Below are positions 1-64,000 of a stretch of DNA of 64,000 nt, piece after piece (the stretch's first letter is position 1; the number at the start of each line of letters is the position of its first letter). The notes below the pieces were generated by a model that did no database searches, had not been told where the DNA came from, and saw nothing but the letters and a program-made list of their open reading frames with translations. Source of the DNA: Acidobacteriota bacterium (GTDB taxonomy: Bacteria; Zixibacteria; MSB-5A5; GN15; FEB-12); NCBI GenBank assembly GCA_035529075.1, contig DATKXK010000015.1, positions 124,001 through 188,000 on the forward strand, in the 5' to 3' direction. Both the position numbers and the translations under genes were made by a program.

Positions 1-693
1 GCTGTACTTCGGATCGACGAAGGTGATGGCTATCTCGTGCACTTCCGTGCCCAGGTCGAGCATGCTCTGCGCCTTGCCCAGCCGGACGAACGCCATGCTC
101 TGATCCATCTCGGCGATATTCAGGAAAAAGATGCCCGAGATACGGAACATCTCCTGAGCCAGGTCGCCCGTGTGCGCCTGGGCCGCGGTCACCACCACCC
201 GATCACCCAACCGGACTTCGAGAAGCTCCGCGAGCTTGTTGCCGATGAGGATATCGCGCTCGCCGCCGCCGTCCAGGAAGTTGCCCTCAATGATTGCCTC
301 GTCCACCTGCGACAGGTCAGGTTCGCGCCGGGGGTCGACCCCGACCATTGTCACGGCCGTCATGTTGGCCGGTGACGATATCATGGCGAAGGCCAGGGTG
401 CGGGTTGTGAAGCTCTGAACCAGGGTGTCAGATTCGAGGCCTGCGACCACCCGGCCCGAGTTGTTGACGGTCTGATCGATAGCGAATGTCTCGCGAAACG
501 CGGCGCTGTGAATCTGACCCTCACCCAGGAACGAGGCCGTCGCCGCCCTGATCATGTTGCGCTCCATCCCGACGACCAGGGCGTCGGTATAGATGAGCGC
601 GGCCAGGCCGATGCCGATAGCGGTGCCGGCTATGAAAGTGCGCCGTTTGTTGCGCAACACGTTCCGCCAGGCCAGTTTGATGTACAGTCGCAC
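1..693 (-). CDS. ABC transporter permease, MacB/FtsX type (3' end beyond window)
   Basis: A GTG start at 693 opens a frame of 231 codons with no stop before the left edge, so the C-terminal part is missing. The start lies a few bases after GGAGG (the strand-minus reading of 702-706), a strong ribosome-binding site. The N-terminus has Arg/Lys-rich residues followed by one hydrophobic segment (about residues 22-42) and then a large soluble periplasmic part, the layout of MacB/LolC permeases. It begins 12 bases after the previous permease ends, so the two probably form a heterodimeric membrane pair. Its ATPase would be expected just outside the window. Substrate unknown. Confidence 0.8.
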   Translation of the reverse strand, partial: MRLYIKLAWRNVLRNKRRTFIAGTAIGIGLAALIYTDALVVGMERNMIRAATASFLGEGQIHSAAFRETFAIDQTVNNSGRVVAGLESDTLVQSFTTRTLAFAMISSPANMTAVTMVGVDPRREPDLSQVDEAIIEGNFLDGGGERDILIGNKLAELLEVRLGDRVVVTAAQAHTGDLAQEMFRISGIFFLNIAEMDQSMAFVRLGKAQSMLDLGTEVHEIAITFVDPKYS

Positions 694-705
694 GATGCAT
701 GCCTC

Positions 706-1920
706 CTAATGCGTCCGCATGGCCCTGGCCGGAGCTACGCGGGCGGCTTTAGTCGCCGGCAACATGGAAATGAGAATAGCCGACAGCACCACACTCACGC
801 CCGGTATATAGAAACTCCGCGCGTTTATCTCGGTGAACATCTTCGTGAACACCACGCCGCCGTACGTGAAGGACACCGGCAGGGTGATCCCATGAATCGA
901 CAGGGCGTAATTGACGCCATAGCTGAGCGCGGCGCCGAGCACGACGGCGATTGCAGCCATAATCAGAACTTCCAGCAGTACCAGCCGGAAGATCTGCGCC
1001 GGGGCCGTGCCGATGGCGCGCAGCACCCCGTACTCCCGGGTCCGCTCCAGCACCGTCATCAGCACCGTATTGAGGACTCCGACGGCCACGACCAGAACGA
1101 TGATGACCACCATTATCCAGCTGCCCTGCTGGTCGACCTTCATGGCGTGGTAAAACGACTTTGCAAACTCCTTCCACGTTTCGACCGCAAGGCCGTTGTC
1201 GCCCAGTGCGGCTTTAATGTCGGAAGCCAGGTCGGGCACGTCGTCCAGGTCATCGCCGATGACGGCGATCTCGTGAACGCGACCCTCGAGAACCAGCAGT
1301 TCCTGGGCATCGTGCAGGTGCAGGTAAAGGGCACTCTGGTCGCTTATGTTGCTGCCGGTGGCGACCAGGCCGACGATCGTGTACAGATCGTTGGCGATGG
1401 AACCGTCGGCGGCCTGAGACACGACAACGACCTCGTCGCCGATAGCCGCGTGCAGGGTTTTTGCCAGGCCCTCGCCCAGCACGGCCTCGCCGGCGGCCGA
1501 CGGCGAAAAGCTCCGGCCCGATGTCACCTTCCTGTCAAAGCGCGTAGCAGCGCTTTCCCTCTCCGGATCGATGCCGATAATCCTCACTCCGGCACTCTTG
1601 TTGCCCACTGCCGCAAGACCGGCACAGAAGACCCGCGGCGCCCAGAATTCGACTCCGGGAACCCTCTCTATTGCGGCGCCAACCTCGTCATAGTCGCCGA
1701 TCACCTTGTACAGCGACGGCCGGTCGAGGTACCCCTGGCCGTGCACCTGGATATGACCCAGCTGGTTTCGTGCAAACATGTCGATGATATACGAATACGA
1801 GCCGTCGGACCAGGCTATGGCTATGGCCGAAAGCGCAAACCCACCGAGCATGGTGAGCACGGTCAGAACGGTGCGCCGCTTCTGCCTGAATACGTTGCGG
1901 AGGGCGATTGTGAATATCAT
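706..1920 (-). CDS. ABC transporter permease, MacB/FtsX (LolCDE-like) type
   Basis: The 404-residue protein has the standard layout: a transmembrane segment near residues 20-45, a periplasmic MacB-PCD-like domain of about 220 residues, then three hydrophobic segments from about residue 270 ending in a short Arg/Ala-rich cytoplasmic tail (AARVAPARAMRTH). The motif LERTREYGVLRAIGTAP before the third segment is typical of the FtsX permease core. It follows the LolA-like gene by 15 bases and precedes a second permease by 12 bases, so the three are one transcription unit. Members move lipids, lipoproteins or peptides to the outer envelope rather than importing solutes. Which cargo this one handles cannot be read from sequence. 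Confidence 0.88.
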   Translation of the reverse strand: MIFTIALRNVFRQKRRTVLTVLTMLGGFALSAIAIAWSDGSYSYIIDMFARNQLGHIQVHGQGYLDRPSLYKVIGDYDEVGAAIERVPGVEFWAPRVFCAGLAAVGNKSAGVRIIGIDPERESAATRFDRKVTSGRSFSPSAAGEAVLGEGLAKTLHAAIGDEVVVVSQAADGSIANDLYTIVGLVATGSNISDQSALYLHLHDAQELLVLEGRVHEIAVIGDDLDDVPDLASDIKAALGDNGLAVETWKEFAKSFYHAMKVDQQGSWIMVVIIVLVVAVGVLNTVLMTVLERTREYGVLRAIGTAPAQIFRLVLLEVLIMAAIAVVLGAALSYGVNYALSIHGITLPVSFTYGGVVFTKMFTEINARSFYIPGVSVVLSAILISMLPATKAARVAPARAMRTH

Positions 1921-1935
1921 GAGCCGCGCCGTCCT

Positions 1936-2703
1936 TCACCGCTGCGATCTGAGGTGGCGCAGCGAAAAGATCTCTTCCTCAAACTGCGCGTCAAACTCGA
2001 CCCTGGTGTACCGGATGAGCGTCCTGTGCCCCTCCTTGCGCTGCGGAACCATCTCCATGACCGCGGGCAACGTGCGTCCCCCCATCTCTCGTATGTCCCG
2101 GTAATGCAGCACGCGCACAAGGGCGCCCTTTTCGTCATAGTATTTCTGCCAGACGGGAAGGTGATCCCCCCGCCGCGCCGCAATGACGACGTTGCCCCAG
2201 ACCACCGGCAAGTCCTCGCGCGGTATGCAGTTTATGTAAATCAGGTTATCGTCCGGGGCTTCAACCGTGACGAACTCGTACGTGTAGTCCTCGAACAACG
2301 AGAATTCCTTGACCAGGTCGTCGTTGGTGAAATCGGACCCCATCCACGAGCTCATCATCATGGACGGCGGGATTTTGATCACTTTGTCCGTCTTGGGCAG
2401 GTAGTTCCACATCTCGCTCTCGACGCGCAGGGTGGCCACGCCCCTCTCCTTCTTCGGGGACGTAATCCGAATGAACGTCCTGTCCAGGCCGAGGCTCCAG
2501 GCCTCCATGGCGAGCGTCCGCTGCCAGTGAGGGGTGACCACCTCCATCTCCAGTTCCGAGTAGCTCGACTCACTCCGGTACAACTGGTCGATTTCTTCGA
2601 TAATGGCCCTGATCTCGGTCTCGTCGTTAGTCTGTGCCCCGGGCGTCAGGGCCAGGGCCGGGCAAACCAGAAGCACCAGGGCCAGGTGTTGTGACGGTCT
2701 CAT
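1936..2703 (-). CDS. Outer-membrane lipoprotein-sorting (LolA-like) protein
   Basis: The 255-residue product starts with a signal peptide (MRPSQHLALVLLVCPALAL, cleavage near residue 19-23). The rest is beta-rich without further membrane segments and carries the COG2834-type pattern: a long N-terminal helix, then short strands with a conserved region around WNYLPKTDKVIKIPPSMM. This family resembles LolA/LolB carriers that hold an acyl chain in the periplasm. In many diderms it stands beside paired FtsX-type permeases, as here, where two permease genes follow within 30 bases. I infer that it accepts or delivers the lipid-linked cargo of that transporter. It could also serve a specialised lipid route rather than general lipoprotein sorting. 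Confidence 0.85.
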   Translation of the reverse strand: MRPSQHLALVLLVCPALALTPGAQTNDETEIRAIIEEIDQLYRSESSYSELEMEVVTPHWQRTLAMEAWSLGLDRTFIRITSPKKERGVATLRVESEMWNYLPKTDKVIKIPPSMMMSSWMGSDFTNDDLVKEFSLFEDYTYEFVTVEAPDDNLIYINCIPREDLPVVWGNVVIAARRGDHLPVWQKYYDEKGALVRVLHYRDIREMGGRTLPAVMEMVPQRKEGHRTLIRYTRVEFDAQFEEEIFSLRHLRSQR

Positions 2704-2816
2704 GTCAGTATACCACTTACAAAAGTGTCATCGGTCTCTGCCGGTGGCAGCTCTCTATCCATTCATACACGTACAACGACAAACCTGACCCAAAGGCCGC
2801 CCGGCGCCGCAACCCG

Positions 2817-5800
2817 TCAGCGCGGAGTCGGCGGATCGGGCAGCGGCGGCAACGTCTTGGGATCTTCCTTCAGTTTCGCCTTCACGTACTCAATGGCCCT
2901 GTCGAGCTGATCGTCGTAATCTCGGGCCAGGCGGTCCGGCCGGTTCTCGACCTTCATATCCGGCTCCACGCCGATATTCTCCATGACCCACTTACCGTCT
3001 AAAGTGTAGATGGTGCCTCCGGGCACGGTATAGTACCCGCCGTCGACCAGGGGGTCAAAGCCTTCGATGCCCACGACGCCGCCCCAGGTCCGCGTGCCAA
3101 TGAGCGGTCCGAGTCCGTAGTGGCGGAAGAAGTAGGCGAAGTAATCGCCGTCGGAGCAGGAGAACTCGTTGGTAAGCGTGGCCATGTGGGCGTTCAGGCC
3201 GGTACCGGAAACCGGGCGTTCCACGGTGTTGCGGGACATGCCCATGGCAGTAACCGGGCGCCGCAGGCGGTCGAGAATCAGGGAGGAGACAAAGCCGCCG
3301 CCGTTGTACCGGACGTCCACAATCAGGCCGGGCCGGCGTACCTGGTTGTAAAACATCTTGCTGAAGCGGACCAGGCCGAAGTCGTCCATGTCGGGAATGT
3401 GGATGTACCCGATCTGCCCGTCGGACAGCGAGTCAACGTACCGGCGTCGCTTTTCCACCCAGTTGAAATACCGGAGCGTCTCTTCGGAGGCCAGCGGTTT
3501 GATCGTGACCTCGCGTGCGCCCGACATCGTAGGCCGGTCGTTGACCGTCAACGTGATCTGCTTCCCGACCGTGTTCTCGGTCAGGGCGTAGGGGTTTGTA
3601 GCGGCGGTGATTTCCTCGCCGTTGATAGCCAGCAAATACTCTCCCTCTTTGACGTCTATTCCCGGCTCGCGGAGGGGGGAACGGAGCTGTTCGTCCCAGT
3701 TTTCGCCCACGAGAATACGCTTGATCCGTATTCTGTCGCTGGCGTGGTCGATTTCAAGGTCGGCGCCGAGCAGGCCGATTTCGCTGGGCGGTATGGACGG
3801 GTAGTCGCCGCCGCCCACATATGTATGAGAGCAGCACAGTTCACCGACCATCTCCCCGATTATATAAGTGAGGTCGAATCGATTAGACACATACGGTAGC
3901 AGGACGGCGTAGCGGTCACGCATTTTTGCCCAGTCGACGCCGTGCATGTTTCTGTCGTAGAAGTAATCTCGCTGCGCCCTCCAGACCTGGTTGAACATCT
4001 GCACGTATTCCGCCGGACGGTCAATTCTCGTTTCCATGCCGGACAGGTCGAGCGCCTTGTCCTTAAGGTCGGCTTCACTTCCCTCGATTGACACAATGTA
4101 GAAGGAGCTGTCCTTCTCTATAAACGCCTTCTGCTGGTCGGCCGACAGCCGGTACCCGCCGATACCGGAAAGAAACTCGTGACGCTTCCTCTCGTTGAGG
4201 TCGTACTTGTGCAGGATCCGTTCGTCCTGAGTCACGTTGCCGCGCAGACCGCGGATGGGGTTGGAAACGTAAAACACCGCGCCGGGTACGGCGGCCAGCC
4301 CGCTGTAATTGCCGGCCGGCAAATCGAACGCCACCTGACGGTCGAAGATACCGTTGAAATCCACCTTGACCTTCACGCCTGACTCTTTGTCCGGTTTTGC
4401 CTTCTCGGACTCCTTTTCGACTGACTTCTCTTCGGTCGGCGTGACTTCGTCGCTCCTGGGGGCAAACGGGGAAGGAGTGTCGGCGTCCAGAACGATCAGA
4501 AACAGGTTATCGATGGCGTTGTATACCATTGAAAATTCGTAGCTGCTCAGGATTGGATTGAAGTTGCGTTCAGAGAGAAAGTACAGGTACTTGCCGTCAG
4601 GGTCAAAAACCGGCGAATAGTCGTTGGTGAGAGCCGGCGTCACCTGGTGAACGGTATTATCGTCGAACGCATACATGAAAACGGCGCTGATGCGGCTATC
4701 GACGTCCTTGGAATAGCACACGTACCGGCTGTCGGGCGACCAGGCGGCATCTCGAATCGAGTTGTACTTCGCCCGGTCGATCTCGATCACCTTCTTGGTT
4801 TCAATATCGACGCAGTGCAGTTTGAGATTCTTGTCCGAGAATGCCAGCCTCCTGCTGTCCGGCGACCACACCGGGTCGAAACGGTGACAGTCGCCGCCGG
4901 TCGTCAACTGAACCGTCTCTGCACCATCGTGCGACGTCAGGTACAACTCATCTTCTCCGGTGGCATCGGAAAAATAAGCGATCCATTTGCCGTCGGGAGA
5001 CCATCGGGGGTATGCCTCGTTGGCTCCCGGGCTGGCCGTCAGGTTTCGCACGTCACCTTCTTTGGCCGGGACGGTGAACAGATCGCCCCGGGCGCGCATG
5101 GCCGCCCGCTTGCCGTCGGGTGATATATCATAATCAATGACCCGGTCGGACACGCCGGCGAACTCGGGGCGCACTGCGTGGCGGTCGGTGGTCAGGGAGA
5201 TGTTCAGCTTGTGCTGCGCCTCCGACGGCAGGTCCAGCACGTAGACGTAACCGCCGTTCTCGAACGCAATGCCGTCCGGGCCGAGGCTGGGCCAACGGAC
5301 GTCGTATTCGGTAAACGATGTTACCTGGCGAAGCTCCCCGGTGGGAACGTCGTACGAGTACAGGTTCAGCGTGCCGGTTCTGTCGGAATTGAAATAGATC
5401 TTGTCCCCGTGCCACATGGGCATGTTGTCCGTGCCGGCCCAGTCGGTGATCTTCTCGGCCTCAAAGCTGTTCAGGTCGAAGATCCAGACATCCTGCGCCA
5501 TGCCCCCCTTGTACCTTTTCCAGGTCCGGAAATCGCGATGGATGGGGCAGTAAGCCACTTTGTCGGTCCCGGGTGAGAAGCTGGTAAAGCCGGCCACGGC
5601 CATCGGCAGCGGCTCCGGCAAGCCGCCGGTCACGCTGACCAGATAGGCTCGGCCGTCCCACCAATCGTTGGTCTCCCGGCGCGATCGAAAGAGAACCCGC
5701 GAACCGTCCGGGTGCCAGCCCATGACGACATTTTCGGGCCCGAACCGTTCGCTGGTCTGCTGAATGCCGGGATGATACGTAAGCCGCACGGGCTCGCCGC

Positions 5801-6083
5801 CGATGACGGGCATCACGTAGACCGACCAGTCGCCATCGTACTGCCCCGTAAACGCGATCGCGCTCCCGTCCGGGGAGAACTTCGGAAAGAGTTCAAGACC
5901 CTCGTGCGTGGTCAGTTGTATAGCCTGGCCGCCGCCGCGAGACACCACGTAAATGTCGCCGGCGTAAACGAACGTAACCTTGTCTCCGGTGACATCGGGA
6001 AAACGAAGCAGGCGAGCCTCGTCAGCCAGCAGTGTGCCGCTCCACACGAGCAGAGCCGTCAGGGTCAATAGATGTAACCTCAT
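2817..6083 (-). CDS. Secreted tricorn-type serine protease (S41)
   Basis: The frame is open further upstream (to 6152), but the start is placed at 6083 because GGAGG lies 4 bases before it and the protein then begins with a signal peptide (MRLHLLTLTALLVWSGTLLA). Residues about 25-330 and 340-600 form WD40/TolB-like beta-propeller repeats (FSPDGSAIAF, WSPDGKWIAY, WSPDSRYVCY). A PDZ domain and an S41 core follow. S752-H753, S977 in CSDGD and E1035 sit where tricorn has its catalytic Ser-His, nucleophile and Glu. RTWGGVVGIEG is a tricorn hallmark. It probably degrades peptides in the periplasm. At 1088 residues it is the usual tricorn length. It stands alone between the LolA-like operon and a divergent gene. 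Confidence 0.9.
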   Translation of the reverse strand: MRLHLLTLTALLVWSGTLLADEARLLRFPDVTGDKVTFVYAGDIYVVSRGGGQAIQLTTHEGLELFPKFSPDGSAIAFTGQYDGDWSVYVMPVIGGEPVRLTYHPGIQQTSERFGPENVVMGWHPDGSRVLFRSRRETNDWWDGRAYLVSVTGGLPEPLPMAVAGFTSFSPGTDKVAYCPIHRDFRTWKRYKGGMAQDVWIFDLNSFEAEKITDWAGTDNMPMWHGDKIYFNSDRTGTLNLYSYDVPTGELRQVTSFTEYDVRWPSLGPDGIAFENGGYVYVLDLPSEAQHKLNISLTTDRHAVRPEFAGVSDRVIDYDISPDGKRAAMRARGDLFTVPAKEGDVRNLTASPGANEAYPRWSPDGKWIAYFSDATGEDELYLTSHDGAETVQLTTGGDCHRFDPVWSPDSRRLAFSDKNLKLHCVDIETKKVIEIDRAKYNSIRDAAWSPDSRYVCYSKDVDSRISAVFMYAFDDNTVHQVTPALTNDYSPVFDPDGKYLYFLSERNFNPILSSYEFSMVYNAIDNLFLIVLDADTPSPFAPRSDEVTPTEEKSVEKESEKAKPDKESGVKVKVDFNGIFDRQVAFDLPAGNYSGLAAVPGAVFYVSNPIRGLRGNVTQDERILHKYDLNERKRHEFLSGIGGYRLSADQQKAFIEKDSSFYIVSIEGSEADLKDKALDLSGMETRIDRPAEYVQMFNQVWRAQRDYFYDRNMHGVDWAKMRDRYAVLLPYVSNRFDLTYIIGEMVGELCCSHTYVGGGDYPSIPPSEIGLLGADLEIDHASDRIRIKRILVGENWDEQLRSPLREPGIDVKEGEYLLAINGEEITAATNPYALTENTVGKQITLTVNDRPTMSGAREVTIKPLASEETLRYFNWVEKRRRYVDSLSDGQIGYIHIPDMDDFGLVRFSKMFYNQVRRPGLIVDVRYNGGGFVSSLILDRLRRPVTAMGMSRNTVERPVSGTGLNAHMATLTNEFSCSDGDYFAYFFRHYGLGPLIGTRTWGGVVGIEGFDPLVDGGYYTVPGGTIYTLDGKWVMENIGVEPDMKVENRPDRLARDYDDQLDRAIEYVKAKLKEDPKTLPPLPDPPTPR

Positions 6084-6421
6084 ATAGCCTCCGATCCTGA
6101 TCCCAGGAACGTACTTTGTGTGCAAATAAGGGTTTTGAGCGACGCGGGTCAAGCAAAGCCGTGGCCGAACTGGGCCGATTCAGAGGTGGTTTGGAGGTTG
6201 CAACCGGCCTGCCCGTGAGCGGCGCGCAGGCGCCGATTCCGCTTTGCCTTTCCGCCGGATCGGCCGCCGCCAGTCCGGATGCTTTGGCCGGGCGCGTCTC
6301 GACCGTGGCCGAGGGCCGGCTGCGGGCAGGAAACGGACATAACCTGCGCGCGGCTCCTATTGACGCCGACCGCGCGCGTGCGTACTATCTCCTGCAGGAA
6401 CCATGTGACTCGGAGGTAAAG
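6084..6421. other. Divergent intergenic region between the tricorn and transglutaminase genes
   Basis: This is the only gene-free stretch over 300 bases. A plus-strand promoter lies at its right end (6360-6388). For the minus-strand tricorn gene I see only a -35-like TTGACC (minus reading of 6147-6152) with a poor -10, CTTATT (6125-6130). The plus frame stays open across the whole region from 6116, but the encoded residues look like random GC-rich sequence and the frame has no ribosome-binding site, so I do not count it as coding. Confidence 0.6.
6360..6388 (+). promoter_or_regulatory. Sigma70-type promoter of the transglutaminase-like gene
   Basis: TTGACG at 6360-6365 and TACTAT at 6383-6388 are separated by exactly 17 bases. 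Transcription would start near 6395 and leave a leader of about 27 bases that contains GGAGG at 6412-6416. Confidence 0.6.
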
Positions 6422-7999
6422 ATGCGCTTGGTAGGTCTTCAGACGCTGTTTCTTCTGTCAGTCGCGACAGCCGCCCCGGTGACCGCGTCGGGAGAAGCAG
6501 GGCCGTACCCCGCGGACGTCGCGGCTGTCCTCGAGGCTTCAGGAGAAAACCGCGCCGAGCTTGAGAAGGTGCTGCATAACTATGCGGCCCCCGCTGATTC
6601 GCTGAAACTGAGGGCGGCGTACTATCTTATCGGCAACATGGAAGGTCACAGCTACGTCACGTATGGACTTCACGATTCGGCCGGGGCCGAAGTAGCCTTT
6701 GACGTCCTTGACTACCCGGACTATGGTTCCCTCAGAGAGACGTTTGACACGCTGGAGTCGCAGTGGGGGACGCTGGAATTCGAGCGGCGGGAACCTTTGG
6801 CGGACATGCATTCCATTACGGCCGACTTCCTGGTAACGCAGATTGACTATGCCTTTCGCGCGTGGCGGGAAAAGCCGTGGGCCGCCGGGCTTTCGTTCGA
6901 AGCATTTTGCGAGTACGTGCTGCCTTTCCGCGGGAGCAACGAGCCCCTCGAACCCTGGCGCGCGGAGTTCTGGGATCGGTATGCGGACGTAGCCGACGGA
7001 TCGGTCGACCCCTCCGATCCCGTAGCGGTAGCCCGGTTGATCAATGATGACATCAGATCCTGGTTCAGGTTTGACGAGCGCTACTACTATCACCCCACGG
7101 ACCAGGGCCTGTCCGAAATGCTTGAGAATCAAATGGGCCGGTGCGAAGACATGACGAACATCACCATCTATGCGATGCGCGCCAACGGCCTGGCCGTCAC
7201 CAGTGACTATACACCCTACTGGGCCGACGCCGGCAATAACCATGCCTGGAATGCCATCGTCACCGGCAGCGGTAAGGTGATCCCGTTCATGGGAGCTGAA
7301 AGTAATCCCGGGGAGTACCACTTGGCCCACAAAATGGCCAAAGTATACCGCAAGACTTACGGAAAACAGCCGGGCAACCTGACCTTTCAGGAACGAAAGC
7401 AGGAGAAAATCCCCCGCTGGCTGTCGGGCAAGAGCTATCTCGACGTCACTGCCGACTACACGGACGTCTGCGACGTGACGGTGACGTTTGACGGGCCGAT
7501 ACCCGATTCGGTTGATATCGCTTACCTCTGTGTTTTCAATTCCGGGGAGTGGCAGGCCATCCACTGGGGAACGATCAACAACGGCGCCGCTCTGTTTACC
7601 GACATGGGTGCGAACATAGCCTACCTCCCGGCGCTGTTCCTCAACGAAGAAGTCTATCCTTTCGGCGACCCGTTTATTCTCCGCTCTGACTGCTCTCCGG
7701 CCGATCTTGGGCCGGAAAGTGGTTCCCCCATCTCTGTGACGCTGGTTTCGGCAACGAGGCCGAAAGCGACGGCGGCCGCAGGCGCCGAGATGGAGGTCTT
7801 TCTTACCGCCGGGACGGCTTACGAACTGTTCTACTGGAGTGACGGGTGGCAGTCGGCGGGCACGTCGATTGCCGACGGCGGGCCGATGGTGATTGACGGC
7901 GTGCCGTCAGGTGCCCTGTACTGGCTTGTGCCTGAGGGTTCGAATCGTGAGAATGAGCGCATCTTTACTTTTGCAGGCGGCCAACAGGTATGGTGGTAA
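6422..7999 (+). CDS. Secreted transglutaminase-like superfamily protein
   Basis: The start at 6422 is chosen over longer in-frame options because GGAGG lies 5 bases upstream and a signal peptide (MRLVGLQTLFLLSVATAAP) begins there. The 525-residue product has an alpha-helical N-terminal region, then a transglutaminase core with C241 in GRCEDMTN and H274 in NNHAWNA; the third catalytic residue is probably the acidic residue of FMGAES. The C-terminal 180 residues are beta-rich and probably bind a surface or substrate. Such proteins in FCB bacteria act in the periplasm or at the cell surface as cysteine proteases or protein-modifying enzymes; the reaction here is unknown. It is transcribed alone, convergent with otsA. 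Confidence 0.82.
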   Translation: MRLVGLQTLFLLSVATAAPVTASGEAGPYPADVAAVLEASGENRAELEKVLHNYAAPADSLKLRAAYYLIGNMEGHSYVTYGLHDSAGAEVAFDVLDYPDYGSLRETFDTLESQWGTLEFERREPLADMHSITADFLVTQIDYAFRAWREKPWAAGLSFEAFCEYVLPFRGSNEPLEPWRAEFWDRYADVADGSVDPSDPVAVARLINDDIRSWFRFDERYYYHPTDQGLSEMLENQMGRCEDMTNITIYAMRANGLAVTSDYTPYWADAGNNHAWNAIVTGSGKVIPFMGAESNPGEYHLAHKMAKVYRKTYGKQPGNLTFQERKQEKIPRWLSGKSYLDVTADYTDVCDVTVTFDGPIPDSVDIAYLCVFNSGEWQAIHWGTINNGAALFTDMGANIAYLPALFLNEEVYPFGDPFILRSDCSPADLGPESGSPISVTLVSATRPKATAAAGAEMEVFLTAGTAYELFYWSDGWQSAGTSIADGGPMVIDGVPSGALYWLVPEGSNRENERIFTFAGGQQVWW

Positions 8000-8061
8000 G
8001 AGGCCGGCCAGGGCCGGGGGCTGAAAGTCCGGGACTCAGTGGTACGTGGTGAGCGGGGGGG

Positions 8062-9513
8062 CTACTCGGTAGTGTGAAGGAACTGCGAGGGTTCCTTGGC
8101 GGCCGGTCGGTCGGCACCGAGGAACCATTCGACCCAGCGTGCCACGTTGTTGCGTCTGATTTCTGAGCGCAACAGGCGCATCCGACGTTGACGCTCCTCC
8201 GCCTGCATGATATAGGCAGAGTAGACAGCGTCCGCAGTCCCCTCCAGATCGTACGGATTTACGAGCAACGCCCCTCTGCCCAACTGGTCGGCCGCGCCCG
8301 CGAACTCGGACAGGACAAGCACACCCTGGTTGTCGATGGACGCGGCGCAGTACTCCTTGGCCACGAGATTCATGCCGTCCCGCAACGGAGTGATGAACGC
8401 AATCTCGCACGCTCGGTAGTGCCCCAGTAACTGCGTTCTGTCCAGTTCGCGAAACTCGTAATGAATGGGAGCCCAGCCCTGCCGTGAGAACCGCGCGTTT
8501 ATGCGGCCCGCGAGGGCGTCGAGATCCCCTTTCAGCTGCTGGTATTCCGAGACGTTGGGGCGTGAAGGCACCACGATCTGGAGCAGCGTAATCTTGCCGT
8601 GCACCTCGGGGTACTTTTGAAGCATCTTTTCAAAAGCAAGGAAACGTTCCGGAATCCCTTTAGTGTAATCCAGTCGGTCCAGCCCCAGCACAAGTGTCTG
8701 CTCAGGGAAGTTCTCGTGCAGGTACCAGGCGGCGTCGGCCACCGCGCCGTCCTTCGCGCCCTCGCTGAACTCGTCGAAATCGATGCTGATGGGGTAGTGC
8801 CCGAGGATGATTTCGCGCTGATTGTACCGTATCACGGACTGGCGTTTGTAGGCTCCGCGCTGCGCCTCGGGTACGTGCCACTTCAGGCACTGGATGAAGT
8901 TACGCCGGTCACGCGCCGTCTGAAAACCGAGGTGATCATAATCAAGCATGGACTGAAGCAACTCCTGCTTCCACGGCAGGCGCCGAAACAGGTCCACGGA
9001 GGGGAACGGGATGTGCAGGAAGAAGCTCAGTTTCTGCCGGACGCCCAGTTCGCGCAGGAAATGGCCCGCCAGAAGAAGCTGATAATCATGTATCCAGATT
9101 AAGGCGTCTTCGCCGATGTTTGCCAGGACGGTTTCGGCAAATCGCCGGTTCACCTGTACGTACGTCTGCCAGTTGTCGGTGTCAAACGAGAACTGCCCCA
9201 AGAGATCGTGGAAAAGCGGCCACAGACTCTTGTTGGAGAAACCGCGGTAATATCTTGCGTTCTCCTCTTCACTGATCACGACCTGTTTAAGGTCGTAATC
9301 ATGCGTGCGGCTGTAAGCCTCGAGCAGTTCCGCAGCGGGGGCCTCAGGCGGGCAGCCCGGCCAGCCGACCCAGACGCCGCGATTTCGCCGCATGATGGGC
9401 GCCAGGGCCGTTACCAGCCCTCCCGGGCTTGCCTTAACCTTCCACTCGTCGCCGTCCTTGTAGATTGCGATCGGGAGGCGGTTAGACACGACGAGCAATC
9501 TTCCGCCGGTCAT
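8062..9513 (-). CDS. otsA: Trehalose-6-phosphate synthase (UDP-forming)
   Basis: This GT20 enzyme joins glucose from UDP-glucose to glucose-6-phosphate in the cytoplasm. At 483 residues it has the expected size. It shows the N-terminal SNRLP motif (residues 10-14), the GGLVTAL loop that binds glucose-6-phosphate, HDYQLL in the active site, LDRLDYTKGIPER with the Arg and Lys that hold the phosphate, and the C-terminal LRDGMNLVAKEY donor-site motif. The start has AAGGAG 7 bases upstream. It lies 175 bases downstream of otsB in the same direction, with a possible promoter of its own in the gap. Product feeds OtsB. Confidence 0.95.
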   Translation of the reverse strand: MTGGRLLVVSNRLPIAIYKDGDEWKVKASPGGLVTALAPIMRRNRGVWVGWPGCPPEAPAAELLEAYSRTHDYDLKQVVISEEENARYYRGFSNKSLWPLFHDLLGQFSFDTDNWQTYVQVNRRFAETVLANIGEDALIWIHDYQLLLAGHFLRELGVRQKLSFFLHIPFPSVDLFRRLPWKQELLQSMLDYDHLGFQTARDRRNFIQCLKWHVPEAQRGAYKRQSVIRYNQREIILGHYPISIDFDEFSEGAKDGAVADAAWYLHENFPEQTLVLGLDRLDYTKGIPERFLAFEKMLQKYPEVHGKITLLQIVVPSRPNVSEYQQLKGDLDALAGRINARFSRQGWAPIHYEFRELDRTQLLGHYRACEIAFITPLRDGMNLVAKEYCAASIDNQGVLVLSEFAGAADQLGRGALLVNPYDLEGTADAVYSAYIMQAEERQRRMRLLRSEIRRNNVARWVEWFLGADRPAAKEPSQFLHTTE

Positions 9514-9613
9514 CTAAATGCTCCTTGCTGTTCGTCGTTGCCAGGTTTCAGGCTTTGGCAAAACACTGATGATGTACGTCGGCGATTATCATTAAAGCCC
9601 TGTCAACGCTCCC

Positions 9614-9642
9614 AAGATACTGGTTTGCCGCTCCCGGCGCAA
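9614..9642 (-). promoter_or_regulatory. Possible otsA promoter
   Basis: On the minus strand TTGCGC (9637-9642) and TATCTT (9614-9619) stand 17 bases apart, each matching four of six consensus positions. A second perfect -35, TTGACA (9601-9606), has no well-placed -10. This would let otsA be expressed apart from otsB. Confidence 0.3.
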
Positions 9643-9688
9643 GCCTCAGGGGAGATTGGTGATATTCGCGGAGAGAGGCAAGCTCTTG

Positions 9689-10474
9689 TTACTCAACCGA
9701 TTGCAACCACCGGTCAAGGAAAGCCAATAATTCTTCCGGTGGAGTCAGCCACAGATCGGCGGCGGTCGTGCGCTGCTGAGTTCGCACCAGCACTCGCAGC
9801 CCGCGGCCGGCCAGGGCCGCAAACGCATCCTCGTCGGTGCGATCATCACCGGCATAAGCCAGCGGGGCATCAGCCGGCAGCTCGCCGATCACCTGGTCGA
9901 CGGCACGGGCCTTGTCTATTCCGGCAACTTTCAACTCAAGGCCGCCGTCGAACTCGTGTACTTCCAGGCCGAAGGTCGCGCTCGTCTCGCTCCATGCTCC
10001 GGTAACGCGTAAATGAATCTCGCGTCCTTCCGATGCGGGCAGTCCGCGCCAGTGAAAGGCCCGCGACGTTGCCTTCCTCTCGACCAAAGAGGTCAGGCCG
10101 GCTTCTTTTGCCCATGAGTCGATCCGGTCCAATCCGGCCGCAGCCTCCGGCGGCAGTTGCACGACCTGAATAGTGCCGTCGGGGAGACGTCGCTCGGCCC
10201 CGTGCATTCCCCAGATCTCAGGCGTGCCATCGAGAGCAAGCAGCGGGATTATGTCCTTGGCCTGGCGACCGCTTACGATGACGAGCCTGGTGGCCGTCAC
10301 GCCCTGCAAGCGGTTGAGACGTTCGCGAATGCCCTGGTATGGTACGGCCCGATCACGATCGGGGACGAACGGTGCCAGCGTACCATCGTAATCCAGCATG
10401 AGAGCCGACCGATTCGACCGGGTCAGCACGTCGAAGAAGTGGTCGAGGTTAAAATCGGGATTGAGCAGCCGCAT
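9689..10474 (-). CDS. otsB: Trehalose-6-phosphate phosphatase
   Basis: This HAD-superfamily enzyme removes the phosphate from trehalose-6-phosphate. The motif DYDGTLAP holds the nucleophile D28 and acid-base D30, SGR follows in motif II, and GDDRTDEDAF near the C-terminus gives the Mg-binding motif IV. The ATG at 10474 gives 261 residues, normal for the family, and lies 11 bases after the treT-like stop. A TTG start at 10528 is also open but would overlap the upstream gene by 44 bases and adds residues not typical of the family. Together with otsA it makes the classic two-step trehalose route. Confidence 0.92.
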   Translation of the reverse strand: MRLLNPDFNLDHFFDVLTRSNRSALMLDYDGTLAPFVPDRDRAVPYQGIRERLNRLQGVTATRLVIVSGRQAKDIIPLLALDGTPEIWGMHGAERRLPDGTIQVVQLPPEAAAGLDRIDSWAKEAGLTSLVERKATSRAFHWRGLPASEGREIHLRVTGAWSETSATFGLEVHEFDGGLELKVAGIDKARAVDQVIGELPADAPLAYAGDDRTDEDAFAALAGRGLRVLVRTQQRTTAADLWLTPPEELLAFLDRWLQSVE

Positions 10475-10484
10475 GAAGGGTAAG

Positions 10485-11723
10485 TTAACTCGCCATGAGA
10501 TGATTGGCAAATCCCTTGCGAACGCCAAGCATCAGGGTGAGGTATTCGCGGAGGTGGCGGGTCAGGAGGAAATTCTCGATTACGAACCTCCGGGCGGTCT
10601 GCCCCATCCAGGTGGTTTTCTGCGGGTTGCGCAGCAGTTCGCGAATCCGCAACGCCGCCCCTTCGGGCGTGTTCACCAGATACCCCGTATGGTGATTGTG
10701 AACCTGAAGACGAATACCGCCGACGTTGCCTCCGATTACGGGCTTACCCTTCCACATGGCCTCCGTCACCGTGAGGCCGAAACCCTCCTGGGTCGACTTC
10801 TGAATTATGATAGTCGAGGCCCGTTGCAGAGCGTTGATGGCCCGGTGAGCGTTGGCCGGCAGATCCAGAATGTGAATCCGATCGTTTCCGGCGGCGCAAT
10901 CTCTCACTTCGTCCAGCACGGCTGCTCCCTCCGGATCGTCAGTGGCGCCGCCGCCCGCCAGAACGAGGCGGGCGTTGATCGAACTGTTCAGCAGGGTGAA
11001 CGCCTGGATGACGCCGACCGGGTCCTTGAACCGGTCGAAGCGGGAAATCTGGGTGAGGATGGGTAAGTCCTGCGGGACACCCAGGCTCTCCAGGGTCGAA
11101 GAGATCTCATTTTCGGTAAGTTCGCGATTCTTGTCGCTCAGCGGGTCGATCGAGGGGGCGATGATGAACTGGGGATGATTCAGCGACTGGGCGAAATCCG
11201 GCATGGAGAAGACAGAGGCATCGTATCCTGACACCTTTTCCCGGAGATAGTTCCAGACTTTGCGGTTGGGGCGGCTCACGTCGATATGGCAGCGCCAGAT
11301 CCACTTGCCCCGGCGGTTGCCGCATAATTCCAGCAGGGCGGCCGGCTGCGGATCATGAATGAATACAAAGTCAGCCTGTTCAAGGACAGGCCGCAGGCTT
11401 TCGGCGTTGGCCGCCGCCGTCTGCTCGTAAAGGTCCAGCATCTGGCGCGTAAGGTGGACATCATTGCCCTGCAGGCCGTTGTGAAACGCCTTGGTCACCT
11501 GGTAATACTCGGGCGGTCCCTCAACCGTTTCCCACCTGGTGTTCAGGCCCAGGTCGTTCATGAGAGGAACCAGCCAGTTGAGGATTTCCGCCACGCCGCC
11601 GCCCAGACGGGTCGAATTCACGTGCACCACCTGCGCGCCGGCAACGTCTCTGGCCAGTTGCCTGAGCTGAGATATAGCGCTGGCCCCGGCAACGGCCTCG
11701 TAGCCTCTAAGAACTCGTTTCAC
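10485..11723 (-). CDS. treT: Trehalose synthase of the TreT type (GT4)
   Basis: The 412-residue protein is a GT-B glycosyltransferase of family GT4. HVNSTRLGGGVAEIL (residues 34-48) is the signature of TreT-like trehalose glycosyltransferring synthases, which make trehalose in one reversible step from a nucleotide-glucose and glucose. The C-terminal EGFGLTVTEAMWKGKPVIGG carries the E-x7-E donor-sugar motif. Start is GTG at 11723, inside the last codons of the upstream gene (17-base overlap), so translation is probably coupled. A trehalose phosphorylase activity cannot be excluded from sequence. It sits in the same run of genes as otsB and otsA, so the organism has two trehalose routes side by side. 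Confidence 0.88.
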   Translation of the reverse strand: MKRVLRGYEAVAGASAISQLRQLARDVAGAQVVHVNSTRLGGGVAEILNWLVPLMNDLGLNTRWETVEGPPEYYQVTKAFHNGLQGNDVHLTRQMLDLYEQTAAANAESLRPVLEQADFVFIHDPQPAALLELCGNRRGKWIWRCHIDVSRPNRKVWNYLREKVSGYDASVFSMPDFAQSLNHPQFIIAPSIDPLSDKNRELTENEISSTLESLGVPQDLPILTQISRFDRFKDPVGVIQAFTLLNSSINARLVLAGGGATDDPEGAAVLDEVRDCAAGNDRIHILDLPANAHRAINALQRASTIIIQKSTQEGFGLTVTEAMWKGKPVIGGNVGGIRLQVHNHHTGYLVNTPEGAALRIRELLRNPQKTTWMGQTARRFVIENFLLTRHLREYLTLMLGVRKGFANHLMAS

Positions 11724-12378
11724 GGGCCGGCTCCAGCGACAGGACGTTTTCTACAGCGCCAATAAGACGGCGTTTTAACTCCGGAAGGGTCAGGAAGTAA
11801 AAATCGATCCCCCGAAGGGCCCCGATCAGTGCCTCGGTGCCTTCCCCGAAACCACTCAGCCAGGCCGTGAAGTCATCTTGGTGGTCCGGTATCCGACGGC
11901 GTGCTTCCACGAAGTGGTAGTAGATGGAACTGAGGCTCAGGCGTGGCAGCTTCCTGCGTAGGTCCTGGGGGGAAAACAGCTTGCGATTGGTATTAAAGAC
12001 CACCGTAACCGCCTGCATGAAGCGGAAATCGTCGCCCTTCTGAACCCACGGAATGTGCTGGACCTCGCTGAGGCGTTCATCGATCAGGTCGACCACCATG
12101 GTCCGAAGCGTCTCCAGATCGGGCAGCACGTACGGATTAATGATGCCAAGCCGCTCGGCCAGAACCCGGTCGCGCAGACCGCGTGATGCCCAGATGGCAA
12201 AGTCATTGCGGTACTCCGGGTCGTCAAACGAAGGCCGAATCACGGTCTCGCAAAAATGGTGAAAAAGGCATTCCACCGGGCACAGGAGAAGGCGTTCCCT
12301 GAGTTCCCGGAGATTCAGAGCGGTATCAACTCCGGCCATCCGCGAGACCAGCGTGCAGTCCTTGATCTCAAAGGGCAT
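11707..12378 (-). CDS. DUF5752-like family protein
   Basis: The predicted cytoplasmic protein of 223 residues is helical and has no signal or membrane segment. The start at 12378 gives an N-terminus MPFEIKDCTLVSRMAG followed by LNLRELRERL, the pattern I recall for DUF5752 proteins; an ATG at 12420 would add 14 residues, and neither start has a strong ribosome-binding site. A repeated motif, LNLRELRERL near the start and FSPQDLRRKLPRLSLSSIYYHF later, suggests two related halves. Its end overlaps the treT-like gene by 17 bases, which ties it to that enzyme. Function unknown; a regulatory or partner role in trehalose synthesis is inference. Confidence 0.7.
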   Translation of the reverse strand: MPFEIKDCTLVSRMAGVDTALNLRELRERLLLCPVECLFHHFCETVIRPSFDDPEYRNDFAIWASRGLRDRVLAERLGIINPYVLPDLETLRTMVVDLIDERLSEVQHIPWVQKGDDFRFMQAVTVVFNTNRKLFSPQDLRRKLPRLSLSSIYYHFVEARRRIPDHQDDFTAWLSGFGEGTEALIGALRGIDFYFLTLPELKRRLIGAVENVLSLEPARETSS

Positions 12379-12549
12379 GTTAGTCTTTTCGGTTGCAGTT
12401 ACCACGCGCTTTAGAATCATCCTGCATTCGGCCTGACCCGCGGCCGTTTGCTCTAAATGTTTGTTTCCTGGCCTGAGAAGCCACCGGGCGCGCTTGCGGA
12501 TGGTACGTGAGGTCGGCTTAGTCTGCAGCCGCCGTCGCCCATGTAATTT

Positions 12550-13116
12550 TTACGTACTCTGCCTGCCGGTGCCGATTATGCGTTCGGCTTCCACTACTTC
12601 CGGGGGCTTCGGTCGTATTCTGCGGACACGGAACTCGACGCTGGCGACCGCGTGCAGGGGATGGTGCACCGTGGAATCTTTCAAGTATACGCTGAGAACG
12701 GAATCCGTGATCCGATAGCAGTCACGCTCCCACCGTCCCTGGAAGAAGTACTCATAGTCCTGGCCGCTGAGAAACCGGACTCTGAGCGCGTACTCGATGT
12801 CCTGGCTTCCCGGGGGCAGCAGACCGCAGATGGGGCACAGGCGCGGATTCACTCTTCCTCCGTCACCGCTCACGCGGGGCCGCCGGGTCAGCCGGACCAG
12901 TTCTTTCCGGAGACGGCCGTGGCGGCAGTGCAGGTATTCCTGGCCGGCCGTGCCCTGAAGCGAGCACTGGTGCATTTCGTTCGGAAGTTCACCCGGTCTT
13001 GGGCTGCATCCGGACGGTGCACCGAACAGCTTCTGCCACCAGTCAAAAAGCGTTCTGCCCGCCCGCTGCTTCAAGGATTCCCGCCTCTTCGTCTGTTCGT
13101 GATTGTCCGATTTCAT
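12550..13116 (-). CDS. Uncharacterised Cys-rich protein
   Basis: I do not recognise this 188-residue protein. It is rich in Arg and Lys, has no signal peptide, and carries cysteines at 37, 51, 64, 94, 97 and 133; C51-x12-C64 with C94-P-I-C97 could bind zinc. The C-terminal half (from residue 105) looks like a small beta-rich domain. The minus strand is preferred over the overlapping plus-strand frame because its neighbours are all on the minus strand and a promoter with 17-base spacing lies upstream at 13159-13187. The nearest AAGGA is 11 bases before the ATG. It precedes the trehalose genes by 170 bases. Confidence 0.55.
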   Translation of the reverse strand: MKSDNHEQTKRRESLKQRAGRTLFDWWQKLFGAPSGCSPRPGELPNEMHQCSLQGTAGQEYLHCRHGRLRKELVRLTRRPRVSGDGGRVNPRLCPICGLLPPGSQDIEYALRVRFLSGQDYEYFFQGRWERDCYRITDSVLSVYLKDSTVHHPLHAVASVEFRVRRIRPKPPEVVEAERIIGTGRQST

Positions 13117-13158
13117 CGTCTACACAGTCCTTGATGCCAAAACCAGCGAGTACCTCTT

Positions 13159-13187
13159 AGAATACAAACATCCGCTGTGACAGGCAA
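13159..13187 (-). promoter_or_regulatory. Candidate promoter of the Cys-rich gene
   Basis: On the minus strand TTGCCT (13182-13187) and TATTCT (13159-13164) are 17 bases apart. Expected start near 13152 gives a leader of about 36 bases. It may also serve the trehalose genes downstream. Confidence 0.45.
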
Positions 13188-13283
13188 GCGGTTGTTCGCC
13201 CGCCGGCGTGGTTTCAGCGATCGGTACCCGGATTTGCGTATGCGTAAGTTCACCGGTTCGCAAGCCTCATAGTTTAAGGAATC

Positions 13284-14450
13284 TCATTTATGTCTCAACG
13301 TATTCACAATTCGCAGCCGGGATGCCCGCACCGCCGGCAGGAAGCCGCCGGCAATGCCCATTATCAGCGAGAATACGAGGGCCTTGACGGCGATGGCGGG
13401 CGATATGGAGAAGGAAAACGATATCTCGGCGAAAGTCGCGAAATTCGTCGTCGAAACGTCACGCAGCTGCAAAACATTGGCCAGCAGAACGCCCGCCAGT
13501 CCCCCGGCGAGACCGACAAATGACGATTCCACCAGAAAGGTCGCCAGGACCGTCGAACGGCCGAAGCCGAGAGCACGCAGGGTGCCGATTTCCCGCATCC
13601 GGTTGGCCACCGCCGCGTAGGCGGTGATCATGGCCCCGACTATCGCACCGAGGGAGAATATGATGGAGATGGCCATGCCGAGAATCTCGATGAAAGTCGT
13701 GAACGACCGGGACTGGCGACGATAGTACTCAATCTCCGGCATCACCTCGACCGTGAGCCGAGGGTCTGATTCCAGCCTGGTTTTCAGAAGATCGCCGTCG
13801 GCCGGATTGTCGAGCCGCAGAATAAAAGATGAGTAGACCGGCCGCTGAAAGGCGTCCATGAGCTGGTCGACATCACCCCAGATTTCCGATTCAAAGCCGG
13901 ACCCGTCCGCCTCGAACAGCCCCACGACCGTCCAGTCGCGCATGCCGAACCTGACGGTTTCACCCAGGCCGCAGCCTTTGAAATTCTGCGCCACCTTGAT
14001 TCCGGCGATGATCTCCGAGGTCCCGGGACGCCACATCCGCCCCTCGGCAAGCTTCACGCCCGGGCGGATCTCCATTGAGAGGTCGCTTACGCCGCGAACG
14101 GTTATGTTACTTTCGGCACTGCCTGAACGTTTTGGCTGGTTTATCAGGACTACCATCTCGGCGGCCAGCAGGGGCCTTCCGGACCGGCTGACGGCGATGG
14201 CCGGGTCAGCTTTTACAACGTCGGCCTGGTCTCGCCCGAGTATGGAGACGATCTCGGTGCTGGCCGACTGGCGGAGGACCACCAGGTTGGGCGCCTCGCC
14301 TGTCTCCACCAGGGCCTGAGTCAAACCGTGCGAGAGCATGAGTACCGCGCAGAAGACGAGAACCACCAGGGCGATTCCAGTGAGGGTCAGGATAAACGTG
14401 AGCCTGCGGGCAAAGCTGTTGCGCAGGGAGTAATGGAGCAGTACGAGCAT
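13284..14450 (-). CDS. ABC transporter permease, MacB/FtsX type
   Basis: This 388-residue protein is the last gene of a four-gene export operon. It has one N-terminal membrane segment (about residues 18-42), a periplasmic domain of about 210 residues, and three C-terminal segments with the core motif RMREIGTLRALGFGRS. It starts 10 bases after the preceding permease. Together with that permease it should form the asymmetric membrane core of a MacB-like exporter driven by the ATPase encoded at 15615-16295 and linked to the adaptor at 16311-17504. Cargo unknown. Confidence 0.88.
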   Translation of the reverse strand: MLVLLHYSLRNSFARRLTFILTLTGIALVVLVFCAVLMLSHGLTQALVETGEAPNLVVLRQSASTEIVSILGRDQADVVKADPAIAVSRSGRPLLAAEMVVLINQPKRSGSAESNITVRGVSDLSMEIRPGVKLAEGRMWRPGTSEIIAGIKVAQNFKGCGLGETVRFGMRDWTVVGLFEADGSGFESEIWGDVDQLMDAFQRPVYSSFILRLDNPADGDLLKTRLESDPRLTVEVMPEIEYYRRQSRSFTTFIEILGMAISIIFSLGAIVGAMITAYAAVANRMREIGTLRALGFGRSTVLATFLVESSFVGLAGGLAGVLLANVLQLRDVSTTNFATFAEISFSFSISPAIAVKALVFSLIMGIAGGFLPAVRASRLRIVNTLRHK

Positions 14451-14460
14451 AAAAGTACCT

Positions 14461-15618
14461 TCAGTCGATAGGCCGCAGGCCGTCCACTACCGGTGTCAGG
14501 AGTGCTCGCAGGGTGGGGAAGACGGCCGCAAGCAGGCCCACCGCCAGGGCGGCGGCCGCACCGAATATCAGGGTTGTCTCGGTCAGTGGTATTCTGGGCA
14601 GGAACCCCCCGGCGCCGGCTTCCAGCAGCGGCAGCACCAGGAACGCCAGGGCCAGTCCGAGGACGGCACCGGACGCGGCGACGAAAACTGACTCTCCAAA
14701 AACCAGGCCGATGATGTGGAAGGGGCGAAAGCCAAGCGTCTTCAGAAGAGCGTACTCGTTGGTTCGCTCCCTGGCCGCCATGGCCATGGTGTTTGCCAGC
14801 ACGAGGAGGATAACGCCGATGACCAGTAGCGAAATGACTCGCAGGCCAAGAATTATCTGGCTCGACATGGAGACGAACGACAGGCGGAAGGCTTCTTCGG
14901 TTTCGGTCCTGGTCTCGGCCAAGGAGTTTTTGAACAACGCGTCTATCGCCCGGGACATTTCGGGGGCCCGACCCGGGTCATCGGTTTTGACGGCAATGGC
15001 CCCTATGTGTCCGGCCCGCGCGGGCGCCTCGGATTTCATTCGCTCGTCAATATAGTCGTAGCGGAAGAACCACTGTGACTCGTTGATATCGTCACGCGCG
15101 CCCGTATACACGCCCCGAATTATGAAATCCCAGTTCCCGGGGTAGATGTCGCCGATTATGCGCACCGCGTCACCCGGCTCCCAGCCGAACCGGTCGGCGA
15201 GACGGCGCCCTACGATCGCGGCGTTGCGCTCCCTGGTGAAGGCTTCCCACTGATCGGGCGGGATGACGTATTCCGGGTACAGGTCGAAAAAGGTCGTGTG
15301 GTCGACTGCAAATTTGGCGAAGAAATTCTTCTCGTCGATGTAGATGCCGTTGAACCACGTCGAATGCGTGACACCAGTGACACCCGGCACGTCGGCTATC
15401 CTGTCGACATAGGCAAGGGGCAGATCAAAGATGAGCGACACGGCGTTCCGCACGATCAGCCGGTCGGGCGAGGCCGCCCGCGAGTTCAGATACCAGGCGT
15501 CGATGGCGCTCCGGATCACGCAAAAGGCCGTGACCGCTATAGCCACCCCGAGGATCGTAAGCGACGTCCGCAGGGAGTGCCGGGTGGCGTTTTTCACTAT
15601 GAGTTGAAAGACCCTCAC
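14461..15618 (-). CDS. ABC transporter permease, MacB/FtsX type
   Basis: A GTG start at 15618 overlaps the stop of the ATPase gene in a GTGA arrangement, so translation is coupled. The 385-residue product has an N-terminal membrane segment (about residues 18-40), a large periplasmic domain, and three C-terminal segments around RTNEYALLKTLGFRPFHIIGLVF. Periplasmic domains of this and the next permease differ clearly, which suggests a heterodimer rather than a recent duplication. Confidence 0.88.
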   Translation of the reverse strand: MRVFQLIVKNATRHSLRTSLTILGVAIAVTAFCVIRSAIDAWYLNSRAASPDRLIVRNAVSLIFDLPLAYVDRIADVPGVTGVTHSTWFNGIYIDEKNFFAKFAVDHTTFFDLYPEYVIPPDQWEAFTRERNAAIVGRRLADRFGWEPGDAVRIIGDIYPGNWDFIIRGVYTGARDDINESQWFFRYDYIDERMKSEAPARAGHIGAIAVKTDDPGRAPEMSRAIDALFKNSLAETRTETEEAFRLSFVSMSSQIILGLRVISLLVIGVILLVLANTMAMAARERTNEYALLKTLGFRPFHIIGLVFGESVFVAASGAVLGLALAFLVLPLLEAGAGGFLPRIPLTETTLIFGAAAALAVGLLAAVFPTLRALLTPVVDGLRPID

Positions 15619-16295
15619 GCGGCTGCCAGCTCCCCTTTATCCAGATGCTGGATGGCGTGCGCCTTCTCGGCCACGCGCGGATCGTGCGTCACGACGATTA
15701 TGGTTTTCTGATACTCCCGGTTGAGGCGGACGAGCAGGTCCATAACGTCCTCGGCGGACTGCTTATCCAGGTCACCGGTGGGCTCGTCGGCCAGGATGAT
15801 GTTCGGGTCAGTCACCAGGGCGCGCGCGATGGCCACGCGCTGCTCCTGGCCGCCCGAAAGCTGGTTCGGGTAATGCTTCATGCGGTCCTGCAAGCCGACT
15901 ATGGACAATGCGGCCTCGACCTGGCGCCTGCGCTCAACCTTGTTCAGCCTGGTCAGGAGAAGGGGAAGCTCGACGTTTCCGAAGGCGTTCAGGACGGGCA
16001 TCAGGTTGTAAAACTGGAACACAAAGCCGATGTGATGGCTGCGCCAGCGGGCCAGAGCCGACTCGCTCATACCGGAAATCTCGTTGCCGGAAACGGTCAC
16101 GCGGCCTGCCGACGGTCGGTCGATCCCGGCCAGCAGGTTCAGCAGGGTGGTCTTGCCCGATCCTGACGGGCCCATGAGGACCTGAAACTCTCCGCGAGGA
16201 ATGGTCAGGTTTATGCCGCGCAACACCGGGATTTCCAGCTTGCCGCGGTAATATGATTTGGAAACGTTTTCCACGTTGACTATCGATTGTTCCAT
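15615..16295 (-). CDS. ABC transporter ATP-binding protein (MacB/LolD type)
   Basis: This 226-residue soluble ATPase has Walker [10 protein letters not shown] (residues 42-50), the Q-loop region [23 protein letters not shown] typical of LolD/MacB, the signature [15 protein letters not shown], and Walker [12 protein letters not shown]. It powers the two permeases that follow. It begins 15 bases after the adaptor gene ends. The [14 protein letters not shown] type of Q-loop segment separates it from nutrient importers. Confidence 0.94.
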
Positions 16296-16310
16296 GAATT
16301 ACCCGAACTT

Positions 16311-17504
16311 TCAGGTTGATACTTCGATTTTCTGACCGGTCTTCATTTTGCCGGGAGGTGACAGAACCACCTGGTCGCCTGCCTCCAGTCCGCCGGTGAC
16401 TTCGACCACCGTGCCCAGGTCGCGGCCGATTGAGACTGCAACCGCTGAAACCCGCCCACCGTCGACACGAAACACCAGACGGCCGCCGTCACGAACGGTG
16501 ACCGCTTCTCTGGGTATGACCAGGGCGGAAGTCTGCACGCTCGAGTCGGGCTGCGCGGAGTTCGGCAGAAAAGTCACACGGGCCGACATTTCCGGCAGCA
16601 CGCGCGCGTCTATCTCAGTGAAAGCCACCTTTGTTAGCACGGTCGCACGGGCGCGGTCGGCCGTCGGGACGATCTTCTTCACGTAAGCAGGGTAGCGCAC
16701 AGCGGGATATGCATCGAGCACTATCTCACAGCGTTGGCCGACCTCCACCTTGTATATGTTTGACTCCGAGACATCGGCTTCAACTTCGAGCGAGGTCATG
16801 TCGGCAAGCGTCACGACTGAGCCCTTGGACGTGGGAGAGGAGGCAAACGGCGCCACGATCTCGCCGACGTCGGCATTCTTGCTCAGTACCGTGCCGCTGA
16901 AGGGCGCCCGGATGTAAGTGTTGTCAAGATTGACCTCGGCTACCCGGACGGCCGCCGCCATGGCGTCGACGTAAGCCAGCGCCGCTCTGTAGCGAGCCTC
17001 GGCGGCTTCGAGCTCAAAATCGGTGACCGCGCCGGAACGAAGCAGTTCTCTCTGTCGGCGATAGTTGCGGCCCGCATCGAGCGTGTCGACCTCCGCCCTC
17101 TTCAGGTTGGCCTGTTGAAGTTCCAGGCTGGCCCTGATGTCCTCGTTGTCCAGGGCGGCGATCGTCTCACCGGCCTGAACCCGATCGCCTTCCTCGAACC
17201 CCAGGTACTCCAGGCGACCGGTCCCTTTGGAGGCCACCTCGGCCTTGCGTTGAGCCACTACATAGCCCGTTGCGACCAGCTCAGCCGCAGCCTGTGAAGG
17301 GCTCATCGGGCGCGCAAATGCCGTCCTGACCTGCACCGCCGGTATGACGGCCTGCTTTAGTATCAAATAACCGACCACGGACGCAGCCGCGACAATGAGA
17401 ACCACGCCCCACAACCACGCTTTGCTCCGGGGATGGTCGCCGAACTTCTTTTCGCTGTCTATGCGCAGTGACGCAACATCGGGCTTTTGCTGACTGTGTT
17501 CCAT
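16311..17504 (-). CDS. Periplasmic adaptor (membrane fusion) protein, MacA/HlyD type
   Basis: The 397-residue product has a short cytoplasmic N-terminus, one membrane anchor (about residues 29-50), a lipoyl-like half motif (AGETIAALDNEDI), a coiled-coil hairpin (about residues 110-180), the second lipoyl half (IRAPFSGTVLSKNADVGEIV), a beta-barrel and a C-terminal membrane-proximal domain. This is the standard adaptor of tripartite efflux pumps. It heads the operon followed by the ATPase and two permeases. No outer-membrane factor gene is nearby, so a TolC-like partner must be encoded elsewhere. The 186-base upstream gap holds a weak promoter: TTGACC (17573-17578) with TATGTG 16 bases on. Confidence 0.9.
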   Translation of the reverse strand: MEHSQQKPDVASLRIDSEKKFGDHPRSKAWLWGVVLIVAAASVVGYLILKQAVIPAVQVRTAFARPMSPSQAAAELVATGYVVAQRKAEVASKGTGRLEYLGFEEGDRVQAGETIAALDNEDIRASLELQQANLKRAEVDTLDAGRNYRRQRELLRSGAVTDFELEAAEARYRAALAYVDAMAAAVRVAEVNLDNTYIRAPFSGTVLSKNADVGEIVAPFASSPTSKGSVVTLADMTSLEVEADVSESNIYKVEVGQRCEIVLDAYPAVRYPAYVKKIVPTADRARATVLTKVAFTEIDARVLPEMSARVTFLPNSAQPDSSVQTSALVIPREAVTVRDGGRLVFRVDGGRVSAVAVSIGRDLGTVVEVTGGLEAGDQVVLSPPGKMKTGQKIEVST

Positions 17505-17690
17505 TCTGACGACTGTATCTGTTTCTTAAGGGTTGTTGCGAGAAACCGCTCACATACGAAACATTGGGTTGCGGTCAATGGTTCCGGCCGATTGGGCACA
17601 CCCATACCGAAAGTCACGGCCCGGCAACCGGGGGAATTCGGGGAAAGCGGAAGCGGAGGAGTATACCGGGGCGGCTCCGGCTGTGGCTTT

Positions 17691-18002
17691 CTACCAGATG
17701 CCGAGTTTATCCTTGGCGAGATCGGAGCACATTTCCCTGGGGTCCCAGGGCGGGTCCCAGACCAGGATGATCTCAACCTTCGTAACACCTTCCACCTGGT
17801 CGACCGCCCGGTGCGCGGCCGTCATCAACATCTCACCGTATGGGCAGCCGGGGGTGGTGAGGGTCATTTTCACCGTAACTTCGCCCCCGTCGCCGATCAC
17901 AACATCATAAACCAGCCCGAGATCGACGATGCCGATGCGTATCTCCGGATCCTGGACCGAACGCAGGGCGTCCAGCACGGCTTCGCTGGTCGGTGCGGCC
18001 AT
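17691..18002 (-). CDS. sufT: MIP18/DUF59 family iron-sulfur assembly protein (SufT-like)
   Basis: This 103-residue protein has the DUF59 motifs DPEIRIGIVDLGLVYDV near residue 18 and the conserved Cys in TTPGCPYG. Members assist Fe-S cluster maturation or transfer to apo-proteins. It is the last gene of the suf operon, starting 2 bases after the sufU stop. The end motif WDPPWDPREMCSDLAK is typical of SufT/PaaD-type proteins and adds a second Cys. Confidence 0.9.
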   Translation of the reverse strand: MAAPTSEAVLDALRSVQDPEIRIGIVDLGLVYDVVIGDGGEVTVKMTLTTPGCPYGEMLMTAAHRAVDQVEGVTKVEIILVWDPPWDPREMCSDLAKDKLGIW

Positions 18003-18004
18003 GA

Positions 18005-18484
18005 TTATTCGCTGTCCTCCGTCGTCACGTCGGTCCTGCCTGCCGGCTGCCCGCTCTGGTAGCTTTTCAGACCTTCAATCAGGGTAATCCATGCCAACAG
18101 GGCGCACTTGATGCGCACCGGGAACTTGCGCACGCCCTGAAGCGCTTCGAGGTCCTCGAGTTCCTCGGGAAGGTCGGCGTCCTCGCCCTTGAGCATGCTT
18201 CGCACGACTTCGGCCAGTTTCCCTACTTCTTCGAAGGTCCTCCCCTTGACCGCTTCGGCCAGCATCGAGCCGGAGGCGACCGAGATGGCGCACCCCCGGC
18301 AGTCGACGTGGATGTCCTTCAGAACGTCATTCTCGAGTTCAATCTCCATGTCGATTTCGTCGCCGCAGGCGGGATTCTGCCCGCCTGAGGAGATGTCGGA
18401 TTTTTCCAGCGGTTTCCTGCCACGGGGAGCCCGGTAATGGTCAAGAATGATGTCGCGGTACATTTCGTTCAGGGAGGAACTCAT
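18005..18484 (-). CDS. sufU: SufU-type iron-sulfur cluster assembly protein
   Basis: The ATG at 18484 overlaps the sufS stop as ATGA, so the two are translationally coupled; longer upstream frames run inside sufS. The 159-residue protein has the SufU ligands C40 and D42 (NPACGDE), C65 (CRGCAIS) and a C-terminal Cys in KCALLAW. In SufU systems this zinc-bound protein takes the persulfide sulfur from SufS and activates it. A SufE is therefore not needed, and none is present here. Confidence 0.93.
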   Translation of the reverse strand: MSSSLNEMYRDIILDHYRAPRGRKPLEKSDISSGGQNPACGDEIDMEIELENDVLKDIHVDCRGCAISVASGSMLAEAVKGRTFEEVGKLAEVVRSMLKGEDADLPEELEDLEALQGVRKFPVRIKCALLAWITLIEGLKSYQSGQPAGRTDVTTEDSE

Positions 18485-19758
18485 ACGCCGAAGTATCTCC
18501 TCATCTCCAGCAGCGCCTCGCACAGGGCGTCTATGTCGGCCTCGTCGTTGTAAATATAAAGGGAGGCGCGGGCGGTGGCAACCTTTCCGAGGGTGCGCAT
18601 AAGGGGCTGGGCACAGTGATGGCCCGCCCGGATGGCGATCCCCTTGGAGTCCAGGAAGGTGCTGATGTCGTGCGGATGGATATTCGCGTCCGTGAACGAG
18701 ATCGCGCCGCCGCGGTTGGCGAAGTCCTGCGGTCCCTGGATCTCGACGCCCTTGATCGCGGAGAGGCGTTCGATGGCGTACCGGGTCAGCTGGATCTCGT
18801 GTTCGCGCACGTGCTCCATGCCGATTTCTTCCAGGTACGTCAGGGCAGCGTCGAAAGCGATAACCCCGGCGATGTCAGGCGTCCCGGCTTCGAACTTGTG
18901 CGGCAAATCGTTCCAGGTCACGCGGTCAAAGCGCACCTCGCGAATCATCTCGCCGCCGAAATTGAACGGGGTCATGTCATCGAGCAAATCGCGCCTGCCC
19001 CACAGGACGCCGACCCCGGTCGGCCCGAGCATTTTGTGCGACGAGAAGGCGTAGAAATCAGCGCCCAGTTCCTTGACGTCGACTGGCATTTGGGCCGCCG
19101 CCTGGGCGCCGTCAGCGACAACGACCGCACCTCTGGCGTGGGCTGCCGCGGCGATGTCCGACACCGCGTTGATGGTCCCGAGCACGTTGGACATGTGAGC
19201 GACCGCAACCACTTTCGTGCGCGGCGTGATGATGGTGTCGATATCGCTCAGGTTGAGGTGACCGCAGACGGTGATCGGAATCCGCTTGAGCACGGCCTTC
19301 CTTCTTTTCGCCAGCATGAACCACGGGACCATGTTGGAGTGGTGTTCCATCTCGGTGATGACGATTTCGTCGCCCTCACCGACGTGCTTATCACCCCAGC
19401 TATAGGAGACGAGATTGATCGACTCGGTGGTGCCTCGTGTAAACACGACTTCCTCGGGCCTGACGCCGCCGATGAAGCCGGCCGTGTGAGCGCGGGTGTG
19501 CTCGTATGAATTGGTCGCCCGCTCGGCCAGGGTGTGCAGGCCGCGGTGAATGTTGGCGTTGCTCTTGCGGTAGTATTCAATGACCGCGTTGATCACGGCC
19601 CGAGGTTTCTGTGAGGTTGCCGCGTTGTCCAGGTAGATCAGGCGATGGCCGTTCACCTGCTGGTCCAGGATGGGGAAATCAGCCTTGATTTTCTCTACGT
19701 CCAGTCCCGCCCGCCTGTCGCTTACCGTAAACGGCCTGTTTGAAGAATCCGGTGTCAT
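18481..19758 (-). CDS. sufS: Cysteine desulfurase SufS
   Basis: The PLP-dependent enzyme of 425 residues removes sulfur from cysteine to supply Fe-S cluster assembly. It shows DNAATSQKP at the N-terminal substrate region, the PLP lysine in FSSHKMLGPTG, and the active Cys in RAGHHCAQPLM near the C-terminus, which is the group II (SufS) form. It lies 30 bases after the Rieske-type gene and overlaps sufU, its sulfur acceptor. Confidence 0.96.
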   Translation of the reverse strand: MTPDSSNRPFTVSDRRAGLDVEKIKADFPILDQQVNGHRLIYLDNAATSQKPRAVINAVIEYYRKSNANIHRGLHTLAERATNSYEHTRAHTAGFIGGVRPEEVVFTRGTTESINLVSYSWGDKHVGEGDEIVITEMEHHSNMVPWFMLAKRRKAVLKRIPITVCGHLNLSDIDTIITPRTKVVAVAHMSNVLGTINAVSDIAAAAHARGAVVVADGAQAAAQMPVDVKELGADFYAFSSHKMLGPTGVGVLWGRRDLLDDMTPFNFGGEMIREVRFDRVTWNDLPHKFEAGTPDIAGVIAFDAALTYLEEIGMEHVREHEIQLTRYAIERLSAIKGVEIQGPQDFANRGGAISFTDANIHPHDISTFLDSKGIAIRAGHHCAQPLMRTLGKVATARASLYIYNDEADIDALCEALLEMRRYFGV

Positions 19759-19788
19759 ATTGTATCCCCCGGGATGTCGTTCCTTCGC

Positions 19789-20103
19789 TTAGTCTTCGAG
19801 CGCGACATAAATACTGTCTCCCTCGACCTTCACTTCGAGTGTTTCCACCGGTACGACCGCCGGCGGAGCGGTGACGGCCCCCGATTTTGGGTCGAACCTG
19901 GCGCCGTGGGCACGGCACACAAGCTGGCCGTCGCTTATCTCGCCCTCGCTGAGCGGCACCGATTCGTGCGTGCATTCATCGACGACCGCGTAAAAACCTC
20001 CGGCCGCGTGGACGATCACGAACCGGTGAGGGCCGATTTCGAACCCCTTGAGCGTGCTCTCGGGAATGTCGGCCACCGACGCTACCTTGACGTATTCAGC
20101 CAT
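19789..20103 (-). CDS. Rieske-type [2Fe-2S] ferredoxin
   Basis: The 104-residue soluble protein has the complete Rieske ligand set, C44-T-H46 and C63-R-A-H66, on a small beta fold. It resembles the ferredoxin subunits of non-heme dioxygenases (bedB/NirD-like), but no oxygenase is nearby. It lies 3 bases after sufD and 30 bases before sufS, inside the suf operon, so it may deliver electrons during cluster assembly or be an early client of it. The function is inferred only from position. Confidence 0.88.
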   Translation of the reverse strand: MAEYVKVASVADIPESTLKGFEIGPHRFVIVHAAGGFYAVVDECTHESVPLSEGEISDGQLVCRAHGARFDPKSGAVTAPPAVVPVETLEVKVEGDSIYVALED

Positions 20104-20106
20104 CGT

Positions 20107-21420
20107 CTACATGTCCTCGAGCCGCCGCAGCACGAACGCCGTAATCCGGTCGCGCAGGTCGTCCGGCACCAGCTTCAGCGTCGGAGCCACAAAGCCAGAC
20201 ACGAGCATCCGCACGGCCTGATCCCGGCTGATCCCGCGACTGGCCAGGTAGAAGATAGAGTCCGGATCAACGGGGCCCAGCGTCGCGCCGTGCGAGCAAC
20301 TCACGTCCTCGTTGAGTATCTCCAGCTCGGGAATGGTTTCGGCCCGCGTGCCCGGGCTGAGCAGCAGGTTGCGGTTTTCCTGGTACGCTTCGCAAACGCG
20401 GGCGTGCCTGTCTATCCGTATCAGCCCCGTGTAGGCCGATTGCGCCCGGTCCCGGAGAACTACCTTGAAGTCGATATTCGATACCGTCTGGCCGTGCGCG
20501 TGGTGGTGCAGAGTGTGGTTGTCGAAATGCTGGTGGCCCGTCCCAAAGAGGAGGCCGTACATCTTGCTCTCGGCCCCCTGGCCGTTCATGATGACGCCGA
20601 AGTTCTGTTTGCACAGGGTCGCGCCGAACACCAGGGGGATGGTCAGCATGTTGGCACCACGTTCGATCCTGGCCCGGTGCGTCAGGTAGGCCCGCATGCC
20701 CGGCCCCTGCCGTTGCAGCGTCACGTAGCGGGTCCGGCTGCCGGCAAGCCCGAACATCTCCACGGCGGCGTTGGCATACGAGAGCCCGGTTCCGTCGTTG
20801 GAGGAGCCGCCGCCGTACTCGTCGATCAGGGTCAGCTCGGCATTTCTGCCGACCACGACCAGCAGCCTGGGATACTGGACGGAACCGGCCGGGCCGGCTT
20901 CCCGCAGCAGATGGATCGGTTTTTCGACAACGCGGTTGTCGGGCACGAAAATGAAAATGCCGTCATTCCACAGTGCCCCGTTCATCGCTTCCATCTTTCC
21001 GGTCTGGCTGTTGACCAGGCCGTACAGATAGGGCTCTACAAGATCATGATGCTGCTCGACCGCCTTTGAAAGCGGCATGACCACCAGGCCCTGCGACGCC
21101 GGTTGATCCAGCCCGTAGCTCTTGATTTGACGTCCCCCGAGATCGGTCACAAGCCCTGCCAGGTGTCCGGATCTCAGATGTTCCAGCTCGATCTCCTCGA
21201 CGGCGTCATGGTGATCGCCGAAAGGCGTATCGTCTTCGGACGGTTTGGCGAGAAACTTCGCCGGATCGGTGTACCGCCACAGGTGCAGACCCCGGCGAGG
21301 CAGAGGGGTACTGTTGAAACTCTCCTGCAGCGACCGCCGTTTCTGCCTGAGCCAGAGCGGCCCCTGTTCCAGAGCCGGAGCGGCGTCCGGGATCGTATAT
21401 TCAGTCTTGCCGGTACTCAT
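20107..21420 (-). CDS. sufD: SufD, Fe-S scaffold complex subunit
   Basis: The start at 21420 follows the sufB stop by 2 bases and gives 437 residues; the frame is open upstream but only inside sufB. The central beta-helix region has the SufBD pattern (GANMLTIPLVFGATLCKQNF, HALHHHAHG-type histidines in NHTLHHHAHGQT) and the C-terminal helical tail CSHGATLGPVDPDSIFYLASRGI. The conserved His in SCSHGA is at the expected cluster-assembly interface. SufD pairs with SufB and binds SufC to build and release Fe-S clusters. Confidence 0.94.
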   Translation of the reverse strand: MSTGKTEYTIPDAAPALEQGPLWLRQKRRSLQESFNSTPLPRRGLHLWRYTDPAKFLAKPSEDDTPFGDHHDAVEEIELEHLRSGHLAGLVTDLGGRQIKSYGLDQPASQGLVVMPLSKAVEQHHDLVEPYLYGLVNSQTGKMEAMNGALWNDGIFIFVPDNRVVEKPIHLLREAGPAGSVQYPRLLVVVGRNAELTLIDEYGGGSSNDGTGLSYANAAVEMFGLAGSRTRYVTLQRQGPGMRAYLTHRARIERGANMLTIPLVFGATLCKQNFGVIMNGQGAESKMYGLLFGTGHQHFDNHTLHHHAHGQTVSNIDFKVVLRDRAQSAYTGLIRIDRHARVCEAYQENRNLLLSPGTRAETIPELEILNEDVSCSHGATLGPVDPDSIFYLASRGISRDQAVRMLVSGFVAPTLKLVPDDLRDRITAFVLRRLEDM

Positions 21421-21422
21421 GA

Positions 21423-22856
21423 TCAGCCTATTGACCCTTCCATTTCGAGTTCGATCAACCGGTTGAGCTCGACCGCATACTCGAGCGGCAATTCCTTCGT
21501 GAACGGCTCCATGAAGCCGTTGACGATCAGGAGCCGGGCTTCGTCTTCGCTCAGACCGCGACTGGTCAGGTAAAACAATTGCTCCTCGGCGACTTTGGAG
21601 ACCCGGGCTTCGTGCTCGACACGCACCTGCTCGCAGTCGATTTCCATGGTAGGGTAGGTGTCGCTGCGGGCTTCCTGGCCGATCAGCAGGGCGTCGCACT
21701 CGACCGATACTTTGGAGTTATGGGCGTTCTTGTGCACCTTGACGAGGCCGCGGTACGAGGCCCGGCCGGCGTCCTTGGAGATGGACTTGGACGTGATCCG
21801 CGAGGACGTGCGCGGGGCCGCATGAATCACCTTGGCTCCGGCGTCCTGGTGCTGGCCGCTTCCGGCAAAGGCGACGGAGAGGATCTCCCCCCGGGCCCCT
21901 TCGCCCAGCAACTGGATGCAGGGGTATTTCATCGTCAGGCGCGACCCCAGGTTGCCGTCGACCCATTCGACGGTGGCATTGCTGTGAGCCGAGGCGCGCT
22001 TGGTGACCAGGTTGTAAATGTTACGAGACCAATTCTGGATGGTCGTGTACCGGATGCTGGCGCCTTCCATGGCGATCACTTCCACCACCGCCGAGTGCAG
22101 AGAATCGGTCGAGTATACCGGCGCCGTGCAGCCCTCGATATAGTGCACCCGGGCCCCTTTGTCGGCGATAATCAGCGTCCGCTCAAACTGGCCCATATTC
22201 TCGGCGTTGATGCGGAAATATGCCTGCAGCGGGACCTTGACGTCGACCCCGGGCGGAACGTAGATAAACGAACCGCCGGACCAAACGGCGGTGTTCAGGG
22301 CCGCAAACTTGTTGTCGCGAGTGGGAATGATCGAGCCGAAGTACTTCTCGACGATGTCCGGGTGCTCTCTCAGGCCGCTGTCCATGTCGAGAAAGACGAT
22401 CCCCTGCTTCTTCAGGTCGTCGCGCATCGAGTGGTAGACCACCTCGGATTCATACTGGGCCGAGACGCCGCCGAGAAAATCTCTCTCCGCCTGCGGTATC
22501 CCGAGCCGGTCGAACGTCTTCTTTATATATTCGGGGACGTCATCCCAGCTCGTCTGCTGCTTCTCGATCGGCTTCATGAAATAGTAAATGTTATCAAAGT
22601 CGATCTCACTGAGCAGTTCCGTATTGCCCCACTGCGGGATCGGTTTGGAGTAGAACACTTCGAGAGCCTCGTGGCGGCGCTCGCTCATCCAGCGGGGCTC
22701 CTTTTTCATCCGGGAGATCATTTCCACTACTTCATGGTCCAGGCCCCTGGCCCCCTTGTGGAAGTAGTCCACCGGGTCCCGAAACCCGTACCTGGCGGCG
22801 TAATCCTCGTTGAGCGCCGTAAGGTCGCGCCTCTGGTCCTGCGCGGGCTTAGACAT
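21423..22856 (-). CDS. sufB: SufB, Fe-S scaffold protein
   Basis: The 477-residue protein is close to the family norm. N-terminal residues 1-120 contain [16 protein letters not shown] and [11 protein letters not shown]; the core has [21 protein letters not shown], and the C-terminal domain has the [20 protein letters not shown] motif shared with SufD. It overlaps the sufC stop by 8 bases, so translation is coupled. In the SufBCD complex it carries the nascent cluster, with cysteine ligands including the one in YIEGCTAP. Confidence 0.96.
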
Positions 22857-23628
22857 CGCTGACCTCCGCCTTACGCCCGAACTGTTTTTCCACCCAGTCG
22901 TAACCCTGCTCCTCCAGTTTGAGGGCCAGTTCGGGGCCGCCGGATGTCACAAATTGACCGTTCATCATGACGTGCACGTAGTCGGGTTTGACGTAGTTCA
23001 GGAGCCTCTGGTAGTGGGTTACCATCAATACACTGTTATTGGCCCCGCTGAACCGGTTGATTCCATCGGCCACCGTCTTGAGGGCGTCGATATCGAGCCC
23101 CGAATCCGTTTCGTCCAGAACGGCCATCTTCGGATTGAGAACCGACATCTGGAGGATCTCCACCCGCTTCTTTTCCCCGCCGGAGAAACCGTCGTTGAGG
23201 TACCGGGTGGCAAACGAGGGATCGATTGAGAGCTCCTTCATCTTGCTCTTGAGCAACTTCCTGAAGTCGGTCATGTCGGCGTCCTTGCCGCGATGTGCCT
23301 GCAGGGCGCTGCGCATGAAATTGGCCACCGACACGCCCGGGATCGCCAGGGGATACTGGAAAGCCAGAAAGAGCCCGGCCCGCGACCGCTCGTCGGCTTC
23401 CATCTCCAGAAGGTTCCGGCCGTCCAGAAAGGCCTCGCCCTGCGATATCCGGTACGACGGGTGGCCCATCAAGGCGTTGGAAAGAGAGGATTTGCCTGAC
23501 CCGTTCGGCCCCATGATGGCGTGCACCTCTCCGGCGTGCACTGTCAGTGACACCCCCGAGACAACTTCCTTGCCCTCGATCTCTACGCGTACGTTCTTGA
23601 ACGCCAGCAGTGCTCGTTTATGACTCAT
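22849..23628 (-). CDS. sufC: SufC, ATPase of the Fe-S assembly complex
   Basis: This ABC-type ATPase of 259 residues has Walker [10 protein letters not shown] (40-48), the signature [14 protein letters not shown] and Walker [15 protein letters not shown], the last being specific to SufC. The start is the second of two adjacent ATG codons (23628 and 23631), 7 bases after AAGGA. Unlike transporter ATPases it has no membrane partner; it drives conformational change in SufB-SufD. It begins 16 bases after the regulator gene. Confidence 0.95.
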
Positions 23629-23644
23629 CATCTGTTCCTTGTGT

Positions 23645-24187
23645 CTATTCCTTGTCCTGAGTTGTGCGTTTGTAACGGTTTTCGTGCCGTTCGTGCGGAC
23701 TGCTGCCCGCGCTGTCGGCCGGCGCATCCGAGCCCGCCTTCACACCCTGCTTGAACCGTTCTGCCGGCGCCGGGGCGTCTTCCAGAACGTCACGAAGGCT
23801 GGCGTTGGAGAGGAACGCCTGCACGTACCCGGCCAAGCCATCGAGCACCCCGTGGACCGAGCATCGATCACCATGCACACAGGTTTCGAGTTGCCCGGTG
23901 TATTTGCCGCAGTGGTTGGGATCGATCAGCGGTCCCCCCAGCGCGGTCAGTGCCTCATACAGCGTAATCTCCTCCGGGCGGCGGGCAATGCTGAATCCGC
24001 CGCCGCGCCCCCGTTCGGCCACGACAAGCCCCGCTTTGCGCAGGATAGATAACAGCTTGGACGCGTACGGCACGGACAGTCCCTCGATTTCGGCGATTTC
24101 AGAGATCGAGAGCTGGCCGCCGGGTCCGACTCGCGCCAGGCTGATCAGGCAGCGCAACCCGTATTCCTCTACTGCTGTAATTCTCAT
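23645..24187 (-). CDS. Rrf2-family regulator of the suf operon (IscR-like)
   Basis: The 180-residue protein has the Rrf2 winged helix: LSISEIAEIEGLSVPYASKLL as recognition part and the wing GRGGGFSIARRP. Three cysteines, C93, C103 and C109, match the Fe-S binding trio of IscR-like sensors, though the first spacing is longer than in E. coli IscR. The C-terminal tail of about 45 residues after the cluster region is charged and probably disordered. It is the first gene of the suf operon, so it very likely senses Fe-S status and represses its own promoter through the inverted repeat at 24228-24250. Confidence 0.9.
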   Translation of the reverse strand: MRITAVEEYGLRCLISLARVGPGGQLSISEIAEIEGLSVPYASKLLSILRKAGLVVAERGRGGGFSIARRPEEITLYEALTALGGPLIDPNHCGKYTGQLETCVHGDRCSVHGVLDGLAGYVQAFLSNASLRDVLEDAPAPAERFKQGVKAGSDAPADSAGSSPHERHENRYKRTTQDKE

Positions 24188-24223
24188 ACGGTTACATGCT
24201 TTCGCTTACAGCCGTTCCCACCT

Positions 24224-24252
24224 ATTGTACAAAAAGTTTACTCTTTTGTAAA
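24224..24252 (-). promoter_or_regulatory. suf operon promoter
   Basis: On the minus strand TTTACA (24247-24252) and TACAAT (24224-24229) match five of six positions each and are exactly 17 bases apart. Predicted start near 24217 gives a 30-base leader before the regulator. Confidence 0.75.
24228..24250. promoter_or_regulatory. Candidate operator overlapping the suf promoter
   Basis: TACAAAA (24228-24234) and TTTTGTA (24244-24250) are perfect 7-base inverted arms with a 9-base centre. The element covers the -35 and the edge of the -10 box, so a bound protein would block RNA polymerase. The neighbouring Rrf2 regulator is the obvious candidate to bind it. Confidence 0.6.
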
Positions 24253-24423
24253 GTATAATCTAACCGGTTTTTCGACATTTTTGTTCCGCTTTTTAGGGCC
24301 TTGAGTGATCTTTTCGCGCACCGGCGGCTCATCCCGGACTTGCCAGCCGGCGGCCGGGACTGTTTCTTGGCGGAGCAGGGCAGGTCATCCTGCAAAGGGC
24401 TGTCAACGGGTCGATACAGGCTG

Positions 24424-24972
24424 ATGGATTTAGTAAATGTTATAGCGCTTGCCTTTGCTCTGGCCTTTGATGCCTTCGCGGTGGCGGTGGCGGTCGGTGT
24501 TCGGGCAGGGGAGTTGGAGCGCTGGTCCGTTTTTCGCCTTTCATTCCATTTCGGCTTCGCGCAGTTCGGCATGCCGGTAATTGGCTGGGAGGCTGGGGCG
24601 GTCATATTTGATCTCGTCGGGTCGGCCGGTAACTGGGTAGCCGGGGCCATTCTACTGACCATTGGCGGCCGGCTTATCTGGGAGCAGTTCAGGCCCGAAC
24701 AGCGCCAGTGGAAGGGGGACCCTACCCGCGGCCTGAGCCTGCTGGCGCTGATGTTCGCGACCTCCATTGATGCCCTGGCAGCCGGGCTGTCTCTGGCGCT
24801 GGTGGGTGTGGACATTCTCTATCCGGCTGTGGTCATCGGTATCGTGGCGGCCGCGATGACCGTCGTCGGGTTGGTCTTTGGTCACGCGCTGGGACTCAGG
24901 TTCAGTCGGACTGCGGGAATCATAGGCGGCCTGCTGCTGATCGCGCTGGCCGTCAGGACGGTGATCTCGTAA
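24424..24972 (+). CDS. mntP: Manganese efflux pump MntP
   Basis: The start at 24424 gives 182 residues and six hydrophobic segments, the size and layout of MntP. Characteristic Asp residues lie in FALAFDAFAVAVAVG (segment 1) and ATSIDALAAGLSL (segment 4), the paired motifs of this family. It exports Mn2+ from the cytoplasm. The frame is open further upstream but those residues are not membrane-like. No clear yybP-ykoY manganese riboswitch was recognised in the 236 bases before it. It is divergent from the suf operon. Confidence 0.9.
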   Translation: MDLVNVIALAFALAFDAFAVAVAVGVRAGELERWSVFRLSFHFGFAQFGMPVIGWEAGAVIFDLVGSAGNWVAGAILLTIGGRLIWEQFRPEQRQWKGDPTRGLSLLALMFATSIDALAAGLSLALVGVDILYPAVVIGIVAAAMTVVGLVFGHALGLRFSRTAGIIGGLLLIALAVRTVIS

Positions 24973-25109
24973 CGGCAACGTGCAAGGGTGCCGCATGTGA
25001 CTGGTGTTCGCGAACAGGCCCGTTCACTCGCGTCCTGTGCGCGGCCGCTCGCTCCATGAAGGGAACGAATCGGTCTCCTCGTCGTGCGTGCGTTAGATAG
25101 ATCGAAAAT

Positions 25110-25133
25110 CCGCTTGCCAAAGGACGCAAGCGG
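25110..25133. terminator. Hairpin after mntP, possible terminator
   Basis: CCGCTTG (25110-25116) and CAAGCGG (25127-25133) form a perfect 7-bp stem with a 10-base loop. The plus strand has only a poor T stretch after it; the minus strand has ATTTTC, so the element could act in either direction. Confidence 0.4.
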
Positions 25134-25142
25134 GCTTATCGT

Positions 25143-25158
25143 TGTGAAATAATTCACA
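25143..25158. promoter_or_regulatory. CRP/FNR-type operator upstream of iorA
   Basis: TGTGAAATAATTCACA is a perfect palindrome with the CRP-type form TGTGA-N6-TCACA. Its centre lies about 68 bases before the iorA start codon. A weak -10, CATATT, at 25201-25206 would put the site near -62, a common activator position. No regulator gene of this type is present in the window. Confidence 0.6.
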
Positions 25159-25218
25159 CGCCAGGCGTTTACTCTGTAGCACGGTGGCAATGGAAATCCT
25201 CATATTTCGTGAGTCATA

Positions 25219-27000
25219 ATGAAACAGTTACTTTCAGGAAACGAAGCGGTGGCCCGAGGCGCATACGAGGCGGGTGTGAAGCTTGCGGCCAGCTATCCCG
25301 GCACGCCCTCGACCGAGATTCTCGAGACCCTGGCCGCGCAGTACCGGTCCATTTACTCCCAATGGTCTCCCAATGAGAAGGTCGCCTTTGAGGTCGGTAT
25401 CGGTGCCTCCCTGGGCGGGGCGCGGGCCCTGGTGGCCATGAAGCACGTCGGGCTTAATGTGGCCGCCGACCCGTTCATGACGTTTGCGTACACCGGCGTC
25501 AACGGGGGATTCGTGGTGGTTTCCGCTGATGACCCGGAGCTGCATTCCTCGCAGAACGAACAGGACAACCGATACTATGCCCGCTTCGCGCAGGTGCCGA
25601 TGCTCGAGCCGGCGGACAGCCAGGAATCCAAGGACATGGTCATCACGGCTTTTGAGCTCTCGGAAGCGTTCGACATCCCGGTCATGCTGCGCATGACCAC
25701 CCGCATATCGCACTCCAAGGGTGTCGTGTCGCTCGGCGAGGTGGCGGTGGCGCCGGAGCGGAAGTTCGTCAAGAATCCCCGGAAGTATGTAATGATTCCA
25801 TCCAACGCCCGCGTCCGCCACGTTGCCCTGAGGGAACGGTTGGAGAAGCTGAGCAGGTTTACGGAGGAAACGCCGCTCAATTTCGTGGAGGACAACGGTT
25901 CCAGCATCGGCATTATCGCCGCAGGCGTCGCCTACCAGTACGCCAAGGAGGTTGCCCCGGACTTTGACTACTTCAAGATCGGCATGAGCTACCCGTTGCC
26001 GCTCAAGAAGATTGCCGACTTCGTTCGCGCCCACGAGCGCGTCATCGTGGTCGAGGAGCTCGAGCCGTTCATGGAGGACCAGATCAAAGTGGCCGGCTGC
26101 CACGTAAGAGGCAAGGAGTATTTTGGGCATCTCGGCGAGCTTTCGCCGCATCGCGTGGCCGAGGGGCTGAAGAAAGCCGGTGTCCTCGAATCGGTGACGG
26201 TGGCGTCCATCCCGCCCGAGGAAGGGATGTTTCCCCGGCCGCCGGTGCTCTGTCCGGGTTGCCCGCACCGGGGCGCTTTCATGGCTCTCAAGAAACTGGG
26301 TGTGGTGGCCACCGGCGACATCGGGTGCTATACGCTCGGCGTTCTGGAGCCGCTGGACGCCCTGGATTCCTGCATCTGCATGGGAGCCTCGATTGGCAGC
26401 GCCATCGGCATAGAGAAGGTCCAGGGTTCGGACAAGGGCACGGTGGCGGTGATCGGCGACTCCACTTTCCTGCACTCCGGCGTCACCGGGCTGATGGACG
26501 CCGTCTACAACAACAGCAACGTGACGGTCATCATTCTTGACAACCGCGCCACGGCCATGACGGGCGGTCAGCAGCATCCCGGAACGGGGCGCACCCTGAT
26601 GGGGGAACAGGCGGGTCAGATCGACATCGGCACCCTGTGCAAGGCCCTCGGCGTCAAGAACTACCGCGATCTGGACCCCTATGACTACGAGGCTACGCTT
26701 AACGCCGTCAAGGAAGAGATAGCCCGGCCGGGCCCCTCGGTCATCCGCACCAGTCGCCCCTGCGTGCTGATGCCGAAACGCATCATGGATGAACCTTACG
26801 TGGTGGACCTGGAACTGTGCAACGCCTGTTCGGCCTGTTTCAGGATTTCCTGTCCGGCCATCGCGGCATCCAAAGAAACAAATAAGCGGGGTCATCCCAA
26901 GGCCGTCATAGATGAGACCGTGTGCACCGGCTGTACGCTGTGTGCCCAGATATGCCCAACAGAGGCGATTGTCCTCAGGAGCCAGTTTGTGGCACAGTAG
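25219..27000 (+). CDS. iorA: Indolepyruvate:ferredoxin oxidoreductase, alpha subunit
   Basis: The 593-residue subunit oxidises aryl-pyruvates (from Trp, Phe, Tyr transamination) to acyl-CoA and reduces ferredoxin. The N-terminal domain starts LLSGNEAVARGAYEAGV and has YPGTPSTEI; CPGCPHRGAF leads into the TPP-binding domain with GDIGCYTLG and GDSTFLHSG. The C-terminus carries two [4Fe-4S] motifs, CNACSACFRISCP and CTGCTLCAQICP. It is the first gene of a five-gene operon ending in acyl-phosphate enzymes. Oxygen-sensitive chemistry suggests use under anoxic conditions. Confidence 0.95.
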   Translation: MKQLLSGNEAVARGAYEAGVKLAASYPGTPSTEILETLAAQYRSIYSQWSPNEKVAFEVGIGASLGGARALVAMKHVGLNVAADPFMTFAYTGVNGGFVVVSADDPELHSSQNEQDNRYYARFAQVPMLEPADSQESKDMVITAFELSEAFDIPVMLRMTTRISHSKGVVSLGEVAVAPERKFVKNPRKYVMIPSNARVRHVALRERLEKLSRFTEETPLNFVEDNGSSIGIIAAGVAYQYAKEVAPDFDYFKIGMSYPLPLKKIADFVRAHERVIVVEELEPFMEDQIKVAGCHVRGKEYFGHLGELSPHRVAEGLKKAGVLESVTVASIPPEEGMFPRPPVLCPGCPHRGAFMALKKLGVVATGDIGCYTLGVLEPLDALDSCICMGASIGSAIGIEKVQGSDKGTVAVIGDSTFLHSGVTGLMDAVYNNSNVTVIILDNRATAMTGGQQHPGTGRTLMGEQAGQIDIGTLCKALGVKNYRDLDPYDYEATLNAVKEEIARPGPSVIRTSRPCVLMPKRIMDEPYVVDLELCNACSACFRISCPAIAASKETNKRGHPKAVIDETVCTGCTLCAQICPTEAIVLRSQFVAQ

Positions 27001-27010
27001 GTGAGTGACT

Positions 27011-27616
27011 ATGCAAGACAAAGACAACTACAGTATCCTGATAGTGGGAGTCGGCGGGCAGGGCGTGCTGCTGGCCTCCGAGATTATCTCCGAGGTTGCC
27101 ATGACCGCCGGACTCGACGTGAAGAAGTCGGAGGTTCATGGCATGGCTCAGCGCGGCGGCGTCGTAACCTCGCACGTGCGCATCGGTCCCAGGGTGTACT
27201 CACCGACCATCGAGTACGGCAGCGCCGATATTCTCATCTCGTTTGAGCAGGCCGAGGGACTTCGCGCGGTCGACTGGCTCCGTAAGGACGGTATCGCCAT
27301 CATCTCCGGCACGACCCTGATCCCGGCCATCGTCACGTCCTCCAGGAAGCACCACTATCCCGAGGACGCCATCGCACGTCTGAGGGAAAAGCTGGACCGC
27401 GTTATCCCGGTCCAGGCCGACAAGATTGCCGCCGAGATCGGCAATCCGCGACTGGTGAATACCATACTTCTGGGTGTCCTGTCCAACTACCTGCCGTTCG
27501 AGCGTGATCAGTGGACCGACACCATCAAGGCGAAAATCAAGGCCAGGCTGGTGGATATCAACCTGGAGGCGTTTGAACGCGGTCGGGCAATCAAGCTGGC
27601 TTCGGTCGGGGCATAG
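27011..27616 (+). CDS. iorB: Indolepyruvate:ferredoxin oxidoreductase, beta subunit
   Basis: The 201-residue protein is the gamma-domain partner of iorA, with VGVGGQGVLLASEI at the N-terminus and VHGMAQRGGVVTSHVRIG following, both hallmarks of this family. The ATG at 27011 has GGTGAG 5 bases before it; a GTG at 27005 is possible. The gap to iorA is 10 bases. Confidence 0.94.
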   Translation: MQDKDNYSILIVGVGGQGVLLASEIISEVAMTAGLDVKKSEVHGMAQRGGVVTSHVRIGPRVYSPTIEYGSADILISFEQAEGLRAVDWLRKDGIAIISGTTLIPAIVTSSRKHHYPEDAIARLREKLDRVIPVQADKIAAEIGNPRLVNTILLGVLSNYLPFERDQWTDTIKAKIKARLVDINLEAFERGRAIKLASVGA

Positions 27617-27626
27617 GAGCGGGATC

Positions 27627-28694
27627 GTGGCGGCATTGATGCTTATCATAAACCCGGGTTCGACTTCGACGAAGACGGCGCTGTTCGACGGCGACGGGAA
27701 AGTGGCCGAAGAGGTCGTCAGGCACGATCCCGCCGAACTGCGCCGGTTTGACAACGTGACGGATCAGTTCGACTACCGGATGCAGGCCATCGATCACTGG
27801 ATTGACTCGCTCAAAGTCGATCCTGACCAGGTCAAGGCCGTGGTAGGGCGGGGCGCGCCCCTTCGACCGCTCGAAGGCGGCTCGTACGCGATAACCGATC
27901 AGATGCTCCAGGACTTGCGGACGGCCAGGTATTCCAACCACGCGTCCAACCTGGGGGCCATCATCGCACGGCATCTCGGCGAACGGTACGGCGTGCCGTC
28001 GCTGATATCGGACCCCGTCACGGTGGACAATTTTACGGACGTGGCGCGGGTGAGCGGTATCCCTGAGATAGAGCGCAAGTGTCGAGTGCATGCCTTGAAC
28101 ATCAAAGAAGTCTGTCGGCGCGAGGCCGCAAAGACCGGCAAGCGCCTGGACGAGGTCAACTACGTGGCCGTTCACATGGGCGGCGGGGTTTCCGTCGCGG
28201 CGCTGAGGCGCGGGCTTGTAATCGACGTCAACGACGCGCTGCTGGGAATGGGGCCGTTCTCTCCCGACCGCGCCGGTGCGCTGCCGATCGGCGGACTGGT
28301 CAAGCTCTGCTATTCGGGCAAGTACACCGAGAAGGAAATGACCGATAAACTGTCGAAGAAATCCGGCCTTGCGGCGTACGTCGGCAGCGGCGACCTGCGC
28401 GAGGTTGAGGAGATGATCGACAACGGTGACGAGAAGGCACTGCTGTACCTCGAGGCCATGGCCTACCAGATTGCCAAGGAGATCGGGTCTGCGGCAGTGG
28501 TCCTGGCCGGTGATTTCGAGGCGATCGTGCTGACCGGCGGGATGGCGTATTCGAAGCGCCTGGTCGACGAAATCACCGGGCGGGTGTCATTCTTTAAAAA
28601 GGTGGTGACCGTGCCCGGCGAGTTTGAAATGGAAGCGCTGGCGGCCGCCGGACGACGGTTCCTCGCGGGTGAAGATCAGTTGAAGGAATACTGA
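27627..28694 (+). CDS. buk: Butyrate kinase (acyl-phosphate kinase)
   Basis: This ASKHA-fold kinase of 355 residues turns acyl-phosphate plus ADP into acid plus ATP. IINPGSTSTKTALFD gives the N-terminal phosphate-binding motif, VAVHMGGGVSVAAL and GGMAYSKRLV are the central and C-terminal motifs; the size fits butyrate rather than acetate kinase. The GTG at 27627 follows GGAG by 7 bases. Next to an aryl-pyruvate oxidoreductase, the physiological substrate may be a branched or aromatic acyl-phosphate. Confidence 0.92.
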   Translation: MAALMLIINPGSTSTKTALFDGDGKVAEEVVRHDPAELRRFDNVTDQFDYRMQAIDHWIDSLKVDPDQVKAVVGRGAPLRPLEGGSYAITDQMLQDLRTARYSNHASNLGAIIARHLGERYGVPSLISDPVTVDNFTDVARVSGIPEIERKCRVHALNIKEVCRREAAKTGKRLDEVNYVAVHMGGGVSVAALRRGLVIDVNDALLGMGPFSPDRAGALPIGGLVKLCYSGKYTEKEMTDKLSKKSGLAAYVGSGDLREVEEMIDNGDEKALLYLEAMAYQIAKEIGSAAVVLAGDFEAIVLTGGMAYSKRLVDEITGRVSFFKKVVTVPGEFEMEALAAAGRRFLAGEDQLKEY

Positions 28695-28719
28695 GAATCC
28701 TCTCACAGGCAGGTGGGGC

Positions 28720-29673
28720 GTGGATAACCAACCGATATACTCGTCGGACCAGTTGATTGAACGGGCCGTTGCCGTCGCTGAAGCAGGGCGCAAAAAAACC
28801 GTAGCGGTGGCGGCGGCGCAGGATGCCGACGTTATCGGCGCAGTGGCCGAGGCTCAGGCCGACGGGTTTCTCGACGGCATTCTGTTCGGCGATGAAGAGA
28901 AAATCAGGGCCATGGCCGGGGATCTGAAAATAAGCATCGACAATCTGACCGTGAAAGACGAGCCGGATCCCCTGGCGGCTGCTCATGCCGCGGCCAGACT
29001 CGCTTCGGAGAAAAAAGCCGACGCGATCATGAAAGGCTTCCTGCCGACGTCGGCCCTCCTGAAAGTAGTGCTCGATAAGCAGTACGGCCTGCGCGGACCG
29101 AACACTCTCTCGCACTGCGCCGTGCTTGACATCCCCGGGTACCATAAGCTGTTGAATTTCACCGACGGCGGCATGGTGGTGAGGCCGAATTCGGAGCAGA
29201 AATACCAGATCCTTGAGAATGCCGTTATGGTCGGCCGGGCGCTGGGATTGTCGCCGGTCAAGGTTGCCCTGTCGGCGGCCACCGACAAGTACACCGAGCG
29301 GATGCCGCACACCCTCTCGGACGTCGATACGGTCATACCGATGGTGCTCAAGCGTCTCGAAGACGTCGTCATCCAGGGGCCGCTCTCGCTGGATCTTGCG
29401 TCCTCCCGGTCGGTGGCGGAACGCCACACCAATACGGGGGAAGTCCTTGGTGACGCCGACATCTACGTGGTTGATTCCATTGAGGAAGGCAACATAATCG
29501 CCAAGTCGCTGATCCAGTTTGCCGAAGCCGTTTTCGCCGGCGTCATAGTCGGAGCGAGAGTCCCGGTTTCACTGGTCTCACGGACAGACACGGTGAAGAA
29601 CAAAAAGGCTTCCCTGGCCCTGGCCTGCGTGATCGCGGACTACTACGTGCAAAACAGAATCTGGGAGAACTGA
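28720..29673 (+). CDS. Phosphate butyryltransferase-like acyltransferase (paralogue 1)
   Basis: The 317-residue protein belongs to the phosphate acetyl/butyryltransferase family, which converts acyl-CoA and phosphate to acyl-phosphate and CoA. Family motifs seen: ADAIMKGFLPTSALLKVVLDK, LSHCAVLDIPGYHKLLNFTDGGM, and VIQGPLSLDLASS. The GTG start at 28720 has AGGTGG upstream, 25 bases after buk. It should provide the substrate of the kinase next door. Confidence 0.88.
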   Translation: MDNQPIYSSDQLIERAVAVAEAGRKKTVAVAAAQDADVIGAVAEAQADGFLDGILFGDEEKIRAMAGDLKISIDNLTVKDEPDPLAAAHAAARLASEKKADAIMKGFLPTSALLKVVLDKQYGLRGPNTLSHCAVLDIPGYHKLLNFTDGGMVVRPNSEQKYQILENAVMVGRALGLSPVKVALSAATDKYTERMPHTLSDVDTVIPMVLKRLEDVVIQGPLSLDLASSRSVAERHTNTGEVLGDADIYVVDSIEEGNIIAKSLIQFAEAVFAGVIVGARVPVSLVSRTDTVKNKKASLALACVIADYYVQNRIWEN

Positions 29674-29676
29674 ACG

Positions 29677-30612
29677 ATGCTGCCGGAAATGGAAATCCCC
29701 GAGGTACACACGTTCGAGGCCGTACTCGAGCGCGCCGGACGCAAAGCGGCGGGCCTCAGGCCGAAGGCCGCCCTGATCGTGCCGTGCGAGATCGACGACC
29801 TCAAGGCGTTTGTGCGTGCCTGGCATGACCGGCTCATCGAGCCGGTCTTCATCGGCGACAAGGATCGGCTTATAAAGACTGCCGCCGAGCATCATATCGG
29901 CCTGGGCGAACCCCGTTTCGAAGACGTGAAGCAGCCTGACGAGGCGGTGACGGCGGCGGCCCGGATGGCGAAAGCCGGGGAGACCGACCTGATCGCCATG
30001 GGGCAGGTGCCGGTCGCCCGCATGCTCGCGCTGCTGTTTGCCTCCGACCAGGGTTTCCGACTGCCCGCCAGGACCGTCTCTCACGTCGCCGTGCTGAAAC
30101 CCGAGAAGTATCGAAAACTGCTCCTGCTGACCGACAGTGCGGTGGTGGTGCAACCGGACCTCAAGAAAAAAGTCGATCTGATCAAGAACTTGGTTTTCGT
30201 CTCTGAGCGGATCGGCATCGCCGGCCCCAGGGTGGCCGTGGTGGGCGCGGTTGAAGTCATCTACCCGCAGATGCCGGCGACAGTGGAGGCGGCGGTGCTG
30301 GCCAAGATGGGAGAACGCGGGCAGATCAAAGGGGCCAGGGTCGACGGGCCGCTCTCCTTTGACGTGGCGGTGGACATGGCCGCCGCCTATGCCAAGGGCA
30401 TCAAGGACTCACCCGTGGCCGGTCAGGCGGACGCTCTGGTAGCTCCCAACATCGAGGTTGCCAACGGCGTATACAATGCCATGACGCTATATGGTCGGTG
30501 CCAGATAGGCGGTGTGATCGTCGGTGGCAGGGTGCCTCTTGCGGTAAACGCCCGGGCCGATTCTGAGGCCGCGCGTTACAATTCGATCGTGCTTTCCGTT
30601 CTTGCCTGCTGA
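29677..30612 (+). CDS. Phosphate butyryltransferase-like acyltransferase (paralogue 2)
   Basis: A second member of the same family (311 residues) begins 3 bases after the first ends, with GGGAG before its ATG. It keeps TDLIAMGQVPVARMLALL, TVSHVAVLKPEKYRKLLLLTDSA, and ARVDGPLSFDVAVDM, but is well diverged from its neighbour; for instance MKGFLPT is replaced by MGQVPVA. The pair may have different chain or ring preferences, or form a mixed complex. That is inference. Confidence 0.85.
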   Translation: MLPEMEIPEVHTFEAVLERAGRKAAGLRPKAALIVPCEIDDLKAFVRAWHDRLIEPVFIGDKDRLIKTAAEHHIGLGEPRFEDVKQPDEAVTAAARMAKAGETDLIAMGQVPVARMLALLFASDQGFRLPARTVSHVAVLKPEKYRKLLLLTDSAVVVQPDLKKKVDLIKNLVFVSERIGIAGPRVAVVGAVEVIYPQMPATVEAAVLAKMGERGQIKGARVDGPLSFDVAVDMAAAYAKGIKDSPVAGQADALVAPNIEVANGVYNAMTLYGRCQIGGVIVGGRVPLAVNARADSEAARYNSIVLSVLAC

Positions 30613-30626
30613 TCCGACCTTTCGGT

Positions 30627-30656
30627 GCGGGCCGGGAGACGGCCGGGCCGCGTTTT
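30627..30656 (+). terminator. Possible terminator of the ior-buk-ptb operon
   Basis: A GC-rich stem (GCGG...CCGC outside, GCCG...CGGC inside a GGAGA loop) is followed directly by GTTTTC. Confidence 0.4.
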
Positions 30657-30680
30657 CGGGTCGCCGGGCGCAAACTTTCC

Positions 30681-30709
30681 TTGACTGTGCCGTTTAACCC
30701 TATTATTAT
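30681..30709 (+). promoter_or_regulatory. Sigma70-type promoter before the mannose-1-phosphate gene
   Basis: TTGACT (30681-30686) and TATTAT (30704-30709) are 17 bases apart, each five of six to consensus. Start near 30716, leader about 31 bases. Confidence 0.75.
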
Positions 30710-30746
30710 CAGTCAATTACGGCGATGCATTCGGAAGGGAGATAAC

Positions 30747-31826
30747 GTGATTTACGGTATAATTATGGCTGGCGGCAAAGGTGAACGATTCTGGCCGCTG
30801 TCGCGATTGGACAGGCCCAAGCAATTCCTCAAGTTGACATCCGATATGACTATGCTTGACGAGACTATCGGACGTATCCAGATGATGATACCGCTCGAGA
30901 GGTTGCGCATTGTCACGGCCGAATCCATGGCCGGAATGGTTCTGGATTCAGCCGATTGCCTGAAGCCCGAGCACATCTTTGCCGAACCGTGCGGGCGAAA
31001 CACCAGCCTGGCCATCGGGCTTGCAGCCGTGCACATCAGGCGTGCCGACCCGGAGGCCGTTATGGTCGTGCTCTCGGCCGATCATCTGATCCGACCGGCG
31101 GAGAAGCTGATCAAGATCCTCGAGGACGGCTGCCGCATTGCCGCCAAAGACGACGTGCTGATTACTGTCGGTATTGTGCCGACCCGTCCGGAGACGAGCT
31201 ACGGGTATATCAAGTTGGGCAAGCCGTACCCGTTTGAAGGTGGAACCACCGTATACGAGGTCATGGCCTTTACCGAGAAACCGAAGACGGTGGTGGCCCA
31301 GGAATACTATTACAGTCACAAGTACCTGTGGAACGCGGGCATGTTCATCTGGACGGCGGAGTCCATTCTCAAGGCGCTGGCGGAGCATCGCGCCGACGTG
31401 TACGCCATGCTCATGGAGTACGCGGATGCCATCGGCACCGACGGGGAAGCGGATGCGCGCACCCGCCTCTACGAGAAGTCGCCCTCGATCTCGGTGGACT
31501 ATGCGGTGCTGGAAAAAGCCGGGAACGTTCTGACCATGAAGGCGGACATCGTCTGGGACGACGTCGGCAGCTGGAATGCACTGGAACGATACAAGGAACG
31601 GGATTCCGACAACAACGTCGTCGTCGGCAGCGCGGTTCTGCATGACTCGTTCGAAACCACCGTGTTCAACGACAGTGAAGGCGTGGTCACGTGCCTCGGC
31701 GTTTCCGATCTCGTCGTGGTGCGTTCGTCGAACATAACACTGGTCGCCCACAAGACCAAGCTCCTACAGATAAAGGAGCTGCTGAACAAGCTCGGTGAAG
31801 ATGAAGAAACTCGAAAGTATCTGTAG
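30747..31826 (+). CDS. manC: Mannose-1-phosphate guanylyltransferase
   Basis: The GTG at 30747 has GGGAG 5 bases upstream and gives 359 residues. The N-terminal IIMAGGKGERFWPLSR is the nucleotide-binding signature, followed by RPKQFLKL and, in the middle, FTEKPKT and WNAGMFIW. The enzyme makes GDP-mannose from mannose-1-phosphate and GTP for polysaccharides and glycans. The bacterial C-terminal isomerase domain of bifunctional forms is absent. It heads an operon of five overlapping or adjacent genes. Confidence 0.93.
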   Translation: MIYGIIMAGGKGERFWPLSRLDRPKQFLKLTSDMTMLDETIGRIQMMIPLERLRIVTAESMAGMVLDSADCLKPEHIFAEPCGRNTSLAIGLAAVHIRRADPEAVMVVLSADHLIRPAEKLIKILEDGCRIAAKDDVLITVGIVPTRPETSYGYIKLGKPYPFEGGTTVYEVMAFTEKPKTVVAQEYYYSHKYLWNAGMFIWTAESILKALAEHRADVYAMLMEYADAIGTDGEADARTRLYEKSPSISVDYAVLEKAGNVLTMKADIVWDDVGSWNALERYKERDSDNNVVVGSAVLHDSFETTVFNDSEGVVTCLGVSDLVVVRSSNITLVAHKTKLLQIKELLNKLGEDEETRKYL

Positions 31827-32442
31827 CCTGGTGTCCCTGCTGGTGGTCCTGGCGTGGGCGGCCTCGTGCACGTCTCCCCGGGCGGTGCGCCAGGAGGGCC
31901 GCACGGAAAGACCGCCGACCACGCTGGATGCCCGCGGTTTCAATCCACTCGAACTGCCGCGCGATACGGAAATCGTTCCCCTGGAGCACCCGCGTGCGGG
32001 CGCTGTGACCGGACGGCAGGCCCTGGTCGGCCCCGGGGACTTCACACCGGTAACGGATACGGCCGCTCCGGTAGCGCTGGACGTTCCGGAGGTGATCGAC
32101 ACCGTGAATAGCCAGGCCTACCGGGTGCAGATATTTACGAGCAAGCTGTTCGGTGAAGCGCGCCGGGCAGCGGTCATCGCCGAGGAGATCTTTGACCGCC
32201 CCGTCTTTGTTGACTACGAAGTGCCGTATTTCAAGGTCCGGGTCGGCAATTTCGACTCGCGCGACAGAGCCGAGGCCTATCTTCAGAAAACTCGGGCGGC
32301 CGGCTATAACAACGCGTGGGTCGTGATGGTTACCCTCAACGTCAGGGAAGCACCGGGATTGTATGAGAATCTGCCCATCCTTGGACCTTCCCCCGACAGC
32401 ACCGTCTCAGACAGTGTTCAGTATGACGAAGATGGCTACTGA
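31801..32442 (+). CDS. SPOR-domain lipoprotein
   Basis: The 213-residue product has a lipoprotein signal ending at C23 (AASC). A Pro-rich, probably unstructured linker follows, then a SPOR domain at about residues 100-180 (AYRVQIFTSK, YFKVRVGNFDSRDRAEAYL). SPOR domains bind denuded peptidoglycan glycans at division sites. The ATG at 31801 lies inside the end of manC (26-base overlap). A role in envelope or septum maintenance is likely; partner unknown. Confidence 0.85.
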   Translation: MKKLESICSLVSLLVVLAWAASCTSPRAVRQEGRTERPPTTLDARGFNPLELPRDTEIVPLEHPRAGAVTGRQALVGPGDFTPVTDTAAPVALDVPEVIDTVNSQAYRVQIFTSKLFGEARRAAVIAEEIFDRPVFVDYEVPYFKVRVGNFDSRDRAEAYLQKTRAAGYNNAWVVMVTLNVREAPGLYENLPILGPSPDSTVSDSVQYDEDGY

Positions 32443-33067
32443 GCTGGTTGCAGTCAATCCCGCCAGCCCCGACGAGGCTGTCATTGAGCGCGCCGCCGGG
32501 CTGCTAAGCGAGGGAGGCCTGCTCGTCGTGCCCACCGAGACGCGGTACGGCCTGCTGACACGGTTTGACCGCCCGGAATCGCTCGTGCGCCTGTACCGGG
32601 TGAAGCGGCGCCCGACGACCGTTCCGACCGCGTTGTTCCTGACAGGCTACGAGGAGTTCTCGCAGTATGGGAAACGCAGTTCGATCACGGACCGGCTGGC
32701 AGTGGCGTTTCTGCCGGGGCCGCTCACTCTGGTGGTCGAAGCAACCACGGATCCGGGCGAACCGGTGGTCGTGGCTGGCAAGATAGGCCTCCGTGTGTCA
32801 TCCTCGCGGATCGTGGCCTCTCTGCTTCAGAGCGTGGGTGTGCCGCTGACGGCTACTTCGGCAAACATCTCCGGCCAGACGGGCTCCGAGACGGCGACCG
32901 ACATCGCCGCCGCGCTGGGCCCGGAGGTGGACCTGTATCTCGACGCCGGGCGCCTGGCCGGCCCCGTGTCGACCGTGGTCGATTGCTCCGGAGGCCACGC
33001 TCGCATACTGCGGGAGGGAGCCATATCAGCACCCATGATTGAACGGGCACTGGACAGACAGGACTAA
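32423..33067 (+). CDS. Threonylcarbamoyl-AMP synthase (Sua5/YrdC family)
   Basis: The 214-residue protein has the YrdC fold pattern: LLVVPTETRYGLLTRFD, YRVKRRPTTVPTALFL, FLPGPLTLVVEA and PLTATSANISGQ. It makes threonylcarbamoyl-AMP for the t6A37 modification of ANN-decoding tRNAs. ATG codons at 32423 and 32432 are both possible; neither has a strong ribosome-binding site, and both overlap the previous gene. It lacks the extra C-terminal domain of long Sua5 proteins. Confidence 0.88.
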   Translation: MTKMATELVAVNPASPDEAVIERAAGLLSEGGLLVVPTETRYGLLTRFDRPESLVRLYRVKRRPTTVPTALFLTGYEEFSQYGKRSSITDRLAVAFLPGPLTLVVEATTDPGEPVVVAGKIGLRVSSSRIVASLLQSVGVPLTATSANISGQTGSETATDIAAALGPEVDLYLDAGRLAGPVSTVVDCSGGHARILREGAISAPMIERALDRQD

Positions 33068-33069
33068 TC

Positions 33070-33549
33070 GTGGCCGAGAAATACACCATAATGTTCGTCT
33101 GCACAGGCAACACCTGCCGCTCGCCGATGGCCGAGGCGGCCCTGAGGACCCTGCTGGAGAAACGGCACCCGGGCACCTTCGAGATCATCTCCTCCGGGAC
33201 GGCAGCGGCCGAGGGCTTTCCCGCTACCAGGTACGCGGCGGAGGCGGCCAGGATGTGGGACTGTGATCTCTCCGGCCACCGATCCCGGCAGCTCACCAGT
33301 CAGTTGATCGACCGCTCGGACCTGATCATCGCGATGGCGCCCGGGCACCTCGAGGAAGTTCTAAAACTTGCACCGGACGCCGCGGACCGCACATATTTGC
33401 TCAAGAATTTTCCGGATCCCTCGCCGGTCGGTGATCACGTGGAAGATCCGATCGGGCAGACGCTGAACAAGTATAACGAAACGTTCCTGGAAATCGGCGA
33501 ATACATCGGCACTTTCATCGACGAGATTGTAAAAAGGATTGATGGATAG
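33070..33549 (+). CDS. Low-molecular-weight protein phosphatase, YwlE (arginine phosphatase)-like
   Basis: This 159-residue protein has the P-loop CTGNTCRS with nucleophile C11 and R17, and a late NFPDPSP loop with the general-acid Asp. The Thr at residue 15 (GNTCR, where tyrosine phosphatases usually have Ile) is the feature that gives YwlE its preference for phospho-arginine. Placement beside the sua5 gene also recalls the ywlC-ywlE neighbourhood of Bacillus. GTG start, 2 bases after the sua5-like stop. Tyrosine phosphatase activity remains possible. Confidence 0.88.
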   Translation: MAEKYTIMFVCTGNTCRSPMAEAALRTLLEKRHPGTFEIISSGTAAAEGFPATRYAAEAARMWDCDLSGHRSRQLTSQLIDRSDLIIAMAPGHLEEVLKLAPDAADRTYLLKNFPDPSPVGDHVEDPIGQTLNKYNETFLEIGEYIGTFIDEIVKRIDG

Positions 33550-34396
33550 CGCAATGCCTGACAGGACATCGTGGCACAAGCTGCTGCTCACTCTGGTTGT
33601 GCTGGCCGGGGTGTTTCCGCTGCTCTATTTCGTTTCGGTGGAAATAGGCATCGCCGAGGCAGCCGGCATCGTCGACAGCAAACCGCTCGATTCGGCCGGA
33701 TCGTTCGACCGCTTCGTTGAAAACGTCGCCTTCGGCGTCGGTGAGAAGCTGACCTTCGATGTCGGCTATGGTTTTATCAATGCCGGCAGCGCGACGATGG
33801 AGGTCACGCGCCTGATCGAATACCAGAACCGCCCGTGCTTCCAGATCGTGACCCGCGCCCAGTCGAACGGTTTCTTCTCCACATTCTTCAGGGTCGACGA
33901 CCGGGTGGAATCGATCATGGACGCGGTGGGCCTCTTCAGCTGGCAGTTCGAGAAGAAGCTGCGCGAGGGTAACTACCGCTCGCATCGCAAGTACGCTTTC
34001 GACCAGAGGGGCAATTCAGTCGTCTATAAGGACGATACCATCTCGGTTACACCGCACGTGCAGGATGCGCTCTCGATGCTGTACTACGTCCGCACGCAGC
34101 CGCTCCAGGTGGGCAAGCCGGTCTTCGTGGAAAGCTTTGTCGACGGCCGGAGGATCTCGCTCGAAGTCCGCGTGCGCAGGAAGGAAACCGTGACGGTCGA
34201 GGCCGGGACGTTCGAGTGCTTCGTGGTGGAGCCGCTGACCAAGTCGGTCGGTATATTCAAACACGAGGGGAAATTGACGGTCTGGCTTACCGATGACCGG
34301 CTGAGGCTTCCGGTGCTGATGAAGTCAAAGGTAATCGTGGGGTCAATCTCCGCGGAACTGACTGACTACCGGCTCGGTGAAATCGGCGAGTTCTGA
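33542..34396 (+). CDS. DUF3108 domain protein
   Basis: The 284-residue product has an N-terminal hydrophobic signal or anchor (about residues 12-35) and a beta-rich DUF3108 domain from about residue 58 (VGEKLTFDVGYGFINAGSATMEV) to the end. Such proteins are periplasmic or outer-membrane associated and of unknown function. The ATG at 33542 overlaps the phosphatase gene by 8 bases, and it closes the manC operon. No catalytic motif seen. Confidence 0.85.
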   Translation: MDSAMPDRTSWHKLLLTLVVLAGVFPLLYFVSVEIGIAEAAGIVDSKPLDSAGSFDRFVENVAFGVGEKLTFDVGYGFINAGSATMEVTRLIEYQNRPCFQIVTRAQSNGFFSTFFRVDDRVESIMDAVGLFSWQFEKKLREGNYRSHRKYAFDQRGNSVVYKDDTISVTPHVQDALSMLYYVRTQPLQVGKPVFVESFVDGRRISLEVRVRRKETVTVEAGTFECFVVEPLTKSVGIFKHEGKLTVWLTDDRLRLPVLMKSKVIVGSISAELTDYRLGEIGEF

Positions 34397-34462
34397 GCGC
34401 GCGACGACCCCGGCGGGATTCTCTCTTTTCCAGCGAGCCGCCAGAACTCTCCGGTGGCGGGC

Positions 34463-34491
34463 TTGACACCGGTGATCCGATTGCCAATAAT
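34463..34491 (+). promoter_or_regulatory. Promoter of the ftcD operon
   Basis: Perfect TTGACA (34463-34468) and AATAAT (34486-34491) with 17 bases between. A short hairpin, CCGCCA (34438-34443) with TGGCGG (34455-34460), lies just before it and may end the upstream operon. Confidence 0.75.
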
Positions 34492-34509
34492 AGGCGTTCT
34501 TATTTGTGC

Positions 34510-34541
34510 TCGGCCGGCGTGAGCGCCTGATGACCGGCCGA
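34510..34541 (+). promoter_or_regulatory. Leader hairpin before ftcD
   Basis: TCGGCCGG (34510-34517) and CCGGCCGA (34534-34541) are perfect 8-base arms around a 16-base loop, inside the predicted leader and 26 bases before the start codon. It may affect translation or mRNA stability; no riboswitch class was recognised. Confidence 0.4.
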
Positions 34542-34567
34542 AGTGGACGAAAAATGGAGAGCGCAAC

Positions 34568-36082
34568 ATGGCTAAATTAGTGGAATGCGTGCCCAACTTC
34601 TCCGAGGGACGTCGCCCTGAGGTGATCGACGCTATATGCAAGGCGATAACGTCGGTGAAGGGAGTCACCCTGCTTGACGAGGAGATGGATGCCGACCACA
34701 ACCGGGCGGTCGTTACTTTTGTCTGTCACCCCAATCAGGCCGTCGAAGCCGCCTTTCGCGGTTACCAGAAGGCGGCCGAGCTGATAGACATGAGAACGCA
34801 TTCCGGCGAACACCCGCGTATGGGTGCCTGCGACGTCTGTCCCTTTATTCCGCTGTCGGACGTGACCGAGGAAGATGTCGTCGAGTTGGCCCACAAGCTT
34901 GGCCGGAGGGTAGGCGAAGAGTTGCAGATACCGGTCTACCTGTACGAAAACGCCGCCACTACGCCCAAGCGGAGGAACCTGGCCAGGGTCCGCACCGGTC
35001 AGTATGAAGGCATCCGGGATTCCATAGAGATTGATCCGTCGCGCAAGCCCGACTACGGTCCGGCCAGGATCAATCTCAAGGCCGGGGCCACCGCTATCGG
35101 TGTCCGCTTTCCCCTCATTGCTTTCAACGTCTACCTGGGCACAAACAAGAAGTGGATTGCCGACAAGATCGCCGATGCGGTCAGAAGCCTGCGGGGCGGG
35201 TACCGCTTTGTCAAGGCGCTCGGTTTTGAGATTAAAGAACGCGACCAGGTGCAGATATCGATGAACCTGGTCAACTATACCAGGACCCCGATATTCCGCG
35301 TCCTGGAGACCATCCGTAGCGAGGCCGCCCGTTACGGTGTCAACGTGACCTCCACGGAAATCGTCGGTCTTGTCCCCAATGACGCCATCCTCGACGTCGC
35401 TGATTTCTACCTGCAATTGGAGAATTTCTCCAAAGCGCAGGTCCTGGAGTCCAGGCTGCAGGAGGCCGGGACGGCCGGGAGTCAGCCCGGTGAGAGTTTC
35501 TACGACCAGGTGGCGTCCTCGTCTCCCGCCCCGGGCGGCGGGTCCGTAGCTGCATCGGCCGGAGCCCTCTCGGCCGCCCTGACGGCCATGGTGTGCCGGC
35601 TGACGGTGGGCAAGAAACAGTATGCGGACGTCAAAGACGAACTCAGCACGGTTCGCGACCGCGCGGACGACCTCCGCGAAGAACTTGTCACCCTGATCGA
35701 GACCGACAAGGAGGCCTTCAACGCCGTGATGGACGCGTACAAGCTTCCCAAGGGCACGGCGGAGCGCGACGAGGCCGTGCAGGAAGCCACCAAGCGGGCC
35801 GCCCTGGTCCCGCTTACGGTCATGCGCAAGGCCCTGGACGTCCTGACCATGGCGAGCACGGTAGCCCGGAAAGGGAACGAGAACTCGATAACGGACGCCG
35901 GGGTGGCCGGCCTGATGGGTCTGGCGGCGGTTCAGGGCGCCGGGTACAACGTTCGCATCAACCTGGTTTCGCTGAAGGATACCGAGACGGCGGCCCGGTT
36001 GAAAGCTGAAGCGCTCGACCTGATCGAGAAAGCCACGACCGTGGCTGAGGAGATCCAACAGTTGGTCGAAGAGAAACTATAG
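34568..36082 (+). CDS. ftcD: Bifunctional glutamate formimidoyltransferase / formimidoyl-THF cyclodeaminase
   Basis: The 504-residue fusion has the transferase at about residues 1-300 (LVECVPNFSEGRR, HSGEHPRMGACDVCPFIP with the catalytic His, DHNRAVVTF) and the cyclodeaminase at about 315-504 (VASSSPAPGGGSVAASAGAL). It passes the formimino group of histidine breakdown to tetrahydrofolate and releases ammonia. GGAGAG lies 6 bases before the ATG. No other histidine-degradation genes are in the window. Confidence 0.95.
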   Translation: MAKLVECVPNFSEGRRPEVIDAICKAITSVKGVTLLDEEMDADHNRAVVTFVCHPNQAVEAAFRGYQKAAELIDMRTHSGEHPRMGACDVCPFIPLSDVTEEDVVELAHKLGRRVGEELQIPVYLYENAATTPKRRNLARVRTGQYEGIRDSIEIDPSRKPDYGPARINLKAGATAIGVRFPLIAFNVYLGTNKKWIADKIADAVRSLRGGYRFVKALGFEIKERDQVQISMNLVNYTRTPIFRVLETIRSEAARYGVNVTSTEIVGLVPNDAILDVADFYLQLENFSKAQVLESRLQEAGTAGSQPGESFYDQVASSSPAPGGGSVAASAGALSAALTAMVCRLTVGKKQYADVKDELSTVRDRADDLREELVTLIETDKEAFNAVMDAYKLPKGTAERDEAVQEATKRAALVPLTVMRKALDVLTMASTVARKGNENSITDAGVAGLMGLAAVQGAGYNVRINLVSLKDTETAARLKAEALDLIEKATTVAEEIQQLVEEKL

Positions 36083-36085
36083 CTG

Positions 36086-36922
36086 ATGCCGCAGTTCATA
36101 GACCTGCATTTGCACACCAGTTGTTCCGACGGCGTCCATGATCCGGAGCAGCTTCTGGTGCTCGTCAGGAAAGCCGACCTGGCGGCGTTCTCTCTGGCTG
36201 ATCATGACACGCTCGATGGATACCGGGCGATAAGAGATATCGTTACGGATTCCGATCCCGAACTCATTGCCGGCATTGAGTTGTCCGTCTCCGTGAATGG
36301 TGAAGACCTGCACATGCTCGGCTACCTGCTTGACCCCGACAACAAGGTGCTGGTTTCGGCCCTCGGCGAGTTCCAGGAAAGGCGGAACCAACGCGGGCGC
36401 TTGATGGTTCAAAGGCTGAGAGACATGGGACTGGATATCACTTTCGAAGCCGTTGAGCGTGCCGCGGGCAGTGCGGTCATAGGCCGTCCGCACGTGGCCG
36501 ACGCCATGTTCGAACTGGGCCTCGTCGGGAGGTACGAAGAAGCATTCTATAGGTACATTGGCAATGGTCGCCCGGCGTATGTGCCCAAGAGCAGGCTCGG
36601 GCCGCGCGACGCCGTTGAACTGATTCATCAGGCCGGCGGAGTGGCCGTGGTGGCCCACCCGATTGTGGCCGATATGTACCAGTATGTCGAGAGGCTTGCC
36701 GGTCTGGGCCTTGACGGGATCGAACTGTACCACTACATGCACAAGAGACACCACCGCAAGCAGTTGCGGGCCCTGGCCGATCGTTTCGGGCTGTTGGTGA
36801 CAGGCGGCTCGGACTTTCACGGCCGGGAAGAGCGGAGCGCCGGTATCGGTTCGCAGAAAGTGCCCGCCGAGCTTCTCGAGACACTGAAACAGCGCGCCGA
36901 GCAGATACGGAGTCGAAATTGA
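36086..36922 (+). CDS. PHP-domain phosphoesterase (RNase AM / YciV-like)
   Basis: The 278-residue soluble protein has the metal-binding motifs of the PHP family: DLHLHTSCSDG (H8, H10), ADHDT, GIELS, VVAHP and GGSDFHG. The overall order and size match YciV/RNase AM and 3',5'-nucleoside bisphosphate phosphatases, which trim RNA ends or hydrolyse small nucleotides in the cytoplasm. It starts 3 bases after ftcD and ends inside the TTG start of the next gene. Exact substrate not readable. Confidence 0.88.
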   Translation: MPQFIDLHLHTSCSDGVHDPEQLLVLVRKADLAAFSLADHDTLDGYRAIRDIVTDSDPELIAGIELSVSVNGEDLHMLGYLLDPDNKVLVSALGEFQERRNQRGRLMVQRLRDMGLDITFEAVERAAGSAVIGRPHVADAMFELGLVGRYEEAFYRYIGNGRPAYVPKSRLGPRDAVELIHQAGGVAVVAHPIVADMYQYVERLAGLGLDGIELYHYMHKRHHRKQLRALADRFGLLVTGGSDFHGREERSAGIGSQKVPAELLETLKQRAEQIRSRN

Positions 36923-39036
36923 ACCGGGCCTTCTTCCTGTTGACGATCTTGCTTCACGCGGCCACAGTGCACGTCGCTGCCGAGACGCTGTCGCTGGAAC
37001 GCCAGCGCGAGATAATCGAACTGTACCAGTACGTGACAGGTCAGCGCGAACGCCTGCCTGCCGCCCTGGCCCAGCTCGACGAAGAACAACGGCCGCCGAT
37101 ACGGTGCGGCACCATTGCCATTCTCGATTTCCTCGACAACTACGACCGGCTTGACCCGACGCTGCTTGCTTCGCTGGGCGTGACCACGCCGCCCCGGCCC
37201 GTCCTGGATTCCACGTATGACACGCCTTCGGGTATGATCCGCCTGCACTATTCTGCGGATGGAATTGACAAAGTCAGGTTCGCCGATGTCGACGTCAATG
37301 GCAACGGTGTCCCTGATTACGTGGAGAAGGTCGCCGGCATCGCCGACTCGGTGTATGACTTCACCGTCAACGTGCTCAAGTATCCTCCTCCTCTGCCCGA
37401 CACCGCCTGCAGCAACGGCGGCGACGCACGAGTCGACATCTACATACGAAATCTCGGTTCGGACGTCTTTGGCCTGACCTGGGCTGATACGGCCTGTTCC
37501 GAAGATCCTGATTTGCAGTTCGTTCCGGGCTGGATTGAAATCGACAACGATTTCGTCGCTGTCAGCGCGTACAGGGACCGGCCGCTGGACGCCGTCCGCG
37601 TGACGCTGGCCCACGAGTTCTTTCATGCCGTACATTTCACGCTTGACTACACGGAATCACGGGAAATCGTCGAAATGACGGCGGTCTGGATGGAAGAACA
37701 GCAATACGACGAAATCAACGACTACTACACCCTGTTGCCGTACTTCTTCAACCCCATCAGTTGCATAGACGCGGGGGACGGCCTGGAGTGCGTGCGCCAT
37801 CCCGGCCGGTCGCTGCAGAGCCAGGTACAGTACCACCATTACGCCTCGGTCCTCTTCCCGATCTTTCTGACGGAAGCGTATGGTCGCGACATTGTTCGTC
37901 ACATGTGGATACGCTCCGGCGAACTCGGCCCCGGCACCCACTGGTTGCAGGCGGTTGAGGAGGCGCTCGATTCGGCCACCGGCCACTATGTCTGTGACAG
38001 CGGTTCGTTTGACACCGTCTGTCATGATTCGAGCTGGGCCGCGGAGAGCTTCGCGTCGGCGGTCCAGGATTTTGCCGTCTGGAATTACTTCACCGGGCCG
38101 TACTCGGACCAGGCTCCGAACGGGATCGGGTACAGCGAACGTCATGCCTATCCCACTATACCGGTGGAACAGATGCTGGTGGTGAATACGTACGGGGACA
38201 CCCTTCTCAACGACAGCAACCCGCTTATCCCGGAAGTGAACGGTATCGTGTATGTCCGGTTCGAAGATATTCCGACCATTATCACCGACTACTGGGTCTG
38301 TGACAGCGGCTCGTTTGACAGCGTGTGCTACGACTCCAGCAACGTCATTGACACCGTGTTCAACGTCTGGGCCTCGTTGTCCAGACGCCCTGAGTACTGG
38401 GGAGCGGCCTTCATCCTGCAGATGGTAAACAACCCGGATTCCCACGAGGTGCTGTCAACGATCATCCCGGGCGACGGCGACCTGTTTGCGGACATCCCCG
38501 GAACGCCCCGGTATAACTCCATCACCATGGCCCTGACGCCGACGGCGGTTGATCCGATGATCTACTTCAACGGCCCGGCGGCTCCGTTCGGATATGCCCT
38601 GTGGGATGACTGGAGTCTCCCGATCCCCCCTGACCCCGCTTTGGTCAACCTTCCGGCGGCGTTGCTGGTGCCGTATCCCAACCCCGCCGTGGTATCTGGA
38701 CACGGACCGCAGGCGGCAGACAGCGTTACTTTCCGGCTCGAAATTCCGACCGATTCACAGGCCGGGCTCGCTTACCTCGACCCGTACTACCAGGTTGACC
38801 TGTACACCGTGGCCGGCGAACTGATCCGCACGATCAAGCTGCCGGTGTCCGGCGAGCAGCTCGACCGCTACACCGGTCCGCCCGTCATTACGTATTCCAC
38901 CGGCTGGGATATGAAAAACGAAAACGGTGATGACGTCGCTTCCGGCGTTTACCTCGTGTACGCCCACCTTTATTCGGACGTCAGCAGGAAGACGCTGCTG
39001 GCCGAAGACCGCACCAAGGTGGTTGTTCTCCGATGA
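36919..39036 (+). CDS. Secreted zinc metalloprotease, MXAN_6640-like
   Basis: The 705-residue protein begins with a TTG codon overlapping the previous stop, followed by a signal peptide (NRAFFLLTILLHAATVHVAA). H232-EFF-H236 in LAHEFFHAVHF is a gluzincin-type HExxH motif, and a third ligand Glu is probably in the following VEMTAVWMEE. The calcium-like loop DVDVNGNGVPDYVEKV lies near residue 120. The C-terminal 100 residues form an immunoglobulin-like domain close to FlgD or type IX sorting tails (PYPNP, GWDMKNENGDDVASGVYLV). Two copies of a 15-residue Cys module sit in the catalytic half. No alternative ATG start exists near the N-terminus. Confidence 0.85.
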   Translation: MNRAFFLLTILLHAATVHVAAETLSLERQREIIELYQYVTGQRERLPAALAQLDEEQRPPIRCGTIAILDFLDNYDRLDPTLLASLGVTTPPRPVLDSTYDTPSGMIRLHYSADGIDKVRFADVDVNGNGVPDYVEKVAGIADSVYDFTVNVLKYPPPLPDTACSNGGDARVDIYIRNLGSDVFGLTWADTACSEDPDLQFVPGWIEIDNDFVAVSAYRDRPLDAVRVTLAHEFFHAVHFTLDYTESREIVEMTAVWMEEQQYDEINDYYTLLPYFFNPISCIDAGDGLECVRHPGRSLQSQVQYHHYASVLFPIFLTEAYGRDIVRHMWIRSGELGPGTHWLQAVEEALDSATGHYVCDSGSFDTVCHDSSWAAESFASAVQDFAVWNYFTGPYSDQAPNGIGYSERHAYPTIPVEQMLVVNTYGDTLLNDSNPLIPEVNGIVYVRFEDIPTIITDYWVCDSGSFDSVCYDSSNVIDTVFNVWASLSRRPEYWGAAFILQMVNNPDSHEVLSTIIPGDGDLFADIPGTPRYNSITMALTPTAVDPMIYFNGPAAPFGYALWDDWSLPIPPDPALVNLPAALLVPYPNPAVVSGHGPQAADSVTFRLEIPTDSQAGLAYLDPYYQVDLYTVAGELIRTIKLPVSGEQLDRYTGPPVITYSTGWDMKNENGDDVASGVYLVYAHLYSDVSRKTLLAEDRTKVVVLR
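37990..38340 (+). repeat. Two copies of a 45-base coding repeat in the metalloprotease
   Basis: The copies at 37990-38034 and 38296-38340 match at 37 of 45 bases and encode VCDSGSFD-T/S-VC-H/Y-DSS. Most differences are at third positions, so the peptide is under selection. Each has two cysteines nine residues apart. Confidence 0.8.
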
Positions 39037-39575
39037 TCGGGGAACCCCGGATCATCACGCGGATTGCACTTTTCTCAGCCCTTGTCTATGTCCTCTCCTG
39101 GGCCTTCGCCCCGTATCCAAACGTCAACCTGATCTTCTTCGTCATCTTCACCGCCGGGTTCCTGTGGGGTGTAACTCCGGGGGTGCTCGTTGGCCTGATA
39201 GGGACCGGTCTATGGACGGCGTTCAATCCGTACGGTCCGGCCACCTGGCCGGTCATGCTGGCCCAGGTGAGTTCAGCCGCCGTCTGCGGTCTGGTGGGTG
39301 CCTGGTACGCGCGTACGTCCTGGCGGCGGCAGGGACCGGTGCGCCGGACTGCGACGCTCGTGATTGTCGCCGTCGTCTGTACCTATGCTTACTACCTCCC
39401 CGTCAGCGCCGTGGATGCCTGGGTGTTCCAGCCGTTCTGGCCGCGCTTCCTCACGAGCCTGGTGTGGTCGCTGGTTTCGGTCGTATCCAACGCGCTTATT
39501 TTCCCGTTGCTTTTCGGTGTCACGCGGTATTTATATGACAGGGAACAATCCCGGCTATGTCAAGACAGGCGGTAA
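39033..39575 (+). CDS. ECF transporter S component-like membrane protein
   Basis: The 180-residue protein has five to six hydrophobic segments and the compact form of an ECF-type vitamin-binding S component (segment 1 IALFSALVYVLSWAF; long loop PYPNVNLIFFVIFTAGFLWGVTPGVLVGLIG). Substrate is unknown. It overlaps the metalloprotease stop as ATGA and the next gene by 19 bases. No EcfA or EcfT gene is in the window, so it would use a shared energizing module. Confidence 0.78.
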   Translation: MIGEPRIITRIALFSALVYVLSWAFAPYPNVNLIFFVIFTAGFLWGVTPGVLVGLIGTGLWTAFNPYGPATWPVMLAQVSSAAVCGLVGAWYARTSWRRQGPVRRTATLVIVAVVCTYAYYLPVSAVDAWVFQPFWPRFLTSLVWSLVSVVSNALIFPLLFGVTRYLYDREQSRLCQDRR

Positions 39576-41605
39576 TCATATGCATCCTGGTTGCTCTCAC
39601 TGGTTCGACGCCTCGGGCGGGCGCTGAAATCCACCGGTACCTGGGCACGGCGGCCTCGGATTCCACCGACGTCAGTGACACGCTTCCCCGACCGGATTCA
39701 CTGACGCTCGATACCATCACTCCGGCTGACAGCACGAGCCTTTCAGATACGCTGACCGAGGCTCAACGAATGCTCTTCGAGTTCGAGGAACGGTACCGGC
39801 AACGCCAGAAGGAGCAGAAAACGGAGAGCCGGGAGCAGTTGTCCTGTTTCGACACTCTGGTACAGTATTTTGCATCGGAGCGACTAAACCAGCGGGACCG
39901 CGTCGCGTGGTCATTCTTTCGCGATCCGGGAGACTACTTCAAGTTTGATCCCGGCTACTTCGTGCTCGATCACCAGACGACGCCGATGCGGAAGACCGTC
40001 CAGCCGTTCGGGCTTTCCGGCAGCCGCCTGGACGTGATTCACAACGGGCTGCCGATTCGGCCGTTCGAGCATATTCCGGAACCGGACGGCCTCATCGATC
40101 TGAACGATGTCCCCACGGCCCTGGATCACGACGTTTTTCTTCTGGCGGGACCGATCGGAATGCTCTTCGGCGGACAGCAGGCAGTGGCCACGCTGGTGAC
40201 GCGGCCGGCGCGGCCGGACGGCTACGTGCCGCAAAGCGCCTTTCTGGTCGACAAGGGCCCGTTTGCTTTCTCGTATGCCCGGGGTCGGTATTCAAAGAAG
40301 TTTACTGACGGCCGCGAGATTGACATGTCGATCGGCTACCGCAAGGCCGAGGGTGAGATACTGTCATCCTTCGACGATGCCTACCATTACTATGGCGACG
40401 TGTACCTGCCCGTCGGTGGCAGGCTGGCCGTGCAGGCCGGCGGCCAGTTGTACGACCGCGACGGCCGGCTGGCCGTGCGCCCGCAGGCCGGCGGCACGCT
40501 CCAGGCGCGCGACCGGTTCGATCGTTCTCTGAGGCTCGGCCTGGTCTGGCACGATTCGACCGGCACCACTCGGTACGACGTCGGCTACACGCATCTTCGC
40601 CAGGCTTCCTTTCTGACCCGCAGCTATGTCGCTACTTTCGACCAGGTCGGCCACGGCTTCTACGTTACGCGGGCGTGGATGGCCGGGGGATCGGTTTTTT
40701 TGGCCGAAATGAACGGCGATTACCTCGAGTATGAGTTCGGTCCCGACAATAGTACCGCCACGCGCTATACCGGGGCCCTGGCGGCCACGCTGGCTTCGAC
40801 CGGCGCCCCCTATCGCTACGGGCTGCGGTTCCGTCAGCAGTACCTGGATGACTTCAAGATGCTGCCCTCGGCCACAGCCGTGCTTTTGCGCGAATCCGAA
40901 CGGCTGTTTCTGCTCATGTCGGCCGGTTACTCCCAGCGGGCACCATCGTTGCACGAACTGTACCTGCCCTTTCTGGCCGCCGGCATTTACGGCAGGGGCC
41001 CGGGTGATTACGCCGATCACGGAAACACGGAACTCACCGTTGAAAAACAACTGGTCGGCTCCCTGGATCTCGAGTTGGGTCGCCGTGACAATGGCCTTGG
41101 CTTCCGGGTGGTGGCGGGTAAGATTTTTGACGGCATAGACTGGCAATACGAGCGCCGTGGGATTCAAGCCGTCTTCTCGCCGATCAACAGCGAACTTGAT
41201 TTTGTCACCGTGTCCGGCCGCAAGGCCGTCCGCATCGCGGATTTTCTGCGCTTTCACGGTGGCGCCGCCTATCACTATCTCGTATACGAGAAGTTTGCCA
41301 CCAGAGCGTATTCGCCTGATTTTCAGACTTTCTCCGGGATGGAGCTGCACCTCTTCTGGCCCCGGACACGCATCGACCTGTATGCCTACGGCGAGGTCGT
41401 GTACACCGGATCATACGATGGTTATGAGAAACAAGGCCTGGGTCGGGAAGCGGTGGCCAACGCCAAGCTGTCGTTCCGCATGGGGAGTTTTCGCTTCCAC
41501 TACGTTTTTCAGAACATTCTGGGCAATGTCTACGAGACGCGCGAGGATTTCGTAAACCCCGGCCGGTACAGCTACTGGGGGTTCACCTGGGATTTCCTCA
41601 ATTAG
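39557..41605 (+). CDS. TonB-dependent-receptor-like outer-membrane barrel
   Basis: The 682-residue product has a signal peptide (RQAVIICILVALTGSTPRAGA), a Ser/Thr/Asp-rich stretch to about residue 60, a coiled or charged segment, then a degenerate plug (residues about 145-215: LDVIHNGLPIRPFEHI, DLNDVPTALDHDVFLLAGP, GGQQAVATLVTRP) and a barrel that ends in an aromatic-rich strand (SYWGFTWDFLN). No clear TonB box was seen. Overlap with the ECF S component suggests uptake of the same nutrient across both membranes. Confidence 0.78.
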   Translation: MSRQAVIICILVALTGSTPRAGAEIHRYLGTAASDSTDVSDTLPRPDSLTLDTITPADSTSLSDTLTEAQRMLFEFEERYRQRQKEQKTESREQLSCFDTLVQYFASERLNQRDRVAWSFFRDPGDYFKFDPGYFVLDHQTTPMRKTVQPFGLSGSRLDVIHNGLPIRPFEHIPEPDGLIDLNDVPTALDHDVFLLAGPIGMLFGGQQAVATLVTRPARPDGYVPQSAFLVDKGPFAFSYARGRYSKKFTDGREIDMSIGYRKAEGEILSSFDDAYHYYGDVYLPVGGRLAVQAGGQLYDRDGRLAVRPQAGGTLQARDRFDRSLRLGLVWHDSTGTTRYDVGYTHLRQASFLTRSYVATFDQVGHGFYVTRAWMAGGSVFLAEMNGDYLEYEFGPDNSTATRYTGALAATLASTGAPYRYGLRFRQQYLDDFKMLPSATAVLLRESERLFLLMSAGYSQRAPSLHELYLPFLAAGIYGRGPGDYADHGNTELTVEKQLVGSLDLELGRRDNGLGFRVVAGKIFDGIDWQYERRGIQAVFSPINSELDFVTVSGRKAVRIADFLRFHGGAAYHYLVYEKFATRAYSPDFQTFSGMELHLFWPRTRIDLYAYGEVVYTGSYDGYEKQGLGREAVANAKLSFRMGSFRFHYVFQNILGNVYETREDFVNPGRYSYWGFTWDFLN

Positions 41606-41651
41606 GCTCGCCGCCGGCCGGCCGTAACAAACGTGGACGGCGTCACTCGAC

Positions 41652-41680
41652 TTGACACGGTGAGGCCGACCCGGTTTATT
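41652..41680 (+). promoter_or_regulatory. Promoter before the HD hydrolase gene
   Basis: Perfect TTGACA (41652-41657) and TTTATT (41675-41680), 17 bases apart. The predicted start near 41687 would leave almost no leader before the ATG at 41689, so the mRNA may be leaderless or the -10 may be misplaced. Confidence 0.5.
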
Positions 41681-41688
41681 GGTGCAGC

Positions 41689-42246
41689 ATGGAACTCAAG
41701 CTCACTCGTGAAGAGGCCTACCGGCTGGTCGAGCAGAAGATCGGCCGCAATAATCTCCTTAAGCACATCCTGGCGGTTGAGGCCGGGATGCGCCGCCTGG
41801 CCGAGCACCTTGGACAGGATCCCGAGTACTGGGGTCTGACCGGCCTGGTGCATGACCTTGACTACAACGAAACCAAGGACGATGAAGCACGGCATACCTA
41901 TCTGACTCGCGAGTGGCTGACACCGTATGACCTTCCGGAAGAAATGCTCTACGCCATCAACGCCCATCCCGGGCACGCACCGTGCAGGAATCACTTGGAC
42001 TGGGCGCTGTACTCGGTGGACCCCAGCACGGGTTTCCTGGTGGCCTGCGCGCTGATGCATCCGGGCAAGAAGCTTGATGCTTTCGACGCCGGTTTTATGA
42101 TGCGTCGCTTCGCTGAAAAACGGTTCGCCGCCGGGGCCGAGCGGGAGAACATGGCGGCCTGCTCGAACCTCGGCTTGGAGCTTCAGGAGTTTCTTCTGTT
42201 GGTGCGCGACGGCATGTTATCCATTCGGGGCGAGCTGGGCCTGTGA
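41689..42246 (+). CDS. HD-domain hydrolase
   Basis: The 185-residue soluble protein has the HDIG-type metal site: His in LLKHILAVEAG, then HD in GLVHDLDY, and an Asp further on. These enzymes hydrolyse phosphoesters in nucleotides or second messengers; the substrate is not evident. Its stop overlaps the GTG of the transporter gene, so the two are coupled. Confidence 0.85.
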   Translation: MELKLTREEAYRLVEQKIGRNNLLKHILAVEAGMRRLAEHLGQDPEYWGLTGLVHDLDYNETKDDEARHTYLTREWLTPYDLPEEMLYAINAHPGHAPCRNHLDWALYSVDPSTGFLVACALMHPGKKLDAFDAGFMMRRFAEKRFAAGAERENMAACSNLGLELQEFLLLVRDGMLSIRGELGL

Positions 42247-43589
42247 GCCTCTCGGCGGCCTCGCGCCCGGCGGACCCGTCGGTGTGGCGCCGGGACGTTA
42301 TCGGCTGGTCCCTGTACGACTTCGCCAACACCATCTACTCCATGAACATTGTCTCCCTCTACCTGAAACGGTATATCGTCGAGGACCTGGCTCTGGATGA
42401 TCGCTATTTCGACATCCCCTTTGCGCTTTCCATGCTCCTGGCGGCTTTCCTGCTTCCGGCGCTGGGGGCCATGTCCGACCGCGCCACCAAGAAGAAACTG
42501 TTCCTGTTCCTCTTTACGCTTACCTGCTGCCTTGCGGTCGGTCTCCTGCCGCTGGTTCCGCCCGGGATGATAGCCCTGGGCCTTCTGCTGTTCGTCATCG
42601 CCAACTTCAGCTACGAGGCCGGGCAGCCGTTTTACAACGCGCTGCTCTACTCGGTTGCAGACGGGGTTCAGGCGCGTTTCGTCTCCGGAATCGGGGTCGC
42701 CTTCGGATACGTTGGCTCCATTCTCGGAATGATCATGGTGCTGCCCTTTGTGACCGGCAGCCTGTTCGGCTGGGAAATATGGTTTCTCGAAGGCAGCGGC
42801 AAACCCGGCGCTTTTCTGCCGTCGGCGGTGCTGTTTCTCCTTTTCGCCCTGCCGCTTTTTCTCTGGGTTCGGGAGGCACCGGCGATCAGTTCTGAGCCTG
42901 CCCGCCTGGGCGCCGCCTACCGTGCCGTCTGGGAGGGCGTTCGCCAGACCGGAAAGTATCCGGGTGTGCTTCGATTTCTCATCGCCGACTACTTCTTTGA
43001 GGATGCGGTGATGACCGTGATCCTCAACATCGGTATTTACTGCTCCATCGTGATCGGTCTTGCCGAGAGCCAGATCACGAGTTTCCTGGTGATTTCAACG
43101 GTGAGCGCCGTCGTCGGCTCGTTCATGATCGGCTGGCTGGCCAGGATCTGGTCGTTGAAAGTGCTGCTCACCGTGATCATCTGGGGGTGGATCGGCACCC
43201 TGGTGCTGTTTGTGGTCACCGACAGCCGCGCCGTCATCTGGGTTCTGGGGTCGATCATGGGAGTGCTTCTCGGCGGCCTGTGGACCACCACCCGGCCGCT
43301 GCTGGCTGAGCTGGTTCCGCGCCGCGACCTTGGCCGGTTTTTCGGCCTTTTCGCGCTTTCGGGCAGGGCCGCCGCCGTGGTGGGCCCGCTCGTCTGGACG
43401 ACCGTCGTCTACTTCTGTCAGCCCGGTCGGGTCGGCGGGCGTATAATTGCAGACGCGTTCGGAGTCGGGCCCGGTGACGCTCGGGCCTTTGCTTACAAGC
43501 TGGGTGTGCTGAGTCTGGTGGTCGTCATGATTGTCGGGTTGGTCATATTCAGGAAAGTGCCGTCTTCACCGGGAGTTGCCGATGGGTAG
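42243..43589 (+). CDS. UMF1-family MFS transporter (Atg22-like)
   Basis: The 448-residue protein has about twelve hydrophobic segments. The N-terminal GWSLYDFANTIYSMNIVSLYL and the loop LGAMSDRATKKK are the signature of UMF1/Atg22 permeases, many of which are linked to amino-acid or small solute efflux. GTG start overlaps the HD gene by 4 bases. Cargo unknown; position between an HD hydrolase and a PHP protein hints at a nucleotide or phosphoester-linked metabolite. Confidence 0.86.
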   Translation: MSLSAASRPADPSVWRRDVIGWSLYDFANTIYSMNIVSLYLKRYIVEDLALDDRYFDIPFALSMLLAAFLLPALGAMSDRATKKKLFLFLFTLTCCLAVGLLPLVPPGMIALGLLLFVIANFSYEAGQPFYNALLYSVADGVQARFVSGIGVAFGYVGSILGMIMVLPFVTGSLFGWEIWFLEGSGKPGAFLPSAVLFLLFALPLFLWVREAPAISSEPARLGAAYRAVWEGVRQTGKYPGVLRFLIADYFFEDAVMTVILNIGIYCSIVIGLAESQITSFLVISTVSAVVGSFMIGWLARIWSLKVLLTVIIWGWIGTLVLFVVTDSRAVIWVLGSIMGVLLGGLWTTTRPLLAELVPRRDLGRFFGLFALSGRAAAVVGPLVWTTVVYFCQPGRVGGRIIADAFGVGPGDARAFAYKLGVLSLVVVMIVGLVIFRKVPSSPGVADG

Positions 43590-44631
43590 AAAAGTCGGCG
43601 ATTACTTCCACTATTCGGGGGCCATTCACATTCATACGACCGAGTCGGACGGCACCAAGTCACTTGAAGAAGTAATTGCGATCGGCCGCGAGGCGGACCT
43701 TGACTTCATGATGTTCGCCGATCACATGGGACTGACCAACCGGCGCGCCGGCGGGGAAGGAGTCTACGGCAAAACCCTTGTCGTTATAGGCTACGAGCAC
43801 AACGATCCTGAGGACAGGCACCACTACATGATATTCGGCTCTCCCGACGTCTACCCGGGAACGATGAGCGTTGCCGAGTACGTTGCCGCCGGGTCGGCCG
43901 ATGGAGCGCTGGGGATTATCGCGCACCCCGACGAGACTCGTCCCCGCGAGGGCAAGCACCCCCCGTATCCGTGGATTGACTGGTCCGTGCGCGGATACGA
44001 CGGTATAGAGTTGTGGAACCAGATGTCGGAGTGGATGGAGAAGCTGCGCCCCTGGAACAAGCTCGCCATGGCTTTCTCGCCGAGAAAATCGATGGTCGGC
44101 CCGACCGCGAAGGTACTGAAGATCTGGGATGACGTCAGCCGGGCAGGAAAGCTGGTCGGAGTGGTCGGCGTGGACGCTCATGCGTTTCCGGTGAAAGTCG
44201 GCCCGCTGACCGTGACTATTTTCCCCTACAAGGTTCATTTTCGCTGCCTCAGGACGCACATCATCCTGCCCGAGCCGATGTCGCGCGACTTTGTCACGGC
44301 CCGGCGCCAGCTATATGACGCCCTGCGTAATTGCCGCGTGTTCTGCTCCAACATGCGCTGGGGTGTGGCCGACGATTTCCGGTTTTCCGCACGGAACGAC
44401 AAGGAATACGCCATCTGTGGCGGTCGCCTCACGTCGGCCGACAACACCCGTCTTACTGTCCGGCTTCCCTCCGTCGCTACCGTTAAACTGGTGGCCAACG
44501 GCGAAACAGTGCTTCAGACCGTCTCAGACACGGTAGAGTATGCCGTTAAGATGCCCGGCATCTACCGGGTGGAAGCCTGGAAAGGTAAACGGAGCTGGAT
44601 CCTCTCTAATCACATCCGGGTAGGGCTGTGA
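43582..44631 (+). CDS. PHP-domain metallohydrolase, CehA/McbA-like
   Basis: The ATG at 43582 has GGGAG upstream and overlaps the transporter gene by 8 bases; the frame is open earlier but inside that gene. The 349-residue product has PHP motifs GAIHIHTTESDGT, FADHMG, GYEHND, GIIAHPDE and GVVGVDAHAFP. The C-terminal 90 residues look like a small beta domain. CehA/McbA-type proteins hydrolyse esters or phosphodiesters. It lacks a signal peptide. Confidence 0.83.
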   Translation: MGRKVGDYFHYSGAIHIHTTESDGTKSLEEVIAIGREADLDFMMFADHMGLTNRRAGGEGVYGKTLVVIGYEHNDPEDRHHYMIFGSPDVYPGTMSVAEYVAAGSADGALGIIAHPDETRPREGKHPPYPWIDWSVRGYDGIELWNQMSEWMEKLRPWNKLAMAFSPRKSMVGPTAKVLKIWDDVSRAGKLVGVVGVDAHAFPVKVGPLTVTIFPYKVHFRCLRTHIILPEPMSRDFVTARRQLYDALRNCRVFCSNMRWGVADDFRFSARNDKEYAICGGRLTSADNTRLTVRLPSVATVKLVANGETVLQTVSDTVEYAVKMPGIYRVEAWKGKRSWILSNHIRVGL

Positions 44632-44646
44632 GGGAGTTGTTCTAGA

Positions 44647-45054
44647 ATGAGCGGTCTCGTAGTTATCGACTTCTCCGACACGGCCGCGTCCTCGACCGAA
44701 AAAGATGCCGGTCACAAGCAGGTTGTCTGCAAGTTCATGCTCCTGTCGGTATCCGGTCTGGTGCATCTCGTGTTCGGTTCCGTTAAGAGATTCGCCTACC
44801 ATGCCGATCTCGTCGACCGCTTTTGTACCGAGCGGGGGATTGCGGCGGTCTGGATGAAAAGGCCGGACGTGATGGAGGTTTTCGATCCGGAGGTCCGGCT
44901 GCTCGGCGGCGGCTGGATGAAAATCAATCGGGCACGTTCAGAGATAGACATCTACGGCCGCTCAACGGCGTACGGTCGCTTCGACGATGCGATGATCGAA
45001 CGGGTCACCGGGTCGGATTCTTTTTTTGCCTCCTGCCGCGTGCGCATCCGCTGA
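44647..45054 (+). CDS. Janus/Ocnus family protein (14-kDa phosphohistidine phosphatase, PHPT1-like)
   Basis: The 135-residue protein aligns by eye over most of its length with animal PHPT1: K29 in VVCKFMLLSVS matches the phosphate-binding Lys21, H52 in YHADLVDRF matches catalytic His53 (YHADIYDK), and LLGGGW...IDIYGRSTAYGRFDDA matches CLGGGR...IHVYGYSMAYGPAQHA. The human Arg78 (GGGR) is Trp here, with a Lys two residues on. PHPT1 removes phosphate from histidine or lysine. It follows the PHP gene by 15 bases and ends the cluster. Comparison was from memory, not an alignment program. Confidence 0.7.
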   Translation: MSGLVVIDFSDTAASSTEKDAGHKQVVCKFMLLSVSGLVHLVFGSVKRFAYHADLVDRFCTERGIAAVWMKRPDVMEVFDPEVRLLGGGWMKINRARSEIDIYGRSTAYGRFDDAMIERVTGSDSFFASCRVRIR

Positions 45055-45226
45055 GAAAGTCACTTCGAATCGTTCCGGCTCGGTGGCGGGCCCGGTTCAG
45101 GTGTGGTTGTGCCGACGTTTACGCAGGCGCGCGGCATCCTGAGGGCGAGGCGATCACGTCCTTACTAAGCACTTGTCTCCGTTGTGCTTGCGTTGTGTGC
45201 TAACGGGCATTATTTCCAGAAATCTG

Positions 45227-45255
45227 TTGACTTTGCATCCTACAACAGCTAAAGT
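45227..45255 (+). promoter_or_regulatory. nuo operon promoter
   Basis: TTGACT (45227-45232) and TAAAGT (45250-45255) with 17 bases between; start near 45262, leader about 40 bases. Upstream, AAGCAC (45167-45172) and GTGCTT (45184-45189) form a 6-bp inverted repeat that may end the previous operon or bind a regulator. The rest of the 247-base gap shows nothing recognisable. Confidence 0.65.
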
Positions 45256-45301
45256 AGGCACTGATGTGCCGGACGTGGGCCGGCCATACTTGCAAAACGA
45301 A

Positions 45302-45658
45302 ATGTTTGAAACGTTTTACCCTATACTTTTCCTGGTGTTTCTGGCCTCGTTCCTGGCCCTGGCCATGGCCGCTATATCGGTCCTTCTAGGGCGACGGAGT
45401 CGGCTGGGAAAGAAAGGCCAGGCGTACGAGTGCGGAGTAGACCCCGTGGGCACCACCAAGGGCCCGGTGCCCATCAAGTTCTTCCTGATCGCCATCTCCT
45501 TCATTCTCTTTGACATCGAGGTGATATTCCTGCTGCCCTGGGCGGTCGTGGCGCGTGATCTCGGTATGTTCGGGTTCGTGGCTATTCTCATCTTTGTCGT
45601 CGTCATCCTTGTGGGTTACATCTATGAAGTCGGGCGGGGAGCACTGAAATGGGAATAG
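45302..45658 (+). CDS. nuoA: NADH-quinone oxidoreductase subunit A
   Basis: The start at 45302 gives 118 residues with three membrane helices, normal for Nuo[10 protein letters not shown] carries the conserved Cys of the loop between helices 1 and 2, and [13 protein letters not shown] gives the acidic residues of helix 2. It forms part of the quinone site. First gene of a complete nuo operon and overlaps nuoB by 10 bases. No strong ribosome-binding site. Confidence 0.95.
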
Positions 45659-46152
45659 AAGAGAGAATCCCCGATTCCATCATTCTTACCACGCTCGACA
45701 AAATGGTTAACTGGGCTCACAAGCGCTCGATGTGGCCGCTGGGCTTCGGCCTGGCCTGTTGCGCCATCGAAATGATGTCTACGTTCATGGCCCACTATGA
45801 TCTGGCGCGCTGGGGCATGGAGGTGATGCGGCCGTCCCCGCGACAGGCCGACCTGATGATAGTGGCCGGGCGGGTCTCGGTGAAAATGGCGCCGGTAGTC
45901 AAGACCCTCTATGAGCAGATGGCGAACCCCAAATGGGTCCTCGCCATGGGCGCCTGCGCCTCCTGTGGCGGGGTGTTCAATAATTACGCCATCCTTCAAG
46001 GCGTGGATCGCATTATCCCGGTCGATATCTACGTCCCGGGCTGCCCTCCGCGTCCCGAGCAACTGATGGACGGCATCCTGAAACTGCAAGAAAAACTGAA
46101 AACGGAGTCTGTCAAGGACCGTCGGGAAGAGTGGGGGCGCAAGACGGGCTGA
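45649..46152 (+). CDS. nuoB: NADH-quinone oxidoreductase subunit B
   Basis: The 167-residue subunit holds cluster N2 next to quinone: tandem C37-C38 ([10 protein letters not shown]), C103 (GACASCGG) and C132 (PGCPPRPE). It is followed by a 69-base gap containing a short hairpin, GACCG (46154-46158) with CGGTC (46166-46170). Confidence 0.97.
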
Positions 46153-46221
46153 TGACCGCAGCCTTCGGTCGCCCTGACAGATTGTATCGGCTTTTGTGAA
46201 TTTTTGAACAAGACTTCCGGG

Positions 46222-46737
46222 ATGAAAGACCGAATCAGGGAATTCCTGCAGAGCCGTTTTGCCGAGGCGATCCTCCGCGAGGAAACCTTCAGGGGTGACC
46301 ACTCATTCCATATCAGGCCCCAGGCACTCATGGACATATGCGAGGCGCTGTACCAGGACGACGAGCTTGACGTCAGGTATCTTGCCGATATCACCTCGGT
46401 CGACTGGATCGGCCACGAGGAGGACAAGAACGGCCGCTTCGAGGTCGTGTATAACCTGTATTCCCTGAAACACAAGTACCGCTTCTTTCTCAAGGCCTTT
46501 CTGCCCGGAGACGAGCCCCGGATTCAAAGCCTTACCAGTCTCTTCAACGGGGCCAACTGGCTGGAGAGAGAGGTCTGGGATATGATGGGCATTGTCTTCG
46601 TCGGGCACCCCGACCTCACCAAGATTCTGACGGCCGATGAACTGGAGGGGCACCCCCTCAGGCGTGATTTCCCCCTGACCTGGGAACAGCCGCAGTTCAC
46701 CTGGAACAAAGACGAGCCGCCCGAGGTGATCAGGTAA
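46222..46737 (+). CDS. nuoC: NADH-quinone oxidoreductase subunit C
   Basis: The 171-residue subunit has the 30-kDa motif REVWDMMGIVFVGHPDLTKIL and ends with HPLRRDFPL. ATG at 46222 is used; a TTG at 46204 is possible. It is separate from nuoD, with which it shares one base (TAATG). Confidence 0.94.
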   Translation: MKDRIREFLQSRFAEAILREETFRGDHSFHIRPQALMDICEALYQDDELDVRYLADITSVDWIGHEEDKNGRFEVVYNLYSLKHKYRFFLKAFLPGDEPRIQSLTSLFNGANWLEREVWDMMGIVFVGHPDLTKILTADELEGHPLRRDFPLTWEQPQFTWNKDEPPEVIR

Positions 46738-47906
46738 TGGACAAGAGAACCCTGACCATCAACATGGGGCCGCAGCATCCCTCGACGCACGGAGTTTTGC
46801 GAGTTGAGCTCGAGGTGGAGGGTGAGACGGTGATCAGGGCCAGACCCGTCATCGGTTACCTGCACACGGGCATTGAAAAGACGATGGAATCCAAGCTGTA
46901 CCACAAGGCGATTCCCGCTACCGACCGCATGGATTATCTGGCGCCGATGTCGAACAACCTGGGCTACTGCCTGGCCGTTGAAAAGCTGATGGACATCGAG
47001 GTGCCCGAAAAGGTCAAATGGGCGCGCGTCATCCTGGCCGAACTGACCCGAATCAACTCGCACCTGGTGTGGGTAGGGACGCACGCGATGGATCTCGGCG
47101 CAGTCTCCATGGTTCTCTATGCCTTCCGGGAGCGGGAGATGGTGGTGGATGTCTACGAGGCGTGCGGCGGGCAGCGGATGATGACCAGCTACATCCGTAT
47201 CGGCGGCCTGGCCCACGATCTGCCCGCGGATTTCGACCGGAAGGTCAGGAAGATCATAAAGGTGCTGCCGGACAAGCTGGAGGATTACGAGAAGCTCCTC
47301 ACCTTCAACGAGATTTTCATAAACCGGACGAGGGGTGTGGCGGTGATTTCGGCCGAGGATGCCATTAACTACTCGCTTTCCGGCCCCATGTTGCGCGGCA
47401 GCGGCGTCAAACACGACCTCCGCAAGGACAACCCGTACAGCGGGTATGAGAACTTCGACTTCGAGATCCCGACCGGCCGGCACGGTGACGCCTACGACCG
47501 GTACAAGCTGCGCCTCGAGGAGATGCGGCAATCCATGAGGATCATGCAGCAGGCGCTTGACGGTATGCCCGAGGGCCCGTACCGGGCGCACGTCCCCGGC
47601 GTCGTGCTGCCGCCCAAGGAAGACGTGCTGCACAAAATGGAAGCAATGATCTATCACTTTAAGATCATCACCGACGGTTTCAAGGCGCCCCCCGGCGCCG
47701 TGTACCAGGCCATCGAGTCGCCCAAGGGTGAGATAGGTTTTTATATCTCGTCCGACGGCTCGAACAAGCCCAACCGGGTAAGAGTGCGGCCGCCCTCATT
47801 CGTTAATCTGGCCTCGCTGCCGGCGCTCGTCGAAGGACGGCTGCTCTCGGACGTGGTTTGCGCCATTGGATCGATTGACATCATCCTGGGAGAGGTTGAC
47901 CGGTGA
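46737..47906 (+). CDS. nuoD: NADH-quinone oxidoreductase subunit D
   Basis: The 389-residue 49-kDa subunit has NMGPQHPSTHGVLR at the N-terminus, the GYLHTGIEK loop with the conserved His, RGSGVKHDLRKDNPYSGYENFDFE, and a C-terminus ending in IGSIDIILGEVDR. It forms the quinone cavity with NuoB. Its stop overlaps the nuoE GTG. Confidence 0.97.
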   Translation: MDKRTLTINMGPQHPSTHGVLRVELEVEGETVIRARPVIGYLHTGIEKTMESKLYHKAIPATDRMDYLAPMSNNLGYCLAVEKLMDIEVPEKVKWARVILAELTRINSHLVWVGTHAMDLGAVSMVLYAFREREMVVDVYEACGGQRMMTSYIRIGGLAHDLPADFDRKVRKIIKVLPDKLEDYEKLLTFNEIFINRTRGVAVISAEDAINYSLSGPMLRGSGVKHDLRKDNPYSGYENFDFEIPTGRHGDAYDRYKLRLEEMRQSMRIMQQALDGMPEGPYRAHVPGVVLPPKEDVLHKMEAMIYHFKIITDGFKAPPGAVYQAIESPKGEIGFYISSDGSNKPNRVRVRPPSFVNLASLPALVEGRLLSDVVCAIGSIDIILGEVDR

Positions 47907-48397
47907 TTCTGACTGAAGAGTCAATCGCGCGCATCAGGGGAAAGGCGTCGGCGTACCCGCACCGCAAGTCCGCCATACTGCCGGCGTTGACAATAGCCTG
48001 CCGCCAGGTCGGCTTTGTCAGTGACGAAATCTACCGGGAGATCTCGCGGGCCATCAACGTCCCGGAAGTGGAAATCGCCGAGGCGGCGACCTTTTACACC
48101 ATGTTTCCCAAGAGGCCGACCGGCCGATACCTGATCCAGGTGTGTCATAACATATCGTGCGCCCTTCTCGGAGCCGACAGCCTGGTTGCGTACCTCGAAG
48201 AGAAACTCGGCATCAAGAAGGGTGAGACGACGAGCGACAAGCTCTTCACGCTCATTTCCGTGGAGTGTCTCGGTTCGTGCGCGACGGCCCCGATGATGCA
48301 GATAAACCAGGATTACCATGAAAACCTGACCCGCGAGAAGGTCGATCAGATCATCGATGAGTTGCGCGCGAAAGGGGAGACGGAGGCCAGGACGTGA
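47903..48397 (+). CDS. nuoE: NADH-quinone oxidoreductase subunit E
   Basis: The 164-residue 24-kDa subunit has a thioredoxin-like fold with [2Fe-2S] ligands in CHNISC and CLGSC. GTG start overlaps nuoD and its stop overlaps nuoF. With F and G it forms the NADH-oxidising arm. Confidence 0.95.
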   Translation: MILTEESIARIRGKASAYPHRKSAILPALTIACRQVGFVSDEIYREISRAINVPEVEIAEAATFYTMFPKRPTGRYLIQVCHNISCALLGADSLVAYLEEKLGIKKGETTSDKLFTLISVECLGSCATAPMMQINQDYHENLTREKVDQIIDELRAKGETEART

Positions 48398-49728
48398 CGT
48401 TCTACTCGCCCGTCAGAACCAACGCCGCTTCCGTGGCCGGCAGTGACAAGTTGCATCTGTTCAGGCACGTCGAGGATCCGGGCCAGTTCAAGCTCGAGAC
48501 ATACGAGGCCCACGGGGGCTGGCAGGCATGGAAAAAGGCTCTCACCTCGATGACCGCCGAGCAGGTTATCGAAGAGGTCAAACAGTCCGGGCTGCGCGGT
48601 CGCGGCGGGGCCGGGTTTCCGGCCGGGATGAAATGGGGATTTGTGCCGAAGAACTCCCCCAAGCCCCGATACGTGATCTGCAACGCCGACGAGTCGGAAC
48701 CCGGAACGTGCAAAGACCGGGTCATCCTGGAGCGCGACCCGCATGCCGTGATCGAGGGTATGGCCATTGCCGCTTACGCCATCGGCAGCCACCTGATGTT
48801 CTGCTACATCCGGGGCGAGTTCAACCACTGTATCGAGCGGGTAGAGGCGGCCCTGCAGGAGGCGTACGCCCGGGGCCACCTCGGCAAGAACATTTACGGC
48901 ACGGGGTACGATCTCGACATGATCGTCCACACCGGTGGAGGGGCGTACATTTGCGGCGAGGAGACGGCGCTGCTGAATTCTCTCGAAGGGGAGAAGGGTC
49001 TGTCCCGCATCCGTCCGCCGTTCCCGGCCGTCGAAGGCCTGTACGGATGCCCGACCATCGTTAACAACGTCGAGACGCTGGCCAGCGTGCCCCACGTGAT
49101 CAATCACGGGGCCGGCTGGTACCGCTCCCTCGGCACGGAGAAATCCACCGGCACAAAGATCTTCAGCCTGACCGGTCACGTCAAACAGCCCGGGAATTAC
49201 GAGGTCGAGCTGGGTTTCAATCTGAAAAAGCTCATCTATGATCCGGAATACGGCGGCGGGATTCTCGGCGACAGGAAGCTCAAGGGCGTTATCCCGGGCG
49301 GGGCGTCGACGCCGCTGCTGACCGAGGACATGATCGACGTCGGCCTTGACTACGAGGCGCTGACGGCAGCCGGCTCCATGCTCGGCTCAGGCGCCGTCAT
49401 CGTGTTCCATGAACAAACCTGTATCGTCTGGGTCATGCTCAAGTTGATCCATTTCTTCAGGCACGAGTCGTGCGGCAAGTGCACCCCCTGCCGCGAGGGG
49501 ACCGGGTGGCTGGAACAGATTATCCGCCGCATCGAGGACGGCTCGGGGAGTCCCGGTGACATCGAAACAATCGATGATGTGTGCAGCAATATCCTTGGCC
49601 GCACGATCTGTCCGCTCGGTGACGCGGCCGTGATGCCCATACAGTCGGCCATCAGGCTGTACTGCGATGAATGGGACTACCATATCAAGAACAAACAATG
49701 CATGGTAAGATCGGATTTCGGTTTTTAG
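48394..49728 (+). CDS. nuoF: NADH-quinone oxidoreductase subunit F
   Basis: The 444-residue 51-kDa subunit carries FMN and NADH: GLRGRGGAGFPAGMKW, NADESEPGTCKDR, and the [4Fe-4S] N3 ligands in ESCGKCTPCREG and TICPLGDA. It is the entry point for electrons, and its presence shows the complex takes NADH rather than only ferredoxin or F420H2. GTG start. Confidence 0.97.
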   Translation: MTFYSPVRTNAASVAGSDKLHLFRHVEDPGQFKLETYEAHGGWQAWKKALTSMTAEQVIEEVKQSGLRGRGGAGFPAGMKWGFVPKNSPKPRYVICNADESEPGTCKDRVILERDPHAVIEGMAIAAYAIGSHLMFCYIRGEFNHCIERVEAALQEAYARGHLGKNIYGTGYDLDMIVHTGGGAYICGEETALLNSLEGEKGLSRIRPPFPAVEGLYGCPTIVNNVETLASVPHVINHGAGWYRSLGTEKSTGTKIFSLTGHVKQPGNYEVELGFNLKKLIYDPEYGGGILGDRKLKGVIPGGASTPLLTEDMIDVGLDYEALTAAGSMLGSGAVIVFHEQTCIVWVMLKLIHFFRHESCGKCTPCREGTGWLEQIIRRIEDGSGSPGDIETIDDVCSNILGRTICPLGDAAVMPIQSAIRLYCDEWDYHIKNKQCMVRSDFGF

Positions 49729-49731
49729 GGA

Positions 49732-52299
49732 GTGCCTGACTTGTCCAAAGCGGCAAAGAAAGATGCACCGGCGGTGGACACCGTCACGCTGACAATCGAC
49801 GGCCGTGCTGTCACCGTCCGCAAAGGGACGACTATCCTTCAAGCGGCCCGGGATATGGGTATAGACATCCCTACGTTTTGCTGGCACCCCAAACTCAAGT
49901 CGGTCGGCGCCTGCCGGATGTGCTACGTCGAGGTCGAGCGGATGCCCAAGCTGCAGGTTTCGTGCGCCACCGAGGTCATGGAGTCCATGGTGGTGCACAC
50001 CGACTCGGATCTCGTCAAGAGGGGGCGGCGGGCGGTGCTCGAGTTCATCCTGCTGAACCACCCCCTGGACTGCCCCACCTGCGACAAGGGCGGTGAGTGC
50101 GACCTTCAGGATCTGACCTTTGCCCACGGCTTCGACGACAGCAGGTTTGCCTTCCAGAAGTACCGTTTCATCCCTGAGGAGGGGGAAAGCACCTTTGATG
50201 ACGTCCAGATCGGTCCCCAGGTGATTCTCAACCGCAATCGGTGCATTCTCTGCTACAAGTGCGTTCGCGCCAACAAGGAAGCGTTCGGCGAGTACGACCT
50301 CGGGGCCTACGAGCGCGGCAATATCACCGAGATCAACGCCGCGCCCGGGCAGCAGGTGGACAACCCGTTCTCCGGCAACCTGGTGGAAATCTGCCCCGTC
50401 GGCGCCCTGACCAACAAGGACTGGCGGTACAAGATCCGCGTGTGGCTGACACAAACGGTGTCCTCGATCTGTCCCTATATGAGCTCCGGCTCGAATACCA
50501 CGATTTTCAAGGAAAGTCACCAGAACCGCATCTTCCGGGTAACCGGACGCGGCAACGATGATATTGATGACGGCTGGCTTGGCGACGTGACCCGGTACGG
50601 TTACCAGATCGTGCATTCCGAGGATCGGCTGAGAACGCCCCTGATCAGGAAAGAGGGCACCCAGGTGCAGGCTTCCTGGGACGAGGCCATGGCTCTGATC
50701 GGGAAACGCCTGAGCGAGATACGCGATCAGAAAGGATGCGTCTGCATCGGCGGCCTGGCCGACCCTCTTATGGACAACGCCACCCTGTACAGCTTCTCCA
50801 AGCTGATCCGGCGCACGCTCGGCTCCCACAACATCGATTATCGCATAGATTACCGCATGCTGCCGAAAGGATCGGACGACGATTACTCGATACTGGCGTC
50901 GCGGCCGTTCAGAATCGCTGACATTGACGATTCGGACGTCATCGTGACGCTGGGCACGGATCTGCTGAAGGAACATCCGAACGAATACCTGCGAATCCGG
51001 AAAGCATACAATTTCCACCAGGCCCGCGTCTTCGTGCTGAATCCGTATTCGGTCAAGGCGTCGGATGTCGCTGAACGTGAGCTGGTGTACAGGTTGGGGA
51101 CCGACGAAGCCCTGGTCAGCGCTCTGTGCCTGGCCGCGGTCGAGGAAAATCTGGTCCCGGCGGCGGACCTCGATCAGTTGAGACAGGCCGCCGGTTTCCA
51201 GGCGGCTGCCGACGCCGCCCGGGTGTGCGGGGTGGACCCGGCGGACGTCAAAGCGGTGGCCCGGGCCATGGCCGCAGCCTCGAAGGTTACGTTTATCGCC
51301 GGCGAGATCGTCAGCAGATCGAAAGACCGTCAAGCCATCGCCGCCGCCCTGTGCAACCTCAACCGAGTGTTCGGCCTGGAGGGTAAGGGACAAATTGCGG
51401 TGCTGGCCCGATATGCCAACTCCATGGGTGCGGCGCAACTGGGTGTGTCACCGGACCCGCCCGCGCCGGTGAAGGATCAACTGAAAGCCATCTGGTCGGG
51501 ATGGCCGGATGCCGAGCCGTGCAACACCGACAGCATGATGGTCAACATGCGCAAGGAGGAGATCGACGGGCTGGTCATCATGGGAGCCAACCCCATCATG
51601 CTTTACCCTGACCGCGAGTTCACCCGTGAGAGCCTCGAGAAGCTCGACTTTCTGGTCGTATGTGACCTCTTTGAGACCGAGACGACGACCCTGGCCGATG
51701 TCGCGCTGCCTCTGAGCAGCTGGGCCGAGTATACCGGGCGCTATGTGAACCTTGAGGGCAGGGTGCAGGTGGCGCACCAGGCGATCACGCCCCTGTATGA
51801 ATCGAAGCCGGGGTACGAGATTGTCGAAATGATCGCCGAAAAGCTCGGGGCCAGGCTGTTTGAGTCAGCCGGGGCCAGGGACGAAGAAATCGAACGACTC
51901 CTGGCGACGGATTCCACGCTGCCCTGGCCGGCCTCGTACGTGAAGGCCGCGGGAAGCAGGGATGAAGATGACAGCGAGTATCCCATACCGCTGGTCATCG
52001 GCGATGATCCGCATCACTGCGGGCATCGAACGGAGAAGGCCGGTGCCCTTGTAGACTTCGTCGGCGAGGCGTATATTGAGCTTTCCGCGGATCTCGCGGC
52101 GGAGTACGGGATCAACGACGGCGATTCCGTTCGCGTGGAATCGAAGGTCGGCAAGATCATCGTGCCGGCTCGGATTTCCGACTGTATCGAGAACGACGTC
52201 GTGTTTATTCCGCGCAACTTCTCTTCTACGCCGGTGACGTCGCTGCTGATGCGGAAGCGGCGTCTCGATATGGTCAAAATCAGCAAGGTGGTCAGTTAG
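49732..52299 (+). CDS. nuoG: NADH-quinone oxidoreductase subunit G
   Basis: The 855-residue protein has a [2Fe-2S] domain (C50, C61, C64, C78), the His-Cys [4Fe-4S] motif (H110, C114, C117, C123), a third cluster motif (CILCYKC ... EICPVGAL) and a long molybdopterin-oxidoreductase-like domain without an evident cofactor role. The SSICPYMSSGSN segment lacks the extra cysteines of cluster N7. GTG at 49732 is listed, but TTG at 49741 has GGGAG 8 bases upstream and may be the true start. Confidence 0.95.
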   Translation: MPDLSKAAKKDAPAVDTVTLTIDGRAVTVRKGTTILQAARDMGIDIPTFCWHPKLKSVGACRMCYVEVERMPKLQVSCATEVMESMVVHTDSDLVKRGRRAVLEFILLNHPLDCPTCDKGGECDLQDLTFAHGFDDSRFAFQKYRFIPEEGESTFDDVQIGPQVILNRNRCILCYKCVRANKEAFGEYDLGAYERGNITEINAAPGQQVDNPFSGNLVEICPVGALTNKDWRYKIRVWLTQTVSSICPYMSSGSNTTIFKESHQNRIFRVTGRGNDDIDDGWLGDVTRYGYQIVHSEDRLRTPLIRKEGTQVQASWDEAMALIGKRLSEIRDQKGCVCIGGLADPLMDNATLYSFSKLIRRTLGSHNIDYRIDYRMLPKGSDDDYSILASRPFRIADIDDSDVIVTLGTDLLKEHPNEYLRIRKAYNFHQARVFVLNPYSVKASDVAERELVYRLGTDEALVSALCLAAVEENLVPAADLDQLRQAAGFQAAADAARVCGVDPADVKAVARAMAAASKVTFIAGEIVSRSKDRQAIAAALCNLNRVFGLEGKGQIAVLARYANSMGAAQLGVSPDPPAPVKDQLKAIWSGWPDAEPCNTDSMMVNMRKEEIDGLVIMGANPIMLYPDREFTRESLEKLDFLVVCDLFETETTTLADVALPLSSWAEYTGRYVNLEGRVQVAHQAITPLYESKPGYEIVEMIAEKLGARLFESAGARDEEIERLLATDSTLPWPASYVKAAGSRDEDDSEYPIPLVIGDDPHHCGHRTEKAGALVDFVGEAYIELSADLAAEYGINDGDSVRVESKVGKIIVPARISDCIENDVVFIPRNFSSTPVTSLLMRKRRLDMVKISKVVS

Positions 52300-52304
52300 C
52301 GGCT

Positions 52305-53315
52305 ATGTTGGAGATTATAGTCACATCTTCCATCCAGGTGACGGTCGTGATCGTGGCCGTCCTGGCCGGCTGCGCCTGGGCTACCTGGCTGGAGCGCAAG
52401 GTGCTCGCCCACATGCAGCAGCGCTACGGCCCGCTGTGGACCGGCCCGTACGGGCTCCTTCAGCCGATCGCCGACGGACTGAAGCTCATGTTCAAGGAGG
52501 ACCTGGTCCCCGACACCGTGGAGCGATCCATCTATGCGCTGGCGCCGATCGTGGCCTTTATTCCGGCCCTGCTGACTTTTGCGGTAATCCCGTTCTCTCC
52601 TGATTTCACGGTTTTCGGCTACGAGTTCAAGGGCGTGATTTCCGACCTGAACATCGGCATTCTCTGGGTCTTTGCGATAACGTCGCTGGGCGTGTACGGC
52701 CTGATTCTGGCCGGGTGGTCTTCCGCCTCCAAGTATTCTCTGCTCGGCGGGCTGCGCGCGTCGGCGCAGATGATATCGTACGAAATCAGCTACGGCCTGT
52801 CCATAGTCGGCGTCATTCTGATTGCCAACACCCTGTCCATGACCGAGTTGGTGGCACAGCAGGACAGCCAGTCGGTCTGGTTCTTCGAAAACTGGTTTGT
52901 CTGGAAACAGCCGTTCGGGTTTCTCCTGTATATTACGTGCGCCATCGCCGAAACGAATCGAACTCCCTTCGACCTTCCCGAGGCTGAGTCGGAGCTGGTG
53001 GGCGGGTACAACACAGAATACTCGTCCCTGCGCTTCGCGCTCTTCTTCATCGGCGAGTATGCGAATATGCTCGGCGTGGCGTGTGTGGCGACGACGTTGT
53101 TTTTCGGCGGATGGCACGGACCGGCCTTCCTGTCGTTCATCCCGCCGGTGATTTGGTTCTTGGTCAAGGTGTTCGTGTTCATGTTCTGCTATATCTGGCT
53201 GCGCGCCACGTTCCCGCGCTTCCGGTACGACCAGTTGATGCGTTTCGGCTGGCTGGTGTTGTTCCCGCTGGCTATCTTGAACACGATGATCACCGGCCTG
53301 ATCGTGTTGCTGTGA
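52305..53315 (+). CDS. nuoH: NADH-quinone oxidoreductase subunit H
   Basis: The 336-residue membrane protein has about eight helices with WLERKVLAHMQQRYGP at the N-terminus and the acidic loop AETNRTPFDLPEAESELVGGYNTEY, which links the quinone site to the proton pumps. Confidence 0.97.
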   Translation: MLEIIVTSSIQVTVVIVAVLAGCAWATWLERKVLAHMQQRYGPLWTGPYGLLQPIADGLKLMFKEDLVPDTVERSIYALAPIVAFIPALLTFAVIPFSPDFTVFGYEFKGVISDLNIGILWVFAITSLGVYGLILAGWSSASKYSLLGGLRASAQMISYEISYGLSIVGVILIANTLSMTELVAQQDSQSVWFFENWFVWKQPFGFLLYITCAIAETNRTPFDLPEAESELVGGYNTEYSSLRFALFFIGEYANMLGVACVATTLFFGGWHGPAFLSFIPPVIWFLVKVFVFMFCYIWLRATFPRFRYDQLMRFGWLVLFPLAILNTMITGLIVLL

Positions 53316-53336
53316 TGGGGAAAGAAAACTGCTGAT

Positions 53337-53843
53337 ATGAAAAAGGTGCTCACAGCTGTCGTCAACGTCTTCTGGAAGATGCCCCAGGCGTTCTGGGTTA
53401 CCGGGAAGCACTATTTCAAGAAGCCGGTGACGCTTGACTATCCCCGCAAGAAAGTGCCGATGTCCCCGCGCTATCGCGGCAGGCATTACCTCGAGCGCTA
53501 CGATGACGGCACCGAGCGGTGCGTGTGCTGCGGTTTGTGCGCCGCGGCGTGCCCGGCCGATGCCATCTATATGGAGCCGGAAGAGAACGAGAAGGGCGAG
53601 CGCCGGGCCCGCATCTACGAAATAAATCTCCTCAGGTGCATCTTTTGCGGATTCTGCGAGGAAGCCTGCCCCGAGGAGGCGATTTTTCTCGGTCAGGAGT
53701 ATGAGTTCTCTGATAACAACAGGGATTCGTTCATATATACCAAGGAACAGATGCTGGTCCCGCATCCCAGGAAGGACAACCCGTTCAAGCGGATCATCCG
53801 TCGGGTGCGCCGGGCATACGGGGTGCCGGAATCGAGCCTATGA
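53337..53843 (+). CDS. nuoI: NADH-quinone oxidoreductase subunit I
   Basis: The 168-residue subunit has two [4Fe-4S] motifs, CVCCGLCAAACP and CIFCGFCEEACP, for clusters N6a and N6b. Its stop overlaps nuoJ. Confidence 0.96.
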   Translation: MKKVLTAVVNVFWKMPQAFWVTGKHYFKKPVTLDYPRKKVPMSPRYRGRHYLERYDDGTERCVCCGLCAAACPADAIYMEPEENEKGERRARIYEINLLRCIFCGFCEEACPEEAIFLGQEYEFSDNNRDSFIYTKEQMLVPHPRKDNPFKRIIRRVRRAYGVPESSL

Positions 53844-54427
53844 ACGCTGATACCGTAATATTCTTCATTTCGGCCGTGGTGGCCGTCTTTGGCGCTACCA
53901 TGATGATCAGTCAGCGCAATGCGGTGGCCTCGGTGCTTTATCTTATTGTCTCGCTGGTGGCGCAGGTCGTCTGCTATGTGCAGCTCGGCGCCCTGTTTAT
54001 CGGCGCGGTGCTGATTCTCGTGTACGCCGGTGCGATTCTTGTGCTCTTTTTGTTCGTGATCATGCTCCTTAACCTGCGCGGGGGTGAGGACCTCGGCGAG
54101 CCGTCGCGCGGACTCAGCAGGTACAGCACGTATCTCGTTTCCATCCTGCTGATTATCGAGCTTGTCTTTGTCATCAAGGGTGTCTTCTACCGGGGCAGTA
54201 TGACGGGCGTTCTGTCGATGGCGGCGGACAACTTCGGCGAGGTTGCGGCCGTTTCAAAGCTCCTGTTTACGCGATACCTGTATCCCTTCGAACTGACCGG
54301 CGTGCTCCTGCTGGCGGCCATCGTCGGCGCCGTGGTGCTGGCCAGGCGGGAGACCGGGGCGGACCGGCCGGCCACGGGAGAGCGGCAAGGTCGTGGTGAG
54401 AATGAATCCAGTGGTGGGGTAGAATAG
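53840..54427 (+). CDS. nuoJ: NADH-quinone oxidoreductase subunit J
   Basis: The 195-residue subunit has five membrane helices and the pi-bulge helix 3 region (VYAGAILVLFLFVIMLLNLR). The C-terminal 25 residues after the last helix are charged and probably disordered. Confidence 0.94.
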   Translation: MNADTVIFFISAVVAVFGATMMISQRNAVASVLYLIVSLVAQVVCYVQLGALFIGAVLILVYAGAILVLFLFVIMLLNLRGGEDLGEPSRGLSRYSTYLVSILLIIELVFVIKGVFYRGSMTGVLSMAADNFGEVAAVSKLLFTRYLYPFELTGVLLLAAIVGAVVLARRETGADRPATGERQGRGENESSGGVE

Positions 54428-54428
54428 A

Positions 54429-54731
54429 ATGGTACCTATATCAGCGTACTTGATTCTGGCCGTGGTCCTGTTCGGGATCGGCACCGTCGGCGTGCTGATT
54501 TCCCGGAATATGATTATCCTGTTCATGTCGGTCGAGTTGATGCTGAACGCCGCCAACCTGGCTCTTATCGCCTTCTCGCGGGCGCTCAACGTCATGGACG
54601 GCCACGCGTTCGTCTTTCTCGTGCTGACCATCGCGGCGGCCGAGGCGGCGGTCGGCCTGGCCCTGATCGTCACCCTGTACAGGAACCGGGGCACCGTCAA
54701 CATCGATCGCTTCAGCATGATGAAATGGTAG
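54429..54731 (+). CDS. nuoK: NADH-quinone oxidoreductase subunit K
   Basis: The 100-residue subunit has three membrane helices with the buried Glu in MSVELMLNAANLAL and a second in AAAEAAVGLAL, both needed for proton transfer. Normal length. Confidence 0.95.
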   Translation: MVPISAYLILAVVLFGIGTVGVLISRNMIILFMSVELMLNAANLALIAFSRALNVMDGHAFVFLVLTIAAAEAAVGLALIVTLYRNRGTVNIDRFSMMKW

Positions 54732-54740
54732 GCAAAACCC

Positions 54741-56678
54741 GTGACTGATTACCTGTACCTCATTCTTCTGTTCCCGCTGGCGGGTTTTCTGATCAACGGG
54801 TTGCTGATCGGCCGGCTGCCCCGGCCGGTCATCTCGCTGGTCGGTTGCGGGTCCGTCGGCCTGTCGCTGGTCGCGTCCGTGCTTGCCTTCTTCGAGTTGA
54901 AAGCTCTGCCGGCCGATGCCCGGGTGATCGAGCAGGTGCTGTTCGCCTGGATTCCGTCCGGGTCATTCCACGTCGACGTGGCTTTCCTCCTTGATCCGCT
55001 TTCCACGGTGATGATACTGGTTGTCGCCGGCGTCGGCTTTCTGATCCACGTCTACTCCGTCGGATACATGCACAAGGATCCCGGTTACGGACGATACTTC
55101 GCCTACCTCAACCTCTTCGTCTTCTCCATGCTTACCCTGGTGCTGGCCAACAACTTCTTGTTCATGTTTGTCGGCTGGGAAGGCGTGGGGCTGTGTTCGT
55201 ACCTGCTGATCGGCTTCTGGTATGAACGCAAGTCGGCCTCTGACGCGGGGAAGAAGGCGTTCATCTTCAACCGTGTCGGCGACTTCGGTTTTCTCATCGG
55301 CATGTTCATTATTTTCTGGCAGGTGGGGTCCCTCGATTTTGTCGCCGTTATGGACAGGGCCCCGGTGATGTTTGCGGCCGGCGGCGGCCTGGTGACGGCC
55401 GTCTGCCTGCTCCTGTTTCTCGGCGCCACCGGAAAATCCGCGCAGATTCCGCTTTACGTGTGGCTGCCCGACGCCATGGAGGGTCCGACGCCGGTCTCGG
55501 CGCTCATCCACGCTGCCACCATGGTTACGGCCGGGGTCTACATGATCGCGCGGACCAACGTGTTGTATGCGATGGCGCCCGATGCGCTGCTGGTTGTGGC
55601 CATCGTCGGTGCCGCCACCGCGCTGGTTGCCGCCACCATAGGTTTGGCGCAGAACGACATCAAGCGCGTGCTGGCCTACTCGACCGTAAGCCAGCTCGGA
55701 TACATGTTCCTGGCTTGCGGCGTGGCCGCCTTTTCGGTCGGCATTTTCCACCTTATGACGCACGCCTTTTTCAAGGCCCTGCTGTTCCTGGGTGCCGGTG
55801 CCGTCATTCACGCCGTCTCCGATGAGCAGGACATGCGGCGCATGGGCGGATTGAAGAAGTACCTGCCGATCACATACGCAACTATGCTGATCGCGACGCT
55901 GGCCATCTCCGGTATTCCCGGGCTGTCCGGCTTTTTCTCCAAGGATGAAATTCTCTGGAAAGCGTATTCGTCCCAGTTCGGTCACCCGCTTTTCTGGGTG
56001 GTCGGTTTCGTCACCGCCGGGTTGACGGCTTTCTACATGTTCAGGCTCATCTACCTGACGTTCTTCGGCAAGGAGCGCATGGGCGAAGAGACGCGCCGTC
56101 ACGTACACGAGGCGCCGAAGTCGATGACCGTTCCCCTGACGGTCCTGGGAGCGCTGTCGATTGTCGGCGGGTTCATCGGCATGCCCCACATCTTCGGGGT
56201 AGCCAACGTCTTCGAGGAGTGGCTGCATCCGGTGATGGGCGGCGCCGCGGGCGAGCCGGCTGCGCACGCCCTTGCCTCGGGCGGGGCCGATACCGGGATG
56301 GAGTGGACCCTGATGGTTGCCTCGGTGATCCTGGTGGTCATCGCCGTCTACGCCGCCTACTACCTGTACCATAAGAACACGGCTGCAGCGACCGCCCTGC
56401 GGCAAAAATTATCCGGAATCCACCGCGTCATATTCAACAAGTATTACGTGGATGAATTCTACGGGGCGGCTATTGTGCGGCCGGTCGTGTACGGATCGCT
56501 TTTCCTCTGGAAGTTTGTTGACGTCGTGCTTATCGACGGTTTTCTGAACGGTATGGCCCGGGTCAGCCGTGATGTCTCGGACATTCTGCGCTATACGCAG
56601 TCGGGGCGCGTGCGTGGCTACGCTACGTTGTTCGTGGCCGGAGTGGTGGTCGTAATCGCCTTTTTCATATTTGGGTAG
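54741..56678 (+). CDS. nuoL: NADH-quinone oxidoreductase subunit L
   Basis: The 645-residue antiporter-like subunit has FMFVGWEGVGLCSYLLIGFWY with the key Glu, GKSAQIPLYVWLPDAMEGPTPVSALIHAATMV, and the lateral helix at the C-terminus (residues about 540-620). Proton channel. GTG start, 9 bases after nuoK. Confidence 0.96.
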   Translation: MTDYLYLILLFPLAGFLINGLLIGRLPRPVISLVGCGSVGLSLVASVLAFFELKALPADARVIEQVLFAWIPSGSFHVDVAFLLDPLSTVMILVVAGVGFLIHVYSVGYMHKDPGYGRYFAYLNLFVFSMLTLVLANNFLFMFVGWEGVGLCSYLLIGFWYERKSASDAGKKAFIFNRVGDFGFLIGMFIIFWQVGSLDFVAVMDRAPVMFAAGGGLVTAVCLLLFLGATGKSAQIPLYVWLPDAMEGPTPVSALIHAATMVTAGVYMIARTNVLYAMAPDALLVVAIVGAATALVAATIGLAQNDIKRVLAYSTVSQLGYMFLACGVAAFSVGIFHLMTHAFFKALLFLGAGAVIHAVSDEQDMRRMGGLKKYLPITYATMLIATLAISGIPGLSGFFSKDEILWKAYSSQFGHPLFWVVGFVTAGLTAFYMFRLIYLTFFGKERMGEETRRHVHEAPKSMTVPLTVLGALSIVGGFIGMPHIFGVANVFEEWLHPVMGGAAGEPAAHALASGGADTGMEWTLMVASVILVVIAVYAAYYLYHKNTAAATALRQKLSGIHRVIFNKYYVDEFYGAAIVRPVVYGSLFLWKFVDVVLIDGFLNGMARVSRDVSDILRYTQSGRVRGYATLFVAGVVVVIAFFIFG

Positions 56679-56681
56679 GCA

Positions 56682-58271
56682 ATGGAACAGATCATTCTAC
56701 CGCTGGTAACGTTCTTCCCGCTCATCGGAGTGATCATCCTTCTGTTTGTCCCGCAGAAGCAGGTGGAGACGATCAAGGGCGTCAGCCTGATCATCGCCTT
56801 TATTACCGTGCTCTTGTCGGTTGCCCTGTACTACTGGTTTGATCCGCTGGCGACCGGGATGCAGTTCGAGATTAACCGGATGTGGGTTACGTCGCTCGGC
56901 ATCAACTTCCACATGGGCATTGACGGCATTTCCCTGCTCCTCATCCTCCTGACGGCCGTCCTGACGTTCATATGCGTGCTGTCATCGTGGTGCTCCATCA
57001 CCAAGGGGGTGAAGGGATTTCACATTTCGATGCTCCTGCTGAGTACGGGCATGATCGGCGTCTTCTGCGCCCTCGACCTGTTCCTGTTCTACGTGTTCTG
57101 GGAAGTCATGCTGGTCCCGATGTACTTCATCATCGGTGTATGGGGCGGACCCAGGAGGACGTACGCGGCGATCAAGTTTGTGCTCTTTACGATGTTTGGG
57201 TCGCTGCTCATGCTGGTCGGACTGTTGTACCTGTACTTCGACTACCACGCCTACGCCGGCGAGTACACCTTCGACCTCCTGCAGATCATGCAGATGCCGA
57301 TGGCCTACCACGTGCAGCTGTGGTTGTTCGCGGCTTTTGCGCTCGCCTTTGCCATCAAGGTGCCGCTCTGGCCGTTCCACACGTGGCTGCCCGACGCCCA
57401 CGTTGAGGCGCCCACGGCCGGCTCGGTGATTCTGGCCGGCGTCCTCCTGAAAATGGGCACCTACGGTTTCATCCGCATCTGCCTGCCGCTGTTTCCGGAC
57501 GCGACCATCACGTACCTGCCGTATATTTGCGTGCTGGCCATCATTGCCATCATCTACGGCGCTTTGGTCTCCATGGTCCAGAAGGACATCAAGTCCCTGG
57601 TGGCCTTCTCTTCGGTCTCCCACATGGGGTTCATCATGCTCGGCATCTTCGCGCTCAACGTCAGTGCCCTCGAAGGCTCGGTGATCCAGATGATCAACCA
57701 CGGTATTTCCACCGGCGCCCTGTTCCTGATCGTGGGCATGATCTACGAGCGCCGGCATACGCGCATGATTGCGGATTTCGGCGGGCTGGCGAAGGTGATG
57801 CCGACGTTCTCGGCTATCTTTATGATCGTGATGCTGTCGTCCATCGGTCTGCCGTTCACTAACGGGTTTGTCGGCGAGTTCCTGATCCTCCTGGGTACGT
57901 TCAAGGCCAATGCCGTTTACGGAATTCTGGCCGCGACCGGCGTTATTCTCGCGGCCTGCTATATGTTGTGGATGTATCAACGGGTGGTTTTTGGCAAGGT
58001 CAGCAATCCCGCCAATGAGAAGCTGACTGACCTGACCGCCCGCGAAAAGCTCGTTCTCATCCCGCTGGTCGTGCTTATCTTCTGGATCGGCATATATCCG
58101 AAACCGTTCTTGGAAAGAATCGAGCCGGCCGTCAGGCAGGTGTTGACTCAGGTCAGCAGGGCCAGGGCGGTCGAGCTGGAAGGGGGCTTTCAGATTACGA
58201 AAGTCCGTGCCGGCGAGCAGACCGGTGTTGTTGACGTGGAGTTTTCCAAGCCCGGAGGTGATGAGCCGTGA
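56682..58271 (+). CDS. nuoM: NADH-quinone oxidoreductase subunit M
   Basis: The 529-residue antiporter-like subunit has FYVFWEVMLVPMYFIIGVWGG (key Glu) and AFAIKVPLWPFHTWLPDAHVEAPT. It is slightly longer than usual because of a soluble C-terminal tail of about 40 residues. Its stop overlaps the selenoprotein GTG by 4 bases. Confidence 0.96.
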   Translation: MEQIILPLVTFFPLIGVIILLFVPQKQVETIKGVSLIIAFITVLLSVALYYWFDPLATGMQFEINRMWVTSLGINFHMGIDGISLLLILLTAVLTFICVLSSWCSITKGVKGFHISMLLLSTGMIGVFCALDLFLFYVFWEVMLVPMYFIIGVWGGPRRTYAAIKFVLFTMFGSLLMLVGLLYLYFDYHAYAGEYTFDLLQIMQMPMAYHVQLWLFAAFALAFAIKVPLWPFHTWLPDAHVEAPTAGSVILAGVLLKMGTYGFIRICLPLFPDATITYLPYICVLAIIAIIYGALVSMVQKDIKSLVAFSSVSHMGFIMLGIFALNVSALEGSVIQMINHGISTGALFLIVGMIYERRHTRMIADFGGLAKVMPTFSAIFMIVMLSSIGLPFTNGFVGEFLILLGTFKANAVYGILAATGVILAACYMLWMYQRVVFGKVSNPANEKLTDLTAREKLVLIPLVVLIFWIGIYPKPFLERIEPAVRQVLTQVSRARAVELEGGFQITKVRAGEQTGVVDVEFSKPGGDEP

Positions 58272-58489
58272 GCGAAGTGACCATATACATGATACAGGGA
58301 TGCCCATACTGTCAGGCGGCGAAGAAGCACTACACCGAACAGGGCATTGCTTTTACCGAGATTGACGTTCACCAGACGCCCGGCGCCATTGACAAGCTGG
58401 TAGAGCTTTCCGGAGGCCGGAGGATGGTGCCGGTGATTGTCGAGGACGGTGAAGTCAAGACGGGTTTCGGCGGGGGCTGAGGGATTTAG
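58268..58489 (+). CDS. Glutaredoxin-like selenoprotein (UXX-star type); TGA at 58478-58480 read as Sec
   Basis: The small thioredoxin-fold protein has CPYC (residues 12-15) and a cis-Pro region MVPVIVEDG. A conventional reading stops at TGA after GFGGG at residue 70. The next codons are GGG ATT TAG, so decoding TGA as selenocysteine gives 73 residues ending Sec-Gly-Ile. I recall a glutaredoxin-like family named UXX-star for exactly this end (Sec plus two residues, then stop). A SECIS-like hairpin lies at 58495-58510. GTG start overlaps nuoM. It may act as a redox relay near complex I; that role is inference. Confidence 0.82.
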
Positions 58490-58494
58490 GTAAG

Positions 58495-58510
58495 CGCGAC
58501 GGTCGTCGCG
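58495..58510 (+). promoter_or_regulatory. Bacterial SECIS element of the selenoprotein
   Basis: CGCGAC (58495-58500) and GTCGCG (58505-58510) form a perfect 6-bp stem with the loop GGTC (58501-58504). The loop begins 20 bases after the TGA; the E. coli fdhF element has GGUC in its apical loop 18 bases after its UGA. SelB would bind this loop. The element ends right before the nuoN ribosome-binding site. Confidence 0.8.
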
Positions 58511-58516
58511 GAGAGG
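58511..58516 (+). promoter_or_regulatory. nuoN ribosome-binding site adjoining the SECIS
   Basis: GAGAGG directly follows the SECIS stem, 4 bases before the ATG at 58521. SelB or a ribosome paused at the Sec codon could affect access to this site. Confidence 0.5.
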
Positions 58517-58520
58517 ACCC

Positions 58521-59975
58521 ATGGTTGATTACGTTTCCGCACTCTCGATTGATCTGAGCCTGATCTACCCGGAGATTGCGCTGCTGGCGGCGGCCTCGGT
58601 GATTCTGGTCACCGCCTTCGTCAGGAGAATTGCGCCGCTGGCGCCGGTCATGGCCGTGGTAGGGCTCGCCGCCTCGCTTTACCTCGCAATCGAGCAGTGG
58701 GGTGACCAGAAGGCCGGTTTTGCCGGCATGGTGACCTGCGACGATTTCGGCGTCATGTTCAAGCTCATATTCGTGCTGGCCGCCCTGCTGTCCCTGTTCA
58801 TTGCCTACCGCTATCTCAAGGTCAAGGGGATCGAGTCGCCGGAATTCTACGCCTTGCTCCTGATCTCGACCATGGGCATGATGGTCATGGCCAACAGCAC
58901 CGACCTGGTCGTCATGTTTCTCGGTCTCGAGATCATGTCCGTGCCGCTGTATGTCATGGCGGCTCTCAACCGGCGCTCCCTGGCCTCAAACGAGGCGGGC
59001 ATCAAGTACTTTATCATGGGTGCCTTCGCCAGTGCCTTTCTGCTGATGGGCATCGCGTTTGTCTTCGGCGCCGCCGAAACCACCAACCTGAGACGCATCG
59101 TCGCCGACTTCAACTACATCTCCAGCCATTACAGGGTCTACCTGTATGCCGGTGTCGCCCTTGTGCTGATCGGATTCGCGTTCAAGATAGCCGCAGTACC
59201 CTTTCACACCTGGGTGCCGGACGTTTACGAGGGTGCGCCCACGCCGGTGACCGCCTTCTTCTCGGTCGCCCCCAAGGCGGCCGGGTTCGCAGTAATGCTG
59301 CGCATTTTTAACTTCGGCTTTGCCGATATCGGCATGCTGACCGGGGTGTTCTGGGTTCTGGCGGTGCTTACCATGTCGGTGGGCAACATTCTGGCCCTCC
59401 GCCAGGACAACGTGAAAAGGATGCTGGCCTATTCGTCGATATCGCACGCCGGATACGTGCTGGTGGCGCTGACGGTGGGCGGCGCTGATGCCGTATCGGC
59501 GGCCATCTTCTACCTGGTCAGCTACACGCTGTTCAACCTCGGGGCGTTCGCGGCCGTAACCGTTCTGGAAACCCGCTCCGGGTGCACCTGCGAGTATTCT
59601 GAGCTGACCGGCCTGTCAAAAAGCAACCCGTACCTTTCGGCCACCCTCGCCCTGTTCATGTTCGCCCTGGCGGGTTTTCCGCCGACGGTTGGATTCTTCG
59701 GCAAATTCTACATCTTCTCCGCGGCGGTCAGGGCCGGGTTTATTCCTCTGGCCGTGATCGGCGTCATGAACTCGTTTATATCGGTTTACTACTACCTGCG
59801 GGTCATCAAGACCAGTTATTTCGATCAAGTCGAGGCGGGCCGGTCGGAGCCGGCCGTAGTGACGCCGTCCGTGTTTGTCGTCCTGGCCGTAGCTGCGCTG
59901 GCTACTCTCGGCCTCGGCTTCTTCCCGCAGGATCTTCTGGAGCTTTCACGCGCGGCCATCTTCGCCTTCCTGTAA
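58521..59975 (+). CDS. nuoN: NADH-quinone oxidoreductase subunit N
   Basis: The 484-residue antiporter-like subunit has VVMFLGLEIMSVPLYVMAALNRRS (key Glu), AFKIAAVPFHTWVPDVYEGAPTP and the last helices expected of the family. It is the last nuo gene and completes all fourteen subunits. It is separated from nuoM only by the selenoprotein gene. Confidence 0.96.
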   Translation: MVDYVSALSIDLSLIYPEIALLAAASVILVTAFVRRIAPLAPVMAVVGLAASLYLAIEQWGDQKAGFAGMVTCDDFGVMFKLIFVLAALLSLFIAYRYLKVKGIESPEFYALLLISTMGMMVMANSTDLVVMFLGLEIMSVPLYVMAALNRRSLASNEAGIKYFIMGAFASAFLLMGIAFVFGAAETTNLRRIVADFNYISSHYRVYLYAGVALVLIGFAFKIAAVPFHTWVPDVYEGAPTPVTAFFSVAPKAAGFAVMLRIFNFGFADIGMLTGVFWVLAVLTMSVGNILALRQDNVKRMLAYSSISHAGYVLVALTVGGADAVSAAIFYLVSYTLFNLGAFAAVTVLETRSGCTCEYSELTGLSKSNPYLSATLALFMFALAGFPPTVGFFGKFYIFSAAVRAGFIPLAVIGVMNSFISVYYYLRVIKTSYFDQVEAGRSEPAVVTPSVFVVLAVAALATLGLGFFPQDLLELSRAAIFAFL

Positions 59976-60035
59976 GATCCACCGTCGATATTCGGATGAA
60001 GTGATGAAAATCTATACGGCGGGGGCCGGGTCTGT

Positions 60036-60047
60036 CTGCCCGGGCAG
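60036..60047. terminator. Palindrome between nuoN and purF
   Basis: CTGCCCGGGCAG is a perfect 12-base palindrome within a GC-rich patch between two convergent genes. There is no T-run, so a role as bidirectional terminator is only suggested. Confidence 0.3.
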
Positions 60048-60067
60048 CCGGGAGGCCCGGACTCCGA

Positions 60068-61462
60068 TCAGCGGAGCCGGAACTTGCCGTTGATGTCCGG
60101 GACCCGGACCGGGTACTTGCCGGAGAAGCAGCCGTGACAGAACGTAGTCCTGGGCAGAGCCGGCATCGACAGCATGCCTTCCAGCGACAGGTAACGCAGC
60201 GAATCCACGTGCAGGTACTTCTCGATCTTCTCAACCGGAATCCGCCAGGCAATAAGTTCCTTGACCGTCGGCATGTCGATGCCGAAGAAACAGGGGGAAA
60301 CGATGGGAGGGCAAGACACGCGGAAATGGATCTCCTGGGCCCCGGCGTCCCGAATCATTTTTACGAGCTTTCTGGACGTCGTCCCGCGCACAATCGAGTC
60401 ATCCACCACCACCACCCGCTTGCCGTCGAGAACCCCCTTGACGGGGTTGAACTTAAGCTTGACGTCGAGGTCACGGATGCGCTGGTGGGGGTCAATGAAC
60501 GTCCGCCCGACGTAGTGATTTCGGATAAGGCCGATCTCGAACTTGATCCCGGACTCCTCGGCGAAGCCGAGTGTCGCGGTGTTGGCCGAGTCCGGTATGC
60601 CGATCACGATGTCGGCATCGACTGGATGTTCCCGGGCCAGCAGGCGGCCGAGGCGCCGGCGAACTTTGTCGACGTTCTCTCCGAAGACTTTCGAGTCGGG
60701 CCGGGCGAAGTAGATAAACTCGAAGATACAGAACGCGTGCCGGGAGTTTTTCGTAAGGAACCGTGACCTGAGCCCCTTCTTGCTGATCTCCAGTACCTCC
60801 CCGGGTTCGATGTCGCGAACGTACTTGGCCCCGATGATGTCAAAAGCACAGGTTTCCGAAGCCACGATGTGTGAGCCGCGGAACGTGCCCAGGGCCAGGG
60901 GCCGGAATCCGCGCGGATCCCGGGCCGCTATGATGCTGTCCTCGGTGAGGATGAGCAGGGAATAGGCACCGCGAATCCGTGCCAGAGCGTCGCAAATTCG
61001 TTCGAAGCGCGTCTTCTTCTTCGAGACGGCCGCGAGGTGCAGGATGATTTCGGTGTCCGACGTGGTCTGGAAAATGGAGCCTTTTTGATCAAGCTTCTTC
61101 TTCAGATCAAGCGAGTTTGTCAGGTTACCGTTGTGGACGATAGCCAGGTTGCGGTTGCGGTTGGTGATCATGAACGGCTGGATGTTGATCAGCGACGACA
61201 TCCCGGTCGTGCTGTACCGTGTATGCCCGATCGCGATGCTGCCGGTCAGCCTGGTGATGTTCTGGCGATCGCCAAAGACCTCCGACACTTCCCCCATTGA
61301 CTTGTGCAGGTTGAATCGGCCGTTCTCGGAAGTGACGATGCCTGCAGATTCCTGTCCCCGGTGCTGCAGGGCATACAAGCCAAGATAGGTCAGTTCCGCA
61401 GCCCGCGGGTTGCCGTAAATGCCGAAGACACCGCACTTATCGTGAATCATGTTGTCCAGCAT
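60068..61462 (-). CDS. purF: Amidophosphoribosyltransferase
   Basis: The 464-residue enzyme starts purine synthesis by making phosphoribosylamine from PRPP and glutamine. C10 in DKCGVFGI is the glutaminase nucleophile, exposed after removal of a nine-residue propeptide; QHRGQESAG is the glutaminase motif. VVVVDDSIVRGTT is the PRPP loop, and the late FCHGCFSGKYP shows the [4Fe-4S]-type (Bacillus-like) form. The ATG at 61462 is used; another in-frame ATG lies at 61450. Single gene, convergent with nuo. Confidence 0.95.
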   Translation of the reverse strand: MLDNMIHDKCGVFGIYGNPRAAELTYLGLYALQHRGQESAGIVTSENGRFNLHKSMGEVSEVFGDRQNITRLTGSIAIGHTRYSTTGMSSLINIQPFMITNRNRNLAIVHNGNLTNSLDLKKKLDQKGSIFQTTSDTEIILHLAAVSKKKTRFERICDALARIRGAYSLLILTEDSIIAARDPRGFRPLALGTFRGSHIVASETCAFDIIGAKYVRDIEPGEVLEISKKGLRSRFLTKNSRHAFCIFEFIYFARPDSKVFGENVDKVRRRLGRLLAREHPVDADIVIGIPDSANTATLGFAEESGIKFEIGLIRNHYVGRTFIDPHQRIRDLDVKLKFNPVKGVLDGKRVVVVDDSIVRGTTSRKLVKMIRDAGAQEIHFRVSCPPIVSPCFFGIDMPTVKELIAWRIPVEKIEKYLHVDSLRYLSLEGMLSMPALPRTTFCHGCFSGKYPVRVPDINGKFRLR

Positions 61463-61500
61463 ACTCGTCCAGTCTTTCCCAACGACTCTGGAAAGCGGCT

Positions 61501-61529
61501 AACTTAGCCCCTGGCCGGGCAAAAGTCAA
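61501..61529 (-). promoter_or_regulatory. purF promoter
   Basis: On the minus strand TTGACT (61524-61529) and TAAGTT (61501-61506), 17 bases apart; start near 61494, leader about 32 bases. No purine riboswitch or PurR box was recognised. Confidence 0.5.
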
Positions 61530-61746
61530 CGGCTTTCGCCCGCCGCGGCGGCCGGATTTGTGAAGCCGGGTGCACTCGTTTGGCCCGCCGGCCGGGCTGT
61601 TCAAGGGACGCACAGCGATTGCGCTGGATAACTCGCCGGAATTGCTGTATCTTGGCGGCGTTGCCATTTTACTTGCGGAAGTCCGGTTTTTTCGCAGGAA
61701 TGCACTCCTTTTGCTGAAAAGGCAATAGGATTGCGGGACTGCGCGT

Positions 61747-62517
61747 ATGGATAACAAAGACTCAAACAGGTATGAGATTCTCCGCCAGTTGGCTCTCGCC
61801 GGCTGCCAGGGCGAAGATCTGCAGCAGACGGGCGAGACGGCGCTCCGTCTCGCGGCCGGTCTGATCGGCCTGCAAGCGGCCGCCCTGTACCTTTGGGATG
61901 AGGCCATGACGGTCACCATGAACGCCCACTGCGCCGAAACCGAGGCAGCCCGTGAAAGGCTGGAGTCGCTTGAAGGTGATCTCTTCAGATCCCTCCGGCA
62001 GGAGCGTAAGCTGCTGTCGGCTTACATGAGTTTCGGCGGAGATTCGCCGCTGCACGCATTTACTCTTCCGCTGTACCACCAGGAGCGGGTCTTCGGGGCG
62101 GTTATCGGTATTCACGAAGGGGCCGCAAAGCTGGTCAGCGAAGACGCCTTTCTGGAAGCGTTAAGCGCCGCCATCGCTCTTAATGTCGCAGCTCGGGGAG
62201 TTGAGAAGGACACGGCCGTCGGCAGGGACGTGCTGGACAAAGAACGGCTCGGGGCCATCATTGAGACCGCCGTCACGGTCAATCACGAAATCAACAACCC
62301 GCTTACTGCCATACTTGGGAACGTCCAGCTTCTTCTGTTGAAACGTCAGGATCTGGATCAGGAGCTGGCGGCGAAACTCAAGACCATCGAGATTTCGGCT
62401 CTGAAGATTCGGGACGTTACTCAAAGGCTGCTTCGGCTCACTTCCGCTCGTTCAGTGCCTTACGCGGAAGGCACCAGCATGCTGGATCTCTCTGACCACG
62501 GTAAAGAAGATGAATAA
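61747..62517 (+). CDS. GAF-HisKA protein without ATPase domain
   Basis: The 256-residue cytoplasmic protein has a GAF-like sensor at about residues 10-150 and a histidine-kinase dimerisation domain with H180 in VNHEINNPLTAILGN, the H-box of sensor kinases. It ends about 75 residues later with no N, G or F boxes, so it cannot bind ATP. It may be phosphorylated by another kinase, act as a phosphotransfer protein, or serve as a scaffold. No response regulator is adjacent. The stop is followed by an unrelated convergent gene, so I see no sign of a lost ATPase fragment. Confidence 0.82.
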   Translation: MDNKDSNRYEILRQLALAGCQGEDLQQTGETALRLAAGLIGLQAAALYLWDEAMTVTMNAHCAETEAARERLESLEGDLFRSLRQERKLLSAYMSFGGDSPLHAFTLPLYHQERVFGAVIGIHEGAAKLVSEDAFLEALSAAIALNVAARGVEKDTAVGRDVLDKERLGAIIETAVTVNHEINNPLTAILGNVQLLLLKRQDLDQELAAKLKTIEISALKIRDVTQRLLRLTSARSVPYAEGTSMLDLSDHGKEDE

Positions 62518-62617
62518 CTCACGGAGTCATCGGCTCCGGGCCTGATGACGCGCCTCAGGCTGTTCCCTCGTCCCCTGCTCCAGACCCGGCGAGCCTGCCG
62601 TCCATCGATCCCCGTGC

Positions 62618-63766
62618 TCAGATGACGTTGGTTTCTTCCACCAGTTCTCCCAGGCGAAACCGGTCGGGGCTAAGCGACTTGATATCCACGGACGGCTCCT
62701 TGCCGGCCGTTATCTCCGAGGTCACGAGACCGGCGGCGGGGGCGTGCATCAGCCCGTGTCCGGAGAACCCGGTGACGTGGAACATGCCCTTGACCGATGG
62801 CTCCCAGCCGATTATGGCGCGGTGGTCCGGGGTCGTCTCGTACAATCCAGCCCACTCGTTGGCCATCTCGGCCGTCTCAAGCTGAGGCATGCGCTCAAGG
62901 GCCAGCTCAAGAATCCTGTCCGTATAGTCCGGGTCGATGGATATGTCAAAACCCGGCGGCACGGACTTATCCGCCCAGCCGAGCAACAGGCCCTTTGACT
63001 CCTTATGGCAATAAAGCCCGGTCTTCACATCCACGACCATGGGGATATCCGGGCGCAGGAAGTCGAGTTCGCCGGTCGTGACAATCTGGCGGCGGTAGGG
63101 CTTGACCTCCACGTCGGCACCCACCATCCGCCCGATCCGGGCCGAGTATGCCCCGGTGCAGTTGATCACGAGCGGCGTGGCGATATCCCCCTTGACCGTC
63201 TTAACACCGGAAATCGCGCCGGCGGTCACCTCGATCCCCGTGACCTCGGTCTCCAGTTCGATGGCCACGCCAAGCCGGCGGATCGCGCGCTCGTAGCCGG
63301 AGAGAAACTCGTGAGGGTCGGCCAGCCCGTCGTCCCCACAGAAGGTCGCCAGCTTGATGTCGTCGGTCCGCACGTGGGGAGCATACTGGTGGATATCCTC
63401 GGGCTTGACCAGGTGTACGTCCAATCCCAGGGAACGCTGCAACTCGTACCCCTGCTTGTGCATCTCGATGTCCTTGTCGTCGGACAGCACGAACATGTAG
63501 CCCACCTGCTTGTACAGGGCGTCTGAGCCGGTATCCTCCTTGAAGCGCTTGAAGAGCTTCTCGGAAAGCATGGACATTTCGATATTGATCTTGCTATTGA
63601 ACTGGGCTCGAACTCCGCCGGCCGCCTTGGAAGTAGAGCACGCACCGAGAAACATCTCCCGTTCTACGAGCGTAATCTGTCCCACGTTTTCGCGCGCCAG
63701 GTAGAAGGCCACGGTCGTGCCTATAATGCCTCCTCCGACAATGACCACGTCTGCTGTTGCACGCAT
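62618..63766 (-). CDS. FAD-dependent oxidoreductase (DAO family, sarcosine/glycine oxidase-like)
   Basis: The 382-residue protein has the dinucleotide motif VVIVGGGIIGTTVA near the N-terminus, STSKAAGGVRAQF, and the C-terminal GFSGHGLMHAPAAG that closes over the flavin. It is most like the beta subunit of sarcosine oxidases or amine oxidases of the DAO fold. Substrate probably an N-methyl or secondary amine. Start is ATG at 63766. It is alone, behind a promoter and a CRP-like palindrome. Confidence 0.88.
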   Translation of the reverse strand: MRATADVVIVGGGIIGTTVAFYLARENVGQITLVEREMFLGACSTSKAAGGVRAQFNSKINIEMSMLSEKLFKRFKEDTGSDALYKQVGYMFVLSDDKDIEMHKQGYELQRSLGLDVHLVKPEDIHQYAPHVRTDDIKLATFCGDDGLADPHEFLSGYERAIRRLGVAIELETEVTGIEVTAGAISGVKTVKGDIATPLVINCTGAYSARIGRMVGADVEVKPYRRQIVTTGELDFLRPDIPMVVDVKTGLYCHKESKGLLLGWADKSVPPGFDISIDPDYTDRILELALERMPQLETAEMANEWAGLYETTPDHRAIIGWEPSVKGMFHVTGFSGHGLMHAPAAGLVTSEITAGKEPSVDIKSLSPDRFRLGELVEETNVI

Positions 63767-63795
63767 TGTATGCCCTCGCGCCCGTAATGGCCTAA

Positions 63796-63811
63796 AGTGA
63801 ACTTTTTCACT
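63796..63811. promoter_or_regulatory. CRP-type palindrome upstream of the FAD oxidoreductase
   Basis: AGTGAACTTTTTCACT has 6-base arms and the form GTGA-N6-TCAC, like the site before iorA. It lies immediately downstream of the predicted -10 box, over the transcription start, so a bound regulator would repress. Confidence 0.5.
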
Positions 63812-63839
63812 AATTTATGAAAATCCCGCTCCAAGTCAA
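63812..63839 (-). promoter_or_regulatory. Promoter of the FAD oxidoreductase
   Basis: On the minus strand TTGACT (63834-63839) and TAAATT (63812-63817) are 16 bases apart. Confidence 0.5.
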
Positions 63840-63916
63840 GCCGGTAACCTCCTGCCTTTGCAACTATCGCAGCGCCAAACAAATGACTTGTCCGGGTAGC
63901 AAAAAATGATACATTC

Positions 63917-63951
63917 AGTCTTTCAATGCAAAGAATAGCCACTGAAAGACT
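63917..63951. repeat. Perfect 9-base inverted repeat at the right edge
   Basis: AGTCTTTCA (63917-63925) and TGAAAGACT (63943-63951) flank 17 bases that begin with ATG. It may be an operator or a hairpin over a start codon. Confidence 0.6.
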
Positions 63952-64000
63952 CTCGCGGCTGATACAAATCTCGGAAACCAACCTTCTGATCCTGCTGTCA
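63926..64000 (+). CDS. Possible start of a gene cut by the right edge
   Basis: An ATG at 63926 opens a 25-codon frame to the end of the window (MQRIATERLSRLIQISETN and on). The residues look plausible for a helical N-terminus, and the region is more AT-rich than the genes around it. No ribosome-binding site is evident, so it is only a suggestion. Confidence 0.3.
   Translation, partial: MQRIATERLSRLIQISETNLLILLS

Follow-up and report, generated by a model that had tools for sequence, protein, structure and literature searches.

A reciprocally decayed phosphotransacylase pair, probably forming one heteromeric enzyme, in an IorAB–butyrate kinase operon of Candidatus Zixiibacteriota

In many fermentations, acyl-CoA is converted to acyl-phosphate by phosphotransacylases, and the structurally described members that have been compared are reported to be homo-oligomers. 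In archaea, indolepyruvate ferredoxin oxidoreductase (IOR) works with an ADP-forming acyl-CoA synthetase, a system with the same IorAB chemistry and the same ATP yield as that considered here, but in which a single enzyme leads from acyl-CoA to ATP, whereas the present operon would take two steps via acyl-phosphate. A parallel of another kind is the heteromeric NAD-isocitrate dehydrogenase, whose duplicated subunits, with a related two-domain fold, share composite sites, although the reaction, family and lineage all differ. The Hpd trio of C. scatologenes (HpdDEFG, HpdJ and HpdK) and an IOR-linked kinase cluster in C. difficile consist of an OFOR, a PTB-family phosphotransacylase and a butyrate-kinase-family kinase, and are reported to convert arylpyruvate to arylacetate with a gain of ATP and reduced ferredoxin, the chemistry also proposed in this study; for hydroxyphenylpyruvate, this wiring has been reconstituted with the Hpd trio (PMC13285125). 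HpdDEFG is VOR-related and has four subunits, and the trio has one phosphotransacylase (HpdJ) and a clostridial host, whereas the operon described below has IorAB, a degenerate phosphotransacylase pair and a host among the Zixiibacteriota. The phosphotransbutyrylase of C. acetobutylicum (CaPTB, structure 7vg9) is the product of one gene and a homo-octamer with identical sites. Its Asp217 is reported to pair with Lys254 across subunits, and in the Pta of M. thermophila (MtPta) the CoA bound in the subunit A cleft is contacted in addition by two residues that subunit B contributes, Gln244 and Lys257 (PMC9706017).

The window (the whole stretch of 64,000 nucleotides that was analysed) carries at 25219–30612, on the forward strand, five consecutive, co-oriented genes that constitute an operon (Table 1), separated by gaps of 10, 22, 25 and 3 bp in the order iorA, iorB, buk, ptb1, ptb2. 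An OFOR, phosphotransacylase-family genes and a kinase thus lie in one cluster, as in the Hpd-type trio, and profile matches confirm the families named in the earlier note, namely IorAB, butyrate kinase and a phosphotransacylase-family pair. IorA contains POR_N (PF01855), TPP-binding (PF02775) and ferredoxin-type 4Fe-4S (PF00037/PF12838) domains; their fusion in the alpha subunit, with a separate POR-type beta subunit, is the layout of indolepyruvate ferredoxin oxidoreductase. Buk matches butyrate kinase 2 (1saz/1x9j) over its full length (E 1e-92), and 7vg9 is the best fold match of both paralogues (TM 0.88 for Ptb1 and 0.91 for Ptb2). Alternative GTG starts are possible at 27005 for IorB and at 27627 for Buk. 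The ManC-like gene is a downstream neighbour outside the system, beginning 137 bp past ptb2 and having a promoter-like site of its own at 30681–30709 (a consensus match only). The stem upstream of iorA is only suggestive, since the region holds seven such stems where 4.3 would be expected. An RNA element controlling the operon was considered and dropped, there being no Rfam match.

Table 1. Features of the operon and its flanks, in window coordinates.
Feature	Position	Strand	Evidence or equivalence
Terminator-like stem upstream of iorA	25109..25134	+	weak; consensus match only
IorA, indolepyruvate ferredoxin oxidoreductase alpha subunit	25219..27000	+	TIGR03336 727 bits, cut-off 651
IorB, beta subunit	27011..27616	+	NF005322 242 bits, cut-off 237; PF01558
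Buk, butyrate-kinase family acyl kinase	27639..28694	+	TIGR02707 457 bits, cut-off 289
Ptb1, PTA/PTB paralogue, putative catalytic subunit	28720..29673	+	PF01515 119 bits, cut-off 24
Ptb1 Ser287-Arg288 codons	29578..29583	+	CaPTB Ser279-Arg280, MtPta Ser309-Arg310; both kept in 68/68 Ptb1
Ptb2, PTA/PTB paralogue, putative partner subunit	29677..30612	+	PF01515 96 bits, cut-off 24
Ptb2 Lys240 codon	30394..30396	+	CaPTB Lys228, MtPta Lys257 (CoA contact from other subunit)
ManC-like mannose-1-phosphate guanylyltransferase	30750..31826	+	TIGR01479 293 bits, below cut-off 373

The operon is kept in Candidatus Zixiibacteriota and some relatives, and the gene order, which the earlier note had suggested looking for elsewhere, proved to be conserved. 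Among 132 genomes of the phylum, IorA was found in at least 65, Buk in 75 and both in at least 53, the IorA counts resting on the best 9 candidates from each genome, out of as many as 41, so that absences are soft. The arrangement is not due to chance, because IorA and Buk lie no more than 5 kb apart in 49 of the 53 genomes found with both, mostly at a spacing of about 660 bp, the size of IorB. Partial loci also occur: Buk-Ptb1-Ptb2 without IorAB (L058, L060), Ptb1-Ptb2 alone (L061, L062) and IorAB without the kinase genes (L063–L065), and in two genomes (G024, G025) the Ptb1-Ptb2 pair is present with no Buk match in the whole genome. Even where such neighbours are absent, Ptb2 lies directly 3' of Ptb1 in all 72 of the distinct loci that could be judged (4 of 76 were too short). 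In the phylogenetic tree, the 68 Ptb1 rows form a single clade (SH-aLRT 99), and the 68 Ptb2 rows together make up one side of a branch (SH-aLRT 93); each paralogue is old and separate, and the idea of a recent redundant duplication was dropped.

Two sets of active-site residues were scored, in CaPTB numbering unless window numbering is given: an A-side set (K97, N250, K254, S279, R280 and D282), in which K97 was placed from its conservation rather than from a publication, and a B-side set (Asp217 and Lys228). Genes shorter than 265 aa were left out, as were those with no stop codon inside their contig and identical proteins, giving 68 Ptb1, 68 Ptb2 and 24 reference Ptbs; to count as a pair, the two genes had to lie in the same locus, no more than 1300 bp apart (n = 63), and alignments A1 and A2 comprise 20 chosen rows each. 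Tandem Ptbs of families f12–f14 resembled Ptb1-Ptb2 but retain all scored residues, and therefore served as references.

All A- and B-side residues are kept in 24/24 references. In the pairs, the A set is intact in Ptb1 and the B set in Ptb2 without exception (63/63), and the reverse composite, the A set of Ptb2 with the B set of Ptb1, is complete in none (0/63). The same was found when loci were divided by query: the A set is kept in 36/36 Ptb1 of the Ptb2-query loci plus the window, and the B set in 27/27 Ptb2 of the Ptb1-query loci. At least one A residue is lost in 56/63 Ptb2, with Ser279 and/or Arg280 lost in 36/63 and both kept in 27/63. Lys228 is retained in 68/68 Ptb2 and 14/68 Ptb1; the other 54 Ptb1 have lost it, 15 having Arg instead. 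Mapped on the tree, each A position has changed 5 to 11 times in Ptb2 and never in Ptb1, whereas D217 and K228 have changed 6 and 5 times, respectively, in Ptb1 and never in Ptb2. Both B residues are kept in 12/63 Ptb1 and all six A residues in 7/63 Ptb2, so some lineages may still form working homomers; a nearly complete Ptb2 is seen, for example, in L151, a pair of deep lineage. The change of Lys228 to Arg (15/68 Ptb1) is a conservative one, and that of E181 to D (45/68) is likewise mild.

In the window itself, Ptb1 retains K105, N258, K262, S287, R288 and D290 and has H236 at the Lys228 position; both MtPta Lys257 and CaPTB Lys228 align with this His236 in a gap-free stretch. Ptb2 retains E193, R214, D223, D229 and K240, and its cleft positions hold M108, N267 and A292. 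Neither gene, then, encodes a catalytically complete Ptb, with Ser-Arg and the cross-subunit Lys, since Ptb1 is without the Lys (His236) and Ptb2 without the Ser (Ala292). The phosphotransacylase pair of the earlier note thus stands as two genes of the PTA/PTB family, but not as two like enzymes. Both fall far short of the 410-bit cut-off of the curated phosphate butyryltransferase profile TIGR02706 (Ptb1 250, Ptb2 247), and Ptb2 lacks catalytic residues.

Reciprocal decay of this kind most likely means that Ptb1 and Ptb2 form one enzyme. Tandem copies are the usual ground for specialisation, and the phylum's other families with two Ptbs near Buk keep all scored residues in both, which would suit a view of Ptb1 and Ptb2 as independent phosphotransacylases of different substrate range, one for each class of acyl-CoA. 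That view is highly improbable given the loss of Ser279 and/or Arg280 in over half of Ptb2, as changes at the equivalent residues of TpPta are reported to leave less than 1% of activity (0.30% in S314A, 0.07% in R315A; PMC10194888), and given that the two genes are never found apart. It is more conceivable, although still rather unlikely, that Ptb1 is self-sufficient and Ptb2 a pseudoenzyme with a regulatory or scaffolding role, contributing no residues to the active site. The complete cleft of Ptb1 and the eroded one of Ptb2 would fit such a role, for which the PTA domain of the hybrid malic enzyme MaeB offers a precedent, having the PTA fold without catalytic residues and sensing acetyl-CoA (PMC7902834); that domain is, however, fused to malic enzyme, whereas Ptb2 is stand-alone and always beside a catalytic PTA paralogue. 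A pseudoenzyme also leaves unexplained why Lys228, the very residue reported to reach the partner's active site (PMC9706017), should be so widely lost from Ptb1 and invariably kept in Ptb2.

The reading favoured here, at somewhat better than even odds, is that Ptb1 and Ptb2 arose by complementary loss after duplication and make up a heteromeric phosphotransacylase with one composite site per heterodimer, probably an alpha2beta2 complex, retained across Zixiibacteriota and related lineages to convert acyl-CoA to acyl-phosphate in an aryl-acid energy pathway. The cleft, with its catalytic Ser-Arg-x-Asp, Asn and Lys residues, would belong to Ptb1, and Lys240 and Asp229 of Ptb2 would cross the dimer interface and complete the CoA site of Ptb1. 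Compared with CaPTB, the fold is the same and the active-site set is the same when summed over both paralogues, but it is divided between two genes, each without part of the site. The octamer contacts E181, R202 and D211 are kept in 59/63 Ptb2 (counting either R or K at 202) but in only 1/63 Ptb1. Since Ptb2 carries the residues that join dimers in CaPTB, a Ptb1-Ptb2-Ptb2-Ptb1 tetramer with catalysis in the Ptb1 clefts only would be the simplest assembly; this part of the argument is weakened because PMC9706017 describes those contacts as not conserved among the enzymes it compared. Phrase searches of the literature found no heteromeric or heterodimeric phosphotransacetylase described; judged by titles and abstracts, work matching phosphate butyryltransferase with heterodimer includes none on such an enzyme, and the same is true of the matches listed for Zixibacteria with these enzyme names.

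In the proposed pathway, IorAB would convert an aryl-2-oxo acid to arylacetyl-CoA and reduced ferredoxin, the phosphotransacylase would yield arylacetyl-phosphate, and the Buk-family kinase would release arylacetate and ATP. As a whole, this reading from sequence (aryl-2-oxo acids oxidised with ferredoxin as acceptor, substrate-level phosphorylation as the source of ATP, and a heteromeric Ptb1-Ptb2 phosphotransacylase) is given a probability of roughly 0.6. The route from 2-oxo acid via acyl-CoA and acyl-phosphate to ATP and reduced ferredoxin had been put forward in the earlier note and fits the gene identities, but it is not new, having been published for Clostridia in 2026 (PMC13285125); what is new is the reciprocally decayed pair.

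Regarding substrates, the kinase and Ptb families are named for butyrate, and VOR-linked kinases are reported to handle branched acids (PMC13285125), so that branched-chain or short-chain acids might be served instead of aryl acids. This is distinctly unlikely, as IorA scores above the curated indolepyruvate cut-off, and the IOR-linked kinase of C. difficile acts on phenylacetate, hydroxyphenylacetate and indoleacetate and prefers aryl acids (PMC13285125). As to direction, the kinase and phosphotransacylase could instead activate arylacetates for reductive carboxylation by IorAB to arylpyruvates, as a source of phenylalanine. According to PMC13285125, every step of the Hpd route can proceed in both directions, and reverse operation of IOR is suggested for methanogens and perhaps for Bacteroides. 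In the window's genome (completeness 100), chorismate synthase is present but PF00800 prephenate dehydratase was not found, which leaves room for reverse running. Across the phylum, though, IorA is not associated with PF00800 (found in 14/30 genomes with it and 51/102 without; p = 0.84, on the best 9 of up to 41 IorA candidates per genome), a comparison that bears on the PF00800 route only, and OFOR-linked kinase and phosphotransacylase genes are the layout shown for ATP-yielding oxidation (PMC13285125). The reverse pathway is accordingly considered unlikely, and the use of IorA as a marker of genomes without phenylalanine synthesis was dropped.

If the heteromeric enzyme is real, its division between two genes is a natural test of the need for the cross-subunit Lys in catalysis, and an instance of duplication and complementary loss yielding an obligate enzyme. 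For annotation, neither Ptb1 nor Ptb2 should by itself be given the name phosphate butyryltransferase in these genomes. The aryl-acetate route with ATP gain, known from Clostridia, would also be extended to a phylum that is represented here solely by metagenome-assembled genomes. Two minor observations may be added: IorA compared with chorismate synthase across the phylum's genomes gave p = 0.07 (again on the best 9 of up to 41 IorA candidates per genome), and the window's genome carries one acetate--CoA ligase-like protein elsewhere.

The five-gene row described in the earlier note was confirmed by family matches and close packing. Profile searches of the window placed IorA, IorB and the Buk-family protein above curated NCBIfam cut-offs, and matched both Ptb genes to PF01515, although these score just 250 and 247 against the 410-bit cut-off of the phosphate butyryltransferase profile. 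The operon ends at a 137-bp gap, followed by a ManC gene with its own promoter-like site.

Features of the window, with strand and remarks
Feature	Position	Strand	Remarks
IorA, IorB, Buk-family protein, two PTA/PTB-family proteins	25219-30612	+	one tightly packed row
Ptb1	28720-29673	+	proposed catalytic subunit
Ptb2	29677-30612	+	proposed partner subunit
SUF-type iron-sulphur assembly cluster and Rrf2-like regulator	17691-24187	-	just upstream of the operon, opposite strand; assigned by reading the translations
ORF resembling fused glutamate formiminotransferase-cyclodeaminase	34568-36082	+	translation read

Overlooked in the earlier note is that Ptb1 and Ptb2 probably form a heteromeric phosphotransacylase, as predicted from their sequences; a phrase search limited to open-licence literature found no published description of such an enzyme. 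In an alignment of 68 Ptb1, 68 Ptb2 and 24 reference Ptbs, scored at positions at least 90% conserved in the references, the N-terminal domain has 13 positions that are better preserved in Ptb1 and none better preserved in Ptb2, and the C-terminal domain six and 13, respectively (Fisher p = 1.2e-4, the positions not being independent).

As aligned, the conserved residues map onto the mechanism set out in PMC9706017, in which CoA bound in the subunit A cleft of Methanosarcina thermophila Pta is also contacted by two subunit B residues, Gln244 and Lys257. Residues are numbered here by the Clostridium acetobutylicum enzyme CaPTB (7vg9), for which all 16 letter-checked residues named in that paper fit a single 12-position offset within the aligned fragment; our reading of the alignments makes Lys228 the probable equivalent of Lys257. 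Lys228 is present in 68/68 Ptb2 and in 14/68 Ptb1, with Arg in 15 more, while Ser279 and Arg280 are both found in 68/68 Ptb1, and in 44/68 and 36/68 Ptb2, respectively. A composite site with Ptb1 as A (K97, N250, K254, S279, R280, D282) and Ptb2 as B (D217, K228) is complete in all 63 adjoining pairs, and the reverse arrangement in none. By the scored residues, Ptb1 could be self-sufficient in 12 of the 63 and Ptb2 in seven. In four deep lineages (L143, L146, L149, L151), Lys228 is already gone from Ptb1, whereas Ptb2 has the full set except Asp282 to Glu; this seems to represent an early stage.

Ptb2 directly follows Ptb1 in all 72 distinct loci that could be judged (four more are cut by contig ends), but pair counts are not independent because the pairs share common ancestry. 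Parsimony on the tree gave 5 to 11 changes at each A position in Ptb2 and none in Ptb1, and six and five changes at D217 and K228 in Ptb1 and none in Ptb2. Loci were drawn by two queries, Ptb2 and Ptb1 patterns; the A set is intact in 36/36 Ptb1 from Ptb2-query loci and the window, and the B set in 27/27 Ptb2 from Ptb1-pattern loci, so neither half depends solely on loci selected for it, although the genome-contig scan did use Ptb1 motifs (SRTD, MKG) among its patterns.

Predicted single-chain models (mean pLDDT 91.0 for Ptb1, 92.2 for Ptb2) both have 7vg9 as best structural match; given this confidence and match, neither resembles a decayed non-folder. The CaPTB octamer joins dimers via E181, R202 and D211, contacts described in PMC9706017 as not conserved within the paper's comparison set. 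The three are kept in 59/63 Ptb2 (R or K accepted at 202) and 1/63 Ptb1, E181 to D being the commonest change. If these contacts still operate, Ptb2 would pair with Ptb2, leaving Ptb1 outside in an alpha2beta2 complex.

In the pathway proposed by the earlier note, IorAB would yield acyl-CoA, the phosphotransacylase acyl-phosphate, and the kinase ATP. This reading is plausible from the gene content, but is known in kind, since the order of steps follows the logic of clostridial oxidative Stickland metabolism: PMC13285125 reports the route reconstituted for hydroxyphenylpyruvate with HpdDEFG, HpdJ and HpdK, and a kinase adjoining the C. difficile IOR that prefers phenylacetate and hydroxyphenylacetate, indoleacetate being weaker. 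The paper also states that many Peptostreptococcales IOR-cluster genes have either an ADP-forming ligase or a phosphotransacylase and kinase in their neighbourhood.

Elsewhere, the window's genome encodes one PFOR, two POR-type gamma subunits, acetate kinase, a canonical Pta-family protein and an acetate--CoA ligase-like protein. With these present, the operon's likely niche is the aryl route. This genome (100% complete) has chorismate synthase and no PF00800 prephenate dehydratase, a gene content with which the operon might instead run in reverse and supply phenylalanine. PF00800 occurs in just 30 of 132 genomes of the phylum, across which it showed no relation to IorA, and most members of one family (f4) lack chorismate synthase and retain the operon.

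Among the same 132 genomes, IorA occurs in 65, Buk in 75 and both in 53, adjacent in 49. A scan of genome contigs, with patterns that included the Ptb1 SRTD and MKG motifs, gave 63 loci, mostly labelled Candidatus Zixiibacteriota, with some GN15, LCP-89, KSB1, Calditrichota and Eisenbacteria; three are from Coprothermobacter, with one Ptb beside Buk genes. In these (L156, L157, L159) the lone Ptb adjoins Buk-family genes, one on each side in L156 and L159; IorA was strongly matched in the L156 genome as well.

The unit is modular. IorAB alone is retained at L063-L065, Buk-Ptb1-Ptb2 without IorAB at L058 and L060, and the Ptb pair alone at L061 and L062; at L139, L143 and L145, of which one carries a KSB1 label and another an LCP-89 label, IorA lies 3' rather than 5' of the pair. 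Since these blocks are independently missing in related genomes, with ManC often close downstream of the remaining genes (L061-L065, compared with the window), the losses or gains in L061-L065 look like block events. At L059 (8212-9101, genome G012), roughly the first half of IorA remains, spread over two frames, and IorB is absent, with Buk-Ptb1-Ptb2 open; either the oxidoreductase is eroding or the assembly is at fault. In other families of the phylum (L066, L067, L083, L084), two complete Ptbs lie about 1-2 kb apart with a Buk gene nearby; both copies retain every scored residue, and the setting suggests a 2-oxo acid cluster of another type.
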